Below are positions 1 to 64,000 of a DNA stretch of 64,000 bases, piece by piece; within the stretch, counting starts at the first letter, position 1, and every line of letters begins with the position of its first letter. The translations under genes and the position numbers were made by a program. Below the pieces are notes generated by a model, which was given only the letters and a program-made list of their open reading frames with translations, had not been told where the DNA came from and searched no databases. Source of the stretch: Sulfurimonas sp. HSL-1656 (GTDB lineage: Bacteria > Campylobacterota > Campylobacteria > Campylobacterales > Sulfurimonadaceae); assembly GCF_039645585.1 (NCBI RefSeq), contig NZ_CP147915.1, forward strand, positions 496,001 through 560,000, written 5' to 3'.

Positions 1-8
1 AGTATATA

Positions 9-2750
9 ATGCAATTGTTCTTGCAAACGAAGAGGGGGTTGGCACTCTTCCTCGGCACGATCATGATGATCATGCTGGCGGGTTGCGGTGCGGACAGTGT
101 TTTTGACAACAATGTCAAAGGCAGTGGTCTTACGGTGGTTGTTAAACCTGCCGATGGGGCAACAAACGTTTTCCTGAATACCGATATTACGGGAACGTTC
201 AACAAAGATATTCAGCAGGCAACGTTGATCGAGGGGACAACGTTCTACCTGCTGGATCCGAATGATAATATGGTTGCGGGTTCGTGGTCTTACCTGAACA
301 AGGTGCTGCGCTTCAAGCCTGATGCCAATCTGACGGCGAACACGACATACCGGTTCGTCACGACAAACGGTATCCGCGGTACGGATTACTCGCGCCTGGG
401 TGGTGATGTCGTCACGACCTTTACGACAGGAACGGGTCTGGGACTGACGGTGACGCTCAATCCGCAGCATGGGGACACGAACGTATCGCTCAACCCTAAT
501 ATTACGGCGACGTTCAACGAACCGATCGATTTCTCGACCGTGACGAACAACAGCTTCTATCTGCTGGATGCGCTCAGTGCAAAAGTACCGGTGACGAAGA
601 TCGAACATACCGACGACAATACGACGGTGATTCTGAAACTCGCTTCGAACCTTGCGCCCTTCAGTACCTATACCACTGTTGTGACAACGGATGTTTCCGC
701 GCCGAACGGCCATACGCTCGCCGCAAACGAGGAAGCGATGTTCGTGACAGGCAACTGGCTGCGCCTGGCGGTTTCAATCATGCCGCAGGACGGTGCGACG
801 AATGTGCCGATCAACACGATGATCACCGCTACCTTCAACAAACCGATGGATCTGTCGACGCTGAATGCGGGCAATATCTACCTGATGGACGAAAACGGTA
901 CCCATATCCCGGGCACGCTGCATACCGCGACGGATGCAAACGGCAATACGGTCGTGACCTTCATTCTGGAGCCGGGCACGACACTGGCACCGAACAGCGA
1001 TTATACGTTTGTCGTTGAAAACGATGTGACCTCACTCGACGGCGAACAGCTGGGCACGGACGAGACGTCGACGTTCACGACCGGCACCCAGACGGAGCTG
1101 CAGGTATATATCGTACCGGCTGACGGAGAAACAGGTGTCGCAGTCAGTGACAATATCGTTGCCTACTTCAATGAAGATGTGAATGATACGACGCTTGACG
1201 GTACGACCTTCTATCTTGAAAACAATGTAACCGGAGTGATTCCGGGAGCGATCAGCTATGACGGTACAAATTACATTGCCGTCTTCAATCCGGATGCGAA
1301 CCTCACGGCGTATACGACCTATACGTTCACGGTAACAACCGGTGTCGAAGCCGTCAACGGCGATACACTGGCAAGTGATGCAAGTTCAACGTTTACGACC
1401 GGCAATCTGATCCGGGTGATCGATGCGGCTGTCTTCACGATGAACAGCAACGCTGCGACGGTCGACACGAATGAGTCTGATGTCCTTGGCACCCTGACGG
1501 GTAACCTGCTTGGGACACAGCTGCAGGTCGATGCTGCCGGCGTTCAGGGGCTTGCTGAAGCGGATGTCCAGTTCGTCGGTTTTGTAGGAGGCCTCGCAAA
1601 CGAAGTCAACGCTACAACGATCGAAGATCTGGTCAACAGCAATATCACGGTTACGCAGGCACTCCAGGTGCTCGCTGATCAGTACGGCGCGATTCCGGCC
1701 GGACCGGCACAGGATGTCATCAACCAGCTTATCGCCGCGATTGACAGCAATGGTACGGACCAGACGATCAGTATCAGTGACCTGCTTCAGTTCCCGGCCA
1801 GCATGCTGCCGATGGATGTTACGGATCTGGTTTCCACAGAGGATCTTGCTGCGGCAACGACGGATGGCTTCGCAGTCCTGAGCGGCCTCAACTCTGCGCT
1901 GACGCCGGTTGCGGAAACCATTATTGAAGTGCCGCTGGACCTGGCGGGGCTCCTTGGTGCAGACGGCACGCTGCGTGCACAGCTGGTTTCGCCTGCGGCC
2001 TATGCCGTGATGGTTCAGGGTGACACGATCAAAGCATCACAGTCACGCATTCAGCTTCACCTGCAAGTCGACGGCGGTCTGTTGACAGGGCTGCTCGGTA
2101 GTCTGACGGACCTGCTGAATACACTGTTGCTTGGGCTGGTGACGATTGATGTTCCGGCGCTGGTAGATATCCCGCTCTACATCGTGTTGGCTGAGGCAGA
2201 GGGGACGTTGGAAACACTCTCAGTAGATGAGATCGTGATGGCGGTACAGAACGGCCTGGCCAAAATCTATCTCGGTGCGATTCCGGATGATATCTTCTTC
2301 TCCGATCAAGTTATCGGTGCAGAGGATTTCGATGCGGTCAGTCTGGTGGATCTGAATCTCACTATCCTGGGGATTCCGACACCGGTCAAAGTCGATGTCA
2401 AAGCCTTTGCCAACGGTTCACCGTCTGCTTTCACGCCGATGAACTTCCTGCCGGTCAATGTTGAGCAGACTGACAGTGCATTCGCACCGTTGGGAGATAC
2501 GACGGATGCCCTGGTGGCTGATCTTGTAGGGAACCTCGAACTGAACGTTACGATTGGCGGATTGACGCTTGGTACTTCAGACCCGCTGCTTGGAACGATC
2601 CTTGGCAGCGTCACGGATCTGTTGGCCAATACGATCGTTCCTGCACTCTCTCCGGTATTGAACTCCGTGAGTGATCTGCTCGGTACCTATACCGGTCGTG
2701 CGGACGTCACAATGCTCGGACTCATCGAGCATTATATTGTGCAGCCGTAA
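9..2750 (+). CDS. Large lipoprotein with four Ig-like (SbsA/Big_5-type) repeats
   Basis: Predicted surface or outer-membrane lipoprotein of 913 aa. The N-terminus has basic residues, a hydrophobic stretch and a lipobox LAGC with the lipidated Cys at about residue 26. Four repeats of roughly 110 aa start near residues 39, 143, 252 and 363. Each has a core like PxDGATNVxxNTxITATFN and a TFYLLD-like strand, as in SbsA-type Ig-like domains. The rest (from about 473) is a Leu/Val/Thr-rich region with no family I recognise, shared with the paralogue at 4480. Only eight bases precede the ATG, so the true start and promoter could lie outside the window. An OmpA-type gene follows 47 bp downstream, and the pair is repeated at 4480-7719. 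The function is inferred to be structural or adhesive. Confidence 0.8.
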   Translation: MQLFLQTKRGLALFLGTIMMIMLAGCGADSVFDNNVKGSGLTVVVKPADGATNVFLNTDITGTFNKDIQQATLIEGTTFYLLDPNDNMVAGSWSYLNKVLRFKPDANLTANTTYRFVTTNGIRGTDYSRLGGDVVTTFTTGTGLGLTVTLNPQHGDTNVSLNPNITATFNEPIDFSTVTNNSFYLLDALSAKVPVTKIEHTDDNTTVILKLASNLAPFSTYTTVVTTDVSAPNGHTLAANEEAMFVTGNWLRLAVSIMPQDGATNVPINTMITATFNKPMDLSTLNAGNIYLMDENGTHIPGTLHTATDANGNTVVTFILEPGTTLAPNSDYTFVVENDVTSLDGEQLGTDETSTFTTGTQTELQVYIVPADGETGVAVSDNIVAYFNEDVNDTTLDGTTFYLENNVTGVIPGAISYDGTNYIAVFNPDANLTAYTTYTFTVTTGVEAVNGDTLASDASSTFTTGNLIRVIDAAVFTMNSNAATVDTNESDVLGTLTGNLLGTQLQVDAAGVQGLAEADVQFVGFVGGLANEVNATTIEDLVNSNITVTQALQVLADQYGAIPAGPAQDVINQLIAAIDSNGTDQTISISDLLQFPASMLPMDVTDLVSTEDLAAATTDGFAVLSGLNSALTPVAETIIEVPLDLAGLLGADGTLRAQLVSPAAYAVMVQGDTIKASQSRIQLHLQVDGGLLTGLLGSLTDLLNTLLLGLVTIDVPALVDIPLYIVLAEAEGTLETLSVDEIVMAVQNGLAKIYLGAIPDDIFFSDQVIGAEDFDAVSLVDLNLTILGIPTPVKVDVKAFANGSPSAFTPMNFLPVNVEQTDSAFAPLGDTTDALVADLVGNLELNVTIGGLTLGTSDPLLGTILGSVTDLLANTIVPALSPVLNSVSDLLGTYTGRADVTMLGLIEHYIVQP

Positions 2751-2767
2751 AGCACAGAGAATGAAAC

Positions 2768-2780
2768 GGGGCTGTGCCCC
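2768..2780 (+). other. G-rich hairpin just upstream of the ribosome binding site
   Basis: GGGGC-TGT-GCCCC forms a 5-bp stem with a 3-nt loop. It is followed by a GAAGGA Shine-Dalgarno and the ATG at 2798. The same arrangement occurs upstream of the genes at 6556, 16419, 19652 and, with another sequence, 34110. Confidence 0.5.
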
Positions 2781-2797
2781 ACGAACGAAGGATTAAA

Positions 2798-4036
2798 ATG
2801 AAGAGTTTATATTCAGTTGCAGCGGCGGCGGTACTGTTTGCTTCTGCGGCACACGCCGATTTTCCGGCGAAACGCATTGCATTCCCGGGCTTCTACATCG
2901 GGGGCAATGTCGGTTATGCAACCAGCAGGGTCAATGAGACCGATACGGCACAGGAAGCATGCGACGGCGACCCTGCCTGTACGGTGATCAGCTCCTCGAT
3001 CGACGAGAACGCATTCGGGCTCAAACTGTTCGGAGGCTACCTTTTTAACGACTACTTTGCCGTTGAAGGCGGTTACTTCAACCTCGGCGAGGTGTCGTTC
3101 AAGCATGATACGAACACGGGTGAGACCTATAAAGGCAGCGCAAAAATGCAGGGGCTCAATGCCGACGTCGTCGGGCACCTCCCGATCCTCGAGCAGCTGA
3201 CTGTCTTCGGGCGTCTCGGTGTCATGTACGCCGAAGTCAACAAAGACTACTCCTATTCGGGCGGAACCCTCTATATCAACGGTGTCCCGAAAGACATGAG
3301 CCCGGGACAGTGGGGGGCAGGCCTGAAACTCGGTGCCGGTGTACAGTACGACTTTACTCCGCGCCTCGGGGTCCGCGGTGAATGGGAAGGGTACCACATG
3401 GAAGAGGACGCTTCAGACTCCGGACTCGATATGAGCTTCTGGTCCGTCGGTATCGTCTACCGCTTCGGCGAGGATCCGAACGCACCGGTCCCGCCGCCGG
3501 AACCGGAAAAAGTCATCGTCGTCAAAGAGGTTCCTGTCCCGGCTGAACCTGTCGTCGTTGAAAAAGTCGTTGAGAAAGAGGTCATCAAAGAAGTTCCGGC
3601 CGAACCGGTCGTTATCCGGAAACCGGTCGAACGTGTCGTCCTGGCGACGGATGCCCTCTTTGACTTCAACAAAGCGACCGTCAAACCGGAAGGTAAAGCT
3701 GCCATCAGAGACCTTGTAGCCAAACTCCAAAAAGACGACAAGCTGACCGTCACGGGCCATACGGACAGCATCGGTTCGGAACTGTACAACCTCAAGCTCT
3801 CACAGCGCCGTGCAGACGCGGTCAAAAACGAGCTTGTCGCCAACGGTATCGAAGCCGACCGCATCGAAACGAAGGCCAAAGGTGAAAGCGATCCGGTCGC
3901 AACCAATGCGACCGATGAAGGGCGCGCACAGAACCGCCGTGTCGATATCGACATCATTGCCGCACCGAAAGCACCGGAAGAGGAGGTTACCCCTCCGGCC
4001 GATGAAGTGACCCTCCCGGCAGGGGAAGCGAAGTAA
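2798..4036 (+). CDS. OmpA-family outer membrane protein (beta-barrel plus peptidoglycan-binding domain)
   Basis: Outer-membrane protein of 412 aa that probably links the outer membrane to peptidoglycan. The order is: signal peptide ending near AHA-D (about residue 20); an OmpA-type eight-strand barrel with Gly/Tyr/Phe alternation to about residue 225; a Pro/Glu/Val-rich linker with repeated VVKEVP units; and a C-terminal OmpA domain with DALFDFNKATVKPEG, TGHTDSIGS and NxxLSxxRA motifs. I chose the ATG at 2798 because it has GAAGGA upstream and gives a clean signal peptide; a GTG 24 bp earlier does not. It pairs with the preceding lipoprotein and has a paralogue at 6556. Confidence 0.9.
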   Translation: MKSLYSVAAAAVLFASAAHADFPAKRIAFPGFYIGGNVGYATSRVNETDTAQEACDGDPACTVISSSIDENAFGLKLFGGYLFNDYFAVEGGYFNLGEVSFKHDTNTGETYKGSAKMQGLNADVVGHLPILEQLTVFGRLGVMYAEVNKDYSYSGGTLYINGVPKDMSPGQWGAGLKLGAGVQYDFTPRLGVRGEWEGYHMEEDASDSGLDMSFWSVGIVYRFGEDPNAPVPPPEPEKVIVVKEVPVPAEPVVVEKVVEKEVIKEVPAEPVVIRKPVERVVLATDALFDFNKATVKPEGKAAIRDLVAKLQKDDKLTVTGHTDSIGSELYNLKLSQRRADAVKNELVANGIEADRIETKAKGESDPVATNATDEGRAQNRRVDIDIIAAPKAPEEEVTPPADEVTLPAGEAK

Positions 4037-4058
4037 CAGTCACTCTCAGTGTTTGTTT

Positions 4059-4101
4059 GGACGCTTAGGCGTCCCCTTTATACCGGAAGCCATGTGCTTC
4101 C
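4059..4101 (+). terminator. Possible transcription terminator after the first OmpA gene
   Basis: Two adjacent stem-loops follow the stop codon: GGACGC-TTAG-GCGTCC (4059-4074) and GGAAGC-CATGT-GCTTCC (4085-4101). Only short pyrimidine runs follow (CCTTT and CCCTCTTT), so the assignment as an intrinsic terminator is tentative. Confidence 0.4.
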
Positions 4102-4401
4102 GCCCTCTTTCTGAATCACTCCATATATCTTTTTCCCTTTACATTTGCATGGCATAACAGATTATTCGTCCGAAGGCCTGGTCCGGTATGGCGTTGTATC
4201 CCATACATTTTGTACGCTTAAGTGACTGACGGCTCAAGTCTGTCTCCGCATGTTTATAATCCCTTCTGATATTTTTGATAATAATTTGATAAAAACATAT
4301 TAATAAACGAAAAAAGATATATTATGATCTTTATTAAGTTTAATGTAGATATGCTTCAAAATGTTAATTTTGTGACATAGTCGGGGAAACGCACTGAAGC
4401 T

Positions 4402-4454
4402 GCTGTTCTCTCGACAGGGAAAAGAGTCGGACGCTGCATAAGCGTCGAAACAGC
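4402..4454 (+). promoter_or_regulatory. Predicted three-way-junction RNA leader of the second lipoprotein gene
   Basis: Manual folding gives a closing stem GCTGTT (4402-4407) with AACAGC (4449-4454). It encloses CTCT/AGAG (4408-4411 with 4423-4426) and GACGCT/AGCGTC (4430-4435 with 4441-4446). The element ends about 25 nt before the ATG at 4480. Its layout resembles c-di-GMP (GEMM) aptamers, but the conserved GEMM core bases are not all present, so I do not assign it to a known class. Confidence 0.35.
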
Positions 4455-4479
4455 GTAATACGGGAAAAGGGAGTAAAAC

Positions 4480-6507
4480 ATGAAGCGATCGGTGTATCGA
4501 TGGGGGCTGATGGGGATCATCGGCGTAGGAATGATGCTGCTGCTGGCTGCCTGCGGGCGGGACAGCGCATTTGACGGACCGGTCAACGGCGGTGAACTGA
4601 TAGTGACGATAGATCCGGCGGAGGGGGATGTCAACATCCCGATCAATAAAGTCATAACGGCCAAATTCAACAAAGAGATGAACGTCTCGACGGTGAACGA
4701 TGCCACATTCTATCTGCTGGACGAAAACGGAACCAAAGTCTCTGCCGACATCAAATTCTACGGAACGGATACCCGTCTCTTTACCTTGACGTCACAGAGC
4801 GATCTCGCGAAAGATTCGAATTACACCGTCTATGTCACCCGGGGCGTCAAAGCGAGTGACGGCTACCTGCTCGCCGAAGACAATGTGATCCATTTCACGA
4901 CGGGGACGTTGAAATACTTGCAGGTAACGGTCCTGCCCAGTGACGGCGATACCAACGTCTCCGTCGGGGCGCACATGTTGGGCAGTTTCAACGAAGCGGT
5001 CAATGCGGCGACGCTGACCGCTACCAATATCTTCCTGCGCGACGGCAACGGAAGCCTCGTCGACGGTACGATCGATTATGCCGATATCGGCAGTGATCAC
5101 CTGATGACCTTTACACCGTCGGCCCCGCTGGATTACAATGCGACGTATACCTTTACGATCAAGCAGCCCGTCACGGCGCTTAGCGGAATCGAGCTGGAGT
5201 ATGACAGCGTGAACAGCTTTACGACGGGCCCGCTGAAGCTGGTCAAGGCGGCCGTCTTCTCCATGGCGTCGACCCCTGTATCTGTCGATACGAACAACTC
5301 CGACCTGCTCGGCGGCGTACTCGGCGGCCTTGTGGGAGCGCAGACATCCGTGGATGTCGCCGGAACAGGTGGACTGGTCGACATCAGTCTCGGCTTCCCG
5401 GCGCTGGTATCGGATCTGGGCGGCGAGCTGAATGTGACAACGGTACAGGAGCTGCTCGACAGCAACATTACGCTGGATGCGATGCTGCATGTCATTGCGG
5501 AGCAGCTGGGCGGTATTGACGCTATAGAGGCGCAAAGGTTTATCAATGCGCTCATGGCCGACGTGGAAGCTTCTGAGCTCAGCAACGCCCCTATCAGTAT
5601 CGGCAGCCTGCTGCAGTTCCCGGTCGACACGCTGCCGCTTGATTTGAACGACGTGCTGGCGATGACAGGCGTCTCCTCTGCGCAGTTGAGTGTACAGTCG
5701 CTGCTCTCCGGCGTCAACCAAGCGCTGGCCCCTACACTGAGCAATCCGATCGAAATCCCGCTCTACCTGCCGCTGCTGACGGATGAAACCAGCGGACTGA
5801 GACTGCAGGTCGTCTCTCCGCCGACGATCGCACTGATGGCCGAAGGCGACACGATCCACTCCGCATCGACACGCCTGCAGCTCAATCTGAAAGTCGGCGG
5901 TATTCTCGGGGATCTTCTCGGCGCTCTGAACACGGGGCTGGACGGAGAAGGATCGGTCAGTTCTGATCTGGTCAACCTGCCGCTCTACCTCGAACTCGGC
6001 TCGTCGGTCGGAAGTCTGACGACGCTGAACAACAATGAAGTCGCCATGAGTGTCCAGAACGGATTGGCCACACTCGTGATAGGAACGATCCCCGACGATC
6101 AGTTCTTTTCGCAGGCACCGCTCTCCCCGGAAGATGTCGGTGCGGCCGATCTTGTCAACCTCCTTGGGCTGGTGAAAGTGAGTGTCAAAGCCTACGCCGC
6201 CGGGGTCGCCAATAGCGGTGCGATCAATTTCGTCCCGGTCGATATGCAGCAGATGCAGAGCATTAATGCGCCGACGGGGTCGACGACGGATGCCCTGCTC
6301 AATACCCTGATCGGCAACCTGGAGCTCACCATTACGCTGCTGGGCATTCCGCTTGACGTTTCCGGTCTGCTGGGCGACCTGCTCAATCCGCTGCTCTCCA
6401 TACTGCTGCCGCTGCTCACACCGCTGCTCGACACGGTCACGGGGCTGCTGGGTGCCAGCATCGGCAAGGCGGACGTGACCATGATGAGCCTGGTGTACGG
6501 TTATTAA
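4480..6507 (+). CDS. Lipoprotein with two Ig-like repeats, paralogue of the protein at 9-2750
   Basis: Predicted lipoprotein of 675 aa. A basic N-terminus, hydrophobic core and lipobox LAAC place the lipidated Cys at about residue 25. Two Ig-like repeats (starting near residues 39 and 146) carry the same PAEGDVN/ITAKFN/TFYLLD core as the larger paralogue, which has four. The C-terminal region from about 254 (AAVFSM, SVDTNNSDLLGG and a final KADVTMMSL) aligns by eye with that paralogue throughout. The start has AAAAGGGAG upstream. A second OmpA gene follows 48 bp later. The function is unknown; a surface role with its OmpA partner is inferred. Confidence 0.8.
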   Translation: MKRSVYRWGLMGIIGVGMMLLLAACGRDSAFDGPVNGGELIVTIDPAEGDVNIPINKVITAKFNKEMNVSTVNDATFYLLDENGTKVSADIKFYGTDTRLFTLTSQSDLAKDSNYTVYVTRGVKASDGYLLAEDNVIHFTTGTLKYLQVTVLPSDGDTNVSVGAHMLGSFNEAVNAATLTATNIFLRDGNGSLVDGTIDYADIGSDHLMTFTPSAPLDYNATYTFTIKQPVTALSGIELEYDSVNSFTTGPLKLVKAAVFSMASTPVSVDTNNSDLLGGVLGGLVGAQTSVDVAGTGGLVDISLGFPALVSDLGGELNVTTVQELLDSNITLDAMLHVIAEQLGGIDAIEAQRFINALMADVEASELSNAPISIGSLLQFPVDTLPLDLNDVLAMTGVSSAQLSVQSLLSGVNQALAPTLSNPIEIPLYLPLLTDETSGLRLQVVSPPTIALMAEGDTIHSASTRLQLNLKVGGILGDLLGALNTGLDGEGSVSSDLVNLPLYLELGSSVGSLTTLNNNEVAMSVQNGLATLVIGTIPDDQFFSQAPLSPEDVGAADLVNLLGLVKVSVKAYAAGVANSGAINFVPVDMQQMQSINAPTGSTTDALLNTLIGNLELTITLLGIPLDVSGLLGDLLNPLLSILLPLLTPLLDTVTGLLGASIGKADVTMMSLVYGY

Positions 6508-6524
6508 TCCAAAGGGAACATTGC

Positions 6525-6536
6525 GGGGCGTACCCC
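6525..6536 (+). other. G-rich hairpin upstream of the second OmpA gene
   Basis: GGGG-CGTA-CCCC, followed by AACGGAAGGA (Shine-Dalgarno) and the ATG at 6556. Second example of the hairpin-then-RBS arrangement seen at 2768. Confidence 0.45.
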
Positions 6537-6555
6537 CGGCAACGGAAGGAAAAAG

Positions 6556-7719
6556 ATGAAAATGAAACGGACGGCGGCGACGGTATTTATGGTGGCGGCA
6601 GCCCTTCAAGGAGAGGCGGTCGAACGTATTGCAATGCCCGGACCCTACCTGGGGGCGAACCTGGGGTATGCGACGGGATCGGTCTCACTGTCGACGGCCG
6701 AAAAAGAGGTGTGCCAGGGCGACCCTGCCTGTTATGTGACGGACGGGTCGGCGGATGAGGATTCGTTCGGTGCGAAACTCTTCGGCGGGTATCTGTTCAA
6801 CCAGTACTTTGCCGTCGAAGGGGGATATTTCAACCTTGGCGAGCTCTCGTTCAAGAGTGTCACCAATACGGCGGAGACCTATAAAGGAACCCTGTCGGCA
6901 CAGGGGATCAACATGGACGTGGTCGGCCACCTCCCGGTTTTTGACGCGCTTTCGCTCTTTGCACGTATCGGCGTGCTGTACGGCGAGATGAGCAAGGATT
7001 ACAGTTACAGCGGCGGCACGCTGCTGGTCAACGGGGTGCCCAAAGATATGCATGTCACCAAATGGGATGTCGGGTACAAACTCGGTGCCGGCATACAGTT
7101 CGATTTCACCCCCGCACTCGGCGTACGCGGCGAATGGGAAGGGTACCACCTCGCCGAGGCCGGTTCCAGTTCGGATTATGACGTCAATCTCTACTCCGTC
7201 GGTGTCGTCTACCGCTTCGGGATCCCGGAGCCGGAGCCGGAAAAAGTCGTCGTGGTGAAAGAGGTGCCGGTCCCGGGCGAGGGAACGGTCCTGGAAAAAG
7301 AGGTCGTCAAAGAGGTCGAAGTCGTGAAAGAGGTGCCCAAACCGGTGATCATCAAGAAACCGACCGAGCGGGTTGTTCTGGCATCGGACACCCTGTTCGA
7401 TTTCGACAAGTCAGACGTCAAGCCGCAGGGGGACGCCGCACTCAAACAGCTGGTCCAGCGGCTGCAGAAGAATGACCGCCTGGTGGTCGTCGGGCATACG
7501 GACAGCGTCGGGACGGAAGTGTACAATATGAAACTTTCCCAGCGGCGTGCAAACGCCGTCCGCAGCAGGCTGATCGGGCTCGGCATTGCGGCCGGCCAGA
7601 TCGAAACCCGTGCCATGGGTGAAAGCAGCCCGGTGGCGACAAATGAAACGGATGCGGGGCGTACCGCCAACCGCCGCGTCGAGATCGAAGTCTACGCCGC
7701 GCCTAAAAACGAGGAGTAG
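6556..7719 (+). CDS. OmpA-family outer membrane protein, paralogue of 2798-4036
   Basis: Outer-membrane protein of 387 aa with the same architecture as its paralogue: a short signal peptide, a barrel with closely matching blocks (for example DYSYSGGTL and LGVRGEWEGYH), a VVKEVPVP/EVVKEV repeat linker and a C-terminal OmpA peptidoglycan-binding domain (DTLFDFDKSDVKPQG, GHTDSVG, LSQRRA). The linker repeat count differs from the first copy. The start ATG has GGAAGGA upstream. The pair 4480/6556 repeats the pair 9/2798 in order and orientation, so this is a duplicated module. No gene for secretion or processing of the lipoproteins is adjacent. Confidence 0.9.
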   Translation: MKMKRTAATVFMVAAALQGEAVERIAMPGPYLGANLGYATGSVSLSTAEKEVCQGDPACYVTDGSADEDSFGAKLFGGYLFNQYFAVEGGYFNLGELSFKSVTNTAETYKGTLSAQGINMDVVGHLPVFDALSLFARIGVLYGEMSKDYSYSGGTLLVNGVPKDMHVTKWDVGYKLGAGIQFDFTPALGVRGEWEGYHLAEAGSSSDYDVNLYSVGVVYRFGIPEPEPEKVVVVKEVPVPGEGTVLEKEVVKEVEVVKEVPKPVIIKKPTERVVLASDTLFDFDKSDVKPQGDAALKQLVQRLQKNDRLVVVGHTDSVGTEVYNMKLSQRRANAVRSRLIGLGIAAGQIETRAMGESSPVATNETDAGRTANRRVEIEVYAAPKNEE

Positions 7720-7720
7720 T

Positions 7721-7748
7721 CCCCGGGCCGCTGTACGGCGTCCCCGGC
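7721..7748. terminator. Imperfect G+C-rich hairpin between convergent genes
   Basis: CCGGG and CCCGG arms with an inner GCCGC/CGGC pairing sit between the end of the second OmpA gene and the end of the pseudouridine synthase gene on the other strand. There is no U-run, so a terminator role is only suggested by position. Confidence 0.25.
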
Positions 7749-7758
7749 AGGGGGCGTG

Positions 7759-8667
7759 TCAGGCCGAGAAGTGGATGAAGAGCTTCGGCTCGGGCGTTTC
7801 GAACGTCATGCCGAGGAGTTCGACTTTCTTCGCGTGCAGCATCACGCGCTGGCTGCGGCGTCCGCCGTACTGCTCGTCGCCGATGATCGGGTGTCCGAAC
7901 GCGCGCAGGTGGACACGGATCTGGTGGGTCCGCCCGTGGTGGATGATCAGCTTGAGTTTGCTTTTTTTGGCGGAAACTTCCAGCGGGAAGATCTCGGTGA
8001 CGGCCGGCTTCCCCTTTTTGGAGATTTTGGAGTGGGCTTTGCCGTGGCGTTTTTCCGTCAGAATAGGCTCGTCCATTACGGCCTCTTCGGTGACGACCCC
8101 CTCGACCCAGGCGATATACTCCTTGTAGACCTCGTCGTTCTTGAAGGCCTCGATCGCCTTCTCGCGGAACGCCTCGTTCTTGACCAGCATCAGCACCCCG
8201 CTCGTTTCCCGGTCGAGACGGTGCAGCAGCCGGGTCCCCTTGAACTGCCGTTCGACTTCGTCGGCGTTGAGGAAGGCGGGCTTGTCGACGACGATGAGGT
8301 CGTCATTCTCGAAAATAGGCCGGATGCGCTCGACTTTCTGGACCTTGAACTCCGTCTTGAGCGACAGCTCTCCCCGTGCGATCATCACCTTCTGGTTCCC
8401 GACATAGACAAGGCCGCGGTCGATCAGCTCCTTGGCCCTGGCGTTGGAGATCCCCTCCTGGGCCGCCAGCAGTTTATAGGCTTTGTCGGCGGGGCCGCTC
8501 GGACGCGACTGGACGTAACGGCTCTCCTGCTCATCGGCATTTTTGGCGTGCTGCGGGGCGGCCTTTTTGCGGCCGGCGTCTTTTTTGGCGAAGGCCTTGG
8601 ATTTGATCTTGTTCTTGGCTTCGAGTTTTTTGCTTTGGCCGCGGTAGTCGTTCGGGGATTTTTTCAT
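7759..8667 (-). CDS. RluA-family 23S rRNA/tRNA pseudouridine synthase
   Basis: Converts uridine to pseudouridine in structured RNA. A Lys/Arg-rich N-terminal extension of about 60 residues is followed by an S4-like RNA-binding segment (about 60-110, AKELIDRGLVYV). The catalytic domain has the family motif HRLDRETSG, whose Asp is the nucleophile, and the later motif GRTHQIRVHL. At 302 aa it is of usual length. The four-gene order synthase / waaA / zinc-ribbon protein / NIF3 matches HP0956-HP0959. It overlaps waaA by 4 bp, which suggests translational coupling. I cannot tell the target uridine from sequence. Confidence 0.88.
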   Translation of the reverse strand: MKKSPNDYRGQSKKLEAKNKIKSKAFAKKDAGRKKAAPQHAKNADEQESRYVQSRPSGPADKAYKLLAAQEGISNARAKELIDRGLVYVGNQKVMIARGELSLKTEFKVQKVERIRPIFENDDLIVVDKPAFLNADEVERQFKGTRLLHRLDRETSGVLMLVKNEAFREKAIEAFKNDEVYKEYIAWVEGVVTEEAVMDEPILTEKRHGKAHSKISKKGKPAVTEIFPLEVSAKKSKLKLIIHHGRTHQIRVHLRAFGHPIIGDEQYGGRRSQRVMLHAKKVELLGMTFETPEPKLFIHFSA

Positions 8668-9845
8668 GAGATGCTCTCCTTGTCGAGATAGTCAAAAAAG
8701 GGTTGGAGATCGACGCTTCCGTTGATGGCGGCGGGGCGCAGCTGTTCGGCCTGCCGCAGCGTTTCGGTCAGCGCATCGTTCTCGACGACGGCAATGTGAT
8801 CGACGTAGCGCATCAGTTCGCGCTGGTTGAAAAAGTGGGTCCCCGTAATGGTCCGGCAGCCGAAATGGGCCGGTTCGAGCGGGTTGTGGCCTCCGACGTC
8901 CGCTTTGAAGGCCCCGCCGAGGACGGCGATGTCGCTGATGGCGTAGAGATTGTTGAGCTCGCCCATGACGTCCACGAGCACGAAAACATTCTCTTGCAGC
9001 GCATCGATCCCGCCGTCCCTGCTCCAGCGGGCGATACGTTCGCCGTCGCACTGCTGGTGCAGCATCTCCCAGACGGCATCAAAACGCTCCGGGTGGCGGG
9101 GAACGACCAGCAGGCGGCTGTCGGGATGATCGGCGTAACGGGAACGGAAGGCCTCGAGGATCATCGCCTCCTCCCCCTCGTGGGTGCTGGCAGCCACGAT
9201 CGTCTCGCCCTCGGGTTTGGCGTACGTCTTTGCCGCGGTGACACGTTGCGCCAGTTTGATGTTGCCGATCACTTCGATATTGGCGGCGCCCAGCTGCTCG
9301 AAGCGGGCTTTGTCGTCTTCGCTCTGGCAGAAGACCTTGTCCACCCGTGCAAAGAGGCGGCGGTAGAACCAGCGCAGCTTCTGGTATTTGGGGAAACTGC
9401 GCTCGGAGAGCCGGGCATTGAGCAGGATGACGCGGGCGCCTCTGGCGCGGGCGACGGCAAAAAGCAGGTACCAGAATTCCGCTTCGAGCACGACGAGCGC
9501 GCGCTGGGGTCTGACCCAGAACGGCATGAAGAGCTCGTAGGGGAGGTAGCGGTGCTGCACACCGTACCCTCCGGCGACGTCCTGGCCGGTCTGCGTGATG
9601 GTCGTGATGCGGACGTCATCCGGCGTTAACGGATCGAGCAGCGGCTTCAGCGCGCGCGTTTCGCCGACGGAACAGGCATGGAACCAGATCCCTCCCGGCG
9701 CCAACGGCGGGTTGTGCCTGAGAAAAAAGCGTGCCGGGATCGAACGGCGGTATTTCGGACGCAGGCTGAACAGCAACAGCAGGGGCAGTGCGGCAACGTA
9801 GAGCAGGGCGCTGAGCAGGAAATAGATGAGTGAAAACGGCTTCAT
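8664..9845 (-). CDS. waaA: 3-deoxy-D-manno-octulosonic acid (Kdo) transferase
   Basis: Adds Kdo to lipid A precursor at the inner face of the cytoplasmic membrane. The 393-aa product begins with one hydrophobic anchor (about residues 5-25). The N-terminal glycosyltransferase domain has the ACSVGETRA segment carrying the catalytic Glu. The C-terminal domain has VVPRHPERF and GGHNPLEPA motifs typical of WaaA. I placed the start at 9845 (MKPFSL), directly before the membrane anchor; an upstream in-frame extension to 9950 overlaps the neighbouring gene and is Arg/Lys-rich. No clear Shine-Dalgarno is seen. Confidence 0.92.
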   Translation of the reverse strand: MKPFSLIYFLLSALLYVAALPLLLLFSLRPKYRRSIPARFFLRHNPPLAPGGIWFHACSVGETRALKPLLDPLTPDDVRITTITQTGQDVAGGYGVQHRYLPYELFMPFWVRPQRALVVLEAEFWYLLFAVARARGARVILLNARLSERSFPKYQKLRWFYRRLFARVDKVFCQSEDDKARFEQLGAANIEVIGNIKLAQRVTAAKTYAKPEGETIVAASTHEGEEAMILEAFRSRYADHPDSRLLVVPRHPERFDAVWEMLHQQCDGERIARWSRDGGIDALQENVFVLVDVMGELNNLYAISDIAVLGGAFKADVGGHNPLEPAHFGCRTITGTHFFNQRELMRYVDHIAVVENDALTETLRQAEQLRPAAINGSVDLQPFFDYLDKESIS

Positions 9846-9876
9846 AAGGGTGCCGCGCAATAGGGGGGTGCGAAGC

Positions 9877-10599
9877 TTACGCTTCGGCAGTCGCTTCCTC
9901 TTCGAGGTAGAGGATACGTCCGCAGTGCGGACAGGTTGTGATCTCTTCACCCTTGATGACGTCGGCGTAGACCTTGTCGCTGATGACCATGAAGCAGCCC
10001 ATACACGCCTGGTTGCGTACCGGGACGGCCGTGGTGTTTTTCGCCCAGCGGCGGATCTTCTGGTAGAAGGAGAGACCCTTCTGGTTCATCTGGGAAACGA
10101 GCTCCTGCTTGCGGGCAAAGACCTGCTGGCGTTCGCCGTCGATCTCCGCGAGTTTCGCATCGACATCCGCTTTGACGCTGCCGAGGTTCGCGTCGAGCTC
10201 TTCCATCTGGGTTTTGAGTTCATTGACACGCTCGGTCTTGCTTTCGATGATGCGGTCGAGGCGCTCGATCTCTTCGTTGGCGAAGCTGATCTGCTCCTTG
10301 GCAATCTCTTCCTCGAGCTGGAGGGATTTCATCTCTTTCTCGGTCTTGATCTCCGCGCTTTTTTTACGGTTCTCTTCGAGTTTCTGGGAGAGTTCGGCCA
10401 GGTGGAGCTCGTTTTTCTTGTGCTTGAGCTGCTCGTCCTTGATCTCGTTTTCGAGGCCGTCGATATTGCTCTCAAGGCCCTCTTTTTTCACAAGGGCCGA
10501 TTCGTATTTGTGGTTCGCCGCCTCGATCTGCGGGTCGAAAGCGTCGATCTCTTTGTCGATCTTGGAGAGGTCGATCAGTTGTTTGAGGTGCTTGTTCAC
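9877..10599 (-). CDS. flgZ: HP0958-type coiled-coil zinc-ribbon protein
   Basis: 240 aa. A long antiparallel coiled coil (about residues 5-170, Glu/Lys/Leu-rich) is followed by a zinc ribbon with CMGC and CPHC pairs near the C-terminus. This is the architecture of H. pylori HP0958, which binds RpoN and flaA mRNA and supports flagellar biogenesis. The neighbours waaA and NIF3 match the H. pylori and C. jejuni loci. I chose the GTG at 10599 because AAGGA lies about nine bases upstream and the product then begins NKHLKQLIDL like its relatives. The flagellar role here is inferred from orthology. Confidence 0.82.
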   Translation of the reverse strand: MNKHLKQLIDLSKIDKEIDAFDPQIEAANHKYESALVKKEGLESNIDGLENEIKDEQLKHKKNELHLAELSQKLEENRKKSAEIKTEKEMKSLQLEEEIAKEQISFANEEIERLDRIIESKTERVNELKTQMEELDANLGSVKADVDAKLAEIDGERQQVFARKQELVSQMNQKGLSFYQKIRRWAKNTTAVPVRNQACMGCFMVISDKVYADVIKGEEITTCPHCGRILYLEEEATAEA

Positions 10600-10632
10600 A
10601 GAAGATTCCTTTATCCGTGGGAAAGTTTGAAA

Positions 10633-10652
10633 CAGCATTGTTTGCAATGCTG
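10633..10652 (-). other. Perfect 8-bp hairpin between NIF3 and the zinc-ribbon gene
   Basis: CAGCATTG and CAATGCTG arms around a 4-nt loop. On the minus strand it is followed by TTTCAAACTTT, so it could act as a weak terminator or attenuator, or as an mRNA processing site, between the two genes. Confidence 0.4.
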
Positions 10653-10681
10653 CTACCCGTTGCCGTCGGAGGCTACTACGA

Positions 10682-11404
10682 TCAATAATATGTGAACGGG
10701 TTTTTCGATGACGAAATTATAACCGTTAATCCGAAATTTTTCAAATGCGGGGCAAGGACATCGGGGAAAAAGCGTTCGCTTTCAAAGTGGCCGATGTCGA
10801 TCATGGAGCGTCTGAGGGCATTGGCCTCCATGGCGTCGTGGTACTTGATATCGCCGGTGAGCAGGCAGTCGGCCCGGAGTCCGCGCATCAGGGAGGCACC
10901 GGAGCCCGTCACCAGGGCGACGCGGCGGAGACGTTCGTGGCACCGGACGGTTTTGAGCTGCGCGAGCCCGAAACGCTCGGCGACGTCGCGGGCAAAGGCC
11001 TCGAACTCCGTGTCGACGTCGAAATAGGCGATGAAACCCTCCTGCTCGATCGCACGCTGCCCGAGGATCTCCTCTGCGACCCAGCGGTTGAGGTGGGTCT
11101 GGTCGAAGTTCGTGTGCATTGCGATGTTCGCGATGCTCTTTTTGACCATCGTCTGCAACAGTTTGGCCGGGTACTGCGTGAAATCGAGCGCGTCGAGCCC
11201 CCCGAAGATCAGCGGGTGGTGGGTGATGAGGAGTGTGCCTTCTTCCAGGCGCTCCAGCAGCGCCTCGTCGACGTCGATGCTGAGCACTATAGTCGTGATC
11301 TCCTGCGCCGGGTCGCCGACGATGAGGCCGGAGTTGTCCCACTTCTCCTGCAGTGCAAAAGGCGAAAGCGCGTCAAGCGCCTCGTAGACGGCCTGTAGGG
11401 TCAT
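10682..11404 (-). CDS. NIF3-like dinuclear metal-centre protein
   Basis: Member of the NIF3/YbgI family, whose members form toroidal hexamers with two metal ions per subunit; some act in metal or cofactor handling. Metal-ligand motifs are visible: LITHHPLIF (about residues 58-66), MHTNFD (about 97) and a C-terminal HFESE block. The length of 240 aa is normal for the short form without the central insertion. The ATG overlaps the stop of the upstream NYN gene (TGATG), so the two are probably co-translated. The position next to the HP0958-type gene is conserved in Helicobacter and Campylobacter. Confidence 0.88.
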   Translation of the reverse strand: MTLQAVYEALDALSPFALQEKWDNSGLIVGDPAQEITTIVLSIDVDEALLERLEEGTLLITHHPLIFGGLDALDFTQYPAKLLQTMVKKSIANIAMHTNFDQTHLNRWVAEEILGQRAIEQEGFIAYFDVDTEFEAFARDVAERFGLAQLKTVRCHERLRRVALVTGSGASLMRGLRADCLLTGDIKYHDAMEANALRRSMIDIGHFESERFFPDVLAPHLKNFGLTVIISSSKNPFTYY

Positions 11405-12126
11405 CAGTTGTATCTCCTTTTCTGGCGTTTGTTGTGCACGAAGATGCCGCGGGTGTTGCTCAGCGGGTCGTCGTCTTTGAACTCGAACGCCCCGGTGGCC
11501 CGGATCAGCTCGCCGAGCTTGGTGAAGCCGTAGCTGCGCGGGTCGAAATCGGGCTGTTTATTCGCGACGATCTGCCCGATCATACCCATGTTCGCCCACC
11601 CCGAGTAGTCGGCGGCGTCGTCGACGGCGTCGCGCAGCAGGGCGATGAGCTTCTGCTCCTTGGTAACGTCGATCTGCGCTTTGGCGATGCGGTCCTTTCT
11701 GAGGTTCTCCGTGTAGACGAACTTGTCGCAGGCGCTGACGAAGGGCTTGGGGGTCTTGCGCTCGCCGAAGCCGTAGACGCTCACACCGCTCTCCCGGATG
11801 CGGGAGGCGAGGCGGGTGAAGTCGCTGTCGCTGGAAACGATGCAGAAGCCGTCGAATTTCCCGGTATAGAGCAGGTCCATCGCGTCGATGATCATGGCGC
11901 TGTCGGTTGCGTTCTTGCCGGTGGTGTAGCCGAACTGCTGGATGGGCTGGATGCCGTGTTCGAGCAGATGGGGTTTCCACCCTTTGAGCTGCGTCGAGGT
12001 CCAGTCGCCGTAGATGCGCTTGACGCTGGCGACGCCGTACTGGGCGATCTCATCGAGGAGGCCCTCGATGATGGAGGGCTGGGAGTTGTCCGCGTCGATA
12101 AGGACGGCGAGGTGCTGCTGGTTCAC
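11404..12126 (-). CDS. NYN-domain (PIN-like) nuclease with C-terminal OST-HTH/LOTUS domain
   Basis: Predicted RNA-cleaving or RNA-binding protein of 240 aa. The N-terminal NYN domain shows the acidic catalytic pattern: LIDADN (about residue 10), NATDSAMIID (about 72) and VSSDSDF (about 97). The C-terminal 75 residues (WANMGMIGQIV, YGFTKLGELI) look like an OST-HTH/LOTUS fold. This NYN-LOTUS architecture is widespread in bacteria. It starts at a GTG overlapping the stop codon of the TPR gene (TAGTG), with GGAG about nine bases upstream. Confidence 0.85.
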   Translation of the reverse strand: MNQQHLAVLIDADNSQPSIIEGLLDEIAQYGVASVKRIYGDWTSTQLKGWKPHLLEHGIQPIQQFGYTTGKNATDSAMIIDAMDLLYTGKFDGFCIVSSDSDFTRLASRIRESGVSVYGFGERKTPKPFVSACDKFVYTENLRKDRIAKAQIDVTKEQKLIALLRDAVDDAADYSGWANMGMIGQIVANKQPDFDPRSYGFTKLGELIRATGAFEFKDDDPLSNTRGIFVHNKRQKRRYN

Positions 12127-12731
12127 TACAGCCGCTCCAGGGCTTCGGCCGCTTCGGGATAGTCCGGGCGCAGCTCCAGCGCTTTTTCAAACATCATGCG
12201 GGCCCCTTCCAAATCGCCTTTTTCGATCAGGAGGCGGCCGTAGTTGTAGTAGGTCTCTTCGAAACTGTCGTCGATGTCGACGGCGCTTTTGTAGTGCTCC
12301 TGCGCCTCGTCGAGCCGCCCCAGTTTCCGCAGCACGGCGGCAACGGCGTTGTGGGTCAGGTCGTCACCCGGATCGAGGGTGAGCGAGCGGTTGTATTTCT
12401 GCAGGGCCTCTTCGTTCTCCCCCTCTTTATAGAGGATAAAGCCGAGCTTGTTCAGCACCTCCGGGTTGTCGGGGTCCTGTTTTTCCGCCCGTTCCAGGTA
12501 GACCCTCGCTTCGGAAAGGTTCCCCTCGCCGTAGGCCGTATCCGCCTTGTCGATCAGGGTGTCGATCTCCTGGGCGCCGGGGTGGACGGGGCGTGCCGGT
12601 TCGGGTTCGGGCGGTGTGTCCGTATGGGAAGGGAGTTTCGTCTCCCCGTCTCCGAGGGACTGGACGAATTTATAGATCTGCCACGCGAAAAATGCGGATG
12701 CCGCGAAAAGGATAATCTGGAAGAGGGTCAA
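12126..12731 (-). CDS. Membrane-anchored tetratricopeptide-repeat protein
   Basis: 201 aa. An N-terminal hydrophobic anchor (about residues 2-20) and a Pro/Glu-rich spacer are followed by about four TPR units from residue 55 onwards, with ALxxNPxNxEAL-like spacing (for example YLERAEKQDPDNPEVLNKLG). Such proteins usually act as scaffolds. The neighbours give no clear partner. It is followed by the NYN gene with a one-base overlap and preceded by pgeF 19 bp upstream, so it is probably part of the same leftward operon. Confidence 0.8.
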   Translation of the reverse strand: MTLFQIILFAASAFFAWQIYKFVQSLGDGETKLPSHTDTPPEPEPARPVHPGAQEIDTLIDKADTAYGEGNLSEARVYLERAEKQDPDNPEVLNKLGFILYKEGENEEALQKYNRSLTLDPGDDLTHNAVAAVLRKLGRLDEAQEHYKSAVDIDDSFEETYYNYGRLLIEKGDLEGARMMFEKALELRPDYPEAAEALERL

Positions 12732-12750
12732 ACCGGAGCCTTTTTGAACA

Positions 12751-13500
12751 CTATTTTAGCACAATGACGCCCGCTTGGCGCCCCGTCGTTCCCCCTTCGG
12801 CCCGGTAGGAGAAAAAGCGGTCGGTAGCGCAGGCGGTACAGGCGGCGAGAAGGTCGATATGGCCGGCCGAAAGGCCCGCCGCTTCAAGCTGTTGCACGAG
12901 GATGCGGTTGACGTCCAGGTAGCGGCGGCCGTCCCGGAGGGAGAGGGCCGTGCCGCAGCCGGCCGCTTCGACTTCGGCGGCGACCTCCGGCCCGATCTCG
13001 TAGCAGCAGCTCCCGATCGAGGGGCCAAGCACCGCTAGCAGGTCGGCGGGGTTGCTGCCGTAGGCGTCGTGCATCGCGGCCACGGTCTTGCCGACGATGT
13101 TTTTGAGCGCCCCGGCCCGGCCCGCATGCACGGCGGCAACGGCGCGGCGGCGCGGATCGAACAGCAGCACGGGGGTGCAGTCGGCGACCATCACCATCAG
13201 CGGCTGTCCCCCGATGTCGGTCATCAGCGCGTCGCATTCGGGCCGGCTTTCGAAGCCCATCTCCGGGGTGCAGCGCACGATCCGGTCCGAGTGGACCTGG
13301 CGCATATGCACGAGCCGTTCAGGCGCGTAGCCGAACTGTTCGGCCAGCAGGGCGTGGTTCGCATCGACGACGACGGCATCGTCCCCGACGTGGTAGGCGA
13401 GGTTGAGCGAGGCATACGGGGCGTCGCTGCCGCCCCCCTGCCGTTCGGTAAACCCGTGCAAGAGGCCTTCAGCTTCGGCGAGGAGCTTCGACGTGATCAC
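12751..13500 (-). CDS. pgeF: PgeF/YfiH (LACC1-like) multi-copper/zinc purine nucleoside enzyme
   Basis: Family members act as purine nucleoside phosphorylase/adenosine deaminase. In E. coli, PgeF corrects peptidoglycan precursors carrying L-Ser. The 249-aa product has the conserved motifs VADCTPVLL (about residue 110) and AVHAGRAG (about 128), whose Cys and His residues bind the metal, and a C-terminal CTACATDRFFSYRAEGG segment. The GTG start overlaps the stop of lnt by four bases (GTGA), which implies coupling to lnt. Confidence 0.88.
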   Translation of the reverse strand: MITSKLLAEAEGLLHGFTERQGGGSDAPYASLNLAYHVGDDAVVVDANHALLAEQFGYAPERLVHMRQVHSDRIVRCTPEMGFESRPECDALMTDIGGQPLMVMVADCTPVLLFDPRRRAVAAVHAGRAGALKNIVGKTVAAMHDAYGSNPADLLAVLGPSIGSCCYEIGPEVAAEVEAAGCGTALSLRDGRRYLDVNRILVQQLEAAGLSAGHIDLLAACTACATDRFFSYRAEGGTTGRQAGVIVLK

Positions 13501-14756
13501 TCTATTATCCCCGTCCCCGCGGCGTTGGCCACGTGGAAAATAAGGGTGTGGTGGCGTCTGGCGTAGTAGGTCATCAGGAGCCGCTGCAGCGTCGGTTCGA
13601 TCGACGGGGTGAACCAGGCGTTGTTGCTGATGGCGATCATGTACGCCGGATTGCCGGCAAAAAGGGCGTCGGTCGTCGCTTCGTAGCAGACGGCGTTGCG
13701 GAAGAGGGTGCCGCCGAGGAGGAAGTCGGTGGGGTGATCCGCGGCGAGGTAGTCCGACGCCCCGTCGAAGACCACCTCGTTAACCCAGCCGCCCAGCCAT
13801 TTGGGCAGGGGGATGTACTCGCCGAAGGGGACGAGGACCATCTTCTTGGCGACCTCCATTTTCCCGTTGTGAAAGAAGTAGGTGACGTTGTAATTGTTGC
13901 CGTCCTCAAAGAGCAGTGCCCCTGTCACAATGGCGATCTTTTCCGAACGCGCTTTGAGCTCCTCGATCAGCTCGGGCGCCTTGTTCAGGAAAAGCGGGAA
14001 AACCGACTCCGGAAGAATGATGAGGTCGTAGCCTTCCTGCGCGGCGTCGTCGATGCGCGCAAAATTTCCCAGGATGGTCGGCATGCGGTTGGAGGGTTCC
14101 CATTTAAGCTCCTGGGGGACGGCCGTCGCGGCGAGCTTGATCTTGAGCGGCGGCGGGGAGGGCGGCGTATAGGCGGGGGCGTAGGCGCCGGCAAGCAGCA
14201 GCAGGGCACCGAAACGCAGTGGCGTCTTCAGCGTTGCCACGGCGGCGAGCGCGACGAGGATGAGGGCGAACTGCCATTTTTCAAAACCGAGATAGCTGTG
14301 CAGGAGCGGCAGCTCCGGGACCATCCAGTTGAAGCCCATGGGGGCGACATAGGTGAGCCCGAAGAGCAGAACGGCACGTATGAACGGATGTTCACTTAGG
14401 GCGAGAACGCCGAAATAGAGCAGGTAGACGACCCCGAAAAGCAGGGTCATCAGCGGCATCGCCCAGGGCATGCCGTAGTAGCGGAAGCTGAAGCCGATCC
14501 AGTAGAACCAGAAGATGCCGATCAGGAAACCCGCCTGCAGGACGGTGCGGCGCGGTGCTGCGAGCAGCCCGTAATACGCCCCGAGGGCGAGGAGGGTTTC
14601 GACGGCGGCAATGTGCGGCAGGGCGAAATAGTCGATATAGATAAAGGCCGAGAACGCAAAGGCGATCGCAAAGGCAAGGGTCAGCGATTGAAAAAACGGC
14701 AGCCGTCTCCGCGAGGCTTCCATGACCCGGTCCCCCTCTCTGGCGCGGAACATCAT
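13497..14756 (-). CDS. lnt: Apolipoprotein N-acyltransferase
   Basis: Adds the third acyl chain to lipoproteins in the inner membrane. The 419-aa product has about six N-terminal membrane segments, a periplasmic nitrilase-like domain and a short C-terminus. The catalytic features are the Glu in ILPESVFPLF, the Lys in KKMVLVPFGEY and the Cys in NAVCYE. It is shorter than E. coli Lnt (about 510 aa), as is usual in Campylobacterota. The start overlaps the malQ stop (ATGA within ATGATG); a downstream ATG at 14723 is an alternative. Substrates in this window would include the lipoproteins at 9, 4480, 22110, 32218 and 57690. Confidence 0.9.
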   Translation of the reverse strand: MMFRAREGDRVMEASRRRLPFFQSLTLAFAIAFAFSAFIYIDYFALPHIAAVETLLALGAYYGLLAAPRRTVLQAGFLIGIFWFYWIGFSFRYYGMPWAMPLMTLLFGVVYLLYFGVLALSEHPFIRAVLLFGLTYVAPMGFNWMVPELPLLHSYLGFEKWQFALILVALAAVATLKTPLRFGALLLLAGAYAPAYTPPSPPPLKIKLAATAVPQELKWEPSNRMPTILGNFARIDDAAQEGYDLIILPESVFPLFLNKAPELIEELKARSEKIAIVTGALLFEDGNNYNVTYFFHNGKMEVAKKMVLVPFGEYIPLPKWLGGWVNEVVFDGASDYLAADHPTDFLLGGTLFRNAVCYEATTDALFAGNPAYMIAISNNAWFTPSIEPTLQRLLMTYYARRHHTLIFHVANAAGTGIIE

Positions 14757-16243
14757 GCCTGCGCCACCGGGAATCTGCCGTAAAGTTCGATCATGCTCCG
14801 CAGGGGCTCCCAGGGGGCGTTGTCAAGCTGCTGCGGCGTCACGCGCCAGTGCCAGTTCCCCTCCGCCGTGCCGGGCGTATTCATCCGCGCATCGGAGCCC
14901 AGCCCCAACAGGTCCTGCAGCGGCAGCACGGCGAGGTTCGCCGTACTGGCGAGCGCCGTGCGGTTGAGGCTTTCGTGAAACGCCTCCCAGGGGCAGTGGA
15001 GGTAGCGCATCGTATGGGCGCGCTCGGCCTCTTCCGGCGGCGCGGCATAGAACCAGCCGTTGGTCGTATCGTTGTCGTGGGTGCCCGTGTAAACGACGCA
15101 GTTGCGAATATGGTTGTGGGGCAGGTAGGGATTGCCGGCGTCGCTGCCGAAAGCGAACTGCAGGATCTTCATCCCGGGCAGACCGTAGGCGTCGCGCAGC
15201 GCCTCCACCTCGGGGGTGATGATACCGAGGTCTTCGGCGATGATGGGCAGGTCGTGGCCGAGGACGCGGCGGAAGGCGTCGAAAAGTTTGGCGCCCGGCC
15301 CGGCGATCCACTCGCCGTTGATTGCCGTCTCCTCGTCGGCCGGGACGGACCAGTAGGCCTCGAAGCCGCGGAAATGGTCGATACGCACCCAGTCGTGAAG
15401 TTCCAGGGCCCCCTTCAGGCGGGCAACCCACCACTCATACCCCTCCTGTTCCAGCCGCTCCCAGTCAAAAAGCGGGTTCCCCCAGCGCTGGCCGGTTGCG
15501 CTGAAGTAGTCCGGCGGCACACCCGCCACCGCCGTGGGCTGCAGGTCGTCGTCGAGCTCAAAGTACTCGGGGTTCGCCCAGACGTCGGCGCTGTTCATGG
15601 CGACGTAAATCGGCAGGTCGCCAATGATCTTCACCCCCTTGGCGTTCGCGTATTCGCGCAGGGACTCCCACTGGTCGTAAAAGCAGAACTGCACGAAACG
15701 GTGGTAAGCGGTTTCGTCTTTGAGAATATTCGCGTAGTAGGCCAGGGTTTCGGGTTCGCGCAGGCGGATGTTCTCCGGCCATTCGTTCCAGACGCGTTCG
15801 TTGAAGTAGGTTTTCAGCGCCATGAAAAGCGCGTAGTCATCGAGCCAGGCGGCATGGTCGGCACAGAAGGCGTCGAAGGCCGCCGCCGGGCGGAAGCGGG
15901 CATGCGCTTTCATCAGCATCTGCGTATGGCGCGCGATGACTGCGTCGAAATCGACGCTGCTCTCCTCTGCCGCGGGGAGCGGGCGTTCGTCCGCGTTCAG
16001 AAATCCCGCTCCGACCAGAAGGTCAGGGTCGATCAGCAGGGCGTTGCCGGCAAAGGCGGAGTAGCACTGGTAGGGGGAGTGCCCGAAGCCCGTGGGGCCC
16101 AGCGGGAGGATCTGCCAGTAGCCGACCCCGGAAGCATTGAGCCGGTCGACCCATGCCCGGGCCTCGGTGCCGAGGGTACCCATGCCCCAGGGACCGGGCA
16201 GGGAGGTGGGGTGGAGCAGGAGTCCGGCGGCGCGGGGCATCAT
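14753..16243 (-). CDS. malQ: 4-alpha-glucanotransferase (amylomaltase)
   Basis: GH77 enzyme that transfers maltooligosaccharide segments during glycogen or maltodextrin metabolism. The 496-aa product matches the usual length for a bacterial MalQ. Visible motifs include LLLHPTSLPGPWGMG at the start, VRIDHFRGFEAYW carrying the nucleophile Asp, IAEDLGIITPEV with the acid/base Glu, and TGTHDNDTTNGW. Two ATGs are in tandem at the start, with AAGGA upstream. It is first in the leftward run (lnt and pgeF follow) and divergent from yajC. No other glycogen gene lies in this window. Confidence 0.95.
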   Translation of the reverse strand: MMPRAAGLLLHPTSLPGPWGMGTLGTEARAWVDRLNASGVGYWQILPLGPTGFGHSPYQCYSAFAGNALLIDPDLLVGAGFLNADERPLPAAEESSVDFDAVIARHTQMLMKAHARFRPAAAFDAFCADHAAWLDDYALFMALKTYFNERVWNEWPENIRLREPETLAYYANILKDETAYHRFVQFCFYDQWESLREYANAKGVKIIGDLPIYVAMNSADVWANPEYFELDDDLQPTAVAGVPPDYFSATGQRWGNPLFDWERLEQEGYEWWVARLKGALELHDWVRIDHFRGFEAYWSVPADEETAINGEWIAGPGAKLFDAFRRVLGHDLPIIAEDLGIITPEVEALRDAYGLPGMKILQFAFGSDAGNPYLPHNHIRNCVVYTGTHDNDTTNGWFYAAPPEEAERAHTMRYLHCPWEAFHESLNRTALASTANLAVLPLQDLLGLGSDARMNTPGTAEGNWHWRVTPQQLDNAPWEPLRSMIELYGRFPVAQA

Positions 16244-16365
16244 AAGAGGGTCCTTATGGTTTGGAATAAGCGGATTATAGCAGACACGATGGGGGAATCA
16301 GACCATAGAGTGAACGTTTGGGCATCATGGTTGAAGGGTACAGGGTTTTTAGAGGTGCCCTTTAG

Positions 16366-16396
16366 TATAATGGCACGGATTTTGGGGCACGACCCC
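16366..16396 (+). promoter_or_regulatory. Promoter -10 box and leader hairpin of the yajC-secDF operon
   Basis: TATAAT at 16366-16371 lies in the 175-bp gap divergent from malQ. Downstream, GGGG-CACGA-CCCC (16384-16396) forms a small hairpin, followed by GAAGGA and the yajC ATG. No -35 box stands out, as is common for sigma-70 promoters in this phylum. Confidence 0.5.
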
Positions 16397-16418
16397 GCAT
16401 AATAGAAGGATACACCCA

Positions 16419-16685
16419 ATGGAAATCATCGGACAGTTACTGCCCTTTATCTTTTTGATCGCGATCATGTACTTCATCATCATCCGCCCGCAGCAGCAGC
16501 AGGCGAAGAAGCACAAGGAGATGGTTGAAAACCTGAAAAAAGGGGACAAGATCGTCACTTCCGGCGGTCTGATCGCCGAAGTCAAAAAGGTGGAAGAGAC
16601 ATTCTTCTCCGTTACGCTCGCCGACAACGTGACAGTGAAACTGACCAAAGACGCCGTAGCGCGAAAGTTCGAGGATGAAGCTTAA
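16419..16685 (+). CDS. yajC: Sec translocase accessory protein YajC
   Basis: Small single-span inner-membrane protein (88 aa) that associates with SecDF. The N-terminal membrane segment (about residues 4-22) ends in [14 protein letters not shown], the diagnostic YajC motif. It is followed by the [15 protein letters not shown] segment of the soluble SH3-like part. The gene overlaps the start of secD by 11 bp, so the two are almost certainly translationally coupled. It heads the rightward operon that runs to mfd. Confidence 0.95.
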
Positions 16686-18255
16686 CTTCAGAGTAATCGT
16701 CTTCGCGGCCGCGATCCTTTTCGGGGTGGTCTTCTCCGTCCCGTCGCTGCTGCAGACCGATAAAGGGACGAAGATCACCCTCGGGCTTGACCTGCAGGGC
16801 GGTCTGCACATGCTGCTCGGCGTCAAGACCGAAGAGGCGGTCAACTCCCGTCTCAAGGCGATCGCTTCGGGAATCAACCACTTCAGCGAGCGCGAAGAGG
16901 TCCTCATCGACGGCCTTGCCGCCGACGACGAATCGGTCCGTTTTACGCTTCTCGACGGCGACGATGCGCCGGCGATGGATAAGATGCTCGCCGATATCGA
17001 AGGGCTCAGCGTCGTGCACGAGGCGGAGAGCTACCGCATCTCCCTCACGCCCGAAGCGGTGCAGAAGACCCAGAAGCAGGCGGTCGACCAGGCCATCGAG
17101 ACGATCCGTAACCGTCTTGACCAGTTCGGCCTCGCCGAACCGACGGTCGCGCGCCAGGGCGAGGATAAAATCCTCGTCGAACTGCCGGGGATCAAGAGTG
17201 CCGAAGAGGAGCAGCGCGCCAGAGAGCTGATCTCCCGCGCGGCGAAGCTCGAGCTGATGGCCGTGGATGAAGAGCGGAAGATGCGCGCCTATACGATGAC
17301 AGCGGACGAGGCGGCACGCTTCGGCGACGTCATCCTCCCCGATGCGGAAAAGGCGGGCGGGAAGTACCTTGTCCGCGAGATTCCGATTCTCGACGGCTCC
17401 ATGCTCACCGATGCCCAGGTGGCCTTCAACCAGAACAACCAGCCCGTCATCAACTTCTCGCTCAACTCCGAAGGCGCACAGATCTTCGGCGACTTTACCG
17501 GCAAGAACGTCGGCAACCACCTCGCCATCGTCCTCGACGGCCAGGTCTACTCCGCCCCGGTCATCAACGAGCGTATCGGCGGCGGCCACGGCCAGATCAG
17601 CGGGAACTACACGGTCGAACAGGCACAGGACCTCGCCATCGCGCTGCGTTCCGGTGCGCTGCTCGCCCCGATTTTCATGCTGGAAAAACGCTCCGTCGGA
17701 CCGAGCCTCGGGGCCGACAGCATCAAGGCGAGCCTGATCGCGCTTATCGGCGGTTTCGTCCTCGTCTTCATTTTTATGATCGTCTATTACAAGGGGGCGG
17801 GGATCGTCGCGAACATCGCGCTGGTGGCGAACCTCTTCCTCATCATCGCGGTGATGGCGATGTTCGGCGCGACGCTGACCTTGCCGGGGATGGCGGGTAT
17901 CGTCCTGACCGTCGGTATGGCCGTCGACGCCAACGTCATCATCTCCGAACGGATCCGGGAGCTGCTCTACCAGGGGGTCTCCATCCACAAGGCGATCGAA
18001 GAGGGGTACGCCAACGCGATGCGCGCCATCCTCGACGCGAACATCACGACCCTGATCGCGGCGATCGTCCTCTACGTTTACGGGACGGGAGCCATCAAGG
18101 GCTTCGCGATCACGATCAGCATCGGTATCCTTGCTTCCATGCTGACGGCGATCCTCGGCACGCACGGCATCTATGAGATGCTTGAAACACGTATTGCCAA
18201 GAGCAAGAACGTCAGCCTCTGGTTCGGCGTCAGTAAAAAGAAGGCGGCGGCATAA
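16675..18255 (+). CDS. secD: Protein-export membrane protein SecD
   Basis: Uses the proton gradient to pull preproteins out of the SecYEG channel on the periplasmic side. The 526-aa product has one N-terminal span, a large periplasmic region (about 30-350) with [14 protein letters not shown] and the head domain, then five C-terminal spans. The conserved [16 protein letters not shown] motif is in the membrane part. Its last codon overlaps the secF start (TAATG). The length and position match Campylobacterota SecD. Confidence 0.96.
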
Positions 18256-19226
18256 TGGAATTTTTCAGACAGACGAAAACCATCAACTTTATGGGCCAGT
18301 CCAAGATCGCCATCGCGGTCTCCATCGTGCTGGTCCTGCTCTCCTGGGGCATCCTGGCATCCAAGGGGCTCAACTACGGCATCGACTTCGCCGGCGGTAC
18401 AATCGTCCAGGTGAAATACGAGGGCGCGGCGCCGATCGACACGGTCCGCGACACGCTGGCTACCAACCCGCTCTACGAGGGGGCGCAGATCACCGAGTTC
18501 GGTTCGCCCGAAGAGATCATCATCCGCCTCAAGACTTCCAGCAAAGACGTTCAGTCCGATATGGGCGACGTGACCCGTGAGGCCCTCAAGGGCACCGGCA
18601 GTTTCGAAGTCCGCCGGGTCGACATCGTCGGGCCGAAAGTCGGCGGCGAACTGCGCGAAAAAGGGGTCATGGCGATGCTGCTGGCGATCCTGGGGATCCT
18701 GATCTACGTCGCAGTCCGCTTCGAGTGGCGCTTTGCCGTCGCTTCCATCGCGGCATTGATCCACGACGTCTCCATCGCGATGGGTGCGATCTCGCTCTTC
18801 GCCATCGACGTCAACCTCGACGTCCTGGCGGCGCTGCTGACCCTGCTGGGCTACTCGCTCAACGATACGATCATCGTTTTCGACCGTATCCGCGAAGGGG
18901 TGACGGCATCGAAGAGCATCGAGCTCGCCGACGTCATCAACGAGTCGGTTACGAAGACCCTGTCGCGTACGACGCTGACGTCGTTGACGACTTTCTTCGT
19001 CGTCCTGACGCTCTTCATGTTCGGCGGGGAGATCATCCACGCCTTCGCCTTTACGCTGCTGGTGGGCATCGTCGTGGGGACCTACTCCTCCATTTTCGTC
19101 GCCTCGCCGATTCTGATGTGGTTCGGCTTCAATGTCGGCAACTACCGTACGAAACTGGCCGAAGCGGCCAGACGCCGCGCCGAAAAAGAGAAGATGCGGT
19201 CCATGTACGAACAAGGCACGGTGTAA
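18255..19226 (+). CDS. secF: Protein-export membrane protein SecF
   Basis: Partner of SecD in the translocation motor. The 323-aa product has six predicted membrane segments, the LNYGIDFAGGTIVQV motif after the first, and GYSLNDTIIVFDRIRE in the fourth/fifth span region, which carries the conserved Asp. It starts within the secD stop codon (TAATG), so the two subunits are made together. Confidence 0.96.
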   Translation: MEFFRQTKTINFMGQSKIAIAVSIVLVLLSWGILASKGLNYGIDFAGGTIVQVKYEGAAPIDTVRDTLATNPLYEGAQITEFGSPEEIIIRLKTSSKDVQSDMGDVTREALKGTGSFEVRRVDIVGPKVGGELREKGVMAMLLAILGILIYVAVRFEWRFAVASIAALIHDVSIAMGAISLFAIDVNLDVLAALLTLLGYSLNDTIIVFDRIREGVTASKSIELADVINESVTKTLSRTTLTSLTTFFVVLTLFMFGGEIIHAFAFTLLVGIVVGTYSSIFVASPILMWFGFNVGNYRTKLAEAARRRAEKEKMRSMYEQGTV

Positions 19227-19247
19227 ACCGTCTAAAAGGAGCAATCT

Positions 19248-19586
19248 ATGGATTGGGGTAAAGTAATCTACGTCTTTTTTACGCTGATGAGTCTGACGTC
19301 GACGGCGGGGTTCCTCTATGAACACGGTCCGGTCTCCCTCTTCGTCGCGGCGAGCCTGAACCTCGTCTCGACGATCCTCAAGATCGGGGTGCGCAACCTG
19401 CTCTCGGCCGAACTGCTCGCCAGTTCGCTCGTGGCGGACCTGCACCTGATCCCGGCGTTCATCTACCTCGTTGTCGTCGGCAACATGGACGTCGCGGTCG
19501 CCCTGACCATCGGCGCCCTTATTGCTAACGTCTTCTCCATGGGCCTCGTCTATATCGAAAGCTCCAAAACGAGAGAAGAGTACTAA
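19248..19586 (+). CDS. Small conserved membrane protein between secF and leuS
   Basis: 112 aa with three or four hydrophobic segments (about residues 5-22, 28-45, 57-75 and 80-102) and a charged C-terminus (ESSKTREEY). I recognise it as an uncharacterised family (DUF6394-like) that sits beside secDF in Campylobacterota; no catalytic motif is visible. AAAAGGAG lies eight bases before the ATG, and it is 21 bp from secF, so it is in the same operon. A role linked to membrane-protein export is only a guess from context. Confidence 0.75.
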   Translation: MDWGKVIYVFFTLMSLTSTAGFLYEHGPVSLFVAASLNLVSTILKIGVRNLLSAELLASSLVADLHLIPAFIYLVVVGNMDVAVALTIGALIANVFSMGLVYIESSKTREEY

Positions 19587-19587
19587 T

Positions 19588-19604
19588 CCGGCGCCCGGCG
19601 CCGG
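19588..19604. other. G+C-rich palindrome upstream of leuS
   Basis: CCGGCGCC-C-GGCGCCGG is a perfect 8-bp inverted repeat right after the stop of the small membrane protein gene. No U-run follows. A second hairpin, GGGC-TGCG-GCCC (19624-19635), lies just before the leuS ribosome binding site. These may be processing or attenuation sites within the operon. Confidence 0.4.
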
Positions 19605-19651
19605 TTCCCGAAATACAGTGAGGGGGCTGCGGCCCGCCTCGAGGAGTCACC

Positions 19652-22099
19652 TTGCAATACAACCCGTCCGATATCGAAACCAAGTGGCAGGCGTTCTGGG
19701 ATGCCGAGCGCAGCTTTGAACCCTCCGATGATCTCACGAAGCCGAAAAAGTATGTCCTGAGCATGTTCCCCTACCCGTCGGGGCGTATCCACATGGGCCA
19801 CGTGCGCAACTACACCATCGGTGACGCCTTCGCGCGCTACTACCGCCAGCAGGGCCTGAACGTCCTGCACCCCATCGGATGGGACAGTTTCGGGATGCCG
19901 GCGGAAAACGCGGCGATCAAGCACGGGGTACACCCGAAAAAGTGGACCTACGAGAACATCGACTACATGCGCAAAGAGCTCGCCACCCTGGGGCTCTCCT
20001 TCTCCAAGGAGCGCGAGTTCGCCACTTCCGACCCGCTCTATACGAAGTTTGAGCAGGGCTTCATCATCGACCTCTTCGAGAAGGGGCTGCTCTACCGCAA
20101 GAAAGCCTTCCTCAACTGGTGTCCGCACGACCTCACGGTTCTGGCCAACGAGCAGGTCGTCGACGGCTGCTGCTGGCGCTGTGACACCCCCATCGTCAAG
20201 AAAGAGATGCACCAGTACTACCTGCGCATCACCGACTACGCCGACGAGCTGATCGACGACCTCAAACAGCTGGAAAAGGGGTGGCCGAAGCAGGTCCTCT
20301 CCATGCAGGAGAACTGGATCGGCCGCAGCAGCGGGCTCGAGTTTACGCTGCACCTCGACGACTACTCCAAGAAACTGCTGCGGGACCAATTCGACGGCTT
20401 CGACGTCTATACAACGCGCCCGGACACGATCTACGGCGTCAGCTATACGGCCCTCGCTCCGGAGCATGAACTGGTCACCTATATGATCGAGAACGGCCTG
20501 CTCGACCCGGAAGTCGCCGCCGCGATCACGGTCATGAAGAACAGCAGCTCCATCGACCGCCAGAAAGAGAAACACGGCGTGGCGCTGGGCATCAATGTCG
20601 TCCACCCGCTCACGGGCAAAGCGGTACCGGTCTGGGTCGCGAACTTCGTCCTCATGGATTACGGCTCCGGCGCGGTCATGGCCGTCCCGGCGCACGACGA
20701 GCGCGACTACGACTTCGCGACGAAGTACGGCCTGCCGGTCACGCCGGTCATCGCTCACCCCGACGAGGGGGTCGTCGAAGGCAAGGCGATGACGGAACCG
20801 GGCATGCTCTTCAACTCCGGCGACTTCAGCGAGATGATGAGCGACGCGGCGAAAGAGGCGATCATCGCCCGTTTCGAAAACGACGGCATCGGCAAGCGCG
20901 TGACGAACTACCGCCTCAAGGACTGGGGGATCAGCCGCCAGCGCTACTGGGGCGCACCGATCCCGCTCATCCACTGCCCGGCCTGCGGGATCGTCCCGGA
21001 GAAAAAAGAGAACCTGCCGGTCGAACTCCCCGACGACGTCGAGATCACCGGCGAGGGGAACCCGCTGGAGCACCACCCCACATGGAAACAGTGCAGCTGT
21101 CCCAAATGCGGCGGCGCGGCCGAGCGCGAAACGGACACGATGGACACCTTCATCCAGTCCTCGTGGTACTTCCTGCGCTACACGGCGGGACGCGACACCT
21201 GGGAAAAGGCGGCCTTCGACAAGGAGGAGCTCGCCTACTGGATGAACGTCGACCACTACATCGGCGGGATCGAGCACGCTATTTTGCACCTGCTCTACAG
21301 CCGCTTCTTCACCAAGGCGCTGCGCGACCTCGGCTACGTCGACGTCAAGGAGCCGTTTGAGCGGCTGCTGACCCAGGGGATGGTCCTGAAAGACGGCGCG
21401 AAGATGAGCAAGTCCAAGGGCAACACCGTCGACCCGGATGCCCTGATCGAGAAGTACGGCGCCGATACGGCCCGCCTCTTCATCCTCTTTGCCGCACCGC
21501 CGACCCAGGAGCTGGAGTGGAACGACAGCGCCGTCGAGGGGGCCTACCGCTTCCTGCGCCGTTTCCACGACCGCAGCGAAAAAGCGGCTGCGGCAGATGC
21601 GTTGCCGGCAATCGACCACGCCTCCCTCTCCAAAGAGGAGAAGGCCGCGCGCAAGAAGGTCTATGAAGCGCTGGTGCGCGCCAACGACGTCTTCGGCGAA
21701 CGCTACACCTTCAACACGATGATCGCCGGGGTCATGGAGGCGATGAACGCCCTGAACGAGCAGGAGAACGAAGCGGTCTGGACGGAAGCGTACTGGGTTC
21801 TCACCTCCCTGATGGAACCCATCGTCCCGCACGTCTGCTGGGAGATCAGCGACCGCCTCTTCGGCCGCAAAAACCTCGGCGCACAGGTCGTCAAAGAGGA
21901 GGTCTTCGCCCTCGATACGATCACCCTGGGCGTCTCCGTCAACGGCAAGAACCGCGGCCAGGTCGACGTGGCGCCGGATGCGTCCAAAGAGGCGATGATC
22001 GAAGCCGCCAAGGCGATCATCCCGCAGTGGCTTGAAGGCAAGACGGTCGTCAAAGAGATCGTCGTGCCGAACAAGCTCGTCAACATCGTCGTCAAGTAA
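19652..22099 (+). CDS. leuS: Leucyl-tRNA synthetase
   Basis: Class Ia aminoacyl-tRNA synthetase, 815 aa. Visible features are the HIGH-type motif HMGHVRN (about residue 50), a zinc-binding insertion with CPAC and CPKC pairs, the CP1 editing domain containing the DTIYGVSY-type Thr-rich region, the KMSKSKGN motif (about residue 587) and the anticodon-binding C-terminus. The start is a TTG with GAGGAG nine bases upstream; no better codon is in frame nearby. The flanking genes are typical for the phylum. Confidence 0.95.
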
Positions 22100-22109
22100 G
22101 GAAGAGATC

Positions 22110-22628
22110 ATGGGTGGAATGCAGCGTTTCGGTTCGGTACTGGTCGCCGCGGCGCTGCTGGCGGGCTGCGGCTACAAGCCGACGAGCCGGGCCGTGAAGC
22201 CGGTGCTGCAGGAGAGCGTGAGCACAAAGGTCGTCATCTCCATGCAGGACCCGGACAACACCGTCTACATCAAAGACGCCCTCGACCAGGCCGTCGTCAA
22301 CCGCTTCCGCACCCGCCTGACCGACGAGGCCCACGCCAGCACCCACCTGACCATTTCCCTGCGCAATGTCGTCTTCACCCCGGTGCAGTACGACACCAAC
22401 GGCTACATCGTCGCCTACCGCGCCATCGTGACTCTCGACGTCGACCGTCAGCGCGGAGAAGAGACGCGCCGTTACAATGCGCGGGGAAGCTACATTTTTA
22501 CCATCGAACCCAACGCCATCATCTCCGACCTCGTCCGTTTCGAGGCGATCAAGTACGGCTCGGAGAAGGCGCTCGACAGCTTTGTCGCCCAGGTCGCGGG
22601 CGAGGGGGCCTCTGCTGAAGTACGCTGA
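22110..22628 (+). CDS. lptE: LptE-like LPS-assembly lipoprotein
   Basis: 172 aa. The signal peptide ends in the lipobox LLAGC with Cys at about residue 17, followed by a small alpha/beta domain. LptE plugs the LptD barrel that places LPS in the outer membrane. The sequence is too divergent for motif assignment, but C. jejuni carries its LptE-like gene (Cj1090c) next to leuS. I chose the ATG at 22110 (GGAAGAG upstream) rather than the longer frame, because it puts the lipobox correctly. folC begins inside its 3' end. Confidence 0.75.
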   Translation: MGGMQRFGSVLVAAALLAGCGYKPTSRAVKPVLQESVSTKVVISMQDPDNTVYIKDALDQAVVNRFRTRLTDEAHASTHLTISLRNVVFTPVQYDTNGYIVAYRAIVTLDVDRQRGEETRRYNARGSYIFTIEPNAIISDLVRFEAIKYGSEKALDSFVAQVAGEGASAEVR

Positions 22629-23763
22629 CTTTCTCGACGCGAAACCGCTCTACTACGACAAGATCGACCTGGAGCGGATGCCGCGGGCCTGGGAGCAGGT
22701 CAAAGCTAGTGTTTCACTGCCGAAGATCATCCACCTCGTCGGCACCAACGGCAAGGGGACGACGGGGCGCTTCCTCGCCTCGGCCCTCCTGCACGCCGGT
22801 TACAGTGTCGGCCACTACACCTCCCCGCACATCCTGCGCTTTAACGAACGCCTCTGGCTGAACGGCAGCGATGCCACTGACGCGCAGCTGCAAAGTGCCT
22901 TTGAGAAGGTGGTGGGGTGGCTGGACCCGGAGACGGCCGACGCGCTCAGCTACTTCGAATTCACGACCCTGATGGCTGCGGCGCTCTATGAGCCCTGCGA
23001 CTACATTGTCATGGAAGCGGGCCTCGGCGGCGAGTTCGACGCGACCGCCGTCTTCCCCAAAACGCTCACCCTCGTCACCCCTATCGACCTCGATCACCAG
23101 GCTTTCCTGGGCGACACCATCGACGCCATCGCCGCGACGAAACTGCGGGCGATGGGGCCCACGGTGATCCTGGGCCTGCAGCCCCACGAGGTCGTCTACA
23201 GCGTAGCCTCGGAGATCGCCGCCGGGCGGGGCGCGACCCTGCTGCGCTGTGAACGGCTGTTAGACCAAGATGCTATAATGGCGCTTCAACAGACGGCCGG
23301 GCGTCTGGAACTGCCGGCGTACCTCCGCGACAATCTCCTGCTCGCCGCCGCAGCTATGCACGTGCTCGGCGTCCCCTTTGACGCGGAGAGCTTCAGTGCG
23401 CCGCTTTTCGGCCGCCTCTCGCGGATCGCCCCGAACGTCCTGCTCGACGTGGGCCACAACGTCCTCGCCGCCCGTGCCATCGCACGCGAGCTCGGGGCGC
23501 AGAAGGTCGTCCTCGTCTACAACAGCTACGGCGACAAGGACTACGCGGCCATCCTCGCCGCGCTCCGCGACAACATCGAGCGCGTCGAGCTGATCGAGGT
23601 GCAGAGCGAACGTGCCGCCGCCCGCGATGCGCTCGTCGGGGCGCTCGAAGCGCTGGATATCCCCTACGGCAGTTTCGAAGGGGTGCAGGCACAGAAAATG
23701 TACCTGGTCTTCGGCTCGTTCAGCGTGGCGGAGGCCTTTATAAAAATGACGGGATTGAAATGA
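22582..23763 (+). CDS. folC: Folylpolyglutamate/dihydrofolate synthase
   Basis: Adds Glu to dihydropteroate/folates. About 393 aa. The P-loop HLVGTNGKGTTGRF is near the N-terminus, with the DLDHQAFLG and LDVGHN Mur-ligase-type motifs later. The start is unclear. The family normally begins about nine residues before KPLYYDKID, where the frame offers only CTG codons (22612, 22615) preceded by GAGGGG. The nearest standard codon is the TTG at 22582, chosen here; an ATG at 22477 lies well inside lptE. Any of these overlaps lptE. Confidence 0.85.
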   Translation: MSPRSRARGPLLKYADFLDAKPLYYDKIDLERMPRAWEQVKASVSLPKIIHLVGTNGKGTTGRFLASALLHAGYSVGHYTSPHILRFNERLWLNGSDATDAQLQSAFEKVVGWLDPETADALSYFEFTTLMAAALYEPCDYIVMEAGLGGEFDATAVFPKTLTLVTPIDLDHQAFLGDTIDAIAATKLRAMGPTVILGLQPHEVVYSVASEIAAGRGATLLRCERLLDQDAIMALQQTAGRLELPAYLRDNLLLAAAAMHVLGVPFDAESFSAPLFGRLSRIAPNVLLDVGHNVLAARAIARELGAQKVVLVYNSYGDKDYAAILAALRDNIERVELIEVQSERAAARDALVGALEALDIPYGSFEGVQAQKMYLVFGSFSVAEAFIKMTGLK

Positions 23764-23828
23764 ACTATACAGTGACGGCGCCCCTGCAAACCGCGCCGAA
23801 AACCCTCCGCAACGATACGGCACGCTGA
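23760..23828 (+). CDS. Possible 22-codon ORF linking folC and mfd
   Basis: An ATG overlapping the folC stop (ATGA) opens a 22-codon frame, which ends in TGA one base before the mfd ATG (TGAGATG). It exactly fills the gap between the two genes, so ribosomes could pass from folC to mfd through it. The peptide has no recognisable features and no Shine-Dalgarno of its own. It may simply be spacer that chance left open. Confidence 0.3.
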   Translation: MNYTVTAPLQTAPKTLRNDTAR

Positions 23829-23829
23829 G

Positions 23830-26814
23830 ATGCAGGCCAAGCTCTACACCTACCTGAAAAAGGGTAGCCTCCCCGACGTCCTTATCTGCGAAGACGCCGC
23901 CGAAGCGCAGCAGCTCCGCGACCTCTGCCGCTTCAAGGAGATCGACGCGGTCGTCCTCCCCGACTTCCGCGCGACCTGGCTCGACGACCTCCGCCCCTTC
24001 AGCGAAGAGCTGAGCCAGATGGCCGAGGCGCTGCGCCGTTATTACGAGGCAGATAAAAAGCCCCTCGTCATCGCCCCCTTCAAGAGCCTGCTCTTCCCGC
24101 TTCCCAAAACGAACCTCCTGCGCACGAAGCAGATCGCCTTCGGCGATCGCCTCGACCTCGCAGCCCTCAAGACGGAGCTGCTGCACTGGGGTTACAGCTT
24201 CGTTGACCTCGTGGAGGTGGAGGGGGAGGTCTCCTTCCGCGGCGACATCATCGACGTCTTCGCCCCCGGTACGGAGTCTCCCTACCGCATCTCCCTCTTC
24301 GACGACGAGATCGAGCAGATCAAGGCTTTCGAGGTGGAGACCCAGCGCACCGTCGGCGAGGAGCTGGAGGGCTTCGAGCTGCACAGCGCCCCCTACGCCT
24401 TCGACGAAGCGGGCTACGAACGCATCGTCGCGGCGGTAGAAGCCTCAACGAGCGACAGCTTCGTCAAGGACATCGACTCTTTGGGCTTCTGGTACCTCGG
24501 TGACGACGCGGAGAACTTCCTGGAGGGCAAAAAGGTTGCCGCCGTCAAACGCCTCGACGCGATGATCGGCGAGGCCTACACCCTCAACACCCCGCAGGTA
24601 CCGCAGAGCGTTTTCGAATCCGTCGCCGTGCTTCCCGAAGACGACCGGGTCAAGGCCCTCGCGGTCACGGACGTCAAAACCCTGCTGGAGGTCCACCCGA
24701 ACAAGAAAGTGACGGTAATTGCCAGCAGCGACGCGCAGCTGAAGCAGGCGGGCCTCTTCGACACGAGGGGCATCACCGTCAAACGCTCCGGCGAGATCGT
24801 CAACCTTATTACCGACACCGAGCTCATCATCTCGCTGAACAAACCGGTACGCAAAAAGCGGCGCCGCAAGAGCAGCCTCCTGCTCGACGACCTCAAGCCC
24901 GGCGACTACGTCGTCCACGAGGACCACGGGGTCGGGATCTTCGAGGCCATCGAACAGGCGGAGATTCTCGGCTCTGTGCGCGACTTCATCGCCATCCGCT
25001 ACCAGGGCGACGAGCGCGTCCTGCTGCCGGTGGAAAACCTCGACGCCATCGACCGCTACATCGCGGGCGCCGGGGCGCCGCCGGTGCTCGACCGCCTGGG
25101 CAAGGGGAGCTTCGGACGCCTCAAGGAGACCGTGCGCAAACGCCTCTTCGAGATCGCCTCGGAGATCGTCAACACCGCCGCCCAGCGCGCGCTCATCAGC
25201 GCCCCCGTCATCGAGACCGATCCCAAGCAGCTGCAGGCCTTCCAGTCCCGCGCGGGCTTCGAGTACACCGAGGACCAGGCGCGCTCCATCGCCGAGATCA
25301 TTGCCGAGATCGGCAGCGGCCTCGTCATGGACCGGCTCCTCAGCGGGGACGTCGGCTTCGGCAAGACCGAGGTAGCGATGAACGCGATGTTCGCCGCGGC
25401 CTCCGCGGGGTACCAGTCGGCCGTTATCGTGCCGACGACCCTGCTGAGCTCCCAGCACTTCGCCTCGCTCAAGGCGCGCTTCGCCGAGTATGATTTCCAC
25501 ATCGCCAAGATCGACCGCTTTGTCACCCCGAAGGTGAAGAAAGCCGTCGAGGCGGGGCTGGCCGATGGGACCATCGACATGGTCGTCGGCACCCATGCGC
25601 TCTTCGGGACGAAGTTCGCCAAACTGGGCCTCGTCGTCATCGACGAAGAGCACAAGTTCGGGGTGAAGCAGAAAGAGAAGCTCAAGACCCTCTACGAGAA
25701 GACGCACTTGCTCACCATGAGCGCCACGCCGATTCCGCGCAGCCTCAACCAGGCGCTCTCTTCCATCAAGACCCTCAGTACCCTCATGACCCCTCCGGGC
25801 GAACGGCAGGGGGTACGGACCTTCGTCAAGGCCTACGACGAGAAGCTCGTCAAAGAGGTTATTTTGCGGGAGCTGCGCCGGGGCGGGCAGGTCTTTTACG
25901 TCTACAACTCCATCGACCATATGCCGATCAAGCTGGGTGAACTCAAGGCGATCCTGCCGGATCTTCGCATCCTCATGCTGCACTCGCAGGTCGGCGCGGT
26001 CGAGACGGAAAAGGAGCTGCTGCGTTTCCAGGAGGGCGAATACGACCTCATGCTGGCGACCTCCATCATCGAGTCGGGCATCCACATGCCGCGGGTCAAC
26101 ACGATGATCATCGACGGGGCCGACCGCTTCGGCATCGCCGACCTGCACCAGCTGCGCGGCCGCGTCGGCCGGGGCCACACGGAGGGGTTCGCCTACTTCA
26201 TCGTCGAGGACAAGGAGCGCATTACCGAGGAGGCGAAGAAGCGCCTCGTCGCCCTGGAGTCCAACTCCTTCCTCGGCAGCGGCTCGGTGCTCGCCTACCA
26301 TGACCTCGAAATCCGGGGCGGGGGGAACCTCGTGGGCGATGCGCAGAGCGGGCACATCAAGAACATCGGCTACAGTCTCTACCTGCGGATGCTCGAGGAT
26401 GCCATCAAGGAGCTGAGCAACAAGAAAGAGACCCCCAAGGCGAAGGTGGACCTCAAGCTCGCCGTCAGCGCCTACATCAGCGACGAGCTCGTCGCCGAGG
26501 ACCGCCTGCGCCTGGAGCTCTACCGCCGCCTCAGCCTCTGCGAGAGCCCGACGGAGGTCTACGAGATCGAGGAGGAGGTCACGGAGCGCTTCGGACGCCC
26601 GGACGGCCCGACCAAGCAGTTCTTCGAGCTGATGGTCATCAAGCTGATGGGGCTGGAGAAGCACATCAAGATGCTCAGCTCCTACGGCCAGAACATTACT
26701 ATCGAATATCTCAACGGCTCCAAGGAGTACGTCACCGCCGACAGCAAAGACGACGACGACATCATCAAGGCCGTGCTGCACTACCTGCGCACGGCGAAGC
26801 CGAAGGTGCTTTAA
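23830..26814 (+). CDS. mfd: Transcription-repair coupling factor
   Basis: Removes stalled RNA polymerase and recruits UvrA. 994 aa, the usual length in Campylobacterota. Order: an N-terminal UvrB-like region; the CarD-like RNA-polymerase-interacting domain (GDYVVHEDHGVGIFE, about residue 358); helicase motifs I (SGDVGFGKTEVAM), II (IDEEH) and III (MSATPIPR); then the TRG-type region (HQLRGRVGRG) and the C-terminal TRCF domain. The last 60 codons recur as a decayed fragment at 28755-28931. This gene ends the rightward operon. Confidence 0.96.
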   Translation: MQAKLYTYLKKGSLPDVLICEDAAEAQQLRDLCRFKEIDAVVLPDFRATWLDDLRPFSEELSQMAEALRRYYEADKKPLVIAPFKSLLFPLPKTNLLRTKQIAFGDRLDLAALKTELLHWGYSFVDLVEVEGEVSFRGDIIDVFAPGTESPYRISLFDDEIEQIKAFEVETQRTVGEELEGFELHSAPYAFDEAGYERIVAAVEASTSDSFVKDIDSLGFWYLGDDAENFLEGKKVAAVKRLDAMIGEAYTLNTPQVPQSVFESVAVLPEDDRVKALAVTDVKTLLEVHPNKKVTVIASSDAQLKQAGLFDTRGITVKRSGEIVNLITDTELIISLNKPVRKKRRRKSSLLLDDLKPGDYVVHEDHGVGIFEAIEQAEILGSVRDFIAIRYQGDERVLLPVENLDAIDRYIAGAGAPPVLDRLGKGSFGRLKETVRKRLFEIASEIVNTAAQRALISAPVIETDPKQLQAFQSRAGFEYTEDQARSIAEIIAEIGSGLVMDRLLSGDVGFGKTEVAMNAMFAAASAGYQSAVIVPTTLLSSQHFASLKARFAEYDFHIAKIDRFVTPKVKKAVEAGLADGTIDMVVGTHALFGTKFAKLGLVVIDEEHKFGVKQKEKLKTLYEKTHLLTMSATPIPRSLNQALSSIKTLSTLMTPPGERQGVRTFVKAYDEKLVKEVILRELRRGGQVFYVYNSIDHMPIKLGELKAILPDLRILMLHSQVGAVETEKELLRFQEGEYDLMLATSIIESGIHMPRVNTMIIDGADRFGIADLHQLRGRVGRGHTEGFAYFIVEDKERITEEAKKRLVALESNSFLGSGSVLAYHDLEIRGGGNLVGDAQSGHIKNIGYSLYLRMLEDAIKELSNKKETPKAKVDLKLAVSAYISDELVAEDRLRLELYRRLSLCESPTEVYEIEEEVTERFGRPDGPTKQFFELMVIKLMGLEKHIKMLSSYGQNITIEYLNGSKEYVTADSKDDDDIIKAVLHYLRTAKPKVL

Positions 26815-26821
26815 ATTCGTT

Positions 26822-28555
26822 TTACGATGAACAGGTGACGTGGGAGATGCCGGCGATCTCGAAGAACTCCGTGGGCTTTTTGCTGTAGTACTTCGCCGCT
26901 ACTGCTTCGGACTGCTCGGCATAGGGGTCTGTCATGACGGCTTGCAGCTCCTTGATAAGCGTATAGTCCCCCTTGGCGGCCTGCTGATAGGCCGGGACGA
27001 GGAACCACTCCCGCAGGGTGTACTTGGGATTGACGGCTTTCATCTGCTTGGAAAGCTTTTCGCGGGATTCCGGCGAAGCGGCGTTGATGTCGTCGGGGTT
27101 GGTCGCCTGTACGACACCCTTCCACTTCTCCAGCCATTCGCTCCAGCGGTTCAGCAGCGCGGCATCTTTGACCCCGTCACCGTAAAAGCTCTTCGTCAGC
27201 GGGGCGATATCTTCGGGCACCGATGAGAGTTCACGGAAGAAGATGGTGTAATCCACCCCGGTTTCGATCATCAGCGTCACCAGTTCATTGAACAGCGGCG
27301 CATCCAGCTTGTGCAGCCCCAGCTTTGAGGCCCACATGGGGATCATTTTCCCCTGCATCGCTCTTGCAAATCTGAGCGTCAGCATGTCCAGCTCGTTCAC
27401 GGCCTTTTCATCCGCAGCCAGCAGCGGCTTCAGCGCGGTGCAGAACATGGCAAAGTTCGTCTCCGCAGCCTGGGGCTGGTTCAGGAAGGAGAAGTGGTCT
27501 CCTCCGCCCGTCCACGGCTGGTAGCGCGGGTCGAACATCTCGATGAACCCGAAGGGGCCGTAATCGAGGGTGAAGCCGCCGGCGGCAGTGTTGTCGCTGT
27601 TGAAGTTGCCCTGGCAGTAGCCCACGCGTATCCACTCTGCCACCAGCGTGGTGAGGCGGTCGCGGAACGCCGTTGCCAGCAGGAGCACTTTGTCCCGGAG
27701 GGGCAGGGCGGCGTCGATAATGTCGCTGTACTCGCGCTCACAGAGGTGCAGGACGATCTGCTCGAGCTCCTTCAACGCCTTGGGGTGCTCGTTTTTACGT
27801 GCACGCCGGCCGAAAAGCTCCACCTGGCCCACCCGGATAAACGAGGGGGCGACCCGCGTCGTGATGGCCACGGCCTCCTCGAGCATGACTTCGGGGTTTC
27901 GCGAGTAGGAGCCGTTGTTGAACCACGGCCTTGCGACCGTCTCCGTTTTGGAAGTGTAGAGGCTCAGCGAGCGTGAGGTCTTTACGCCCAGGGCGTGCAT
28001 ATGCTCCTGTGCCAGGAACTCGCGGATGCTAGATCGCAGCACGGCGCGGCCGTCGGCTCCGCGGCAGTAGGGGGTTCTGCCGCCGCCTTTGAGCTGCATC
28101 TCCCAGCGCCGCCCGTTGATGACCGCTTCGAGGATGGAGACCGCGCGGCCGTCGCCGTAGCCGTTGCCCGTGCGGAAGGGGCACTGCTCGTAGTACTCTG
28201 TCCCGTAGATGGAGAGTGCGTACCCCGTCGCCCAGCCCCGGCGGCGCAGCGGCTCCGGGAGCTGCGAGCTGTCGCCGGAGAACATCCGCATAAAATCCTC
28301 CGAGGTCGCCAATGCGTCGCTAAAGCCCAGTTCGCGGAAAAAGGTCTCGCTGTGCGCGATGTACACGGGTGTTTCTATGGGCGTAGGGTTCACGGGCACA
28401 TAATGCCCGCTGAAGACTTGCCGGGGCGCGTGGTCAACGCCGTCCGCTGTCGCCTCGGGGTCGGGGGTCAACGTGTCCATGAGCGAATAATCTGCCAGCA
28501 CTGCGAGATCGTCAAGGCTCTTTACCGCTGTAGGGGTTTCAAATGCTGCTTTCAT
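26822..28555 (-). CDS. selO: SelO/YdiU-family protein AMPylase
   Basis: Pseudokinase-fold enzyme that transfers AMP to Ser/Thr/Tyr of target proteins; in E. coli it acts in redox homeostasis. The 577-aa product (E. coli SelO is about 480) contains the family blocks [20 protein letters not shown] and [10 protein letters not shown], then [14 protein letters not shown]. It ends in TCSS, where the Cys stands at the position of selenocysteine in animal SelO (CUSS). AAAGGA precedes the ATG. It is convergent with mfd. Composition is like the host genes, unlike the AT-rich genes that follow. Confidence 0.92.
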
Positions 28556-28999
28556 ACTTGTTTCCTTTAGCCTTTACGACGGGCATGCAAAAATGGTTCG
28601 GTTATCTAAAAAGTGAATTCTTGCAGGCTATTCTAAAAAAGGCTATTAATGAGGTTTGGTACAAACGTTCGGTGTTTTTTCTTTAAGGAGCGGGATTGTT
28701 GAATTTAGCGGAAGGCATAACATTAGCCATAATCATCTTTTTGCCTAACGTTAATATGGAGCGTTTTGGTCGCCCGGAGAACCAATGAAGAAGTGATGGT
28801 TATGCAATTGATGGGACTAGATAGGAAGACTCATCACTATCGAATATCTGAACGGTTCAAAAGAGTACGTTACGTTCGACAGAATATCCTTGCTGTATTG
28901 CCTTCACACGGAAAAGCCGAAGGTACTTTGACGATTGAAATGAGAAACTAGAAAAGTGTTGCGGGATTTTGTTTGTACTTCTTTTACTTGTTAGTAGCT
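28556..28999. other. Non-coding stretch upstream of selO containing the mfd remnant
   Basis: The first 200 bases (28556-28754) are AT-rich and include the selO ribosome binding site and presumably its promoter; I see no gene in them. The remnant of mfd occupies 28755-28931. The last 68 bases hold nothing I recognise. A 61-codon open frame at 28766 is made of the remnant and is not a gene. Confidence 0.6.
28755..28931 (+). pseudogene. Decayed fragment of the mfd 3' end
   Basis: Translation in shifting frames gives ERFGRPE, then MVMQLMGL, then IEYLNGSKEYVT, then a final EKPKVL and a stop. The intact mfd ends with ERFGRPD, LMVIKLMGL, IEYLNGSKEYVT and AKPKVL in the same order. Internal stops, at least two frameshifts and two short deletions make it non-coding. 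It is more AT-rich than mfd and has many silent differences, so it probably derives from a related genome rather than from a recent local copy. It marks the left edge of the defence module. Confidence 0.85.
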
Positions 29000-29377
29000 T
29001 TAACCTTGTACTTCTGTTTCGTACCTGGAAGCACCATTCTCATCTTGTTTCCAGTAAGTTTTGACACGAGTTTGCTTACTGATTGTCATTGCACCAATTA
29101 TTGTTCCACATATAATTAATAATAGGCCTGGCGCGGTGTTTTGTAATGCAAATTTGTAATTTCCGATTTGTGCTTCAATTTTAGAATGTTCATTTTTAAC
29201 ATTTTTTTCTTTTTTTATGTCTTCTTGTGTAAGTAAGAAACCACCATAAATTAAAATACATGAGATAGCCAGCCCTATAATCGTAACAAGAACTCTTGCG
29301 TAGAAAACTTTCCCAGCAAATTTTTCAGCTACTGATTCCTGTTGGTGGTCATTACTCGCGTGATTATTTTCTTCCAA
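29000..29377 (-). CDS. Two-span membrane protein downstream of the Septu-like genes
   Basis: 125 aa of unknown family. A hydrophilic N-terminus (about 1-28) precedes a first membrane span (about 29-50). A charged Lys/Glu loop (about 51-75), a second span (about 80-98) and a basic, aromatic tail follow. It shares the strong AT bias and strand of ptuA/ptuB and lies 77 bp after ptuB, so it probably arrived with them. It could be an accessory or effector gene, but nothing in the sequence proves this. Confidence 0.6.
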   Translation of the reverse strand: MEENNHASNDHQQESVAEKFAGKVFYARVLVTIIGLAISCILIYGGFLLTQEDIKKEKNVKNEHSKIEAQIGNYKFALQNTAPGLLLIICGTIIGAMTISKQTRVKTYWKQDENGASRYETEVQG

Positions 29378-29454
29378 TGTTTTTCCTAGTACTAATGTTT
29401 AAAATGAGTAATCAAAAAGCTGCTTATGGTTTTTGATTGGTCTTTACTGATTTG

Positions 29455-30204
29455 TTATTCACATTCCTCAGCAACTATTTTTTTTGCCAATTGGTAAGGC
29501 TCACATTTTCTGAGAAATGACTTGCAGAATCCTGAAAACTTCTCTGAAGGATCAGATAAACTTTCTATGATTTCTAGGGCTTCACGTATTTTCCTTTTCC
29601 TATTCCTTTGTTTTAGGATAGTTTCTGCTTCATAAAAGTCTTGAATTGCGTCTTCGATGGCTGCACTAAAACCATGAAGGCTTACTAGAATGTCGGCTCT
29701 TGGCTTCATTAATCTGATTGAGTTTAGACTACAAACTTTAATTGTCAATTCACCGATGCTTTTGTACTCAGTATTATTTACTGCGATTTTTATGTCTTTA
29801 TAATCGAATATTGCTTCAGGGTCCATATCGTAGGGATTAACAATGGGATCGGTTAATGTGTCATGATTATCTTTACTTTCATTACATTTTCTACATGCCG
29901 GCAAAAAGTTATTCCAGTCGAAAGCTAGAGTTGGATATTTTGACTTTGGGGCGAAATGCTCAACTTCTATATTCCCACTTTCAGATGGCTTTGTCTCACA
30001 AAAGGCGCACTTTTGCCGCGAGCTGTTAAATAAGGGCAATTTGATATCTTGATGTCTGTAGTGAATTAGTAACTTAGCTTTTTCCTCCTTTGGGATTTCG
30101 GAATAGCTTCCATAAGTGGAAACAGCTCTTTGTAACTGATTTGTCCACTCGTGCTCATTTTCAATAAGCACTGTTGGTTTTGGGTTTCGCTCTAACTTAA
30201 TCAT
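29455..30204 (-). CDS. ptuB: PtuB-like HNH endonuclease of a Septu-type defence system
   Basis: Predicted nuclease of 249 aa. The HNH/zinc core is clear: CAFC (about residue 63), the catalytic IEVEHFAPK segment (about 80) and CRKCNESKDNH (about 103), a pattern of retron-associated/PtuB HNH proteins. In Septu systems PtuB cuts DNA after the ATPase PtuA is triggered by phage. The ATG at 30204 overlaps the end of ptuA (ATGATTAA), so translation is coupled. A longer frame to 30228 would run further into ptuA. No reverse transcriptase is nearby, so a retron is unlikely. Confidence 0.82.
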   Translation of the reverse strand: MIKLERNPKPTVLIENEHEWTNQLQRAVSTYGSYSEIPKEEKAKLLIHYRHQDIKLPLFNSSRQKCAFCETKPSESGNIEVEHFAPKSKYPTLAFDWNNFLPACRKCNESKDNHDTLTDPIVNPYDMDPEAIFDYKDIKIAVNNTEYKSIGELTIKVCSLNSIRLMKPRADILVSLHGFSAAIEDAIQDFYEAETILKQRNRKRKIREALEIIESLSDPSEKFSGFCKSFLRKCEPYQLAKKIVAEECE

Positions 30205-31450
30205 TGGACATCGCCAGCATTGAAGCATATTTTGCGGTAAGCACAGTTAGTACAGAGTCACTTGGATGAGCAATTTTAGATAGCTCCTCTATTGCGTTTT
30301 GCAAACCTTCTAATGATCCTTCTTCTATTTTGTCGAATGCTTCAGAAATTAGTTTTTCATAGTCTTTATTGTCTAAACTTCTAACACCCATGATTTCAGA
30401 GAGGATTTGGTCTGTATTCCAACCTGAAAATCTCTTAGGGGTTGGCTTTAAATAGTATTCGCTTTGTTCATAGGTTCTGTCCATAATGATTATTTCATTT
30501 TCTTTTGCAGAAGAAAGTAAGTGTGGTGAATGTGTCGTTACAATAAATTGAATATTTGGGAAAATTTTTGATAGGCCATCCCTTAAAGTGAATTGCCATT
30601 CTGGGTGGAGATGAAGATCAAGCTCATCTATCAAAACAGTTCCGGTAGCATTAACAGCTAACTTTTTACCTTCTTGTCGCGTGCCCTCAATCCACTCAAA
30701 AATATTTGCAACAATTGACAAAACAGCTTGGAAACCTGCAGACAGTTCTTCCATATAACATTCTTCTCCATATATAGAGAATATAGGCTCAAGATCCTTG
30801 CCAGTACGAAGATAAGAAAAATTACTATTAAAAGGAGCTAGACTAGGAAGGTTGTGAATCATGTGCTGCCAGTTCTCTTTTTCTTCTGTAGCCCAATCTT
30901 TATCAATCATAAAATAGCGATTAACGAACCATTGCTTAATATTTTGAGGCTTTTCACCATATAAAGATTGGGTTCCTGAGGATGTATACTGGTTTACTTG
31001 TTGCGCTTGAGTTTGCTCCCGTGTCATACCACTTATCTGTTTATACTTAATACTTCGCTCAGCACCGATAAATAATGGACAAAAATCATTGAGTTGTTCC
31101 ATATATTGAGAAGGCATCAGTGAGACTCTACCATCCTCTGTTTCTGGTACATTCCATGATTGAAGTCTCTGTTGTCTGTAGCCACTGTTTTTTATAGAGT
31201 TTTTTCCAAGACCAATGCGTATTTTTTGATCAGATACTGTTAAGTCTGTCCAAAATTCAGAATCTTCTTGGAACCTAGAATACTGAAATGTCCCATGATG
31301 AAAACAATGAGATATGCCCACCAATATAGAAGTTTTTCCACAGCCATTTGGTCCGGCAATAAAATTAAAATTTTTATTAAACTCTACATCTAGTGTTTTA
31401 AACTGACGGAAATCTCTTAAGTGTAGCTTTTCAATATAATTCAATGTCAA
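30197..31450 (-). CDS. ptuA: PtuA-like AAA/ABC-type ATPase of a Septu-type defence system
   Basis: 417-aa SMC/ABC-like ATPase. Walker A GPNGCGKT is at residues 33-40, an ABC-signature-like ELSAGFQ at about 235, Walker B VLIDELDLHLHP at about 273 and the H-loop TTHSPHLL at about 305. This layout matches PtuA/OLD-like ATPases paired with HNH partners. The start is a TTG with GGAG seven bases upstream, preceded by a GCATTAATGC palindrome (31466-31475). Codon use is much more AT-rich than in the host genes. The pairing with PtuB supports a Septu call; biochemical activity is inferred. Confidence 0.82.
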   Translation of the reverse strand: MTLNYIEKLHLRDFRQFKTLDVEFNKNFNFIAGPNGCGKTSILVGISHCFHHGTFQYSRFQEDSEFWTDLTVSDQKIRIGLGKNSIKNSGYRQQRLQSWNVPETEDGRVSLMPSQYMEQLNDFCPLFIGAERSIKYKQISGMTREQTQAQQVNQYTSSGTQSLYGEKPQNIKQWFVNRYFMIDKDWATEEKENWQHMIHNLPSLAPFNSNFSYLRTGKDLEPIFSIYGEECYMEELSAGFQAVLSIVANIFEWIEGTRQEGKKLAVNATGTVLIDELDLHLHPEWQFTLRDGLSKIFPNIQFIVTTHSPHLLSSAKENEIIIMDRTYEQSEYYLKPTPKRFSGWNTDQILSEIMGVRSLDNKDYEKLISEAFDKIEEGSLEGLQNAIEELSKIAHPSDSVLTVLTAKYASMLAMSND

Positions 31451-31573
31451 TTTTCACTCCTTATAGCATTAATGCATAATTGTTTTTTATCGCACATTTT
31501 ATGCAAAACAACCTTTAACAAAAAAAATAGTTAAACCACATAGATGTAATACATTAAACGGACTACGTAAGAA

Positions 31574-31694
31574 GCGGGTTTAACCCGCAAAGCGATACGA
31601 GGATAATTATGAAAAATATGAAAGTAGCAATGATCGGTGACGTTGTCGGGCGTCCGGGGCGGTCGATGATCAAGCAGCACCTGCCGCGGCTCAA
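31574..31694 (+). repeat. 121-bp direct repeat, copy A (truncated 5' end of the ymdB-type gene)
   Basis: Aligns without gaps to 34075-34195, with about ten mismatches by my count. It contains the leader palindrome GCGGGTTTAACCCGC, the ribosome binding site, and the first 28 or so codons (AMIGDVVGRPGRSMIKQHLPRLK). After that the frame runs into unrelated sequence. It marks the right edge of the defence module and is best read as a gene fragment. A 75-codon open frame from 31609 is not a real gene. Confidence 0.88.
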
Positions 31695-31717
31695 GAAGCA
31701 GCGGTATCTCAAGCCGG

Positions 31718-32218
31718 CTATTGCTCCGGCATTATCCTCTCGTTCGCGTCGACCTGCTTCGTTTTTAGCTGTGCTGCACGCGCCTTGTCCACCTCAAAAA
31801 GCTTGTAACGGATATCCGGCCCCGGAATGGGGATGAATCCGTAGGGAACGAATGTGACCCCTTCAAATACGGGATAGGTCTCAAAGAAATTCGAACCGTT
31901 CACTTCTGCCGTGAAAGCAAGGCTTTCCAGGTGCGTGAAATAGGGGGAGGATGAATCGGAAACGCCGAGTTCGTGCGTTCCCGGCGGGATGGGAAAGGTG
32001 ATGCGCTCTCCGCCGTGCAGATAAAAGGCATAGGTACCGTCCACCATGATGCTGACACTGTGCACCGAGAGGATGAGGTTCGATGATTTTGGGTAGCAAA
32101 TAGTCACCGCGGCGCCATCCCTTGTTTCGTCCAGCAGACGCTTGGCCATCGGCGACAGCGTTGGACTGCACCCTTGCAACAACAGAAGCGATATCACGGC
32201 GGCAATCACTGTTTTCAT
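31718..32218 (-). CDS. Putative lipoprotein
   Basis: 166 aa. The signal peptide ends in the lipobox LLQGC with Cys at about residue 17. The mature part has a YAFYLHGGERITFPIPPGTHEL segment reminiscent of DUF2846-type lipoproteins, predicted to be all-beta. The gene begins 31 bp after the RDD/ankyrin gene on the same strand and may be co-transcribed with it. Its 3' end lies 24 bp from the truncated ymdB repeat. The function is unknown. Confidence 0.7.
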   Translation of the reverse strand: MKTVIAAVISLLLLQGCSPTLSPMAKRLLDETRDGAAVTICYPKSSNLILSVHSVSIMVDGTYAFYLHGGERITFPIPPGTHELGVSDSSSPYFTHLESLAFTAEVNGSNFFETYPVFEGVTFVPYGFIPIPGPDIRYKLFEVDKARAAQLKTKQVDANERIMPEQ

Positions 32219-32249
32219 ACTAAGAGTGAGTATAGCCAGTTTGGATCGA

Positions 32250-33983
32250 TCACGGGTATTTAGCGATCAGTTCCTGCATACGCTCAAGGTTTTTCCCATT
32301 GCAAGACTTTTGTATCCGGGTCAATGTGTCTCCGCCGAATTTGTCTTTGAGAGCAGGGTCGGCTCCACTGGACAGAAGTAATTCGACAAGTGCAAAGTTC
32401 TTACATTTCGTGGCGGCAATTGTCAGTGCCGTTGAGCCTCTAAGATATTGATAATTCACATCGTAACCGTGTTCCAGGAACATCTTGATGATCGGAATAG
32501 ATCGGTCTCCATCGGTGACCGCGACATCAAAGGGAGTCATCCTGTGTAAATCCGCGTACATGTCTGCACCGTTGAGCAGTAGTTTTTTTACACTCTGTTC
32601 TTTGCGCAGTCGGACGGCATAAAACAGCGGAGTAAAGTTGTTGTTGTTGCGTACCTCAAGAATGGAGGGGTCGCGAAGCAGTTCATCCAATACCTTTTCT
32701 TGATCATTGGCAATGACGTAAAAAATGGAAGGCCCGCGTTTGAGGGAACGATCGTAGCGAAAGCCCGCCAACATCTTTTTGCGGGCTTCTTTTTTTCTGA
32801 TAAGACGTTCTTCGTCATCTAGTTTAGCTTCCAGCGCTTTTTGTTTTTGCAGCAGTATCAGCTCCGGATGGTGCTCCTTGAAGGTTTCATACCATCGTTT
32901 ATCTTCGTCTTCGAGAAAGAGCTGATGTCCGAATGATTCGAAATATTTTTTGGCAAAGCTGTCATAGAGGGTTTCAACATTGACGCTGTCATCGCACGGG
33001 CTGTGGAGGCTCCGCGCTGAAAGTCCCGTAATATCTCTCTCGATCTCGTTGATCAAGTTCGTGTCGACGACATAAAAGCGGCTGCTTGAGTACGCTTCCT
33101 GCTCCTGGGCGAGATCAATTTTATCATCCGCGACATAGGCGTTTCGCGCATTTTTGTAGAAGGAGCGACCTTCGCCGGTATTTTCCGGATCGTGCAGTTT
33201 TTGGAGACGGTCAATACAGTTCTGGGCGAGTTCCGATTTGATGTCATTGGCGAAAATGTCATATTCGTCTTCGGCTTCAATGTAGCGCGGGACATAGATG
33301 TTCAGCGCATCGGCATAGAAGCGGATCCGTGCATCGTCATAGTCGTTAGTGGGGTAGGTCCGTTGATACGATTGATCGTATTGCGCCTGTGCTTGTTGAG
33401 CCGCTCGCCACATGACGCTGGCAAAGAGCATGTAGTAGCCTGTGATGATCAGTAAGCCCAGGATGGCGACAGTGCGCAAAAGTCTTCTGAAAATGCGTAG
33501 CGGCGGAGCACTGCTCTCAATCGTATCGAGGACGACGGTACGGGCGATCCGGTCATGCAAGGACCGTTTGTCCCGACTCAGAATTATCAGCAGTACCGGC
33601 AGGAGCGAGAGGCCAAGAAACAGGAGGATTGACGGGTTGCCGTGCGTAAGCTCAGAGACTTTGAGTGCAGCGGACACGTAAAGGAAATATCCCAGTACGA
33701 TTGTTTCACGAATGGCCAATGTTCGAAATGTCAGTGGCTCGGAATTATCCCTCTCCAGGGTCAGGCCGAATAGTTTTTTCCCAAGGGTGCCCCGCAGGGG
33801 AGAAAGTGGGAGAAATACGCGGTAAAGCCAAAAGAAACCTATGAGGGCGTAGGGAAAGAGTGATACATACGACTTCGGCAGAAGTGGCAGAAAGAGGACG
33901 ATTACCAGGCTTACCAGAAAGATGTCGGAGAGGAATGCGACAATTCTCGTGAGTGTGGTTGTGATTGAAATATTTTTAAACAT
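32250..33983 (-). CDS. RDD-domain membrane protein with C-terminal ankyrin repeats
   Basis: 577 aa. The N-terminal 170 residues form an RDD domain with four or five membrane spans (RIVAFLSDIF, GTLGKKLFGL, DKRSLHDRIARTVVL). One more span lies at about 175-195. A soluble, charged region and a short coiled coil (about 370-400) follow. At least three ankyrin-type units then begin at about 410 (TPLFYAV, TPFDVAVTDGD, STALTIAATKC). This domain combination is uncommon. It pairs with the downstream lipoprotein gene; I cannot assign a function. Confidence 0.78.
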   Translation of the reverse strand: MFKNISITTTLTRIVAFLSDIFLVSLVIVLFLPLLPKSYVSLFPYALIGFFWLYRVFLPLSPLRGTLGKKLFGLTLERDNSEPLTFRTLAIRETIVLGYFLYVSAALKVSELTHGNPSILLFLGLSLLPVLLIILSRDKRSLHDRIARTVVLDTIESSAPPLRIFRRLLRTVAILGLLIITGYYMLFASVMWRAAQQAQAQYDQSYQRTYPTNDYDDARIRFYADALNIYVPRYIEAEDEYDIFANDIKSELAQNCIDRLQKLHDPENTGEGRSFYKNARNAYVADDKIDLAQEQEAYSSSRFYVVDTNLINEIERDITGLSARSLHSPCDDSVNVETLYDSFAKKYFESFGHQLFLEDEDKRWYETFKEHHPELILLQKQKALEAKLDDEERLIRKKEARKKMLAGFRYDRSLKRGPSIFYVIANDQEKVLDELLRDPSILEVRNNNNFTPLFYAVRLRKEQSVKKLLLNGADMYADLHRMTPFDVAVTDGDRSIPIIKMFLEHGYDVNYQYLRGSTALTIAATKCKNFALVELLLSSGADPALKDKFGGDTLTRIQKSCNGKNLERMQELIAKYP

Positions 33984-34074
33984 AAAAAAATTATATTGTT
34001 TTTATTGTAAAAATTCTTTTATCATATCTTTGAAATCATGGAATTGAGATATTTTTCCACCGTTCTCACAAATA

Positions 34075-34195
34075 GCGGCTTTAACCCGCAAAGCGATACA
34101 ATGCCGATTATGAAAAATCTCACAGTAGCAATGATCGGTGACGTTGTCGGGCGGCCGGGGCGGTCGATGATCAAGCAGCACCTGCCGCGGCTCAA
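34075..34195 (+). repeat. 121-bp direct repeat, copy B (intact gene start)
   Basis: Leader and first 28 or so codons of the intact phosphoesterase gene. It differs from copy A at about ten positions, half of them clustered between the leader palindrome and the ATG. The palindrome here has one mismatched pair. Confidence 0.88.
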
Positions 34196-34928
34196 ACGGG
34201 AGCACGGCATCGACTTCGTCGTGGCCAACTACGAGAACGCCAGCCACGGCTTCGGACTGACGGCCAAGAACGCCGACGAGCTCTTTGGTGCCGGCATCGA
34301 CGTCATGACCGGGGGCAACCACAGCTTTGACAAGAAAGAGATCATCCCCCTTTTTGAGAAGCTGCCGCTTTTGCGCCCGCACAACTACCCCGAGGCGATG
34401 CCGGGCAAGGGCACGGGCATGTACGAGGTGAACGGCGTCAAGGTCGGGGTGCTCAACGTCATGGGCTACTACGCCATGCCGATGGTCGACAACCCCTTCA
34501 TCTGCGCGCAGAAGAGCGTCGAGGCGCTGCGGCGCGAGGGGGCCGAAGTCATTCTTGTCGACATGCACGCCGAGGCGACGAGCGAGAAAAGGGCGCTGCT
34601 GATGATGCTGCGGGGCCACGTCAGTGCCATCGTCGGCTCCCATACCCACGTGGCGACGGACGACCTGCAGATTGACGGCGGCACGGGTTACGTCACGGAC
34701 CTGGGCCTCAGCGGCTGCCGCGACAACGTCATCGGGATGGACCCCAAGATCCCGCTGCAGCGTTTCCTGACCGGATTGCCCGGCCACTTCAACGTCCCGG
34801 AAAAATGTAAAAAGATTTTGCAGACGGCCGTGTTCGAGCTGGACGAGAAGGGGCGCTGCGTGAGCGCGAAGAAGATCAAGACCTTCGACGACGGGCGCGA
34901 GATCGTCACCGACGCCTGGGAAGTTTAG
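34110..34928 (+). CDS. ymdB: YmdB/TIGR00282-family metallophosphoesterase
   Basis: Calcineurin-like phosphoesterase of 272 aa. Relatives hydrolyse 2',3'-cyclic nucleotides and affect RNA turnover or cell-fate decisions in Bacillus. Metal-binding motifs are visible: MIGDVVGRPG (residues 7-16), NYENASHG (about 40), TGGNHSFDK (about 68) and GSHTHVATDD (about 175). I placed the start at ATG 34110, the point conserved in the duplicated copy at 31609; an ATG nine bases earlier is possible. The gene bounds the variable interval on the right. Confidence 0.88.
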   Translation: MKNLTVAMIGDVVGRPGRSMIKQHLPRLKREHGIDFVVANYENASHGFGLTAKNADELFGAGIDVMTGGNHSFDKKEIIPLFEKLPLLRPHNYPEAMPGKGTGMYEVNGVKVGVLNVMGYYAMPMVDNPFICAQKSVEALRREGAEVILVDMHAEATSEKRALLMMLRGHVSAIVGSHTHVATDDLQIDGGTGYVTDLGLSGCRDNVIGMDPKIPLQRFLTGLPGHFNVPEKCKKILQTAVFELDEKGRCVSAKKIKTFDDGREIVTDAWEV

Positions 34929-34937
34929 AAGGGCGCT

Positions 34938-36086
34938 TTAGAGCGCCAGTTTGAGGATCGTTCTGAGAACGTCCTCGGTATAGGTGTCGGCCAGGCCGAA
35001 CATCTTGGCATTTGCCGCGGCGTTTTCGACGATGGCGTCGATGTCACTCTCTTTGATCGAGAACTGCGACAGCTTGGTCGGCGTGCCGACCTTGTCGAAC
35101 CACTGCTCCAGCGCTTCTATTCCCTCCATGGCAGTTGATTTTCCGAAAAGATTCTTTGCAAACCGTTCGAACTGCGCTTCGTTCTGCTTATGGTACCACT
35201 TCATCCACGCGGGCATGATGACGGAGAGGCCCGCGCCGTGGGCGACGTTGAAGAGCGCCGAGAGGCTGTGCTCGATCATGTGGTTGGGGAAGCTGTACCC
35301 GGCGACGCCGAGGGTGGTCGTGCCGTTGAGCGCCTGTGTCGCCGCCCAGGCGAACTCGCCGCGCGCATTGTAGTCGTCCGGGTCCGCGAGCAGCGTCTCC
35401 GTGGTGCTCATGACCGTGGAGATGTTCGCCTCGATGTACTTGGCGATGATGTCGGGATGGTACGAGGCGGTAAAGTACCCCTCGATGGAGTGGGCGATGA
35501 TGTCCGCGGCGGAGTAGACGAGGTACTCCTTGGAGACGGACTTCTGCAGCTCCGGGTTGACGACGGAGACTCTGGGGTAGACGTGGGGCGAGGCGATGGA
35601 GAACTTCTGCTGCGTCTTTTCGTTCGTGACGACGGCGTAGGTGTTCATCTCGCTCCCCGTTGCCGCGAGGGTGATGATGTCAAAGACCGGCAGCGCTTTT
35701 TCGATGGTGCTTTTGCCGATGAAGAAGTCCCAGACATCCCCGTCGTAGAGGCTGCCCGCCGCGATGGCCTTGGAGCTGTCGAGGACCGAACCGCCGCCGA
35801 CGCTGAGGATGGCCCCGACGCCTTCGGCTTTGGCCGTCTCGACCCCCTCGTACACCTTCGAGAGCAGCGGGTTGCTGACGATGCCGCCCAGTTCGACGTA
35901 CTCGATATTGTTCGCTTTCAGGCTCGCGACGACGGTGTCGAAGAGGCCGTCTTTTTTGATGCGGTCGCTGCCGAAGGTGAGCAGGACCTTCTTTACGCCC
36001 GCCGCGGCGATGTGGTCGCCGATGGCTTTTTCCTTGTCTCTTCCGAATTCGATCTTGGTGGGGTTATGATAGGTGAAATTTGTCAT
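34938..36086 (-). CDS. Iron-containing alcohol dehydrogenase (YqhD/BdhA-like)
   Basis: NAD(P)H-dependent aldehyde reductase/alcohol dehydrogenase of the metal-dependent type, 382 aa. Motifs: SVGGGSVLDSSKAIA for the nucleotide site (about residue 94), and metal ligands in DIIAHSIEGYF and MIEHSLSALFNVAHGAG. In E. coli, YqhD removes toxic aldehydes and is controlled by the AraC-type YqhC. Here a -10 box and a motif shared with the gene at 36721 lie upstream, and an AraC-type regulator is encoded 2.3 kb away, so similar control is plausible. Confidence 0.9.
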   Translation of the reverse strand: MTNFTYHNPTKIEFGRDKEKAIGDHIAAAGVKKVLLTFGSDRIKKDGLFDTVVASLKANNIEYVELGGIVSNPLLSKVYEGVETAKAEGVGAILSVGGGSVLDSSKAIAAGSLYDGDVWDFFIGKSTIEKALPVFDIITLAATGSEMNTYAVVTNEKTQQKFSIASPHVYPRVSVVNPELQKSVSKEYLVYSAADIIAHSIEGYFTASYHPDIIAKYIEANISTVMSTTETLLADPDDYNARGEFAWAATQALNGTTTLGVAGYSFPNHMIEHSLSALFNVAHGAGLSVIMPAWMKWYHKQNEAQFERFAKNLFGKSTAMEGIEALEQWFDKVGTPTKLSQFSIKESDIDAIVENAAANAKMFGLADTYTEDVLRTILKLAL

Positions 36087-36112
36087 ATTGTTCTCCTGGA
36101 TTCTTTCGGACT

Positions 36113-36173
36113 ATTATAGGGGGATTTGCGTTTATCCGATTGATGGATTCTATACGGGAGTTGCCTGATACTA
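36113..36173 (-). promoter_or_regulatory. Promoter and candidate AraC-type operator of the iron alcohol dehydrogenase gene
   Basis: On the minus strand, TATAAT lies at 36118-36113. The motif TAGTATCAGGCAA (36173-36161) ends 43 bp upstream of it, about 75 bp from the ATG. The same 13-mer with one change sits at the same distance upstream of the flavoprotein gene at 36721. That position fits an activator binding just beyond the -35 region. Confidence 0.5.
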
Positions 36174-36273
36174 TAAAGTGACCGGTTTGTGCGTAACGAC
36201 GGGCTTTTTCGGGGAGGCTTCACGCTTGCTGCCCGCCGGAACGGGCAGGGCGCTCGTAGCGGGTCGGTGCCGC

Positions 36274-36693
36274 CTAGCGGCTTTTCTCTATCGTGACCGT
36301 GCCGGACATAGATTGAATGTGTTCCGCACCCGACAGCGCGTGTCCCAGCTCGTACAGCCCGCCCGCTTTTCCGAACGCCCTGTAGAACATGACGACGTCG
36401 CCCCAGGGGGCGTAGTAGGCGAGGGTACCGGCCTTGGCATCCGCCGGGGGCGTGCCCTCAGTCGCCAGCTTCTTCGGGGGGTAGAAGATCTTTTCGTTGC
36501 TGCCGTAGTCCTCCACCTCGATGCTCAGGGGAAGCTGGTCGTAGAGTGCCTTGGCGGCCGGGGAGTCGTTGAGTTGAAAAAGGGTGGTGTTTCCGTTTGC
36601 GTGGACGCTGATTTGCATGGGGTTGCCTCCGTCGCGGGCGGCCAGGGGCAGGGCGAAGAGCACCATGAGGATCATCATGAAAAGTGCCTTCAT
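36274..36693 (-). CDS. Exported cyclophilin-like-fold protein
   Basis: 139 aa with a clear signal peptide (hydrophobic residues 3-17, ending LAARDGG). The mature part (LNDSPAAKALYDQLPLSIEV, YYAPWGDVVMFY, YELGHALSGAEHI) fits the small cyclophilin-like family related to TM1367, not true prolyl isomerases. Homologues often sit with alcohol dehydrogenases and SDR proteins, as here. The gene starts 27 bp after the flavoprotein gene and is probably co-transcribed with it. Its biochemical role is not known to me. Confidence 0.72.
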   Translation of the reverse strand: MKALFMMILMVLFALPLAARDGGNPMQISVHANGNTTLFQLNDSPAAKALYDQLPLSIEVEDYGSNEKIFYPPKKLATEGTPPADAKAGTLAYYAPWGDVVMFYRAFGKAGGLYELGHALSGAEHIQSMSGTVTIEKSR

Positions 36694-36720
36694 GTCTTGC
36701 CCTTCCTCCGCTACTGCTGT

Positions 36721-37326
36721 TTAGCTCTTTTTGAGCACGTCGTGGATGACGGTGTATTTGCCGGCCCATGCACTGATGATGTCCGTCGCCGTCTGGGCAC
36801 CGTAGCCCGCGGCCGAGGCGAACATGGAGGTGGCACCCGCCGCGCAGCCGGTGACATACTTGCCTTCGCCGATGACGCCGTTACTGTTCTCGATCATCAC
36901 CATGCCGGGGCGCGGGGCGCGGACGTGGTCGACGACGGGGGCACCGATGCCCTCGACGGCGATGGTCTGCATCCCGTTGGCAAAGACGACGGTGTCGGCT
37001 TCGAAGGTCTCGCCCGCTTCGGTCGTGACCGTGAAGGCCCCGGCGCTCCCGGAGACGGAGACGACGGTTCCTTTCTCCAGGACGACGTTCTCATAGGCTT
37101 CCGCCCGCGCTGCCAGAGAGGCGAGGAGCTCGGGCCCCTTCGTCCCCTCGGCGACGCCCGGGACGTTGTGGAGCTCCGCCATGTTCAGGTGGGACTTCCC
37201 GGCGTCGATGACGAGGATCTGTTTCGTGCTCGCGACCTCCATTTTCGGTCCTGCCGATCCCAGCGTGATGGCGCACGAGAGGCCCGAAACCCCGCCGCCG
37301 ATGATAATGACGTCATATTTTTGCAT
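36721..37326 (-). CDS. Single-domain FAD-binding oxidoreductase-like protein
   Basis: 201 aa. It begins with a Rossmann FAD motif (DVIIIGGGVSGLSCAI) and has the thioredoxin-reductase-like TVVFANGM and GKYVTGCAAGAT segments near the C-terminus. The NAD(P)H-binding domain normally inserted in thioredoxin reductases is absent, so it cannot be a standard reductase. It may take electrons from a partner or be a flavin sensor. It is upstream of the cyclophilin-like gene and shares an operator-like motif with the iron alcohol dehydrogenase. Confidence 0.75.
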   Translation of the reverse strand: MQKYDVIIIGGGVSGLSCAITLGSAGPKMEVASTKQILVIDAGKSHLNMAELHNVPGVAEGTKGPELLASLAARAEAYENVVLEKGTVVSVSGSAGAFTVTTEAGETFEADTVVFANGMQTIAVEGIGAPVVDHVRAPRPGMVMIENSNGVIGEGKYVTGCAAGATSMFASAAGYGAQTATDIISAWAGKYTVIHDVLKKS

Positions 37327-37349
37327 CTTCTCTCCTTTGCGTAGAGTCT

Positions 37350-37411
37350 ATTTTAGCAGTCCACCCCGGTAAAGGGGTAGCACGATACCGGCACAGGATT
37401 GCCCGATACTA
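37350..37411 (-). promoter_or_regulatory. Promoter and candidate AraC-type operator of the flavoprotein gene
   Basis: On the minus strand, TAAAAT lies at 37355-37350. TAGTATCGGGCAA (37411-37399) ends 44 bp upstream of it and 73 bp from the ATG. It matches the motif at 36161-36173 in 12 of 13 positions with almost identical spacing. Confidence 0.5.
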
Positions 37412-37421
37412 CAAATGTGGG

Positions 37422-38165
37422 TTAGGACATATACGCCCCGCCGCTGACGGAGAGGTAGGCCCCCGTCACCTGGGCGCTCTCCTCTTTGGCGAGGAAGCTG
37501 ACGGCGTTCGCGACGTCTTCGGGTCTGGAGATCGTCTGCGTCGGCGTCATGGAGCGGATGAACTCCTTGAACGCCTCCGGGGCCCCTTCGGTCGCATCGG
37601 TCAGCACCAGGCCCGGTGCGACGATGTTGGAGGTGATGCCGTGCGCACCCAGCTCCTGCGCAAGGTACTTGCTGAAGGTGTCCAGCGCGCCCTTGGCGGA
37701 ACCGTGGGCGATGAAAGAGGGTGCCGGACTCTCGGAGAGGGTGCTGGAGATAAAGATCAGACGGCCGAACTTCTTCTCCACCATCGAGGCCGCGGCGTAC
37801 CGGGCACAGAGGTAGGAGGCGCGCATCTCGTCGTTGAGCTTCTGGGAAAATTCCTCCCAGCTCTGCTCCATGAAGGGCTTTTGCGTAAAGTTCATGTTGG
37901 CGTTGGAGACGAGGATGTCGACGCCGCCGTGGTCGCGTTTGATGGTGTCGAACATCGCTTTGATGCTCGCTTCGTCCCGGACATCCGCCTGGATGGCATA
38001 CGCTTCGCCGCCGGCACCGTTGATGGCCGAGGCCAGGTCATTGGCGACCTGGGTGCTGTTGACGTAGTTGATGAACACGCGGTGGCCGTCGCCGGCGAGG
38101 GCTTTGGCCGTGGCCGCACCGATGCCTCTGGCACCGCCGGTGATCAGAACATTTTTCTTAGACAT
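37422..38165 (-). CDS. Short-chain dehydrogenase/reductase (FabG-like fold)
   Basis: NAD(P)-dependent oxidoreductase of 247 aa. Cofactor motif ITGGARGIGAATA is at the N-terminus and NAG-like SNAN at about residue 85. The catalytic Ser is in FISSTLSE, but the usual YxxxK is replaced by HGSAKGALD, so the Tyr position is His. That may mean altered activity. The start ATG at 38165 has AAGGACC upstream; another ATG 15 bases earlier is possible. It is divergent from the AraC-type regulator at 38380. Confidence 0.85.
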   Translation of the reverse strand: MSKKNVLITGGARGIGAATAKALAGDGHRVFINYVNSTQVANDLASAINGAGGEAYAIQADVRDEASIKAMFDTIKRDHGGVDILVSNANMNFTQKPFMEQSWEEFSQKLNDEMRASYLCARYAAASMVEKKFGRLIFISSTLSESPAPSFIAHGSAKGALDTFSKYLAQELGAHGITSNIVAPGLVLTDATEGAPEAFKEFIRSMTPTQTISRPEDVANAVSFLAKEESAQVTGAYLSVSGGAYMS

Positions 38166-38334
38166 TTCAGGTCCTTTCATAATTGGGTTGTTGGGTACTA
38201 TTGTAGCAGTGGGCCTGTTTCCGTGTAAGAGTAAAAATTCCTATTTATTGTCAATTTTTCTTATTTAAAAAATTAATGAGCTTAAATACTTAATATAAAC
38301 GCTATATTTTGACTGTCTAATGGACAAAAGCACG

Positions 38335-38340
38335 TATAAT
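38335..38340 (+). promoter_or_regulatory. Promoter -10 box of the first AraC-type regulator gene
   Basis: TATAAT about 40 bp before the ATG at 38380, within an AT-rich divergent region. On the other strand TACAAT (38205-38200) is a likely -10 box for the SDR gene. Confidence 0.5.
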
Positions 38341-38379
38341 CGTTAAAATGACTCCCTAGCGAAATGATCAGGATTTATT

Positions 38380-39264
38380 ATGGAACTGTTGAGCATGTCC
38401 CAGGCGCTGGACCGCTACAGGCAAGTCCACCTCGAAGCCCCCGCATTCGGCATGAACGTCCTCGCGGACGATTTCCGGCCCGCCGACATCGTCATCCTCC
38501 AGAGCAACTCCCAGCGCAAGGAGGGGGTGCCCGTACGGTGCGATTTTTACACGATGGTGTTCTGCCTGGCGGGAGGCTCGATCCGTTACGTGAACCAGTT
38601 CGAGTACACCATCAACGCGCACTCCCTGCACCTGCTGCCGCCGGGTTCGATTCATTCGTTCAAAGATACCTTTGACACGACGCGGTATTATGTGATCCTC
38701 TTTGAGAAGGATTTCCCCGAAGAGCCGTCGCTGCTGGCCTTTCATGACAAACACCTCGAAAGCGTCGACCTGGAACCGGTGCTGTTCGGCAGGGTCAAAG
38801 AGATCTTTGAAGAGATCGAGCGCGAGCTCAAAAAGTCCGACATCGACAGCGGCCTTTATGCCAAGCACCTGCTGGACCTGATTTTGCTGATCATGAAACG
38901 GGAGAAGCTGAAACTGAAGAGCGATGTGCCCAGGACGCGAAGCGACGTCATCTGCAGCCGCTTCCTCTCTTTGCTCGAAGAGCACTTCAAGACCATGAAG
39001 CGTGTCGATGACTATGCATCGTTGCTCGACCTGACGCCGAAGTACCTCAGCGAAACGGTCAAGGCAAACCTGGGGAAGAGCGCGCTGCACTACATCCATA
39101 AACGCATCGTCAAGGAGGCCGAGTACCTGCTGGTCTATACCGACAGGACGGTCGGCAGCATCGCCGCGGCGCTCAATTTTCATGACGCCTCCCAGTTCAC
39201 CAAGTTCTTCAAACAGAAAGTCGGCAAAAGCCCGAAGCAGTACCGTATAGACAATGCCGTGTAG
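38380..39264 (+). CDS. AraC-family transcriptional regulator
   Basis: 294 aa. The N-terminal cupin-like sensing domain (about 20-140, FYTMVFCLAGGSIRYVNQF, LLPPGSIHSF) is followed by a C-terminal double helix-turn-helix (about 190-290, DYASLLDLTPKYLSETVK and INH-type ALNFHDASQFTKFFKQKVGKSPKQYR). It is divergent from an SDR gene and beside a redox cluster (34938-38165), whose shared upstream motif is its likely target. The ligand is unknown; reactive aldehydes are a guess from the target genes. Confidence 0.9.
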   Translation: MELLSMSQALDRYRQVHLEAPAFGMNVLADDFRPADIVILQSNSQRKEGVPVRCDFYTMVFCLAGGSIRYVNQFEYTINAHSLHLLPPGSIHSFKDTFDTTRYYVILFEKDFPEEPSLLAFHDKHLESVDLEPVLFGRVKEIFEEIERELKKSDIDSGLYAKHLLDLILLIMKREKLKLKSDVPRTRSDVICSRFLSLLEEHFKTMKRVDDYASLLDLTPKYLSETVKANLGKSALHYIHKRIVKEAEYLLVYTDRTVGSIAAALNFHDASQFTKFFKQKVGKSPKQYRIDNAV

Positions 39265-39348
39265 CCTCCGTATATGTTGTGCGGAAACGGGGAGATGATT
39301 GCATAAATTTTGGGCGCGTACCGGGCTGCAACCCCTCAGGCCATCGAT

Positions 39349-39354
39349 TACAAT
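39349..39354 (+). promoter_or_regulatory. Promoter -10 box of the amidotransferase gene
   Basis: TACAAT 20 bp before the GTG at 39375. The short leader still leaves room for the GAGGGG ribosome binding site. Confidence 0.4.
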
Positions 39355-39374
39355 AGCGCAAAAAAAGAGGGGCC

Positions 39375-40091
39375 GTGAAACAGATCTGCATCATCAAAAC
39401 GGGATCGACGTTCGGGACGACCAGAAGCGCGTACAATGATTTTGAAGACTGGATCGTCGCCAAGCTGGAGCTGCCGCAATCGCGCCCCTTTACGGTGAAC
39501 GTGCAGGGAGGTGACGCCCTGCCGGACCTGGAACAGTGTGACGGCGTGATCGTCACCGGGTCGCACTCCATGGTTACCGACGATGAGGCCTGGAGCCGTC
39601 AGACGGCGGCGTGGCTGGCGGAAGCAGTGGCGCGGGGCATCCCGATGCTTGCGATCTGCTACGGGCACCAGCTCCTGGCCAAGGCCCTGGGCGGCGTCTC
39701 GGGCTACCACCGCAGCGGGATGGAGATAGGCACGGTCGCCGTCGAACTGACCGACAGCGCCCGGGACGACCGGCTCTTTTGCGAACTGCCGCAGCGTTTC
39801 GACGCCCATACCATCCACTCCCAGACGGTTGTCACCCTGCCCGAAGGCGCCGTGAGGCTTGCGTTCAACGCCCATGATGAGAACCACGCCTTCAGGATGG
39901 GGCCGAGTGCCTGGGGTGTGCAGTTCCACCCCGAGTTCGACAGGGCCGTGATGCGCTCCTATATCGATGAGGTGTCCAAATCCGAGCCATTAGGGGAGGA
40001 GAAGCGGGCGGCACTGCTGGAAGCGGCGCGGGAAACCGCCGAAGCGACGGCGATCCTGAAGCGGTTCGAGAAGCTCGTCTGCGAAGGGTAA
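39375..40091 (+). CDS. Class I glutamine amidotransferase-like protein
   Basis: 238 aa, GATase1 fold. The nucleophile elbow AICYGHQLLAKALGG has the catalytic Cys at about residue 95, and the His-Glu pair is in QFHPEF (about 184-189). It lacks a fused synthetase domain, so it belongs to the stand-alone GMP-synthase-like group (YfeJ type), some of which act as gamma-glutamyl hydrolases. It starts at a GTG with GAGGGG upstream. The neighbours suggest no pathway. Confidence 0.85.
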   Translation: MKQICIIKTGSTFGTTRSAYNDFEDWIVAKLELPQSRPFTVNVQGGDALPDLEQCDGVIVTGSHSMVTDDEAWSRQTAAWLAEAVARGIPMLAICYGHQLLAKALGGVSGYHRSGMEIGTVAVELTDSARDDRLFCELPQRFDAHTIHSQTVVTLPEGAVRLAFNAHDENHAFRMGPSAWGVQFHPEFDRAVMRSYIDEVSKSEPLGEEKRAALLEAARETAEATAILKRFEKLVCEG

Positions 40092-40103
40092 AGCGGCCTT
40101 TTT

Positions 40104-40835
40104 TCAGCCGTCGCCCGCTGTGAGCAGGTCGCGGAGCAGTTGCCGGGCGACGTTGGCTTCGCGCGCTCCTACTTTTGCCTCAAGCACGGTGACGAACGCT
40201 CTCATCTGATCGGCACTCAATCCCGCATTCATCGCCGCACCCAGATGGAACCTTAGCTGCCCCTCCGTGCCGGGCATGGCGGCCAGTGCCGAGACGGTGA
40301 CCAGTTCCCTGCTCCGGTGGTCCAGAACGTCCCGGGCGAAGATGTCCGCAAAGAGGTGCGCTTTGAGGTAGGTGTCCATCACCGGGGTAAAGAGCTGGTA
40401 GCCCGCAGCGGGTGGCTCCTCCGTAACGCCCATCAGCTTACGGCGTACCTCTGCGCCGTATGCATTCCTGTCCATACCCTTTGGCAGCGGCGAAGCCGCT
40501 TTGCCGACGGTGTCCTTGATCCCCTCGGCCTCGCGGGCCTTCATGACCTCCATAAACGCGTTGATGCCGTTGAGGCTGCGCGGGAATCCGCAGTAGGCGT
40601 AGAGCTGGATAAGGATCTCTTTGATCTCGTTGACGCTGAGGCCCGCGTCGAGCCCTTTCTCCAGCGCGGGTTTGAGACGCTCCATATCGCCTGCTGCCGT
40701 CAACGCGGCGATGGGGATCATGGCCTGTTCTTTCGCCGTGAGGGCTTCGACTTCTTTAGGTCCACCCATATCTGCCGCGAAACTGCAGGTAACGCTGAAG
40801 AGGGAAAACAGAAAAGTGATCATTCCGGTTCGCAT
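40104..40835 (-). CDS. Exported carboxymuconolactone decarboxylase/AhpD-family protein
   Basis: 243 aa with a signal peptide (cleavage near FAA-D, about residue 20) and two tandem CMD domains (about 45-115 and 145-235). The first has LIQLYAYCGFPRSLNGI. The AhpD CxxC motif is not present. Such periplasmic double-CMD proteins commonly occur with cupins and alcohol dehydrogenases. This is the last gene of a five-gene leftward cluster that starts at 43731. Its substrate is unknown. Confidence 0.8.
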   Translation of the reverse strand: MRTGMITFLFSLFSVTCSFAADMGGPKEVEALTAKEQAMIPIAALTAAGDMERLKPALEKGLDAGLSVNEIKEILIQLYAYCGFPRSLNGINAFMEVMKAREAEGIKDTVGKAASPLPKGMDRNAYGAEVRRKLMGVTEEPPAAGYQLFTPVMDTYLKAHLFADIFARDVLDHRSRELVTVSALAAMPGTEGQLRFHLGAAMNAGLSADQMRAFVTVLEAKVGAREANVARQLLRDLLTAGDG

Positions 40836-40844
40836 GGCTGCTCC

Positions 40845-41357
40845 TTATTTTCCGGCATATTGCTCATCGGTGACCGGTTCGAGCCACTCGACATTCTTGC
40901 CGTTTTTATCGCTACCCGTGATGACCAGGTGCGTCATGGCGATCTTTTCCGATGCCCCGTGCCAATGCTTGACCCCGACAGGGCACCAGACGACATCGCC
41001 GACTCTAAGCGTACGGCGTTCCCCCTTCCAGGTCTGCGTGTAGCCGACGCCCGACGTGACGATCATATGCTGACCCGCCGGGTGGGTATGCCAGTGCGTT
41101 CTTGCACCCGGCTCAAAGGTGACATAGGCAGCGGACTGCATGTTGTCATCTGTCGCCGGATAGAGAAAATCGATGCGGACCTCTCCCCCGCTGAAGTATT
41201 GTTTGAAAGCGGACTTGTTGACGACGAGGGATGGTCTTGTGTCGACGGGGGAGATCCGCTGCGTCGTATTTGCCGACGCCTCTTCGGCCTGAACCGGAGC
41301 CGCCATGAGCAGACCGCCTGCCAAAAGCATCAGGGAAAACGTCTGTACCGAAATCAT
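40845..41357 (-). CDS. Exported cupin-domain protein
   Basis: 170 aa. The signal peptide ends near VQA-E (about residue 24). The single cupin barrel has metal ligands in THWHTHPAGQHMIV and GVKHWHGAS. It resembles the cytoplasmic cupin next door (WLEPV and KHWHGA are shared), so the two may be old duplicates placed in different compartments. It lies within the adh-SDR-cupin-cupin-CMD cluster. Confidence 0.85.
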   Translation of the reverse strand: MISVQTFSLMLLAGGLLMAAPVQAEEASANTTQRISPVDTRPSLVVNKSAFKQYFSGGEVRIDFLYPATDDNMQSAAYVTFEPGARTHWHTHPAGQHMIVTSGVGYTQTWKGERRTLRVGDVVWCPVGVKHWHGASEKIAMTHLVITGSDKNGKNVEWLEPVTDEQYAGK

Positions 41358-41360
41358 CGC

Positions 41361-41801
41361 TTATCCTTTCAGGGTGCGGTAGTACGCATCGTCTACAGGC
41401 TCCAGCCACTCGTTGCTCGTTTCCGTCCCCGGGATCTCGACGGAGATGTGGCTGAACCAGCTGTCGGCCTTGGCGCCGTGCCAGTGTTTGACTTCCGTCG
41501 GGATATAGACGACGGAGCCCTCCTGTAGGCTGACGGCATCTTCCCCCTCTTTCTGGTACCACCCTTCGCCCGCGGTGCAGATCAACAGCTGCCCGCCACC
41601 GGTTGCGGCGTGGTGGATGTGCCAGTTGTTGCGGCATCCCGGCTCGAAGGTTACGTTGGCGACGAAGGCGGGGGAGCCTTCGGGGTTGATCGCGAGGTTC
41701 AGGAAAGAGTCGCCGATGAAGTATTTCGCATACATCTCATTGGGCACGCCCGTTCCGAACATATTGGCCTTGTCGAATTGCTTTTTATCCGTGTATTTCA
41801 T
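41361..41801 (-). CDS. Cupin-domain protein
   Basis: 146 aa without a signal peptide. Cupin motifs: NNWHIHHAATGGGQLLIC and VKHWHGAKADSWFSH. I set the start at ATG 41801 because AAAGGAG lies nine bases upstream and the product then begins with MKYTDKKQF; the longer open frame runs into the SDR gene. It lies three bases before the exported cupin, consistent with one transcript. It may be a small-molecule isomerase or a binding protein. Confidence 0.83.
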   Translation of the reverse strand: MKYTDKKQFDKANMFGTGVPNEMYAKYFIGDSFLNLAINPEGSPAFVANVTFEPGCRNNWHIHHAATGGGQLLICTAGEGWYQKEGEDAVSLQEGSVVYIPTEVKHWHGAKADSWFSHISVEIPGTETSNEWLEPVDDAYYRTLKG

Positions 41802-41826
41802 AGTGTCTGCTCCTTTACAGCGCGGT

Positions 41827-42555
41827 TCAACCCGCCGGAAAGCGGATGCCGCTGATCGCTTCGCATCGTGCGAGCAGCACCTCCTGCGCAGGCTCGTCAT
41901 CGGCTTTTGAGTCATAAGACGCCTCTTTCATATGGAAAAGGTATCGGCCGCTGACGGCGGCATCTCCGCCCGAGGCGAGCCATACCTGGGTCTTCGCCCC
42001 CTCCTGCAGGTCGTCCGGCGCGCCTTTGCCGCCCATCTTGGTGGGGACCCACCCGGGGTCGACGGTGTTGGCGTGGATACCCGGCCATCGGCGCGCCACG
42101 GCTTTGGCGAGCATCAATACCAGCAGCTTGGAGTCAGAGTAGGTGACACCCGTCTCCGGCGAGAGAGCATGTATGTCTACGCTGCCGTGGGTGTGCATGT
42201 TGGAACCGATGTAAACAAGCCGTTTCGGTGGCTCGATCAGCGCCGTCAGGATGTAGGGGGCAAGCACGTTGACCGCAAAGATCGCGGGCTTCGGCGCCTG
42301 GTAGACGCCCGCATTGTGGATGACGGCATCGAACCGCCCCAGCGCGTTGACCTCCTCGGCCAGACGTTTGGTCGCTTCCATGTCGTAAAGGTCAGCAATC
42401 AGTATAGCTTTGGCTTTCGGAAGCAGCCGCTTCGCATCTTCCGCCCGTTCGGCATTGCGCGCATGCAGGACGACAACGTGTCCCGCTTCGACCAGCATCC
42501 GTGCCGCGATCAATCCCAGGCCGTCGGACGACCCGGTGATGAATATTTTTGCCAT
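41827..42555 (-). CDS. Short-chain dehydrogenase/reductase
   Basis: 242-aa NAD(P)-dependent enzyme. Cofactor motif ITGSSDGLGLIAA is at the N-terminus, with NAG in VIHNAGVY (about residue 85). Catalytic YSDSK is at about 138 (Tyr and Lys both present), unlike the SDR at 37422. It begins 12 bp downstream of the alcohol dehydrogenase gene and belongs to the same cluster. The substrate is unknown. Confidence 0.87.
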   Translation of the reverse strand: MAKIFITGSSDGLGLIAARMLVEAGHVVVLHARNAERAEDAKRLLPKAKAILIADLYDMEATKRLAEEVNALGRFDAVIHNAGVYQAPKPAIFAVNVLAPYILTALIEPPKRLVYIGSNMHTHGSVDIHALSPETGVTYSDSKLLVLMLAKAVARRWPGIHANTVDPGWVPTKMGGKGAPDDLQEGAKTQVWLASGGDAAVSGRYLFHMKEASYDSKADDEPAQEVLLARCEAISGIRFPAG

Positions 42556-42567
42556 TTCGCTACCGGA

Positions 42568-43731
42568 TCAAATGGTTGCTGAGTCGATAACGTATCTGTA
42601 TCTCGCCTCTTTGTTTACAACTTTTTTCCATGCCTCGGTGATCTCTTCGGCTGTAATCATCTCGATTTGCGGATAGATCTTATGTTCAGCACAGTAATCC
42701 ACCACTTCCTGTGTCTCTTTCATCCCCCCGATAAGCGACGCGTTGAAATTGACCCTGCTTGCTGCCAGGCCGAGATTATTCAAGAGTATCTCAAATCGTT
42801 CCGGCATACCTACATAGGTAAAGAAACCTTTTGGTTTGACCGTAGCGACATAGGGAGCTACATCAAACTGATAAGGGATCGTACAGACCATATAATCCAG
42901 CTTACCTGCATGTTCATAGAGCTTTTGCGTATCGTCTACGACGATCACCTCTTTGGCGCCGAACCCTTTGATATCTTCCACTTTGTCTGCCGTTGTCGTA
43001 AAGGCATAGACCTCCGCCCCTTTGGAAACAGCGATCTTGATCGCCATATGCCCCAGACCGCCGATACCGGCCACGCCGACCTTGTCCCCTTTTTTGAGAT
43101 CGAACTTCATCAGGGGCGAATAGGTCGTGATCCCTGCGCACAGAAGCGGTGCCGCGACTTTGAAGTCGAGGCTCTCGGGAATGTGCACCACATAGTGATC
43201 CCTGACGACGATGCTTTTCGAGTAACCGCCCTGAGAAATGCCTGTCGGCTCTCTTTTGTCGGGATAGCCGTAGGTGAAGAGGGTGTCGGGCTGATACTGC
43301 TCTTCGTTTTCGCACGTCGTACAGCCGTCGACCATACAGCCCACACCGGCCCTGTCGCCGACTTTGAACCCGGTGACGTTTTTGCCGACGGCGGCGACGA
43401 TACCGACGATCTCATGCCCCGGGACCTGCGGGTACTGCTGCGGTCCCCAGTGCCCTTTCATCTGGTGGATGTCCGAGTGGCAGATCGAAGCGTACTTGAT
43501 GTCGATAAGGACATCGTTGTCTCCGACGGGACGGCGTTCGAACTCCCACGGCTTGAACACACCGCTGGTGTCGAATACCGCATACCCTTTTGTTTTGATG
43601 TTTCCGTTCATCGTTTTTCCTTTTTCATCTGCGAAGAGTGTGGCTGGGTCGATAAAAACCAGACCGGCTCCCAGCACTGCCGATTTCTTGATAAAGTCCC
43701 TTCTGGACTGATCGTTCGTTTTGTGTTCCAT
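42568..43731 (-). CDS. Zinc-type alcohol dehydrogenase with an N-terminal Tat signal
   Basis: 387 aa. The N-terminus has a twin-arginine motif (SRRDFIKK) followed by a hydrophobic stretch, which predicts export folded to the periplasm. The enzyme part resembles YahK/CAD dehydrogenases: catalytic zinc ligands in CHSDIHQ and PGHEIVG, and nucleotide site GIGGLGHMAIK. In the structural-zinc loop (GCTTCENEEQYQ) only part of the usual four-Cys set is present. A periplasmic NAD(P)-type enzyme is odd, so a bound cofactor or a retained signal should be considered. First gene of the cluster controlled from the divergent AraC-type gene. Confidence 0.87.
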   Translation of the reverse strand: MEHKTNDQSRRDFIKKSAVLGAGLVFIDPATLFADEKGKTMNGNIKTKGYAVFDTSGVFKPWEFERRPVGDNDVLIDIKYASICHSDIHQMKGHWGPQQYPQVPGHEIVGIVAAVGKNVTGFKVGDRAGVGCMVDGCTTCENEEQYQPDTLFTYGYPDKREPTGISQGGYSKSIVVRDHYVVHIPESLDFKVAAPLLCAGITTYSPLMKFDLKKGDKVGVAGIGGLGHMAIKIAVSKGAEVYAFTTTADKVEDIKGFGAKEVIVVDDTQKLYEHAGKLDYMVCTIPYQFDVAPYVATVKPKGFFTYVGMPERFEILLNNLGLAASRVNFNASLIGGMKETQEVVDYCAEHKIYPQIEMITAEEITEAWKKVVNKEARYRYVIDSATI

Positions 43732-43787
43732 CCGCGGCTCCTTGCATGGGATTGGTTGGCTGCCAAACGCAGCGACTGTATAAGTTT

Positions 43788-43863
43788 ATTGTATAGCAAT
43801 TTCCTAACCTGGGATAGAACGATCCTTTCTATTGATTGCCTATTTCTCCAAAAGTTGTATAAT
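43788..43863. promoter_or_regulatory. Divergent promoters of the alcohol dehydrogenase cluster and the second AraC-type gene
   Basis: On the minus strand TACAAT (43793-43788) faces the dehydrogenase gene. On the plus strand TATAAT (43858-43863) lies 20 bp before the regulator ATG. The 64 bp between the two boxes would contain any shared operator; I see no strong repeat there. Confidence 0.45.
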
Positions 43864-43883
43864 GGCCCAAATAAGGAGTGACC

Positions 43884-44771
43884 ATGTCCACTGAGCAGCT
43901 TGACCGTTACCGCGATGAGATCAAAGACCGGATCGGGGCGGCATTCCGGGGCGAAAACGCCATATCTACCCCTGTCGATGCGCTCTCCTTTTACTACAGC
44001 ACTACGCCGACGAACATGCTGGCGACCGTCTATGAACCCTCCATCTGTGTCATCGCACAGGGGGCCAAAGAGGTGGGCGTGGACGGAGAGCTTATCCCTT
44101 ACGATCCCGATATGTACCTGCTAGCCTCCGTCCATATGCCCGCGCAGGTCCGCATCACCGAGGCATCGGAAGATCGCCCCTATATGGGTTTGACCATTAC
44201 CTTTAGCATGGAGCAGATCTTCGACGTGCTCAAAGAGGTGGGGCGGTCGACAAACCCGTCGAAGGCTCCCAGAAGGGGGCTCTATTTCGGGGAGTTGCAG
44301 CCGCGCCTCCTCGACCCGGTTACCCGGCTGGTACGGCTTCTCGACACCCCCGAGGACATCCCGGTCATGGCACCCCTCATTACCAAGGAGATCCTCTATA
44401 ACATCATGCGCGACGAGGGCGGCGACTTTATCCGGCAGTACGTCATGGACGGGAGTGCGACCCAGCGGGTCGTCAAGGCGATTACGAAGATCAAGGACGA
44501 GTTCCGCGAGGCGCTGCAGGTCAGAGAGCTGGCACACCATGTCGGTATGAGCGAGTCCTCCCTCTACGCGAATTTCAAGAAGATTACGGGGATGAGCCCG
44601 CTGCAGTTCCAGAAGAGCCTCCGCCTCCAGGAAGCGCGCCAGCTGCTGATGTCGCGGGACGTCGAAGCGGCGGAGGTCGCGTTCGAAGTGGGCTACGAAA
44701 GCCCGTCGCAGTTCAGCCGGGAGTACGCCAGGATGTTCGGGCTGCCGCCCAAGGCGGACACCCGTTTATAA
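43884..44771 (+). CDS. AraC-family transcriptional regulator (AraC_N type)
   Basis: 295 aa. The N-terminal domain is of the AraC_N type (STPVDALSFYYSTTP, YEPSICVIAQGAKEV). The C-terminal double helix-turn-helix starts at about residue 205 (ELAHHVGMSESSLYANFKKITG, VAFEVGYESPSQFSREYARMFG). I chose the ATG at 43884 because AAGGAG is upstream. It is divergent from the five-gene dehydrogenase/SDR/cupin/CMD cluster, which is its probable target. It is not closely similar to the regulator at 38380. Confidence 0.9.
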   Translation: MSTEQLDRYRDEIKDRIGAAFRGENAISTPVDALSFYYSTTPTNMLATVYEPSICVIAQGAKEVGVDGELIPYDPDMYLLASVHMPAQVRITEASEDRPYMGLTITFSMEQIFDVLKEVGRSTNPSKAPRRGLYFGELQPRLLDPVTRLVRLLDTPEDIPVMAPLITKEILYNIMRDEGGDFIRQYVMDGSATQRVVKAITKIKDEFREALQVRELAHHVGMSESSLYANFKKITGMSPLQFQKSLRLQEARQLLMSRDVEAAEVAFEVGYESPSQFSREYARMFGLPPKADTRL

Positions 44772-44797
44772 AATTCCCCCTTTTTTCGTCCCAAAAC

Positions 44798-44834
44798 GTA
44801 AAGTTGAACTTTACAAAAAAGAAAAAATTATAAT
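44798..44834 (+). promoter_or_regulatory. Palindromic operator-like site over the cytochrome promoter
   Basis: GTAAAGTTGAACTTTAC (44798-44814) is a perfect palindrome around one central base. TATAAT at 44829-44834 follows after 14 bp, so the palindrome covers the expected -35 region. The ATG of the multihaem cytochrome gene is at 44892. A repressor site is the simplest reading. Confidence 0.5.
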
Positions 44835-44891
44835 AACTCTGTGATAGATCTGCGGTAGAATCGTTTAAAATTTCCGTCGGAGTGATATAGA

Positions 44892-47246
44892 ATGTTTCGA
44901 ATGATGACCGCTGCACTCCTGCTCGGCACGGCGGTGCTGGCCTACAACGCCCAGCCCCCGTTCGCGCAGGACAGACTGATACCGACCACGATCGAACAAC
45001 AGGGCAAAAAGGTTGACGCCTTCAACCCCTTCAACAAATACAACGTCTTCATCAACTACGAGCTCGGCATGCACTGCGCCGGGTTCGACGAGAGCTACTG
45101 CTGCATCATCCCGCCCTACAACAGCATCCAGGCGCAGGGGGTCATCACCGGCAAGGATGGCAAGTCTCCCTATTTCATCCGCAAGGACAACGAGATCCAG
45201 CTCTACTACTTCGTGGATGACAACAGCTACTCCGAGGGGAACAAGATGCGCTACTGGGGCGTCAAGAAAGACGTCAACGGCAACGGCCGCACCGACGACA
45301 ACAACGACAACCTCCCCAACTACGTCTGGAAGCACCTCTACATCTACGAGGACAGCCTGGGGACGATTCCCAAGGGCGCGACCAAGGCGGACCGCAAGTA
45401 CCTCGGCCTCGACATGCCCATCAAGACCGACCACGGCCCGACGAACAAACCGCTGTACGGCGGCTACCTCGACTTTGCCGACGAGCACGGCGACAACGTC
45501 GTCATGACCGAGACGCTCATCCCCGAGCTGCAGGACGTGAAACTCAAGCTCAGCGCCGAGTACACCTGGGACGCCCTGGGGCTGCCGCTGACGGCCTTTA
45601 CGGACACGGAGCGCAAAGGGACCATCCGCGGCGTCGACGACCGCACCTTCCAGCCCTACCAGGTCTCCAAAGTGCGCGTTCACGACAAGCACGGCAAAGC
45701 GATTCTCGATGACGAGAAGAGGGTCTACGAGTTTATGGGCACCAACCCCATCGACATTCCCAACTGCCAGGTCTGCCACTCCCGCCAGGGCGTCGCCGCC
45801 GTCAAGTCCCGCGAAGAGGGGGTCTGGCAGAGCGACACCGAGTACGACTACTGGATCGACTACCATCCCGACGTGACCGAGTACATGGCGCGGCTGGCCG
45901 AGGGGCTCATCAACATCCTCGCCCTGCACGACAAGCACCACGGCACGGACTTCCTGCGCGACTACAAGACCGACACGCCGAACTTCCGCCTGGGGACCGT
46001 CAGCTCCGTCAACTGTACCGACTGCCACGGCGACAACATCTCCGGAAACCTCAAGACGCCGCGTGACGGGGTGACGAGCTACAAGGCTGTCCATGCGAAG
46101 CCGCTGGCCGAGGCGGTCCACGGCTTCCACATGAAAGCGGCCCCGGTGCCCGACGGCGCCGACCGCCCGGCGAACTGCCAGGTCTGCCACCCGACCCACG
46201 GACAGGACAAGAGCATGAACGATGCCGACATGCTCTTCCGCCTCACGGACGCCTACGGCCGCAACATGGTCAAGAACAAGGACCTCCGCATCGCCGGGGG
46301 CGGCTGCTACAACGGCCGCGACGCCCACACGAACCCCGATGTCAAACCGCCGTTCTTCCTCAACAGTGTCGGCCGCTACTACCTTGAAGAGGTCAGCATG
46401 AAGGATGAAAAGGGCAAAAAGGTCGAGAAGATGCGCGGGCTCTACTGTACGCACTGCCACAATGCGTTGTCGCGGGAGCTCTACGCCTATGACGCCATCA
46501 AGGACCCCAAGTACCAGTCGGGCAAGACCCTGCGCAACCGCGACCTCAAAACGGTCGTCTCAGCACTGGCCGGCGGCAGCATGAAGAAGTTCGCGGCGAT
46601 GGCCGACCCGAAAGTCGCGGAGACGGAGGCCTACTATACGGAGCATGAGGGCGCGGTGCTCTCCACGGTGAAAGGGACGAAAAAAGACGGCAGTCCTATT
46701 CTCGGCGAGTGGGACGACCCGAAAGGCAAAGCGGTCGGTTACGATGCCGTCAGCGGCGGCTCCGACTGGTGGCTGGCGTCGGGCGAACCGCACTGCGCCG
46801 ACTGTCACGCGGCGCCTTTCGTCGAGGACGAGGGCGGGGACTACTTCCCGATGGACCAGAACAAGAAGTACGCTCTCTACCGCCACTCGAAAGGGCACGG
46901 CAAGCTCTCCTGCCAGAGCTGCCACGAGTCGACGCACGGCCTCTACCCGACCCGCTTCGACGGGACGCGCAGCATCGACCAGACGACCCACGACCAGGCC
47001 ATGCAGTACAGCCCCGACGGCGAATACGCCGGCCCGGTCACCTGCAGCGCCTGCCATACGGTCAACAAAGAGGGCGTCCCGACGTCACTTGCGGGCACGG
47101 AGTACGAGCACGACTACTGGGCGTCGGTCACCCTGATGCACTTCATGCGCCAGAAGAACTTCGACATGCTCCTGCCCATCCACGAACTGCTGGAGCGCTA
47201 CCCCTACAAACGTTCGAAACAGATCGTCGAGGAGAGCTGGAAGTAA
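44892..47246 (+). CDS. Periplasmic multihaem cytochrome c with seven CXXCH motifs
   Basis: 784 aa. After an N-terminal signal (hydrophobic residues 5-18) there are seven haem-binding motifs in the C-terminal two thirds: CQVCH, CTDCH, CQVCH, CTHCH, CADCH, CQSCH and CSACH. The N-terminal 290 residues have no haem motif but contain a Cys-rich MHCAGFDESYCC patch. I do not recognise a named enzyme (it lacks NrfA or Hao signatures). Electron transfer in the periplasm or at the surface is inferred. It is monocistronic, with its own promoter and terminator. Confidence 0.85.
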   Translation: MFRMMTAALLLGTAVLAYNAQPPFAQDRLIPTTIEQQGKKVDAFNPFNKYNVFINYELGMHCAGFDESYCCIIPPYNSIQAQGVITGKDGKSPYFIRKDNEIQLYYFVDDNSYSEGNKMRYWGVKKDVNGNGRTDDNNDNLPNYVWKHLYIYEDSLGTIPKGATKADRKYLGLDMPIKTDHGPTNKPLYGGYLDFADEHGDNVVMTETLIPELQDVKLKLSAEYTWDALGLPLTAFTDTERKGTIRGVDDRTFQPYQVSKVRVHDKHGKAILDDEKRVYEFMGTNPIDIPNCQVCHSRQGVAAVKSREEGVWQSDTEYDYWIDYHPDVTEYMARLAEGLINILALHDKHHGTDFLRDYKTDTPNFRLGTVSSVNCTDCHGDNISGNLKTPRDGVTSYKAVHAKPLAEAVHGFHMKAAPVPDGADRPANCQVCHPTHGQDKSMNDADMLFRLTDAYGRNMVKNKDLRIAGGGCYNGRDAHTNPDVKPPFFLNSVGRYYLEEVSMKDEKGKKVEKMRGLYCTHCHNALSRELYAYDAIKDPKYQSGKTLRNRDLKTVVSALAGGSMKKFAAMADPKVAETEAYYTEHEGAVLSTVKGTKKDGSPILGEWDDPKGKAVGYDAVSGGSDWWLASGEPHCADCHAAPFVEDEGGDYFPMDQNKKYALYRHSKGHGKLSCQSCHESTHGLYPTRFDGTRSIDQTTHDQAMQYSPDGEYAGPVTCSACHTVNKEGVPTSLAGTEYEHDYWASVTLMHFMRQKNFDMLLPIHELLERYPYKRSKQIVEESWK

Positions 47247-47251
47247 TCGCC

Positions 47252-47277
47252 GGGGCTGCGGCCCCCGCTGTTTTTTC
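47252..47277 (+). terminator. Intrinsic terminator of the multihaem cytochrome gene
   Basis: GGGGC-TGCG-GCCCC stem-loop followed by a six-T run (47272-47277), five bases after the stop codon. It lies between the cytochrome gene and the convergent ABC-F gene. Confidence 0.75.
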
Positions 47278-47282
47278 CTTTT

Positions 47283-48776
47283 TCAGGGTGCTTCGGTGAT
47301 CAGGACTTCTGCTCCCTGCTCTACAAAGTGCCACCGCGTGGTGACGGTCTGCGCCAGAAACGGACGGTCGTGACTGACGAGGAGCAGGGCCCCTTCATAG
47401 GCGGTCAGGGCGGCTTCGAGCAGTTCGATCGCTTCGAGGTCCAGGTGGTTGGTGGGTTCGTCCATGATGATAAGCCCCGGCTTCTTCTCCATGCCCAGCG
47501 CCAGCATTAGTTTGCGCACCTCGCCCGGACTGGGGATCGTGCTCTGCAGCAGCAGCCCCGGATCGCTTCCCAAGCGGGTGATCAGGCCCATCACTTCTCC
47601 CTTGCGCACGGCGTCCAGCCCGGAAACCTCCTGCATCAGTTGTCGTGATGCCGATGCACCGACCTCCTGGGGGATGTAGAGCACCTCGTCGTACCATGTC
47701 TGCGTCGCAAGGAGGTGGCGCAGAAAACTGCTTTTGCCGCTCCCGTTTGGGCCGGTGATGCCGATTTTTTCTCCCGCATCGATCCGCAGTCTCGGCACCT
47801 TCAGCCGCCGCCGGTCGTTTAGGTCGAGTGTAACGGCTTCGACGGTGACGGGAAAGAGCTTTCGGTAGCGTCCCGCTTCCAGGACAATCCCTTTCTCGAA
47901 GACGCGCGCGACCGTCCCCCGTTCCGCTTCGGCCCGCGCGAGGCGGCTCTTATAACGCTCCAGTATCTTCCCGTCGGTCGCATCCTTCCCCGTAAAAACC
48001 GCCAGTTCCAGCTTCTTCTTGGTATCGATGTCTTTGGGGTTTACATGCCGCTTGGAGACCCGGGCGTCGGAGCGGTCCGCTTTTTGACGCTGTGCCTGTA
48101 CCTGGCGCTTGAGTTTTTTGACGGTTTTGCTGTGCCGTTCGTGCTCTTCGCGTTGAAAGGCCGCTTCTTTCGCCCGCTCCGTTTTGGCGACGGAGTAGGG
48201 GGTGTGGCGCAGGTCGGGTGCGCCCGCTCCCAGGAAAAGGGTGTGGCGGCACAAACCGTCAAGCAGCTCCCGGTCGTGGCTGATCAGTATCCCGATACCC
48301 CGGTAGCGCTGCAGGGCGGTGGTCAGCAGCGTTTTGGAGGCTTCGTCGAGGTGATTGGTCGGTTCGTCCAGGACGAGGAGGGGCGGGTTTTTGTAGAGTG
48401 CCGCGGCGATCTGGGCACGTTTGCGCTCCCCGTGGCTGAGCTGTTCCCAGCGCCATTGCCAGGCGGGCTCGATCTTTAAAGCGTCGCGCAGCCGTACCGC
48501 GTCACCGTCGAAGGCTTCCATAAAGGCGGCAAACGCCTCCGGTACCCGGTCGGTGCGCTGGTCGCAGTAGATGGCGTCGCGGTTGTGCCTTATGGTCCCG
48601 TTCGCAGGATGCAGTCGGCCGCAGATCAGTTGTGCCAGCGTCGTCTTGCCGCTGCCGTTTGGGCCGACGATACCGCTCCAGCCTTCATAAAACTGCAGGG
48701 TCAGGTTTTCAAAAAGCGGCTCGTAACTGCCGGGGTATTTGAAAGTGAGGTGTTCTATCTGGAGAGGTCGGGTCAT
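47283..48776 (-). CDS. ABC-F family ATPase (ribosome-associated, antibiotic-resistance-like)
   Basis: Soluble twin-ATPase without membrane spans, 497 aa. First ABC: Walker A GPNGSGKTT, signature LSHGERKR, Walker B LLVLDEPTNHLDE. A basic linker (about 190-290, the P-site interaction motif region) is followed by the second ABC: GPNGSGKSS, a degenerate signature SPGEVRKL, and IIMDEPTNHLD. ABC-F proteins act on the ribosome; some displace antibiotics. Size and the first-domain sequence are closer to Vga/Lsa-like members than to EttA, but this is a judgement by eye. The ATG at 48776 has AAGGAT upstream. The leader carries an attenuator-like structure (48781-48934). Confidence 0.88.
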   Translation of the reverse strand: MTRPLQIEHLTFKYPGSYEPLFENLTLQFYEGWSGIVGPNGSGKTTLAQLICGRLHPANGTIRHNRDAIYCDQRTDRVPEAFAAFMEAFDGDAVRLRDALKIEPAWQWRWEQLSHGERKRAQIAAALYKNPPLLVLDEPTNHLDEASKTLLTTALQRYRGIGILISHDRELLDGLCRHTLFLGAGAPDLRHTPYSVAKTERAKEAAFQREEHERHSKTVKKLKRQVQAQRQKADRSDARVSKRHVNPKDIDTKKKLELAVFTGKDATDGKILERYKSRLARAEAERGTVARVFEKGIVLEAGRYRKLFPVTVEAVTLDLNDRRRLKVPRLRIDAGEKIGITGPNGSGKSSFLRHLLATQTWYDEVLYIPQEVGASASRQLMQEVSGLDAVRKGEVMGLITRLGSDPGLLLQSTIPSPGEVRKLMLALGMEKKPGLIIMDEPTNHLDLEAIELLEAALTAYEGALLLVSHDRPFLAQTVTTRWHFVEQGAEVLITEAP

Positions 48777-48780
48777 GAAT

Positions 48781-48854
48781 ATCCTTGTAATCATCTGATG
48801 GACGGATCGATTATCAAGGATGGAAAGCGATGAGTGAAATTATCCTGATAATCG
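48781..48854 (-). promoter_or_regulatory. Three-arm RNA switch (candidate translational attenuator) before the ABC-F gene
   Basis: Reading the minus strand, arm 1 CGATTATCAGGAT (48854-48842) pairs with arm 2 ATCCTTGATAATCG (48821-48808): 13 bp with one bulge. Arm 2 can instead pair with arm 3 ATTACAAGGAT (48791-48781), which contains the ABC-F Shine-Dalgarno: 11 bp with one bulge. The two pairings exclude each other. Arm 1 begins just after the stop of a six-codon leader ORF. Confidence 0.6.
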
Positions 48855-48855
48855 T

Positions 48856-48876
48856 TTAGTTCAGAATAATGTTCAT
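48856..48876 (-). CDS. Six-codon leader peptide of the ABC-F gene
   Basis: The frame encodes MNIILN followed by TAA. AAGGAG lies seven bases before the ATG, a better ribosome binding site than most genes in this window have. The transcript start predicted from the -10 box is only about 20 bases upstream, and the first arm of the RNA switch starts two bases after the stop codon. Such short leader ORFs control ABC-F and erm genes by ribosome stalling. Confidence 0.55.
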   Translation of the reverse strand: MNIILN

Positions 48877-48904
48877 TGGTACGCTCCTTGTAGACAGTGG
48901 TGAC

Positions 48905-48934
48905 ATTATATACTACCGGTCTGAGCTTTGTCCA
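48905..48934 (-). promoter_or_regulatory. Promoter of the ABC-F leader transcript
   Basis: TGGACA (48934-48929) and TATAAT (48910-48905) are separated by 18 bp on the minus strand. This is one of the best -35/-10 pairs in the window. Start of transcription is expected near 48898. Confidence 0.6.
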
Positions 48935-48971
48935 GGCGCAGGCTGCCCGTTCGGTGCAGAGCGGGATGCCG

Positions 48972-48977
48972 TATAAT
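48972..48977 (+). promoter_or_regulatory. Promoter -10 box of the glycosylase gene
   Basis: TATAAT 31 bp before the ATG at 49009, which itself has AAAGGGAGGAG upstream. Confidence 0.5.
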
Positions 48978-49008
48978 GCGACCATCAGACATCAAAGGGA
49001 GGAGTGAT

Positions 49009-49662
49009 ATGCCGGAACTGCCCGATGCAAATGCCCTTTACAGCGCCCTGGAATCATTGAACCTGCTCGAAGGGAAACCGCCGATGTGGTGGCCGGAGTA
49101 CGGTACTTTTGCCGTCGTTGTCGGGGCGGTTTTGACGCAGAACAGCCAGTGGACGCGGGTGGAGCAGTCGCTTGCCAACCTGGATACGGCGGGGGCGCTC
49201 AGCGCCGAAGCGCTTGCAGACGCCGATCCCGGCGAGTTGATGGAGCTGATCCGCCCCAGCGGGCTTTTCAAGAACAAGGCAAAGGTGTTGCAGGCCCTCT
49301 CTGCGGCGCTGCTGGAAGCCTACGGCGACTTTGAGACCTTCCGCGATGAGGTCAGCAGGGAGTGGCTGCTGGAGCAGAAGGGGATTGGCCCGGAGACGGC
49401 GGACTCCATCCTCTGCTACGCCTGCGGGCGCGACGCGATGGTCGTGGACGCCTACACATCCAGGCTCACGCGGGCCTTCGGCTTCGAGCACGAGAGCTAC
49501 GACGACCTGCAGGCGTGGTGTGTCGAGGGGCTGGAGGGACGATTTGAGACGCAGGAGCTTCACTCAATCTACGCCCTTTTCCACGGGATGATCGTCGAGT
49601 ACGTCAAGCGGTACAAGAAGGGGAAAGCGGTGGACGTGGGGGCGTTAGCGCCCCTGCTGTGA
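49009..49662 (+). CDS. magIII: MagIII-type 3-methyladenine DNA glycosylase (endonuclease III superfamily)
   Basis: Base-excision repair enzyme of 217 aa. The HhH-GPD fold is recognisable by LEQKGIGPETADSILCYA (hairpin plus GPD loop) and the catalytic Asp in MVVDAYTSRL. The N-terminal WWPEYGTFAVVVGAVLTQN segment matches H. pylori MagIII (HP0602). The C-terminal four-Cys iron-sulfur cluster of EndoIII is absent, as in MagIII. The start at 49009 has a strong Shine-Dalgarno; the longer frame starting at 48928 has none. The 3' end overlaps the convergent gene by 18 bp. Confidence 0.88.
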   Translation: MPELPDANALYSALESLNLLEGKPPMWWPEYGTFAVVVGAVLTQNSQWTRVEQSLANLDTAGALSAEALADADPGELMELIRPSGLFKNKAKVLQALSAALLEAYGDFETFRDEVSREWLLEQKGIGPETADSILCYACGRDAMVVDAYTSRLTRAFGFEHESYDDLQAWCVEGLEGRFETQELHSIYALFHGMIVEYVKRYKKGKAVDVGALAPLL

Positions 49663-49935
49663 ACCGCCCTGTGCTTTTTCGATCTGCTGCTGGTGGAGCT
49701 GATGCGGGGTAAGCCGGGCCGAGGGGGAGAAGAGCAGGGCGTAGGCGAGCATCAGCATCGGGATGCCGATACCGATAATCCCCGCCAGCCACATCTGCCC
49801 TTTGTGCGGCGGCTTCGGCGGCCCCTTCTCCCCGGCGCGGATGAGCAGGTACATCACGGCGATCGCGATCAGCGTGGCGAAGAAGACGGTGACGAAGACG
49901 ACCATAGCGGCCCTGGTAACGGGATCATCCAACAT
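49645..49935 (-). CDS. Small two-span membrane protein
   Basis: 96 aa with two predicted membrane helices (about residues 9-32 and 48-67) joined by a Lys/Pro-rich loop (GEKGPPKPPHKG), and a Gln-rich tail. I do not recognise a family. It is divergent from the gene at 50038 and convergent with magIII. The clean helix pattern and an open frame on a strand not shadowed by another gene for most of its length support it as real. Confidence 0.6.
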   Translation of the reverse strand: MLDDPVTRAAMVVFVTVFFATLIAIAVMYLLIRAGEKGPPKPPHKGQMWLAGIIGIGIPMLMLAYALLFSPSARLTPHQLHQQQIEKAQGGSQQGR

Positions 49936-50004
49936 GCTATAACTTTAGCCCAATCACAAAGCGTTTGTCAAAGGGGGCGAAGCGAACCGGGGCCGGAAAT
50001 GCGC

Positions 50005-50010
50005 TATGAT
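50005..50010 (+). promoter_or_regulatory. Promoter -10 box upstream of the gene at 50038
   Basis: TATGAT 27 bp before the ATG. Confidence 0.35.
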
Positions 50011-50037
50011 AGTGCAAAATCTGCCAAGGTCGGATGC

Positions 50038-50607
50038 ATGGGAAACCGTAAAAGCTACCTCGGACGCTATGAACGTGATGCGCAGGGTCGGTATATCATC
50101 GATGTGGCGGCAGAGCGGCCCGAAGCGCTTTACAACTATTTCGACAAGCATGCCGACTACCTGCGCCGGGACCTCGACCAGGAACTGACGGACTACCTGA
50201 CGTCGTCTGCCAAAGAGCTGCCGGGGACACCGCTGGTCATCCGTTTTACTTTCGCAGAGCAGGAAGCTAAAGAGAAGTACGCCCGCATCCGCAGCAGCAT
50301 CGGCACGTTTTTCCAGTACATGGCCGAGCTGGAGCGGGAGACGACGGCGGAGATGCTGCGCAAAGCGGGGATGCTTTTTGCCGTCGGCGTGGCCATCATG
50401 TTCCTGGCCGTCTGGGTACGGCAGTGGATTGGCGAAAGCCCCTCCGTCGTCGGGGAGGTCTTCGCCGAGGGGCTGACCGTGGCGGCCTGGGTGTCGCTCT
50501 GGGAAGGGGTGGCCCTCGTGCTGCTGGAGTGGCGCCCCCACCGCAGACGGGTACGGCGCTACGAACGGCTGGAGGCGGCGGAGGTCCAGTTCCGCAGCAA
50601 GGCATAA
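50038..50607 (+). CDS. Hypothetical membrane protein
   Basis: 189 aa. A hydrophilic N-terminal domain (about 1-100; YIIDVAAERPEALYNYFDK, LRRDLDQELTDYLT) is followed by two membrane helices (about 108-128 and 137-160) and a basic tail (PHRRRVRRYERL). No known family comes to mind. I set the start at ATG 50038, which has AAGGT upstream; the open frame extends further 5' across non-coding sequence. It is followed 36 bp later by the symporter gene. Confidence 0.65.
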   Translation: MGNRKSYLGRYERDAQGRYIIDVAAERPEALYNYFDKHADYLRRDLDQELTDYLTSSAKELPGTPLVIRFTFAEQEAKEKYARIRSSIGTFFQYMAELERETTAEMLRKAGMLFAVGVAIMFLAVWVRQWIGESPSVVGEVFAEGLTVAAWVSLWEGVALVLLEWRPHRRRVRRYERLEAAEVQFRSKA

Positions 50608-50643
50608 GTGTGAGACTATTTCAAGGTGTAATCAGGAGGTTTG

Positions 50644-51978
50644 ATGGAGTGGTTTGAACAGGCGGTCGCGGCGGCGGCGGGTTTTATCTGGGGGGCGCCG
50701 GTCCTCATACTGCTGGTCGGTACGGGGCTGTTCCTGACCGTCAGGCTGCGGGGGCTCCAGTTCCGTGCGCTGGGCCACGCCTTCAAACTGATCTGGCACC
50801 GCAACGACGAGTGCGAGGGGGACATCTCCCACTTCGCCGCGCTGATGACGGCCCTGGCCGCGACAGTAGGCATCGGGAACATCGTCGGGGTGGCGACGGC
50901 CATCGCACTGGGGGGTCCCGGCGCCGTCTTCTGGATGTGGGTCATCGGGCTTATCGGGATGGCGACGAAGTATTCCGAAGCGGTCCTGGCGGTAAAGTAC
51001 CGGGTCAAAGGGAGCAACGGCATGAAGGGCGGGCCGATGTACTACATCTCCGAGGGCGCCGGGCTGCCGTGGCTGGGCGCGGCCTTCGCCGTGTTTACGG
51101 CGGTGGCGGCTTTCGGTATCGGCAACATGGTGCAGTCAAACGCCGTGGCATCGGCGCTGCAGGGCCAGTTTGCGCTTCCCACCTGGGTGACCGGGATTGT
51201 CCTGACCATTCTTTCGGGGGTCGTCATCCTCGGCGGCATCAAGTCCATCGCCCGCTTTACGAGCGTCCTCGTCCCCTTTATGATCGCCGGGTACGTGCTG
51301 GGGGCGCTCGCCATCATCGTGCTGAACCTTGACAAGGTGCCGGGGGCGTTCGGGCTCATCTTTACCCATGCCGTCACGCCGATCGCCGCAGGGGGCGGCT
51401 TCGTCGGGGCGACGGTGGCGGCGGCAATAAGGTACGGGGTCGCACGGGGCGTCTTCTCGAACGAATCGGGCCTCGGTTCCGCGCCCATTGCCGCGGCGGC
51501 GGCCAAAACGGATTCGCCGACGCGCCAGGCGCTGGTCAGCATGACGCAGACCTTCATCGACACGCTGGTCGTCTGTACGATGACGGCCCTGGTCATCCTG
51601 ATGGCGCCGCAGTGGCACGAAGGGGTGGCGGCAGGGGAGCTGACGATGGTGAGCTTCACCCACTTCCTGGGCGTTGCCGGGACGGTGATCGTGACGGCGG
51701 CGACGGTGCTCTTTGCCTACTCGACGCTGATCGGCTGGGGCTACTACGGCGAAAAGGCGATCGAGTACCTTTTCGGTGAGGGGCACATCCGCTACTACCG
51801 CATCGTCTTCGTCCTGATGATCTTTGTCGGGGCGGTACTGAAGCTGGAGCTGGTCTGGAACATCTCCGACCTCTTCAACGGGCTGATGATCATCCCGAAC
51901 CTGATCGGCCTTCTGCTGCTGCACAAGGTGATCGTGGGCGAGACCGAGCGCTATTTCGGCGGAAGTAAAACGGAGTAG
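50644..51978 (+). CDS. Sodium:amino acid symporter, AGCS family
   Basis: Takes up alanine or glycine with Na+. The 444-aa product has about ten membrane segments. Family motifs are clear: GNIVGVATAIALGGPGAVFWMW (about residue 78), MATKYSEAVLAVKYR, and NESGLGSAPIAAAAA (about 278). AGGAGG lies five bases before the ATG. The next gene begins eight bases after the stop, so the two are likely co-transcribed. The exact amino acid cannot be told from sequence. Confidence 0.93.
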   Translation: MEWFEQAVAAAAGFIWGAPVLILLVGTGLFLTVRLRGLQFRALGHAFKLIWHRNDECEGDISHFAALMTALAATVGIGNIVGVATAIALGGPGAVFWMWVIGLIGMATKYSEAVLAVKYRVKGSNGMKGGPMYYISEGAGLPWLGAAFAVFTAVAAFGIGNMVQSNAVASALQGQFALPTWVTGIVLTILSGVVILGGIKSIARFTSVLVPFMIAGYVLGALAIIVLNLDKVPGAFGLIFTHAVTPIAAGGGFVGATVAAAIRYGVARGVFSNESGLGSAPIAAAAAKTDSPTRQALVSMTQTFIDTLVVCTMTALVILMAPQWHEGVAAGELTMVSFTHFLGVAGTVIVTAATVLFAYSTLIGWGYYGEKAIEYLFGEGHIRYYRIVFVLMIFVGAVLKLELVWNISDLFNGLMIIPNLIGLLLLHKVIVGETERYFGGSKTE

Positions 51979-51985
51979 GGTCTCA

Positions 51986-53197
51986 ATGCAGACGCTCTTC
52001 TGGATCGGGTTGCTCTTTGGGGTCGGGTACGCTGCCGGTCTGCTCAGTGAACGCTTCCGTCTGCCGAAGGTGACGGGGTACCTGCTGACCGGGCTGCTGC
52101 TCAGCCCCTCCGTCAGCGGAATCCTCCCGGTCTCCTTCATGGAGGGGAGCCGCGAGATCGTCCATTTCGCACTGGCGGTAATAGCCTTTATGATCGGCGG
52201 CTCGTTGAAGCTTGACAAGATCCGGAAGCTGGAAAAGAGCATCATCGCGATCATGCTGGGGGAGTCGGAACTGGCCTTTCTGACCGTTTGGGCCGGTATG
52301 GTTTTCGGCCTGACCTTTCTGCTCCCCGGGAAGGGGGAGGATGTCGTGCTGATCACGGCGCTTTTCCTCGGGGCTATCAGCGCCGCGACGGCCCCGGCCG
52401 CCGTGTTGGCGGTGATCCACCAGTTCCGTGCCCGCGGGCCGCTGACGCTCACCATCCTGGGGGTCGTGGCGACGGATGACGCGGTGGCGCTCATTAACTT
52501 TTCGGTGGTGCTCGGCATCGCTTCGACCCTGATGGGGTTGACCGACGCACCGCTCTTCGTCTCCCTGATCTCCCCTTTTGTCGGTATCGCCGTTTCGCTG
52601 GCCTGCGGTATCGCCGCGGGGTGGCTGCAGGCGCTGCACCTGCGCTATGTCGCCTCTGAGAGCGCCCTGGTGATCTCGTCGGCGGCAGTGTTGCTGCTGC
52701 TCTACGGCAGCATGGACACGTTCGGCTTCGACGGCCTGCTCGCCGCCATGGCGTACGGGATGACGCTGGTCAACAGCAGCGCCCGGAGCGATGCGCTCTT
52801 CCTGACCATCAGGCACCATTTCGAAGAGATGATCTTCGTGCTCTTTTTCCTCATTTCCGGGGCGACGATGGAGCTGGAGGTGATGGCGCAGGTGTGGCCG
52901 GTCGCGCTGCTCTACGTGGGGCTCCGCCTGATGGGGAAGGTTGCGGGGAGCCGGGTCGGTGCGCGCCTGTCGGGGGCACCCGAAGCGGTGCGGATGCACA
53001 TCGGTCCGGCGCTGATGCCGCAGGCGGGGGTGGCGCTGGGGCTCGCGCTGATCCTTTACCACCACCCCGAGTTCGGCGCCATCGGGACGACGGTGCTCAA
53101 TACGGTTATTGCCGCCACGGTGGTGAATGAACTGGTCGGCCCGCTGCTGCTGAAGCGGATGCTGGTACGCGCAGGCGAAGTGGAGGAGAAACGATGA
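51986..53197 (+). CDS. Monovalent cation:proton antiporter (CPA2/Kef-like)
   Basis: 403 aa with about twelve membrane helices. The N-terminal part (RLPKVTGYLLTGLLLSPSV) and the region LGAISAATAPAAVLAV followed by ATDDAVALINFSVVLG are typical of the Na_H_Exchanger fold; the DD pair would be the ion-binding site. It lacks the C-terminal RCK/TrkA-N domain of KefB/C. Its stop overlaps the start of the CBS-domain gene (ATGA), which may supply regulation instead. Confidence 0.9.
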   Translation: MQTLFWIGLLFGVGYAAGLLSERFRLPKVTGYLLTGLLLSPSVSGILPVSFMEGSREIVHFALAVIAFMIGGSLKLDKIRKLEKSIIAIMLGESELAFLTVWAGMVFGLTFLLPGKGEDVVLITALFLGAISAATAPAAVLAVIHQFRARGPLTLTILGVVATDDAVALINFSVVLGIASTLMGLTDAPLFVSLISPFVGIAVSLACGIAAGWLQALHLRYVASESALVISSAAVLLLLYGSMDTFGFDGLLAAMAYGMTLVNSSARSDALFLTIRHHFEEMIFVLFFLISGATMELEVMAQVWPVALLYVGLRLMGKVAGSRVGARLSGAPEAVRMHIGPALMPQAGVALGLALILYHHPEFGAIGTTVLNTVIAATVVNELVGPLLLKRMLVRAGEVEEKR

Positions 53198-53649
53198 AAA
53201 CAGTGACTGTGGGAATGTTCCTGGAACGCTCTAATGCCCCGTACGGTGCCGTGACGGTACGCAAAGAAGCGACGCTGCGGGAGATCCTGGGCACGATGCT
53301 ACGGCATGGGGAGGAGCGGGCGGTTTTCGTCGTCGACGACGACGGTGCGCTGGCGGGAGTCGTCTCCCTGGGTGCCCTGGCGCGCCATGTCATGCACGAG
53401 GGGATCGCCCCGCAGAACGGCTTTTCGCCCGCCACCGATATCCTCCACTATCTGACGGCGGAGAACGCCGCGGACATCATGGAGACGGAAGTGGTCTGCT
53501 GCAGCCTGGAGGAACCGCTGGAGGACGTTCGGCAGAAGATGCTGAGCCGGAAGGTCTACAAAGTCCTCCCGGTGGTGGATGGCTCCTACCGTGTTATCGG
53601 GGCGCTGAACCTGATCGCACTGCTGGAAGCCTCCCTGGCGGAGGAGTGA
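53194..53649 (+). CDS. CBS-domain protein
   Basis: 151 aa made of two CBS motifs (about residues 12-70 and 88-148; VFVVDDDGALAGVVSLGAL and VLPVVDGSYRVIGALNLI). CBS pairs bind adenine nucleotides and often gate transporters or enzymes. The gene overlaps the antiporter gene by four bases, so a regulatory subunit for that transporter is a reasonable inference. Confidence 0.87.
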   Translation: MKTVTVGMFLERSNAPYGAVTVRKEATLREILGTMLRHGEERAVFVVDDDGALAGVVSLGALARHVMHEGIAPQNGFSPATDILHYLTAENAADIMETEVVCCSLEEPLEDVRQKMLSRKVYKVLPVVDGSYRVIGALNLIALLEASLAEE

Positions 53650-53653
53650 AGCG

Positions 53654-54904
53654 TCAGGCGGCTGAAGGAGCGAAGCGGATGCAGAAGCGGTGCGTCCCTT
53701 CGCGGTAGTCGTAGTCCAAAGTGAAACCGTGGGCCTGCATGACGGTGTCGGTGATGGAGAGACCGAGGCCGAGCCCGCCGGCCGGGTTGGCGCTGGAGAA
53801 GGGCTGCATGATTGTGTCCAAAGGCACGTCCAGCGGTGCGCCCTTGTTGGCGATGCAGATCCCCTCGCGGTCGGCGGTGACGGTAACAGGAAGTTCGCTG
53901 CTGTATTTCAGCGCGTTGTCGAGGAGGTTGCAAAGCGCGCTGACGAAGAGCGGGGCATCGGCGTCGATGCTGACATCCGGGTCGGCGGTGATACGCAGTG
54001 CCTGGCGCCGCTCCGCGGAGAGGTAGAGCTGGTTCACAGCCGTTTCGAGCAGGGCAGCGGCCTTTTGCGGCGTGCGGTCAAGCCCGACGCTCTGGAGCTT
54101 TTCGATCTGGGCGACGCCGTTGATCAGGTCGTCCATGCGGCTGAAGAGGCGGTTGAGGTAAGCGGTCTGTTCGTTTTCTTCCATCATCGCCAGGGAGAGT
54201 TTGCCCTTGGTCAGCGGGGTTTTCAGCTCATGCATGACGTTGCGCAGAAAGAGCTGGCGTGACGCGCGCAGCTGCCGGAGCTGTTCCAGGGCATCATTGA
54301 ACTCGTTGGCGATCGCCGCAATCTCGTCACGGCGCGTGCTGGAGGTGTCGATATCGAGGTCGCCGCGGCCGAAACGGCGGATCTGGGTATGCAGATCGCG
54401 CAGCGGCAGGAGGCTGCGGCGAAGCAGGACATAGAGGGTGACGAGCCCCGCCAGCAGGAACACGAAGATCAGCTGCAGGCCGCCGAAGTTTTCGGCGGGC
54501 CGTTCATCTTTGACAAGGAAGGGATCGCGCCGGAGCGTGGAACGGAAGTAGTAGCTCCCGTCTGCCTCGTAGAGACGCAGCGGCGGTCGCTCCCGGTGTT
54601 CCCGCGCGTCATGGTCGTCCGCGTTACGGGGCGGCTGTAGTTCCCTGGCGTTTTTGGGCAGGGCGTCGGGGGTGAGCAGCGCAAACTGCGCCTCCGCGAG
54701 CGCGGAAGTGCGTTCGGCACGATCCGTACTGCGGAGGTGGTGCAGCAGACGTGCCAGTTCCATCCCCCGCAGGACCTCCCGGCGTGTTTCCATATGCGAC
54801 GCGGTGACGTGGAACAGGGCGAATAGCAGCGCCAGTGTGACCAGTGCGAGCAGGAAGAAGAGGTTGAGTTTGAAAAAGATGGAGCTGCGGCGGGGCATGG
54901 TCAC
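53654..54904 (-). CDS. Sensor histidine kinase
   Basis: Inner-membrane sensor, 416 aa. Two membrane spans (about 10-32 and 142-162) enclose a periplasmic domain of about 110 residues rich in His, Asp and Arg. A HAMP segment, the H-box MHELKTPLTK (phosphoacceptor His at about 226), N-box NLLDNALKYS and G-box GGLGLGLSI follow. The organisation resembles ArsS/CpxA-type kinases. Its start overlaps the end of the response regulator gene by four bases. The Spy-like protein gene upstream suggests envelope-stress sensing. Confidence 0.9.
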   Translation of the reverse strand: MTMPRRSSIFFKLNLFFLLALVTLALLFALFHVTASHMETRREVLRGMELARLLHHLRSTDRAERTSALAEAQFALLTPDALPKNARELQPPRNADDHDAREHRERPPLRLYEADGSYYFRSTLRRDPFLVKDERPAENFGGLQLIFVFLLAGLVTLYVLLRRSLLPLRDLHTQIRRFGRGDLDIDTSSTRRDEIAAIANEFNDALEQLRQLRASRQLFLRNVMHELKTPLTKGKLSLAMMEENEQTAYLNRLFSRMDDLINGVAQIEKLQSVGLDRTPQKAAALLETAVNQLYLSAERRQALRITADPDVSIDADAPLFVSALCNLLDNALKYSSELPVTVTADREGICIANKGAPLDVPLDTIMQPFSSANPAGGLGLGLSITDTVMQAHGFTLDYDYREGTHRFCIRFAPSAA

Positions 54905-55566
54905 TCCGTAAACTTGTAGCCGACGCCGCGGACGGAGTGGATGAAGGCGGGGTGTTTGGGGTCCGTCTCGATCTTGCGGCGGATGCGGCCGATGAGCACG
55001 TCAATGCTGCGTTCCGTGCTCTCCCAGCCGATGGCGTCGACGTTATTGGCGATGAAGTCGCGGGAGACGACTTCGCCTTTGTGTTTGATGAGGAGGGCAA
55101 GGAGTTCATACTCGGCGACGGTGAGCGAGAGGGGTTCGCCCTCTTTGTCGATGCGCATGCGCGCGGTATCGACCGAAAAACGGGAGGATTGACGGGTGAC
55201 GGTGCCCGCGTAGCGCCGCAGGTGGCTCTGGATGCGGGCGACGAGCTCGCGCGGTTCGTAGGGCTTGGGGAGGTAATCGTCCGCCCCGTATTCAAGGGCG
55301 ATGACCTTGTCGCTGAGATCGTGCCGGGCGGAGGAGATGATGATGGGGATGTCGCTGCGTTCGCGAAGACGCCGGCACACCTCGAGCCCGTCGATCTGCG
55401 GCAGGGTCAGGTCGAGCAGCGCGGCATCGTAGGATTCGATGCCCAGCGAGCTCAGGGCGCTTTCGGGATGGGTGTAGGAGACGACCTCCATCCCATACTG
55501 CCCGAGGTAGCGTTCGAGCAGTGTGGTGATCTCGGTGTCATCTTCGATTAACAGGATTTTTGCCAT
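54901..55566 (-). CDS. OmpR-family response regulator
   Basis: 221 aa. The receiver domain has the acidic pair EDD (residues 8-10), phosphoacceptor Asp in LLDLTLPQ (about residue 52) and the conserved Lys in LPKPYEP. The C-terminal winged helix (about 128-221) ends with SVRGVGYKF. It lies between the Spy-like gene (three bases upstream) and the kinase gene (overlapping). A direct repeat GTAAA-N5-GTAAA upstream of the operon fits the CpxR consensus and may be its own binding site. Confidence 0.93.
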   Translation of the reverse strand: MAKILLIEDDTEITTLLERYLGQYGMEVVSYTHPESALSSLGIESYDAALLDLTLPQIDGLEVCRRLRERSDIPIIISSARHDLSDKVIALEYGADDYLPKPYEPRELVARIQSHLRRYAGTVTRQSSRFSVDTARMRIDKEGEPLSLTVAEYELLALLIKHKGEVVSRDFIANNVDAIGWESTERSIDVLIGRIRRKIETDPKHPAFIHSVRGVGYKFTE

Positions 55567-55569
55567 TGC

Positions 55570-55911
55570 CTAGTCGTATTTTGGTCTCTTCATAGGCATT
55601 TTATCACGATCGCACCGTTTATCCATACGCTGTTTCATACGGTCGCTGCGCGCGGCGATGTAGGCTTTCTTCTGGTCGTCGGTGAGGACGGCGAGGATGC
55701 GGTCGTTCGTTTTGTCGCGCAGGTCGTCCATCTGGTCCATCAGTTTGAACCGTTCGTTGCGCGCCTCTATGCGGATGGTCTTGAGCTGGGCTTTCTGCGC
55801 CGTTGTGAGGTCAAGGGAGTTGAGAAGCATGCGGCTGTCGCCGTGCGGTCCCGCGAAAGCGGCAGTGCCGGCGGCTGCGAGCAGCGCTCCGATGAGAAGT
55901 GTCCGTTTCAT
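55570..55911 (-). CDS. Spy/CpxP-like periplasmic protein
   Basis: 113 aa. A signal peptide with cleavage near AFA-G (about residue 20) is followed by an all-helical Glu/Arg/Lys-rich part with an LTTAQKAQL motif (the LTxxQ motif of Spy/CpxP) and AVLTDDQKKAY. The Met/Lys-rich C-terminus (KRCDRDKMPMKRPKY) could bind metal. First gene of the operon with the regulator and kinase, as cpxP is linked to cpxRA in enterobacteria. It may act as a chaperone or as an inhibitor of the kinase. Confidence 0.85.
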   Translation of the reverse strand: MKRTLLIGALLAAAGTAAFAGPHGDSRMLLNSLDLTTAQKAQLKTIRIEARNERFKLMDQMDDLRDKTNDRILAVLTDDQKKAYIAARSDRMKQRMDKRCDRDKMPMKRPKYD

Positions 55912-56003
55912 GGTCTGTCCTTTGAAGGAGATTTTTCAAGAGGAAACATCCTCTTTACGTTTACCATGATAGGACGTCAATGTAAGCGGTGGCGCAACGG
56001 GGT

Positions 56004-56026
56004 GTAAACCGGTGTAAACGGGTAAA
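56004..56026. promoter_or_regulatory. CpxR-like binding site upstream of the Spy/regulator/kinase operon
   Basis: GTAAA (56004-56008), five bases, then GTAAA (56014-56018), and a third GTAAA at 56022-56026. The first two match the CpxR consensus GTAAA-N5-GTAAA exactly, within a 10-bp direct repeat GGTGTAAAC. The site lies 93-115 bp upstream of the Spy-like gene start. Two inverted copies (TTTAC, 55954-55958 and 55960-55964) lie nearer the gene. Confidence 0.55.
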
Positions 56027-56030
56027 GTGT

Positions 56031-56086
56031 GCTAAGTGCTAAGTGCTAAGTGCTAAGTAGTAGGTAGTAGGTAGTAGGTAGTAGGC
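56031..56086. repeat. Tandem heptamer array
   Basis: Four copies of GCTAAGT are followed directly by four copies of AGTAGGT (the last ending in C): eight 7-bp units, 56 bp in all. The array ends four bases before the stop codon of the radical SAM gene and starts five bases after the CpxR-like repeats. Heptamer arrays can gain or lose units by slippage; here they are outside coding sequence. Confidence 0.9.
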
Positions 56087-56089
56087 GGA

Positions 56090-57604
56090 TCAGGCCCGCA
56101 TCGATTGCCGTTTTGTCGATGCGCTTCCCTTTGCGGCCTCCCCGTCGCTGTTCTCCTCTGCGGCATAAGTGCGCAGAAAAGGCGGGAGGCGCTTGCCGTG
56201 GCCTTTGGCGAAATCCGCGGCCATGGCTCGGCCGACGTGCGCTTTGTCGCACTGTCTGACGTCGACGAGGTAGTCGAAGAGGAGGCGGGCCATCCGCTCC
56301 TGGGCGATCTTCCAGGTTGCCGCGGTCTCACCGTAGACCCAGGCGCTGAAATCCCGGAAGCCGTCAAAGACTTTTCCCTCGGGCCAGAGCAGGGCGACGC
56401 TGCGCGTAAAGTTGCCGCTGTTGTAGAGGATGTCCCAGTAGCGGGCGAAGCGCTTCATCTGCTGGATCTCCTCGAAGGTGACATGGGCCGTCTTGAGGAC
56501 GTCGTAAGGCGGGGTGTCGGCGTAGATCATGCCGAAGGGGTCGTCGTGGCGGGCCATCGTCGTGCCGGAGAGCTTTTTGAGGATGCCGATCTGGATCTCC
56601 CCGCTGCTCCAGGAGACGAGGGTGTCGAGCCCGCGGGCGAAGCTCTCCAGCGTCTCGCCGGGGAGGCCGACGATAAGGTCGAGGTGGAGGTGGGCGCGGG
56701 TATGTTCCTCGAGGAAACGGAGGTTCTCCTCGATTTTCGCGAGGCGCAGGGGGCGGTGGATATTGTCGGCGATCTCGGGGTTGAGGGTCTGGATGCCGAC
56801 TTCGAGCTGCAGGGCGGCCGGGGCAAACCGCGCGATGCGGCCGCGCAGCGCTTCGGGGAAGTGGTCGGGGATCACTTCGAAGTGCAGGAAATACGGTTCA
56901 TTCTTGGCAAGGAAGAAGTCGAGGATCCTGTTGGCAAAGGCGAGTTTGAGGTTGAAGGTGCGGTCGATGAACTTGAAGCTGCGCACCCCGCGCTGCCACA
57001 GCTTCTCGAACTCCGCGGTCATGACATCGATGTCGAAGTAGCGCATCTTGTCGTCGATGGCCGAGAGGCAGAATTCGCAGAGGTAGGGGCAGCCCCGCGA
57101 CGTCTCCAGGTAGACGTAGCGGTTTTCGATGTCGTTGCTGTCGTAGTCGTCGTAGGGGAGGGTGATGGCGGAGAGGTCGACCATCGGGGCCTTGATCATC
57201 CTTTCGTTCCGTTCTACACCTGCGAGCAGGTCGCGGCAGAGCTCGTAGAAGGCGATCTCCCCTTCGCCGCTGATGATATAGTCGGCGTGTGAGAAATCGA
57301 CACGGTGGGGGAGGTGCGATGCCTCCGGGCCGCCCAGGACGATGACGGTTCCCGGGGAGACCTTCTTGAGGATGCCGATCAGCTCCGCGACGTCGCCGGC
57401 ATTCCAGATGTAGGTGCTGACCCCGACGATCTTCGGTGCTTCCGCAAGGATACGCTCGGCGATCTGCTGGATGTTCTCGTTGATGACGAATTCGCGGATG
57501 ACGCTCTGGGGGCGCAGTTCGCGCAGGTTGGCATAGAGATAGCGCAGCGCGAGGGAGGCGTGGCTGTAGCGAGCGTTGAAGGTGGCGAGAACGATGGTAT
57601 GCAT
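56090..57604 (-). CDS. B12-binding-domain radical SAM protein
   Basis: 504 aa. An N-terminal cobalamin-binding-like domain (about 1-140; GGPEASHLPHRV, YIISGEGEIAFYEL) is followed by a radical SAM domain with the iron-sulfur motif CPYLCEFC (CxxxCxxC, about residue 185) and a DUF4080-like C-terminal part. Such proteins are common in anaerobes and Campylobacterota, and their substrates are mostly unknown. The start at 57604 (MHTIVLATFNARYSH) matches family N-termini; the longer frame to 57814 runs antisense through the small lipoprotein gene. Confidence 0.87.
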   Translation of the reverse strand: MHTIVLATFNARYSHASLALRYLYANLRELRPQSVIREFVINENIQQIAERILAEAPKIVGVSTYIWNAGDVAELIGILKKVSPGTVIVLGGPEASHLPHRVDFSHADYIISGEGEIAFYELCRDLLAGVERNERMIKAPMVDLSAITLPYDDYDSNDIENRYVYLETSRGCPYLCEFCLSAIDDKMRYFDIDVMTAEFEKLWQRGVRSFKFIDRTFNLKLAFANRILDFFLAKNEPYFLHFEVIPDHFPEALRGRIARFAPAALQLEVGIQTLNPEIADNIHRPLRLAKIEENLRFLEEHTRAHLHLDLIVGLPGETLESFARGLDTLVSWSSGEIQIGILKKLSGTTMARHDDPFGMIYADTPPYDVLKTAHVTFEEIQQMKRFARYWDILYNSGNFTRSVALLWPEGKVFDGFRDFSAWVYGETAATWKIAQERMARLLFDYLVDVRQCDKAHVGRAMAADFAKGHGKRLPPFLRTYAAEENSDGEAAKGSASTKRQSMRA

Positions 57605-57660
57605 AACGGCATTGTAGCGCGTCGCAGAGCGCGGAAAGCTGATTCTAACGGGGGCGCGGC

Positions 57661-57666
57661 TATAAT
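57661..57666 (+). promoter_or_regulatory. Promoter -10 box of the small lipoprotein gene
   Basis: TATAAT 24 bp before the ATG at 57690, followed by AAAAAAAAGGAG. Confidence 0.5.
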
Positions 57667-57689
57667 CAAACGAAAAAAAAGGAGATGGT

Positions 57690-57833
57690 ATGCGCGTGAT
57701 GGGAATGGTCTTCGCAGCCCTGCTGGTCCTCGCTCTGTTCGGCGGCTGTTCGGGCAAACAGGTCAACGACACGACAAACAGTATCGTCAACGACGTCAAA
57801 CAGTTCGGACACAAGGTGACTGAGCAGCACTAA
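57690..57833 (+). CDS. 47-residue small lipoprotein
   Basis: The frame is short but complete: a hydrophobic signal (residues 3-18), lipobox LFGGC with Cys at residue 20, then a hydrophilic tail of 27 residues containing DTTNSIVNDVKQFGHKV. An AAGGAG ribosome binding site and a TATAAT box precede it. The tail looks like an amphipathic helix, as in Lpp- or entericidin-like small lipoproteins. The function is unknown. It is divergent from the radical SAM gene and convergent with dnaX. Confidence 0.8.
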   Translation: MRVMGMVFAALLVLALFGGCSGKQVNDTTNSIVNDVKQFGHKVTEQH

Positions 57834-57845
57834 GCTGCCGGCGAC

Positions 57846-59669
57846 CTATACTTTATTCTGGATCGTGATCTTCGTCGCTTCGAAGAGCTCGGTCGCTTTC
57901 TGGATCATCGGTTCGTCGAGAATGGCATTGCCGTCGATCTCCCGGGTGCTCAGGTCCGGCTCGCAGTTCCCCGTGACGCAGCTGCCCGAACCCGTTTCGA
58001 CCTCTTCGGTCATGGAGGCGCTCTGGGGCGCCTCTTCTACAGCACTGTAGCTCTCCATATAGGCGGGGCGCTCTTCCATCTCTTCTACCGCAGACACGCT
58101 GTTCTCTGAACCAAAACCGGTTTCGGGCATCGGAGCTTCGTTTACCGGTCCGGAAACCGGTTCAGGCTTTGGGGCAGCTTCCTCCGCCGGTTTCGAGCAG
58201 GGGTTGTGCTTGATCTTCGTCTCGAACCCGAACACCTCCCGTACCAGCTGTTTGATCACCGGGAAACCGTGCTTGAGCTTGGTGCGGCAGTCGTCGTCGG
58301 CGCAGCTCTCCCAGGTGAGGGTGTCGTCGCCGTAGGCGATGAAGGTGATCTGTTCGCGGAAACATTTGCCGAGATCCGCGCTGCGGTCATCGATGCGTTC
58401 ACAGAGCGCTTCGAACTTCGCGAGCGCGGGGTCGGGTGCCGGCGCAACGACAGGTTCCGGTTCGGGAGCAGCTGCTGCTTCCGGTGCGCTTTCGCTTCCT
58501 GTGACAGGCGCTGCGCTAGCGGTGGGGGCCGCCGGGGCAGTAGTAGCAGCGGGGATGGCAGGTGCCGCGTGGGCGTAAGCGACGCTGTCGGGGCGGCCGA
58601 CCTGGGCCTCGAGGGATTCGATCATCTGGTCGATCTCTTTGACCTTCAGCGCCTCGATCATCTTGAAGAAGATCAGCCCCAGGACGAAGCTTCCCTCGGC
58701 GTTGATGGCGAAGAGGGACTTCGCTTCGCTGAGGATGCGGAAGAAACGTTCCAGCAGCAGCGGGGAGAAACGGGCGTCGTCATGGTCGTAGAGGCGCTCT
58801 TTGAGCCAGGAGGTCAGTTCGTCGACGACCATCTCCGCCTCGTAGGCCTCCAGTTCCCGGAGCGTGTCGACAAGCCGTGCGCGGTCCTTGGAAAAGATGA
58901 CGCCGAAGAGCGACTCGAAAAACTGCGGGTCGATGAGGCCCAGCATCTCCGTGACGGTGGAGACGTCGACGTGGTGCTTGGAGTAGATGATGGCCTGGTC
59001 GAGCAGGGTCAGGGTGTCGCGCAGGCTTCCCGAACCGCTGCGGGCAAGGATCTGCAGGGCGTCGGGTTCGTAGGTGATGTTCTCGAGGTTGAGAATGTGT
59101 CGCAGGTGCGCGCTGACGTCCTGGTTCGAGATCTTCTTGAAACGGAAGTGCTGGGTCCGGCTGAGAATAGTCGCGGGCAGTTTCAGCGGGTCGGTCGTCG
59201 CGAGGATGAACTTGACGAAGGGCGGGGGCTCTTCCAGGGTCTTGAGCAGGGCGTTGAAGGCCTCCTTGGTGAGCATGTGCACTTCGTCGATGATGAAGAT
59301 CTTGAACTTCGCGCTGGCCGGCTGGTATTTGGTGTGCTCGATGAGGTCGCGGATATCGTCGATCTTGCGGCTGGAGGCGGCGTCCATCTCGATGATGTCC
59401 ATATGGCGTCCCTCGTTGGCGGAGACGCAGTGTTCGCACTGTTCGCAGGGGTGCGAGGTCGGCCCGTTTTCACACATCAGCGCCTTGGCGAAGATCCGCG
59501 CCGTCGAGGTCTTGCCCGAACCGCGCAGGCCGGAGAAAAGGTAGGCGTGCGAGAGGCGCTTCGAGTCCAGTGCCAGGGAGAGCGTCTGTGCGATCGTCTC
59601 CTGCCCGATGAGGTCTTCAAAACGGCGGGGACGGTACTTCAGTGCCAGGACTTGCGAGCGCTCGTTCAA
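57846..59669 (-). CDS. dnaX: DNA polymerase III gamma/tau subunit
   Basis: Clamp-loader ATPase, 607 aa. Walker A FSGLRGSGKTS is at about residue 45 and the zinc module CENGPTSHPCEQCEHC at about 70. Walker B IIDEVHMLTKEAFNALLKTLEEPP and the SRC-like TILSRTQHFRF follow. After about residue 370 there is a low-complexity Ala/Pro/Glu linker and a small C-terminal domain. That is longer than a bare gamma subunit. No slippery poly-A frameshift site is obvious in the part I inspected. It is divergent from the small zinc-ribbon gene. Confidence 0.94.
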   Translation of the reverse strand: MNERSQVLALKYRPRRFEDLIGQETIAQTLSLALDSKRLSHAYLFSGLRGSGKTSTARIFAKALMCENGPTSHPCEQCEHCVSANEGRHMDIIEMDAASSRKIDDIRDLIEHTKYQPASAKFKIFIIDEVHMLTKEAFNALLKTLEEPPPFVKFILATTDPLKLPATILSRTQHFRFKKISNQDVSAHLRHILNLENITYEPDALQILARSGSGSLRDTLTLLDQAIIYSKHHVDVSTVTEMLGLIDPQFFESLFGVIFSKDRARLVDTLRELEAYEAEMVVDELTSWLKERLYDHDDARFSPLLLERFFRILSEAKSLFAINAEGSFVLGLIFFKMIEALKVKEIDQMIESLEAQVGRPDSVAYAHAAPAIPAATTAPAAPTASAAPVTGSESAPEAAAAPEPEPVVAPAPDPALAKFEALCERIDDRSADLGKCFREQITFIAYGDDTLTWESCADDDCRTKLKHGFPVIKQLVREVFGFETKIKHNPCSKPAEEAAPKPEPVSGPVNEAPMPETGFGSENSVSAVEEMEERPAYMESYSAVEEAPQSASMTEEVETGSGSCVTGNCEPDLSTREIDGNAILDEPMIQKATELFEATKITIQNKV

Positions 59670-59774
59670 ACGGATTCCTTTGTTGCATAATTGGGTTTGA
59701 GTTTAACACAGTGTCGATTAGTTCTGGGTGAGTTTTGACATTGGCTACAATGCATTAAACATTTCGGAGGAGTG

Positions 59775-60062
59775 ATGACGCGCAGAGCCTTTTTACAGAA
59801 GAAACTTAACGGGCAGCTGGCATTGATGTTCGGCCTGATCATCGCCGGTCTGGTGACGATCGTATGGATACAATCCGTGCCCGTAGCGGTGGGGGTGGTG
59901 ATCGCTTTTGTCATTGTCAGCCGTACAGGCTATCACCGTTTCAAATGCCCCTGCTGCAAGCAGTCGGTCTACACGGCGATCGTGAAAGAAACGAATCTTT
60001 TCCTCTCGAACGTGCCGTCGCACTGTCCCCGATGCGGCTGCGATTACGACGCACCGATGTAA
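59775..60062 (+). CDS. Small membrane protein with a C-terminal zinc ribbon
   Basis: 95 aa. Two adjacent hydrophobic segments (about residues 14-31 and 34-50) are followed by CPCCKQ and CPRCGC pairs (about 62-65 and 87-90), spaced as in a zinc ribbon. GGAGG precedes the ATG at 59775; a GTG three bases earlier is also open. I know no function. It sits between dnaX (divergent) and murI (convergent) and appears monocistronic. Confidence 0.7.
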   Translation: MTRRAFLQKKLNGQLALMFGLIIAGLVTIVWIQSVPVAVGVVIAFVIVSRTGYHRFKCPCCKQSVYTAIVKETNLFLSNVPSHCPRCGCDYDAPM

Positions 60063-60068
60063 GGGGCT

Positions 60069-60821
60069 TCAGCGCGCTCCGAGCTCCAGCCAGTTTGCCG
60101 CGACCTGCCGCAGCCCGTCGGGGTTTTCCGAGGCGAAGAATTTCATCTCGGTGTTCGCGGCACTCTCTTTGATGCCGTAATGGGCTTCGAGGTACTCCAC
60201 GATCGCTTCGCCGGAGTGGATCATCAGCGCTTTATCCCCGAAATAGCTGGAGATGGCCCCGGCGATGAGGGGAAAGTGGGTGCAGCCGAGGATGACGGCA
60301 TCCGGGGCTTTGCAATCGGCGAAGTAGTGGTGCATCGTGCTTTCAAGCACTTCGCCCTCGAAGAGCCCCTCCTCGACGATGGGGACGAAGAGCCCCGTCG
60401 CCTTGGCCTCGACGTTGCGGTAGCCGTGGGTGGTCAGCAGCTGCTGGTAGGCCCCCGAGCCGACAGTCGCCTTCGTGCCGAGCACGAGGACCTCCGCGTC
60501 GCTGTTTGCCAGGGCGTTCTTCGCGGCGAGGATGCCGGGCTCGACGACGCCGACGACGTCAAAGGGGGCCTGGGCACGCATCTCTTCGAGGGCATAGGCG
60601 CTGACGGTGTTGCAGGCGACGATGAGCAGGTCGATGTCGAAGTTTTTGAAAAATTCCACCGCTTCGAGGGCGTAGCGGATAATGGTATTGCGGTCCTTGA
60701 CCCCGTAGGGGACGCGGGCAGTGTCGCCGTAGTAGACGATCTCGTCGAAGAGGCGGTGCTCCAGCAGGGATTTGACGACGGTCAGGCCGCCGATACCGCT
60801 GTCGAAAACACCGACGCGCAC
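60069..60821 (-). CDS. murI: Glutamate racemase
   Basis: Makes D-glutamate for peptidoglycan. The 250-aa product has the two catalytic Cys motifs, VACNTVSAY (about residue 72) and LGCTHFPL (about 178), with the N-terminal FDSGIGGLTV motif. The GTG start lies four bases after the rho stop, so it is downstream of rho in one operon, the same order as in H. pylori (HP0549-HP0550). Confidence 0.95.
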   Translation of the reverse strand: MRVGVFDSGIGGLTVVKSLLEHRLFDEIVYYGDTARVPYGVKDRNTIIRYALEAVEFFKNFDIDLLIVACNTVSAYALEEMRAQAPFDVVGVVEPGILAAKNALANSDAEVLVLGTKATVGSGAYQQLLTTHGYRNVEAKATGLFVPIVEEGLFEGEVLESTMHHYFADCKAPDAVILGCTHFPLIAGAISSYFGDKALMIHSGEAIVEYLEAHYGIKESAANTEMKFFASENPDGLRQVAANWLELGAR

Positions 60822-60825
60822 AGCG

Positions 60826-62148
60826 TTAGCCCTCGTTCATCATGGAGAGGAATTCGTCGTTGGACTTCGTCTTCTGCATCTTGGTGTAGAGGAAGCGGAG
60901 CGCCTCGACCTCGTCCTCCTGCTTATGCAGCATGGAGCGGAGGATAAAGACCTTCTGCAGGACGTCCGGACCGACGAGGAGCTCCTCTTTGCGGGTACCG
61001 GACTTGAGGATGTCGATCGCCGGGAAGATACGGCGGTCGGAGATCTTGCGGCTGAGCACGACCTCGGAGTTACCCGTCCCCTTGAACTCTTCGAAGATGA
61101 CCTCGTCCATGCGGCTTCCCGTTTCGATCAGGGCCGTCGCGATGATGGTGAGGGAGCCGCCGTTCTCGATGTTACGGGCGGCACCGAAGAAGCGCTTGGG
61201 TTTGTGCAGGGCGTTGGCGTCGACACCCCCCGAGAGGACCTTACCGCTGGAAGGTGTAACGGTGTTGTAGGCGCGGGCGAGACGGGTGATGGAATCCAAA
61301 AGGATGACGACGTTCTTGCCGATCTCTACGCGGCGCTTGGCGCGCTCGATGACCATCTCGGCGACCTTGACGTGGTTCTTCGCCGGCATGTCGAAGGTGG
61401 AGGAGTAGACCTCGCCCTTGACGGAGCGCTCCATGTCGGTGACCTCTTCGGGGCGTTCGTCGACGAGCAGGACCATCAGTTCGACTTCGGGGTGGTTGTG
61501 GGTGATGCCGTGAGCAATCTCTTTCATGAGCTCCGTTTTACCCGAACGCGGCGGGGCGACGATGAGGCCGCGCTGCCCTTTACCGATGGGGGAGAAGAGG
61601 TCCATCATCCGGCCGGTGAGGTGGGTCGGCTGGTACTCGAGCTTGAGCTGTTCGCTGGCGTAGAGGGGCGTAAGGTTTTCGAAGAGCGGGCGTTTTTTGC
61701 TCTCTTCGGGCGGTACGTAGTTGATCGCTTCGATCTTGAGCAGGGCGTAATAGCGCTCCTGGTCCTTCGGTGCACGGACCTGGCCGGTGACGACGTCCCC
61801 GTTACGCAGGGCGAAGCGCTTGATCTGGGTGCTGGAGACGTAGGCGTCGTTGAGGGAGTCGCTGAAGCTCTTGTCGACGGAGCGGAGGAAGCCGTAGCCG
61901 TCCTGCATGACCTCGAGGATACCGGTAAAGAGGATGAACCCTCCCTGGGCGGTCTGGGCTTTGAGGATTTCGAAGATGATGTCCTGGCGTTTGAGCTCGT
62001 TGGGGCTCTCGACGCCGAGCTCTTCGGCCATGGCGACCAGTTCGTCGATCGTCTTCTCTCTCAGGTCCTCTACGGTGTAGCCTTCGACGGGCTTATGGGT
62101 CCTGTTTTTATTGTTTCGTGAATTGTTGCTGCGCGAAGTATCGCTCAT
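60826..62148 (-). CDS. rho: Transcription termination factor Rho
   Basis: Hexameric RNA helicase, 440 aa. The N-terminal extension is rich in Ser, Asn, Arg and Lys. The RNA-binding OSB/CSD part has GYGFLRSVD, with Walker [12 protein letters not shown] (about residue 205) and Walker [17 protein letters not shown] (about 288). The Q-loop/R-loop region [23 protein letters not shown] is intact. The promoter at 62229-62256 is among the clearest in the window and overlaps a palindrome. Confidence 0.97.
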
Positions 62149-62228
62149 GAAGGTATTCCTCTATGTCTGCTGAGTGGATTTTTCTAAGTGAAGAAATCGA
62201 GGTCGTTAATGTGAAAGATTTCCCGTAT

Positions 62229-62263
62229 TTTATACTATTTGCTTTTTACTTGTCAACAAGTAA
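62229..62263 (-). promoter_or_regulatory. Promoter of rho with an overlapping palindrome
   Basis: On the minus strand TTGACA (62256-62251) and TATAAA (62234-62229) are 16 bp apart. The -35 box lies inside TTACTTGT-CA-ACAAGTAA (62246-62263), an 8-bp inverted repeat. The palindrome also lies about 24 bp upstream of the gmhA -10 box (TACAAT, 62287-62292), so one protein could affect both genes. Confidence 0.55.
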
Positions 62264-62286
62264 CGCGCTTTTTACCATCGCGGCGG

Positions 62287-62292
62287 TACAAT
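62287..62292 (+). promoter_or_regulatory. Promoter -10 box of gmhA
   Basis: TACAAT 40 bp before the ATG at 62332. Confidence 0.4.
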
Positions 62293-62331
62293 GGCATCAC
62301 TACTAATAGAGAGAGGAAGGAAGAGCTATTG

Positions 62332-62922
62332 ATGAGAGCCTACCTTGAAAACGAGATTTCCGCTTCCATTGAGACCAAACAGAAGATTTTGAACGACGAC
62401 GCCCTGCTGAACACGATCGAAGCGGCGGCTACGGCCTGTGTCGAGGCGTATCGCCGCGGCAATAAAACCCTGCTTGCGGGCAACGGCGGCAGCGCGGCGG
62501 ATGCCCAGCATATCGCCGCAGAACTGGTCGGCCGCTACGGCTTCGACCGCCCCTCCATCCCGTCGCTGGCACTGACGACCGACACCTCCAACCTGACGGC
62601 GATCGGCAACGACTACGGCTACGACAAGGTCTTTTCCCGCCAGCTCGAAGGGATGGGCGTCGAAGGCGACATCTTCTTCGGCATCTCCACCTCGGGCAAC
62701 TCCCAGAACATCGTCAACGCGTTCGAGAGCGCCAAGGCGAAGGGGATCACAACCGTCGCCCTTGTCGGCCGCGACGGCGGCAAGATGGGGCAGATGGCCG
62801 ATATCGCCATCATCGTCCCTTCCAACGCGACACCGCGCATCCAGGAGTCGCATATCCTGATCGGGCACATCATCTGCGACGTGATCGAGAAAGAGCTTTT
62901 CGGCGACGGCGTCGGAGCATAG
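62332..62922 (+). CDS. gmhA: Sedoheptulose 7-phosphate isomerase
   Basis: First step in making ADP-heptose for the LPS core. The 196-aa product has the SIS-domain motifs AGNGGSAADAQHIAAELVGRY and FFGISTSGNSQNI. Length and sequence are typical. The ATG at 62332 follows GGAAGGAAGAG and begins near MRAYLENEI as in relatives. gmhB follows; hldE and hldD are not in this window and must lie elsewhere or downstream. Confidence 0.95.
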   Translation: MRAYLENEISASIETKQKILNDDALLNTIEAAATACVEAYRRGNKTLLAGNGGSAADAQHIAAELVGRYGFDRPSIPSLALTTDTSNLTAIGNDYGYDKVFSRQLEGMGVEGDIFFGISTSGNSQNIVNAFESAKAKGITTVALVGRDGGKMGQMADIAIIVPSNATPRIQESHILIGHIICDVIEKELFGDGVGA

Positions 62923-63011
62923 GCAAACAGACGATGCGTATGTCTGAGAATTCACAAAGAGCGCAAGGCGCGAGGGCACGCCGCCGAGGCGAACTCAGCG
63001 TTTGCGTAGCT

Positions 63012-63028
63012 GTCCGGACTTAGTTCGG
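63012..63028 (+). other. Short inverted repeat before gmhB
   Basis: TCCGGACT-T-AGTTCGGA pairs over eight positions with one G-U. It lies directly upstream of the first possible gmhB ATG (63029), in a gap of about 120 bp that has no clear Shine-Dalgarno. Confidence 0.3.
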
Positions 63029-63043
63029 ATGGCGTTTTCATCA

Positions 63044-63550
63044 ATGGGAAAACCCGCCCTTTTCCTCGATCGCGACGGCGTGATCAACGTCGATACGGAC
63101 TACCTGTACCGCATCGAGGATTTCGAATTCATCGACGGCATTTTCGAGCTCTGTGCCGCCTACCAGGCGCGGGGGTTTTTGATCGTCGTCGTGACCAACC
63201 AGTCGGGCATCGCCCGCGGACGCTACAGCGAAGCGGATTTTGACCGTCTGACAGCGTGGATGGTGGGGGAGTTCGGCAAACGCGGTGTCACGATCGCCGG
63301 CGTCTATTACTGTCCGCACCATCCGGAGGTGACGGGGGCCTGCACCTGCCGCAAACCCGAACCCGGCATGCTGCTTCAGGCCGCCGAAGAGCTGGGAATC
63401 GACCTGTCGCATTCGGTGATGGTCGGCGACAAGGAGCGCGATATCGCCGCGGCCCACCGTGCCGGTGTGCGGGAGACCTACCTCTTTGATGCCGAAGCGC
63501 AGACGACCGAAGCATCGCGCATTATCACATCATTAAGGGAGCTGCTATGA
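63044..63550 (+). CDS. gmhB: D-glycero-D-manno-heptose 1,7-bisphosphate phosphatase
   Basis: HAD-family phosphatase, 168 aa. The catalytic motif LFLDRDGVINVD lies near the N-terminus, the motif VVTNQSGIARG follows, a zinc loop CPHHPEVTGACTC is at about residue 90, and MVGDKERDI closes the site. The start is uncertain: ATG 63044 fits the usual N-terminus and ATG 63029 would add five residues. It works after GmhA and HldE in ADP-heptose synthesis. It overlaps the next gene by four bases (ATGA). Confidence 0.9.
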   Translation: MGKPALFLDRDGVINVDTDYLYRIEDFEFIDGIFELCAAYQARGFLIVVVTNQSGIARGRYSEADFDRLTAWMVGEFGKRGVTIAGVYYCPHHPEVTGACTCRKPEPGMLLQAAEELGIDLSHSVMVGDKERDIAAAHRAGVRETYLFDAEAQTTEASRIITSLRELL

Positions 63551-64000
63551 AGATCCTCAATACCGGCGGGACGTTCAACAAACGCTATGATCCTGTCCTG
63601 GGCTCGCTCGAGGTCCCCTTTGACAACGAAGCGGTCGAGGATGTCGTCGAGAGCTTCGCCTACAGTGTCGAGATTGCCGGGATGCTCTATAAAGATTCGC
63701 TGGAGATGACCGATGAGGACCGCGAGCAGCTTATCAACATCATCGACGTCGACGACGAAGAGGTCTACGTCATCGTCCACGGTACCGATACGATGGACCT
63801 GACGGCCAAAGCCCTGGCGGAGTGGATGGAGGAGGATGAAGAGGAGCGGGTCATCGTCATTACCGGCGCCATGGTCCCTTTCAGCATCGACAAGACCGAG
63901 GCCAGCGTCAACCTGGGGATGGCGCTGGGCTTTGCGGCGACCGAGCCCGCCCCCGGGGTCTATATCTGCATGAGCGGGATCATCGCGCCTTATGACCGCA
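63547..64000 (+). CDS. Asparaginase-like protein (cut by the window end)
   Basis: The first 151 residues are visible. The N-terminal motif NTGGTFNK carries the catalytic Thr, and VHGTDTMDLTAKAL the second conserved Thr-Asp pair of type I/II asparaginases; VITGAMVPF follows. The central region is shorter than in classical AnsA/AnsB (about 330 aa), suggesting a short asparaginase-like family member, but the C-terminus is not seen. The start codon overlaps the gmhB stop. Confidence 0.8.
   Translation, partial: MKILNTGGTFNKRYDPVLGSLEVPFDNEAVEDVVESFAYSVEIAGMLYKDSLEMTDEDREQLINIIDVDDEEVYVIVHGTDTMDLTAKALAEWMEEDEEERVIVITGAMVPFSIDKTEASVNLGMALGFAATEPAPGVYICMSGIIAPYDR

Follow-up and report, generated by a model that had tools for sequence, protein, structure and literature searches.

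Is the ABC-F gene of Sulfurimonas sp. HSL-1656 controlled by the progress of a ribosome on a small upstream open reading frame (uORF)? The gene lies in a stretch of 64,000 nucleotides (NZ_CP147915.1, positions 496,001 to 560,000), hereafter the window, to which all positions below refer unless stated otherwise. The initial annotation, made from the letters alone, had described ahead of this gene a promoter, a six-codon ORF and three arms, the middle one able to pair with either of the other two. It had proposed that a ribosome held on the small ORF decides which pairing forms, as in erm and resistance ABC-F leaders. We looked at the parts of this leader, at its relatives, and at its computed response to the position of a ribosome.

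Organization of the leader

The whole device spans positions 48934-48774 on the minus strand (Table 1). The promoter of the initial annotation, TGGACA and TATAAT separated by 18 nt, is present and matches the consensus at 11 of 12 positions; the region contains three promoter-like sites where 0.3 would be expected. We infer that transcription starts near 48898, and the transcript would thus begin just 5' of the uORF, whose six codons and AAGGAG were also found as described. A 13-nt inverted repeat, TGGTGACATTATA / TATAATGCGACCA (48898-48910 and 48972-48984), joins the −10 region of this promoter and a TATAAT ahead of the divergent endonuclease III-like gene.

The three arms are called here arms 2, 3 and 4 (formerly 1, 2 and 3). 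Arm 2 starts 1 nt past the uORF stop codon, and its pairing with arm 3 (13 bp, one bulge) is exactly the one claimed. The pairing of arm 3 with arm 4 also exists with one bulge; its length is 12 bp, not 11, and it can be extended to 16 pairs. All three arms are present, and a fourth one had been missed: within the uORF, ATTATTCTGA pairs over 10 bp with TCAGGATAAT. Folded as a whole, the leader reaches its energy minimum (z −3.2; 1 of 200 shuffles as stable) in a structure made up of this uORF:arm 2 pairing plus the pairing of arm 3 with the SD arm. The alternative pairings are mutually exclusive and one of them would block the main gene, an arrangement characteristic of ribosome-mediated attenuators of resistance genes. 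The AAGGA of the main gene sits five bases 5' of its ATG. The predicted folds of the window leader comprise the two states of an ermC-type device, 1:2 plus 3:4 at rest and 2:3 when induced.

Most described ABC-F leaders use premature termination (PMC9226507, PMC10314930, PMC10201436), and the 3:4 hairpin could have been a terminator that attenuates transcription as in vmlR, msrD and cplR. However, a terminator scan of the region gave no terminator-like site, and the hairpin, which lies directly on the SD, is followed by TATTCATG, with no T run. We thus consider transcription attenuation very improbable; since no terminator is present, control should be purely translational. An Rfam search of the region returned just a chance match to a eukaryotic snoRNA, far under threshold.

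Table 1. Positions of the promoter, leader elements and ABC-F gene in the window.
Feature	Position	Strand	Description
Module (promoter, leader and ABC-F gene)	about 47248-48970	minus	Missing as a unit from sister species
Promoter	48905-48934	minus	−35 TGGACA 48934-48929, 18-nt spacer, −10 TATAAT 48910-48905
uORF Shine-Dalgarno	48884-48889	minus	AAGGAG
uORF	48856-48876	minus	MNIILN, 6 codons and TAA stop (ATG AAC ATT ATT CTG AAC TAA)
Extra arm within the uORF	48861-48870	minus	ATTATTCTGA; from the minimum free energy fold; predicted to pair with 48848-48839
Arm 2 (anti-anti-SD)	48842-48854	minus	CGATTATCAGGAT; pairing with arm 3 coevolves
Arm 3	48808-48821	minus	ATCCTTGATAATCG; includes the anti-SD core TCCTTG
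Arm 4	48781-48792	minus	GATTACAAGGAT; includes the ABC-F Shine-Dalgarno AAGGA 48786-48782
ABC-F ATPase gene	47283-48776	minus	497 aa; ATG start at 48776

The ABC-F gene and its distribution

The protein has two ABC domains, a linker and no transmembrane part, as expected of an ABC-F ATPase. Its closest solved relative is VmlR (6ha8), with which it is collinear over the full length, and the best NCBIfam model is NF000355 (ribosomal protection-like ABC-F), matched over nearly the full length with 302.1 bits, which is under the curated cut-off of 380 bits. VmlR is a pleuromutilin, lincosamide and streptogramin A resistance factor, and its own uORF is stalled at initiation (PMC9226507). By analogy, a resistance function of the window protein is likely, and its nearest relative VmlR together with a sporadic distribution suggest that it belongs to the ARE ABC-F proteins.

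The gene is absent from the seven other species of the genus that were compared. Of 228 genomes from the family, 34 (window genome included) have a homologue at about 40-45% identity, and homologues occur in other families of the order as well; those of the Arcobacteraceae are 50-81% identical to each other. A plasmid search with the ABC-F protein gave no match. In the sister species (loci L151-L153), the flanks are 87-96% identical and the module, positions 47248-48970, is missing as a whole, with unrelated short DNA in its place; since they are missing together, promoter, leader and gene came or went as one unit. In another genome (G091), several stop codons interrupt the ABC-F homologue (L014/L015), which again points to a gene that is often gained and lost. 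In the ABC-F tree the window protein branches off close to the base of the Campylobacterota clade; its own branch is long, and because of long branches its exact place is unsure. The leader needs four changes on this tree, with which one old leader with several losses and a few gains would both be compatible.

Related leaders in Campylobacterota

We found 23 distinct leaders, the one in the window and 22 others, each before an ABC-F gene, in the Arcobacteraceae, the Sulfurimonadaceae and a third Campylobacterota family; those from close relatives are not independent. All have a uORF with an ATG start, 4-6 codons and a TAA stop, an SD-like motif ahead of it, and an anti-SD arm flanked by two SD-like arms. 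At the sequence level, each of them thus shows what is expected of an attenuator: a short uORF, preceded by an SD of its own, that separates the main gene from the promoter. A TATAAT or a five-of-six match to it stands 25-46 nt 5' of the uORF in most relatives, and the distance from the uORF stop to the ABC-F start is 58-68 nt in the 22 relatives and 79 nt in the window. The initial annotation had made its case depend on homologous leaders keeping the small ORF and the alternative pairings; the 22 further leaders keep both, which supports the erm- and ABC-F-like logic that it had proposed.

The encoded peptides are alike without being identical: MNTLY, MNTLF, MNTLL, MNSLL, MNILL, MNILF, MNTSI, MNTSL and MNTL in the Arcobacteraceae, MWILN, MWILS and MWILH in the Sulfurimonadaceae, MNIKR in the other family and MNIILN in the window. 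Codon 2 of the 16 five-codon MN-type Arcobacteraceae uORFs specifies Asn, encoded by both AAT and AAC, and codons 3-5 vary among the relatives. Synonymous and non-synonymous changes in the uORF numbered 7 and 8, counts too small to carry weight. A pairing of the uORF with an arm comparable to that of the window was found in about half of the relatives.

The idea that the leader is general to the ABC-F clade was rejected: several Arcobacteraceae homologues are without it, and so is the large Sulfurimonas group of the SLKIRDLSYKY type within the Sulfurimonadaceae, in the upstream regions of which we saw no such leader. At one locus (L144) the ~120 nt before the ABC-F start are arranged differently, with a small ORF (MYLASQK) that has no clear SD and a hairpin, GTATTAAGACATTTTAATAC, directly 5' of the SD; this may be an unrelated control element.

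As an independent approach to the genome background, which was assessed with the window's other genes and with a search of the whole genome, we built a covariance model from 21 leaders, the window being left out. Its sole match in the window genome (2.56 Mb) at E values up to 10 was the flagged leader (26.1 bits, with an E of only 1.2; E 0.03 when the search was limited to the window). Across 397 Campylobacterota genomes there were seven matches at E values up to 0.001. All seven precede ABC-F genes, meaning that the leader belongs to the ABC-F gene. Six were leaders already found; the seventh (L158 in G486, positions 1506-2106 of that locus) has an intact MNILF leader, followed by an ABC-F gene that an internal deletion has reduced to ~179 aa. 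It appears to be a decaying resistance-type gene with the switch still present.

Coevolution of the arms

We then studied whether the pairings are maintained, a check in relatives that had been called for from the start. RNAalifold on a MAFFT alignment recovered the invariant anti-SD:SD core alone, with no covariation, because arm 3 takes part in both alternative pairings and the alignment misplaces arm 2 between groups. Instead, each sequence was folded on its own, and a swap test was applied in which arm 3 of each leader is paired with arm 2 of every other one. The mean energy of the 2:3 pairing was −13.1 kcal/mol for native combinations versus −9.1 kcal/mol for mismatched ones, and only 5 of 100,000 permutations matched the native value; the 2:3 pairing thus coevolves. 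For example, MNIKR leaders use GATAGC/GCTATC and Arcobacteraceae use GGATAA/TTATCC. As arm 2 follows the uORF stop and lies outside the SD, pairing is the plainest reason why it tracks arm 3. The core of the 3:4 pairing, CCTTG:CAAGG (five of the six core pairs), was unchanged in all 21 aligned relatives, and outside this SD core the swap test gave no coevolution for 3:4.

These data also bear on the DNA itself as a target. In the window, arm 2 is a near-perfect palindrome (ATTATCAGGATAAT) and arms 2 and 4 form a direct repeat, as might be expected if a transcriptional repressor bound to them. Yet the relatives alter the arm sequences while keeping their complementarity, the ABC-F SD always forms one of the arms, with the anti-SD always as its partner, and the uORF is always kept, all of which makes an operator hardly credible.

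Modelled effect of the ribosome position on the ABC-F Shine-Dalgarno

To model a ribosome, we cut the RNA away as far as 16 nt beyond the first base of the codon in the P site, a distance that corresponds to the toeprint reported for vmlR (PMC9226507). For each position we then computed how likely the ABC-F SD was to be unpaired, with folding energies that ignore cotranscriptional kinetics. In all 23 leaders the modelled SD was more accessible with the ribosome at codon 1 than at the last codon; for the window, accessibility was 0.166 at codon 1 and less than 0.001 from codon 4 on. Closing took place mostly between codons 2 and 3 in the relatives and between codons 3 and 4 in the window. In silico, the position of the stalled ribosome therefore selects the pairing. 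The proposal that a ribosome held on the leader ORF decides which pairing forms accordingly holds in the model when the ribosome is arrested within codons 1-3 in the window, or 1-2 in the relatives; it fails at or near the stop codon, where arm 2 is covered and the gene would shut. In several leaders (L022, L028, L031, L039), the modelled SD opened to only ~1-4% even when the switch was ON.

In AT-rich upstream DNA, short arms and short ORFs abound and might have come together by chance, without any function. When the stretch from the uORF stop to the SD was shuffled 100 times per leader, however, none of the 2300 shuffles reached the native switch size; the window leader had a ln-odds of 11.6, compared with at most 5.7 in its 100 shuffles. 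Among the other genes of the window, the best combination of a uORF and a gene scored 1.95. Given in addition the coevolution of arms 2 and 3, the occurrence of 23 leaders in one gene family and the unique match of the model in the genome, a chance arrangement can practically be dismissed. The 23 leaders scored 4.3 to 11.6 in a comparison of 86 homologous loci drawn from many phyla, in which the others did not exceed 2.0, with the exception of one spirochaete uORF. This homologue (L090), whose uORF MSAIFNSSGH lies ~85 nt 5' of the ABC-F start codon (near 2380-2420 of the locus), scored 7.8; it is the sole locus outside Campylobacterota in the range of the leaders and is possibly a separate attenuator.

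With no ribosome modelled, the SD was shut in the window and 12 other leaders, and partly or largely open in about 10 of the 23. The default state is thus not conserved, and in the model the window leader owes its ermC-like default-off polarity to the additional arm in the uORF. Leaders that are open without a ribosome would suit a general sensor of translation status, in which the same RNA switch answers any failure to begin or go on translating the uORF (starvation, cold, ribosome shortage), not antibiotics in particular, and the ABC-F protein is a housekeeping rescue factor; the variation of uORF codons 3-5, which makes strict recognition of a drug and a peptide unlikely, goes in the same direction. 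On the other hand, the 13 leaders predicted to be shut do not fit such a sensor, and the sporadic presence of the gene within genera resembles that of resistance genes rather than of housekeeping factors. We therefore regard a general status sensor as unlikely.

Proposed mechanism and implications

Altogether, these data lead us to propose, with a probability of about 0.8, that the leader renders an ABC-F ribosome-protection gene inducible by ribosome-mediated translational attenuation. As features of the sequence, the anatomy, conservation and coevolution of the leader are solid; the switch with ribosome position is a prediction of thermodynamic folding, and we infer that the uORF is translated and that drugs induce the ABC-F gene. 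The leader is real and conserved, and it probably functions as a translational attenuator. Pairing of the anti-SD arm 3 with arm 2 would leave the ABC-F SD free (ON), and its pairing with arm 4 would hide it (OFF). A ribosome reaching the uORF stop should cover arm 2, because the stop codon abuts this arm in the window, and the 3:4 hairpin would then form and turn the gene off. A ribosome arrested at the start or first codons would occupy the uORF arm and leave arm 2 uncovered, so that 2:3 would form first and the ABC-F gene would be translated. Without a ribosome, the window leader is predicted to fold into uORF:arm 2 plus 3:4 and to be OFF, as in ermC. Likely inducers would be drugs that halt the ribosome at initiation or immediately afterwards (pleuromutilins, lincosamides, streptogramin A), by comparison with VmlR and CplR.

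More broadly, we lean towards the view that this attenuator family is native to Campylobacterota, that it is ancient enough for leaders and ABC-F genes to have diverged together, and that it reads the progress of a ribosome on a uORF of 4-6 codons, initiation arrest opening the gene and completion closing it, without a terminator and largely irrespective of the peptide. If so, Arcobacteraceae and Sulfurimonadaceae would be inducibly tolerant to drugs acting at the initiation stage, and inducible ABC-F protection, mainly Gram-positive so far, would also be a chromosomal trait of Campylobacterota, including the Arcobacteraceae, a family with food-associated species. Susceptibility tests without an inducer could then miss the trait. 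The 23 leaders form a natural series, with the same logic, varied uORFs, and with or without the uORF arm, on what a sensor of early arrest needs. As the state without a ribosome is predicted to be shut in 13 of them and partly open in 10, uORF start-codon mutants should have opposite effects in the two groups.

Comparison with known systems

The ermC leader is a four-arm translational attenuator in which 1:2 and 3:4 pair at rest and 2:3 pairs upon an early ribosome stall. The window leader is predicted to share with it the four arms, the same resting and induced pairings and a purely translational control. It differs in that ermC encodes an rRNA methyltransferase and has a longer leader peptide with a specific macrolide arrest, whereas the uORF here has 6 codons; moreover, the uORF arm is found in just about half of the relatives.

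Among ABC-F genes, vmlR of Bacillus subtilis (uORF MIN) also combines a very short uORF with alternative RNA structures and a hairpin hiding the ABC-F SD, and arrest at the uORF start has been proposed as the signal; there, in contrast to the present leaders, regulation relies mainly on a terminator/antiterminator and on polymerase pausing (PMC9226507). It also belongs to another phylum and has another uORF sequence, and the two leaders are without demonstrated sequence homology. The cplR leader of Clostridioides difficile (uORF MR[I/M]), induced by retapamulin and lincomycin, has a short uORF and an SD-sequestering hairpin with an anti-SD element (PMC10201436). In cplR this hairpin doubles as an intrinsic terminator, complete with polyU tract, whereas only SD sequestration is seen here. 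For VmlR and CplR alike, the proposed view is that drugs which act immediately after initiation stall the ribosome on the uORF of about three codons (PMC9226507, PMC10201436), and the mechanism proposed here agrees with this.

The known ABC-F uORFs, MIN (VmlR), MR[I/M] (CplR), MK[L/Q] (VmlR2) and MAGN (LsaA) (PMC10201436) as well as MYLIFM (MsrD, PMC10314930), all come from Gram-positive bacteria or from mobile genes of such origin. The statement of the initial annotation that no case was described in Campylobacterota stood up for ABC-F genes: in the open-access literature we found no ABC-F leader from Epsilonproteobacteria, Campylobacterota or Arcobacter. The attenuation principle is known from Firmicutes; the leader family, the phylum and the SD-only form appear to be undescribed in that literature. 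In the same phylum, Campylobacter jejuni has the leader peptides leuL, trpL and metL, which are amino-acid attenuators and do not concern ABC-F genes (PMC3847290), and a MAFY peptide, suggested to be a leader before an efflux gene, again not an ABC-F gene (PMC11955535). The msrD leader (MYLIFM) resembles that of the window in having a 6-codon uORF ahead of an ABC-F gene; its peptide, MsrDL, arrests the ribosome at the stop codon in the presence of erythromycin and thereby prevents termination at the terminator (PMC10314930). Here the outcome is reversed, a ribosome at the uORF stop codon being predicted to shut the gene.
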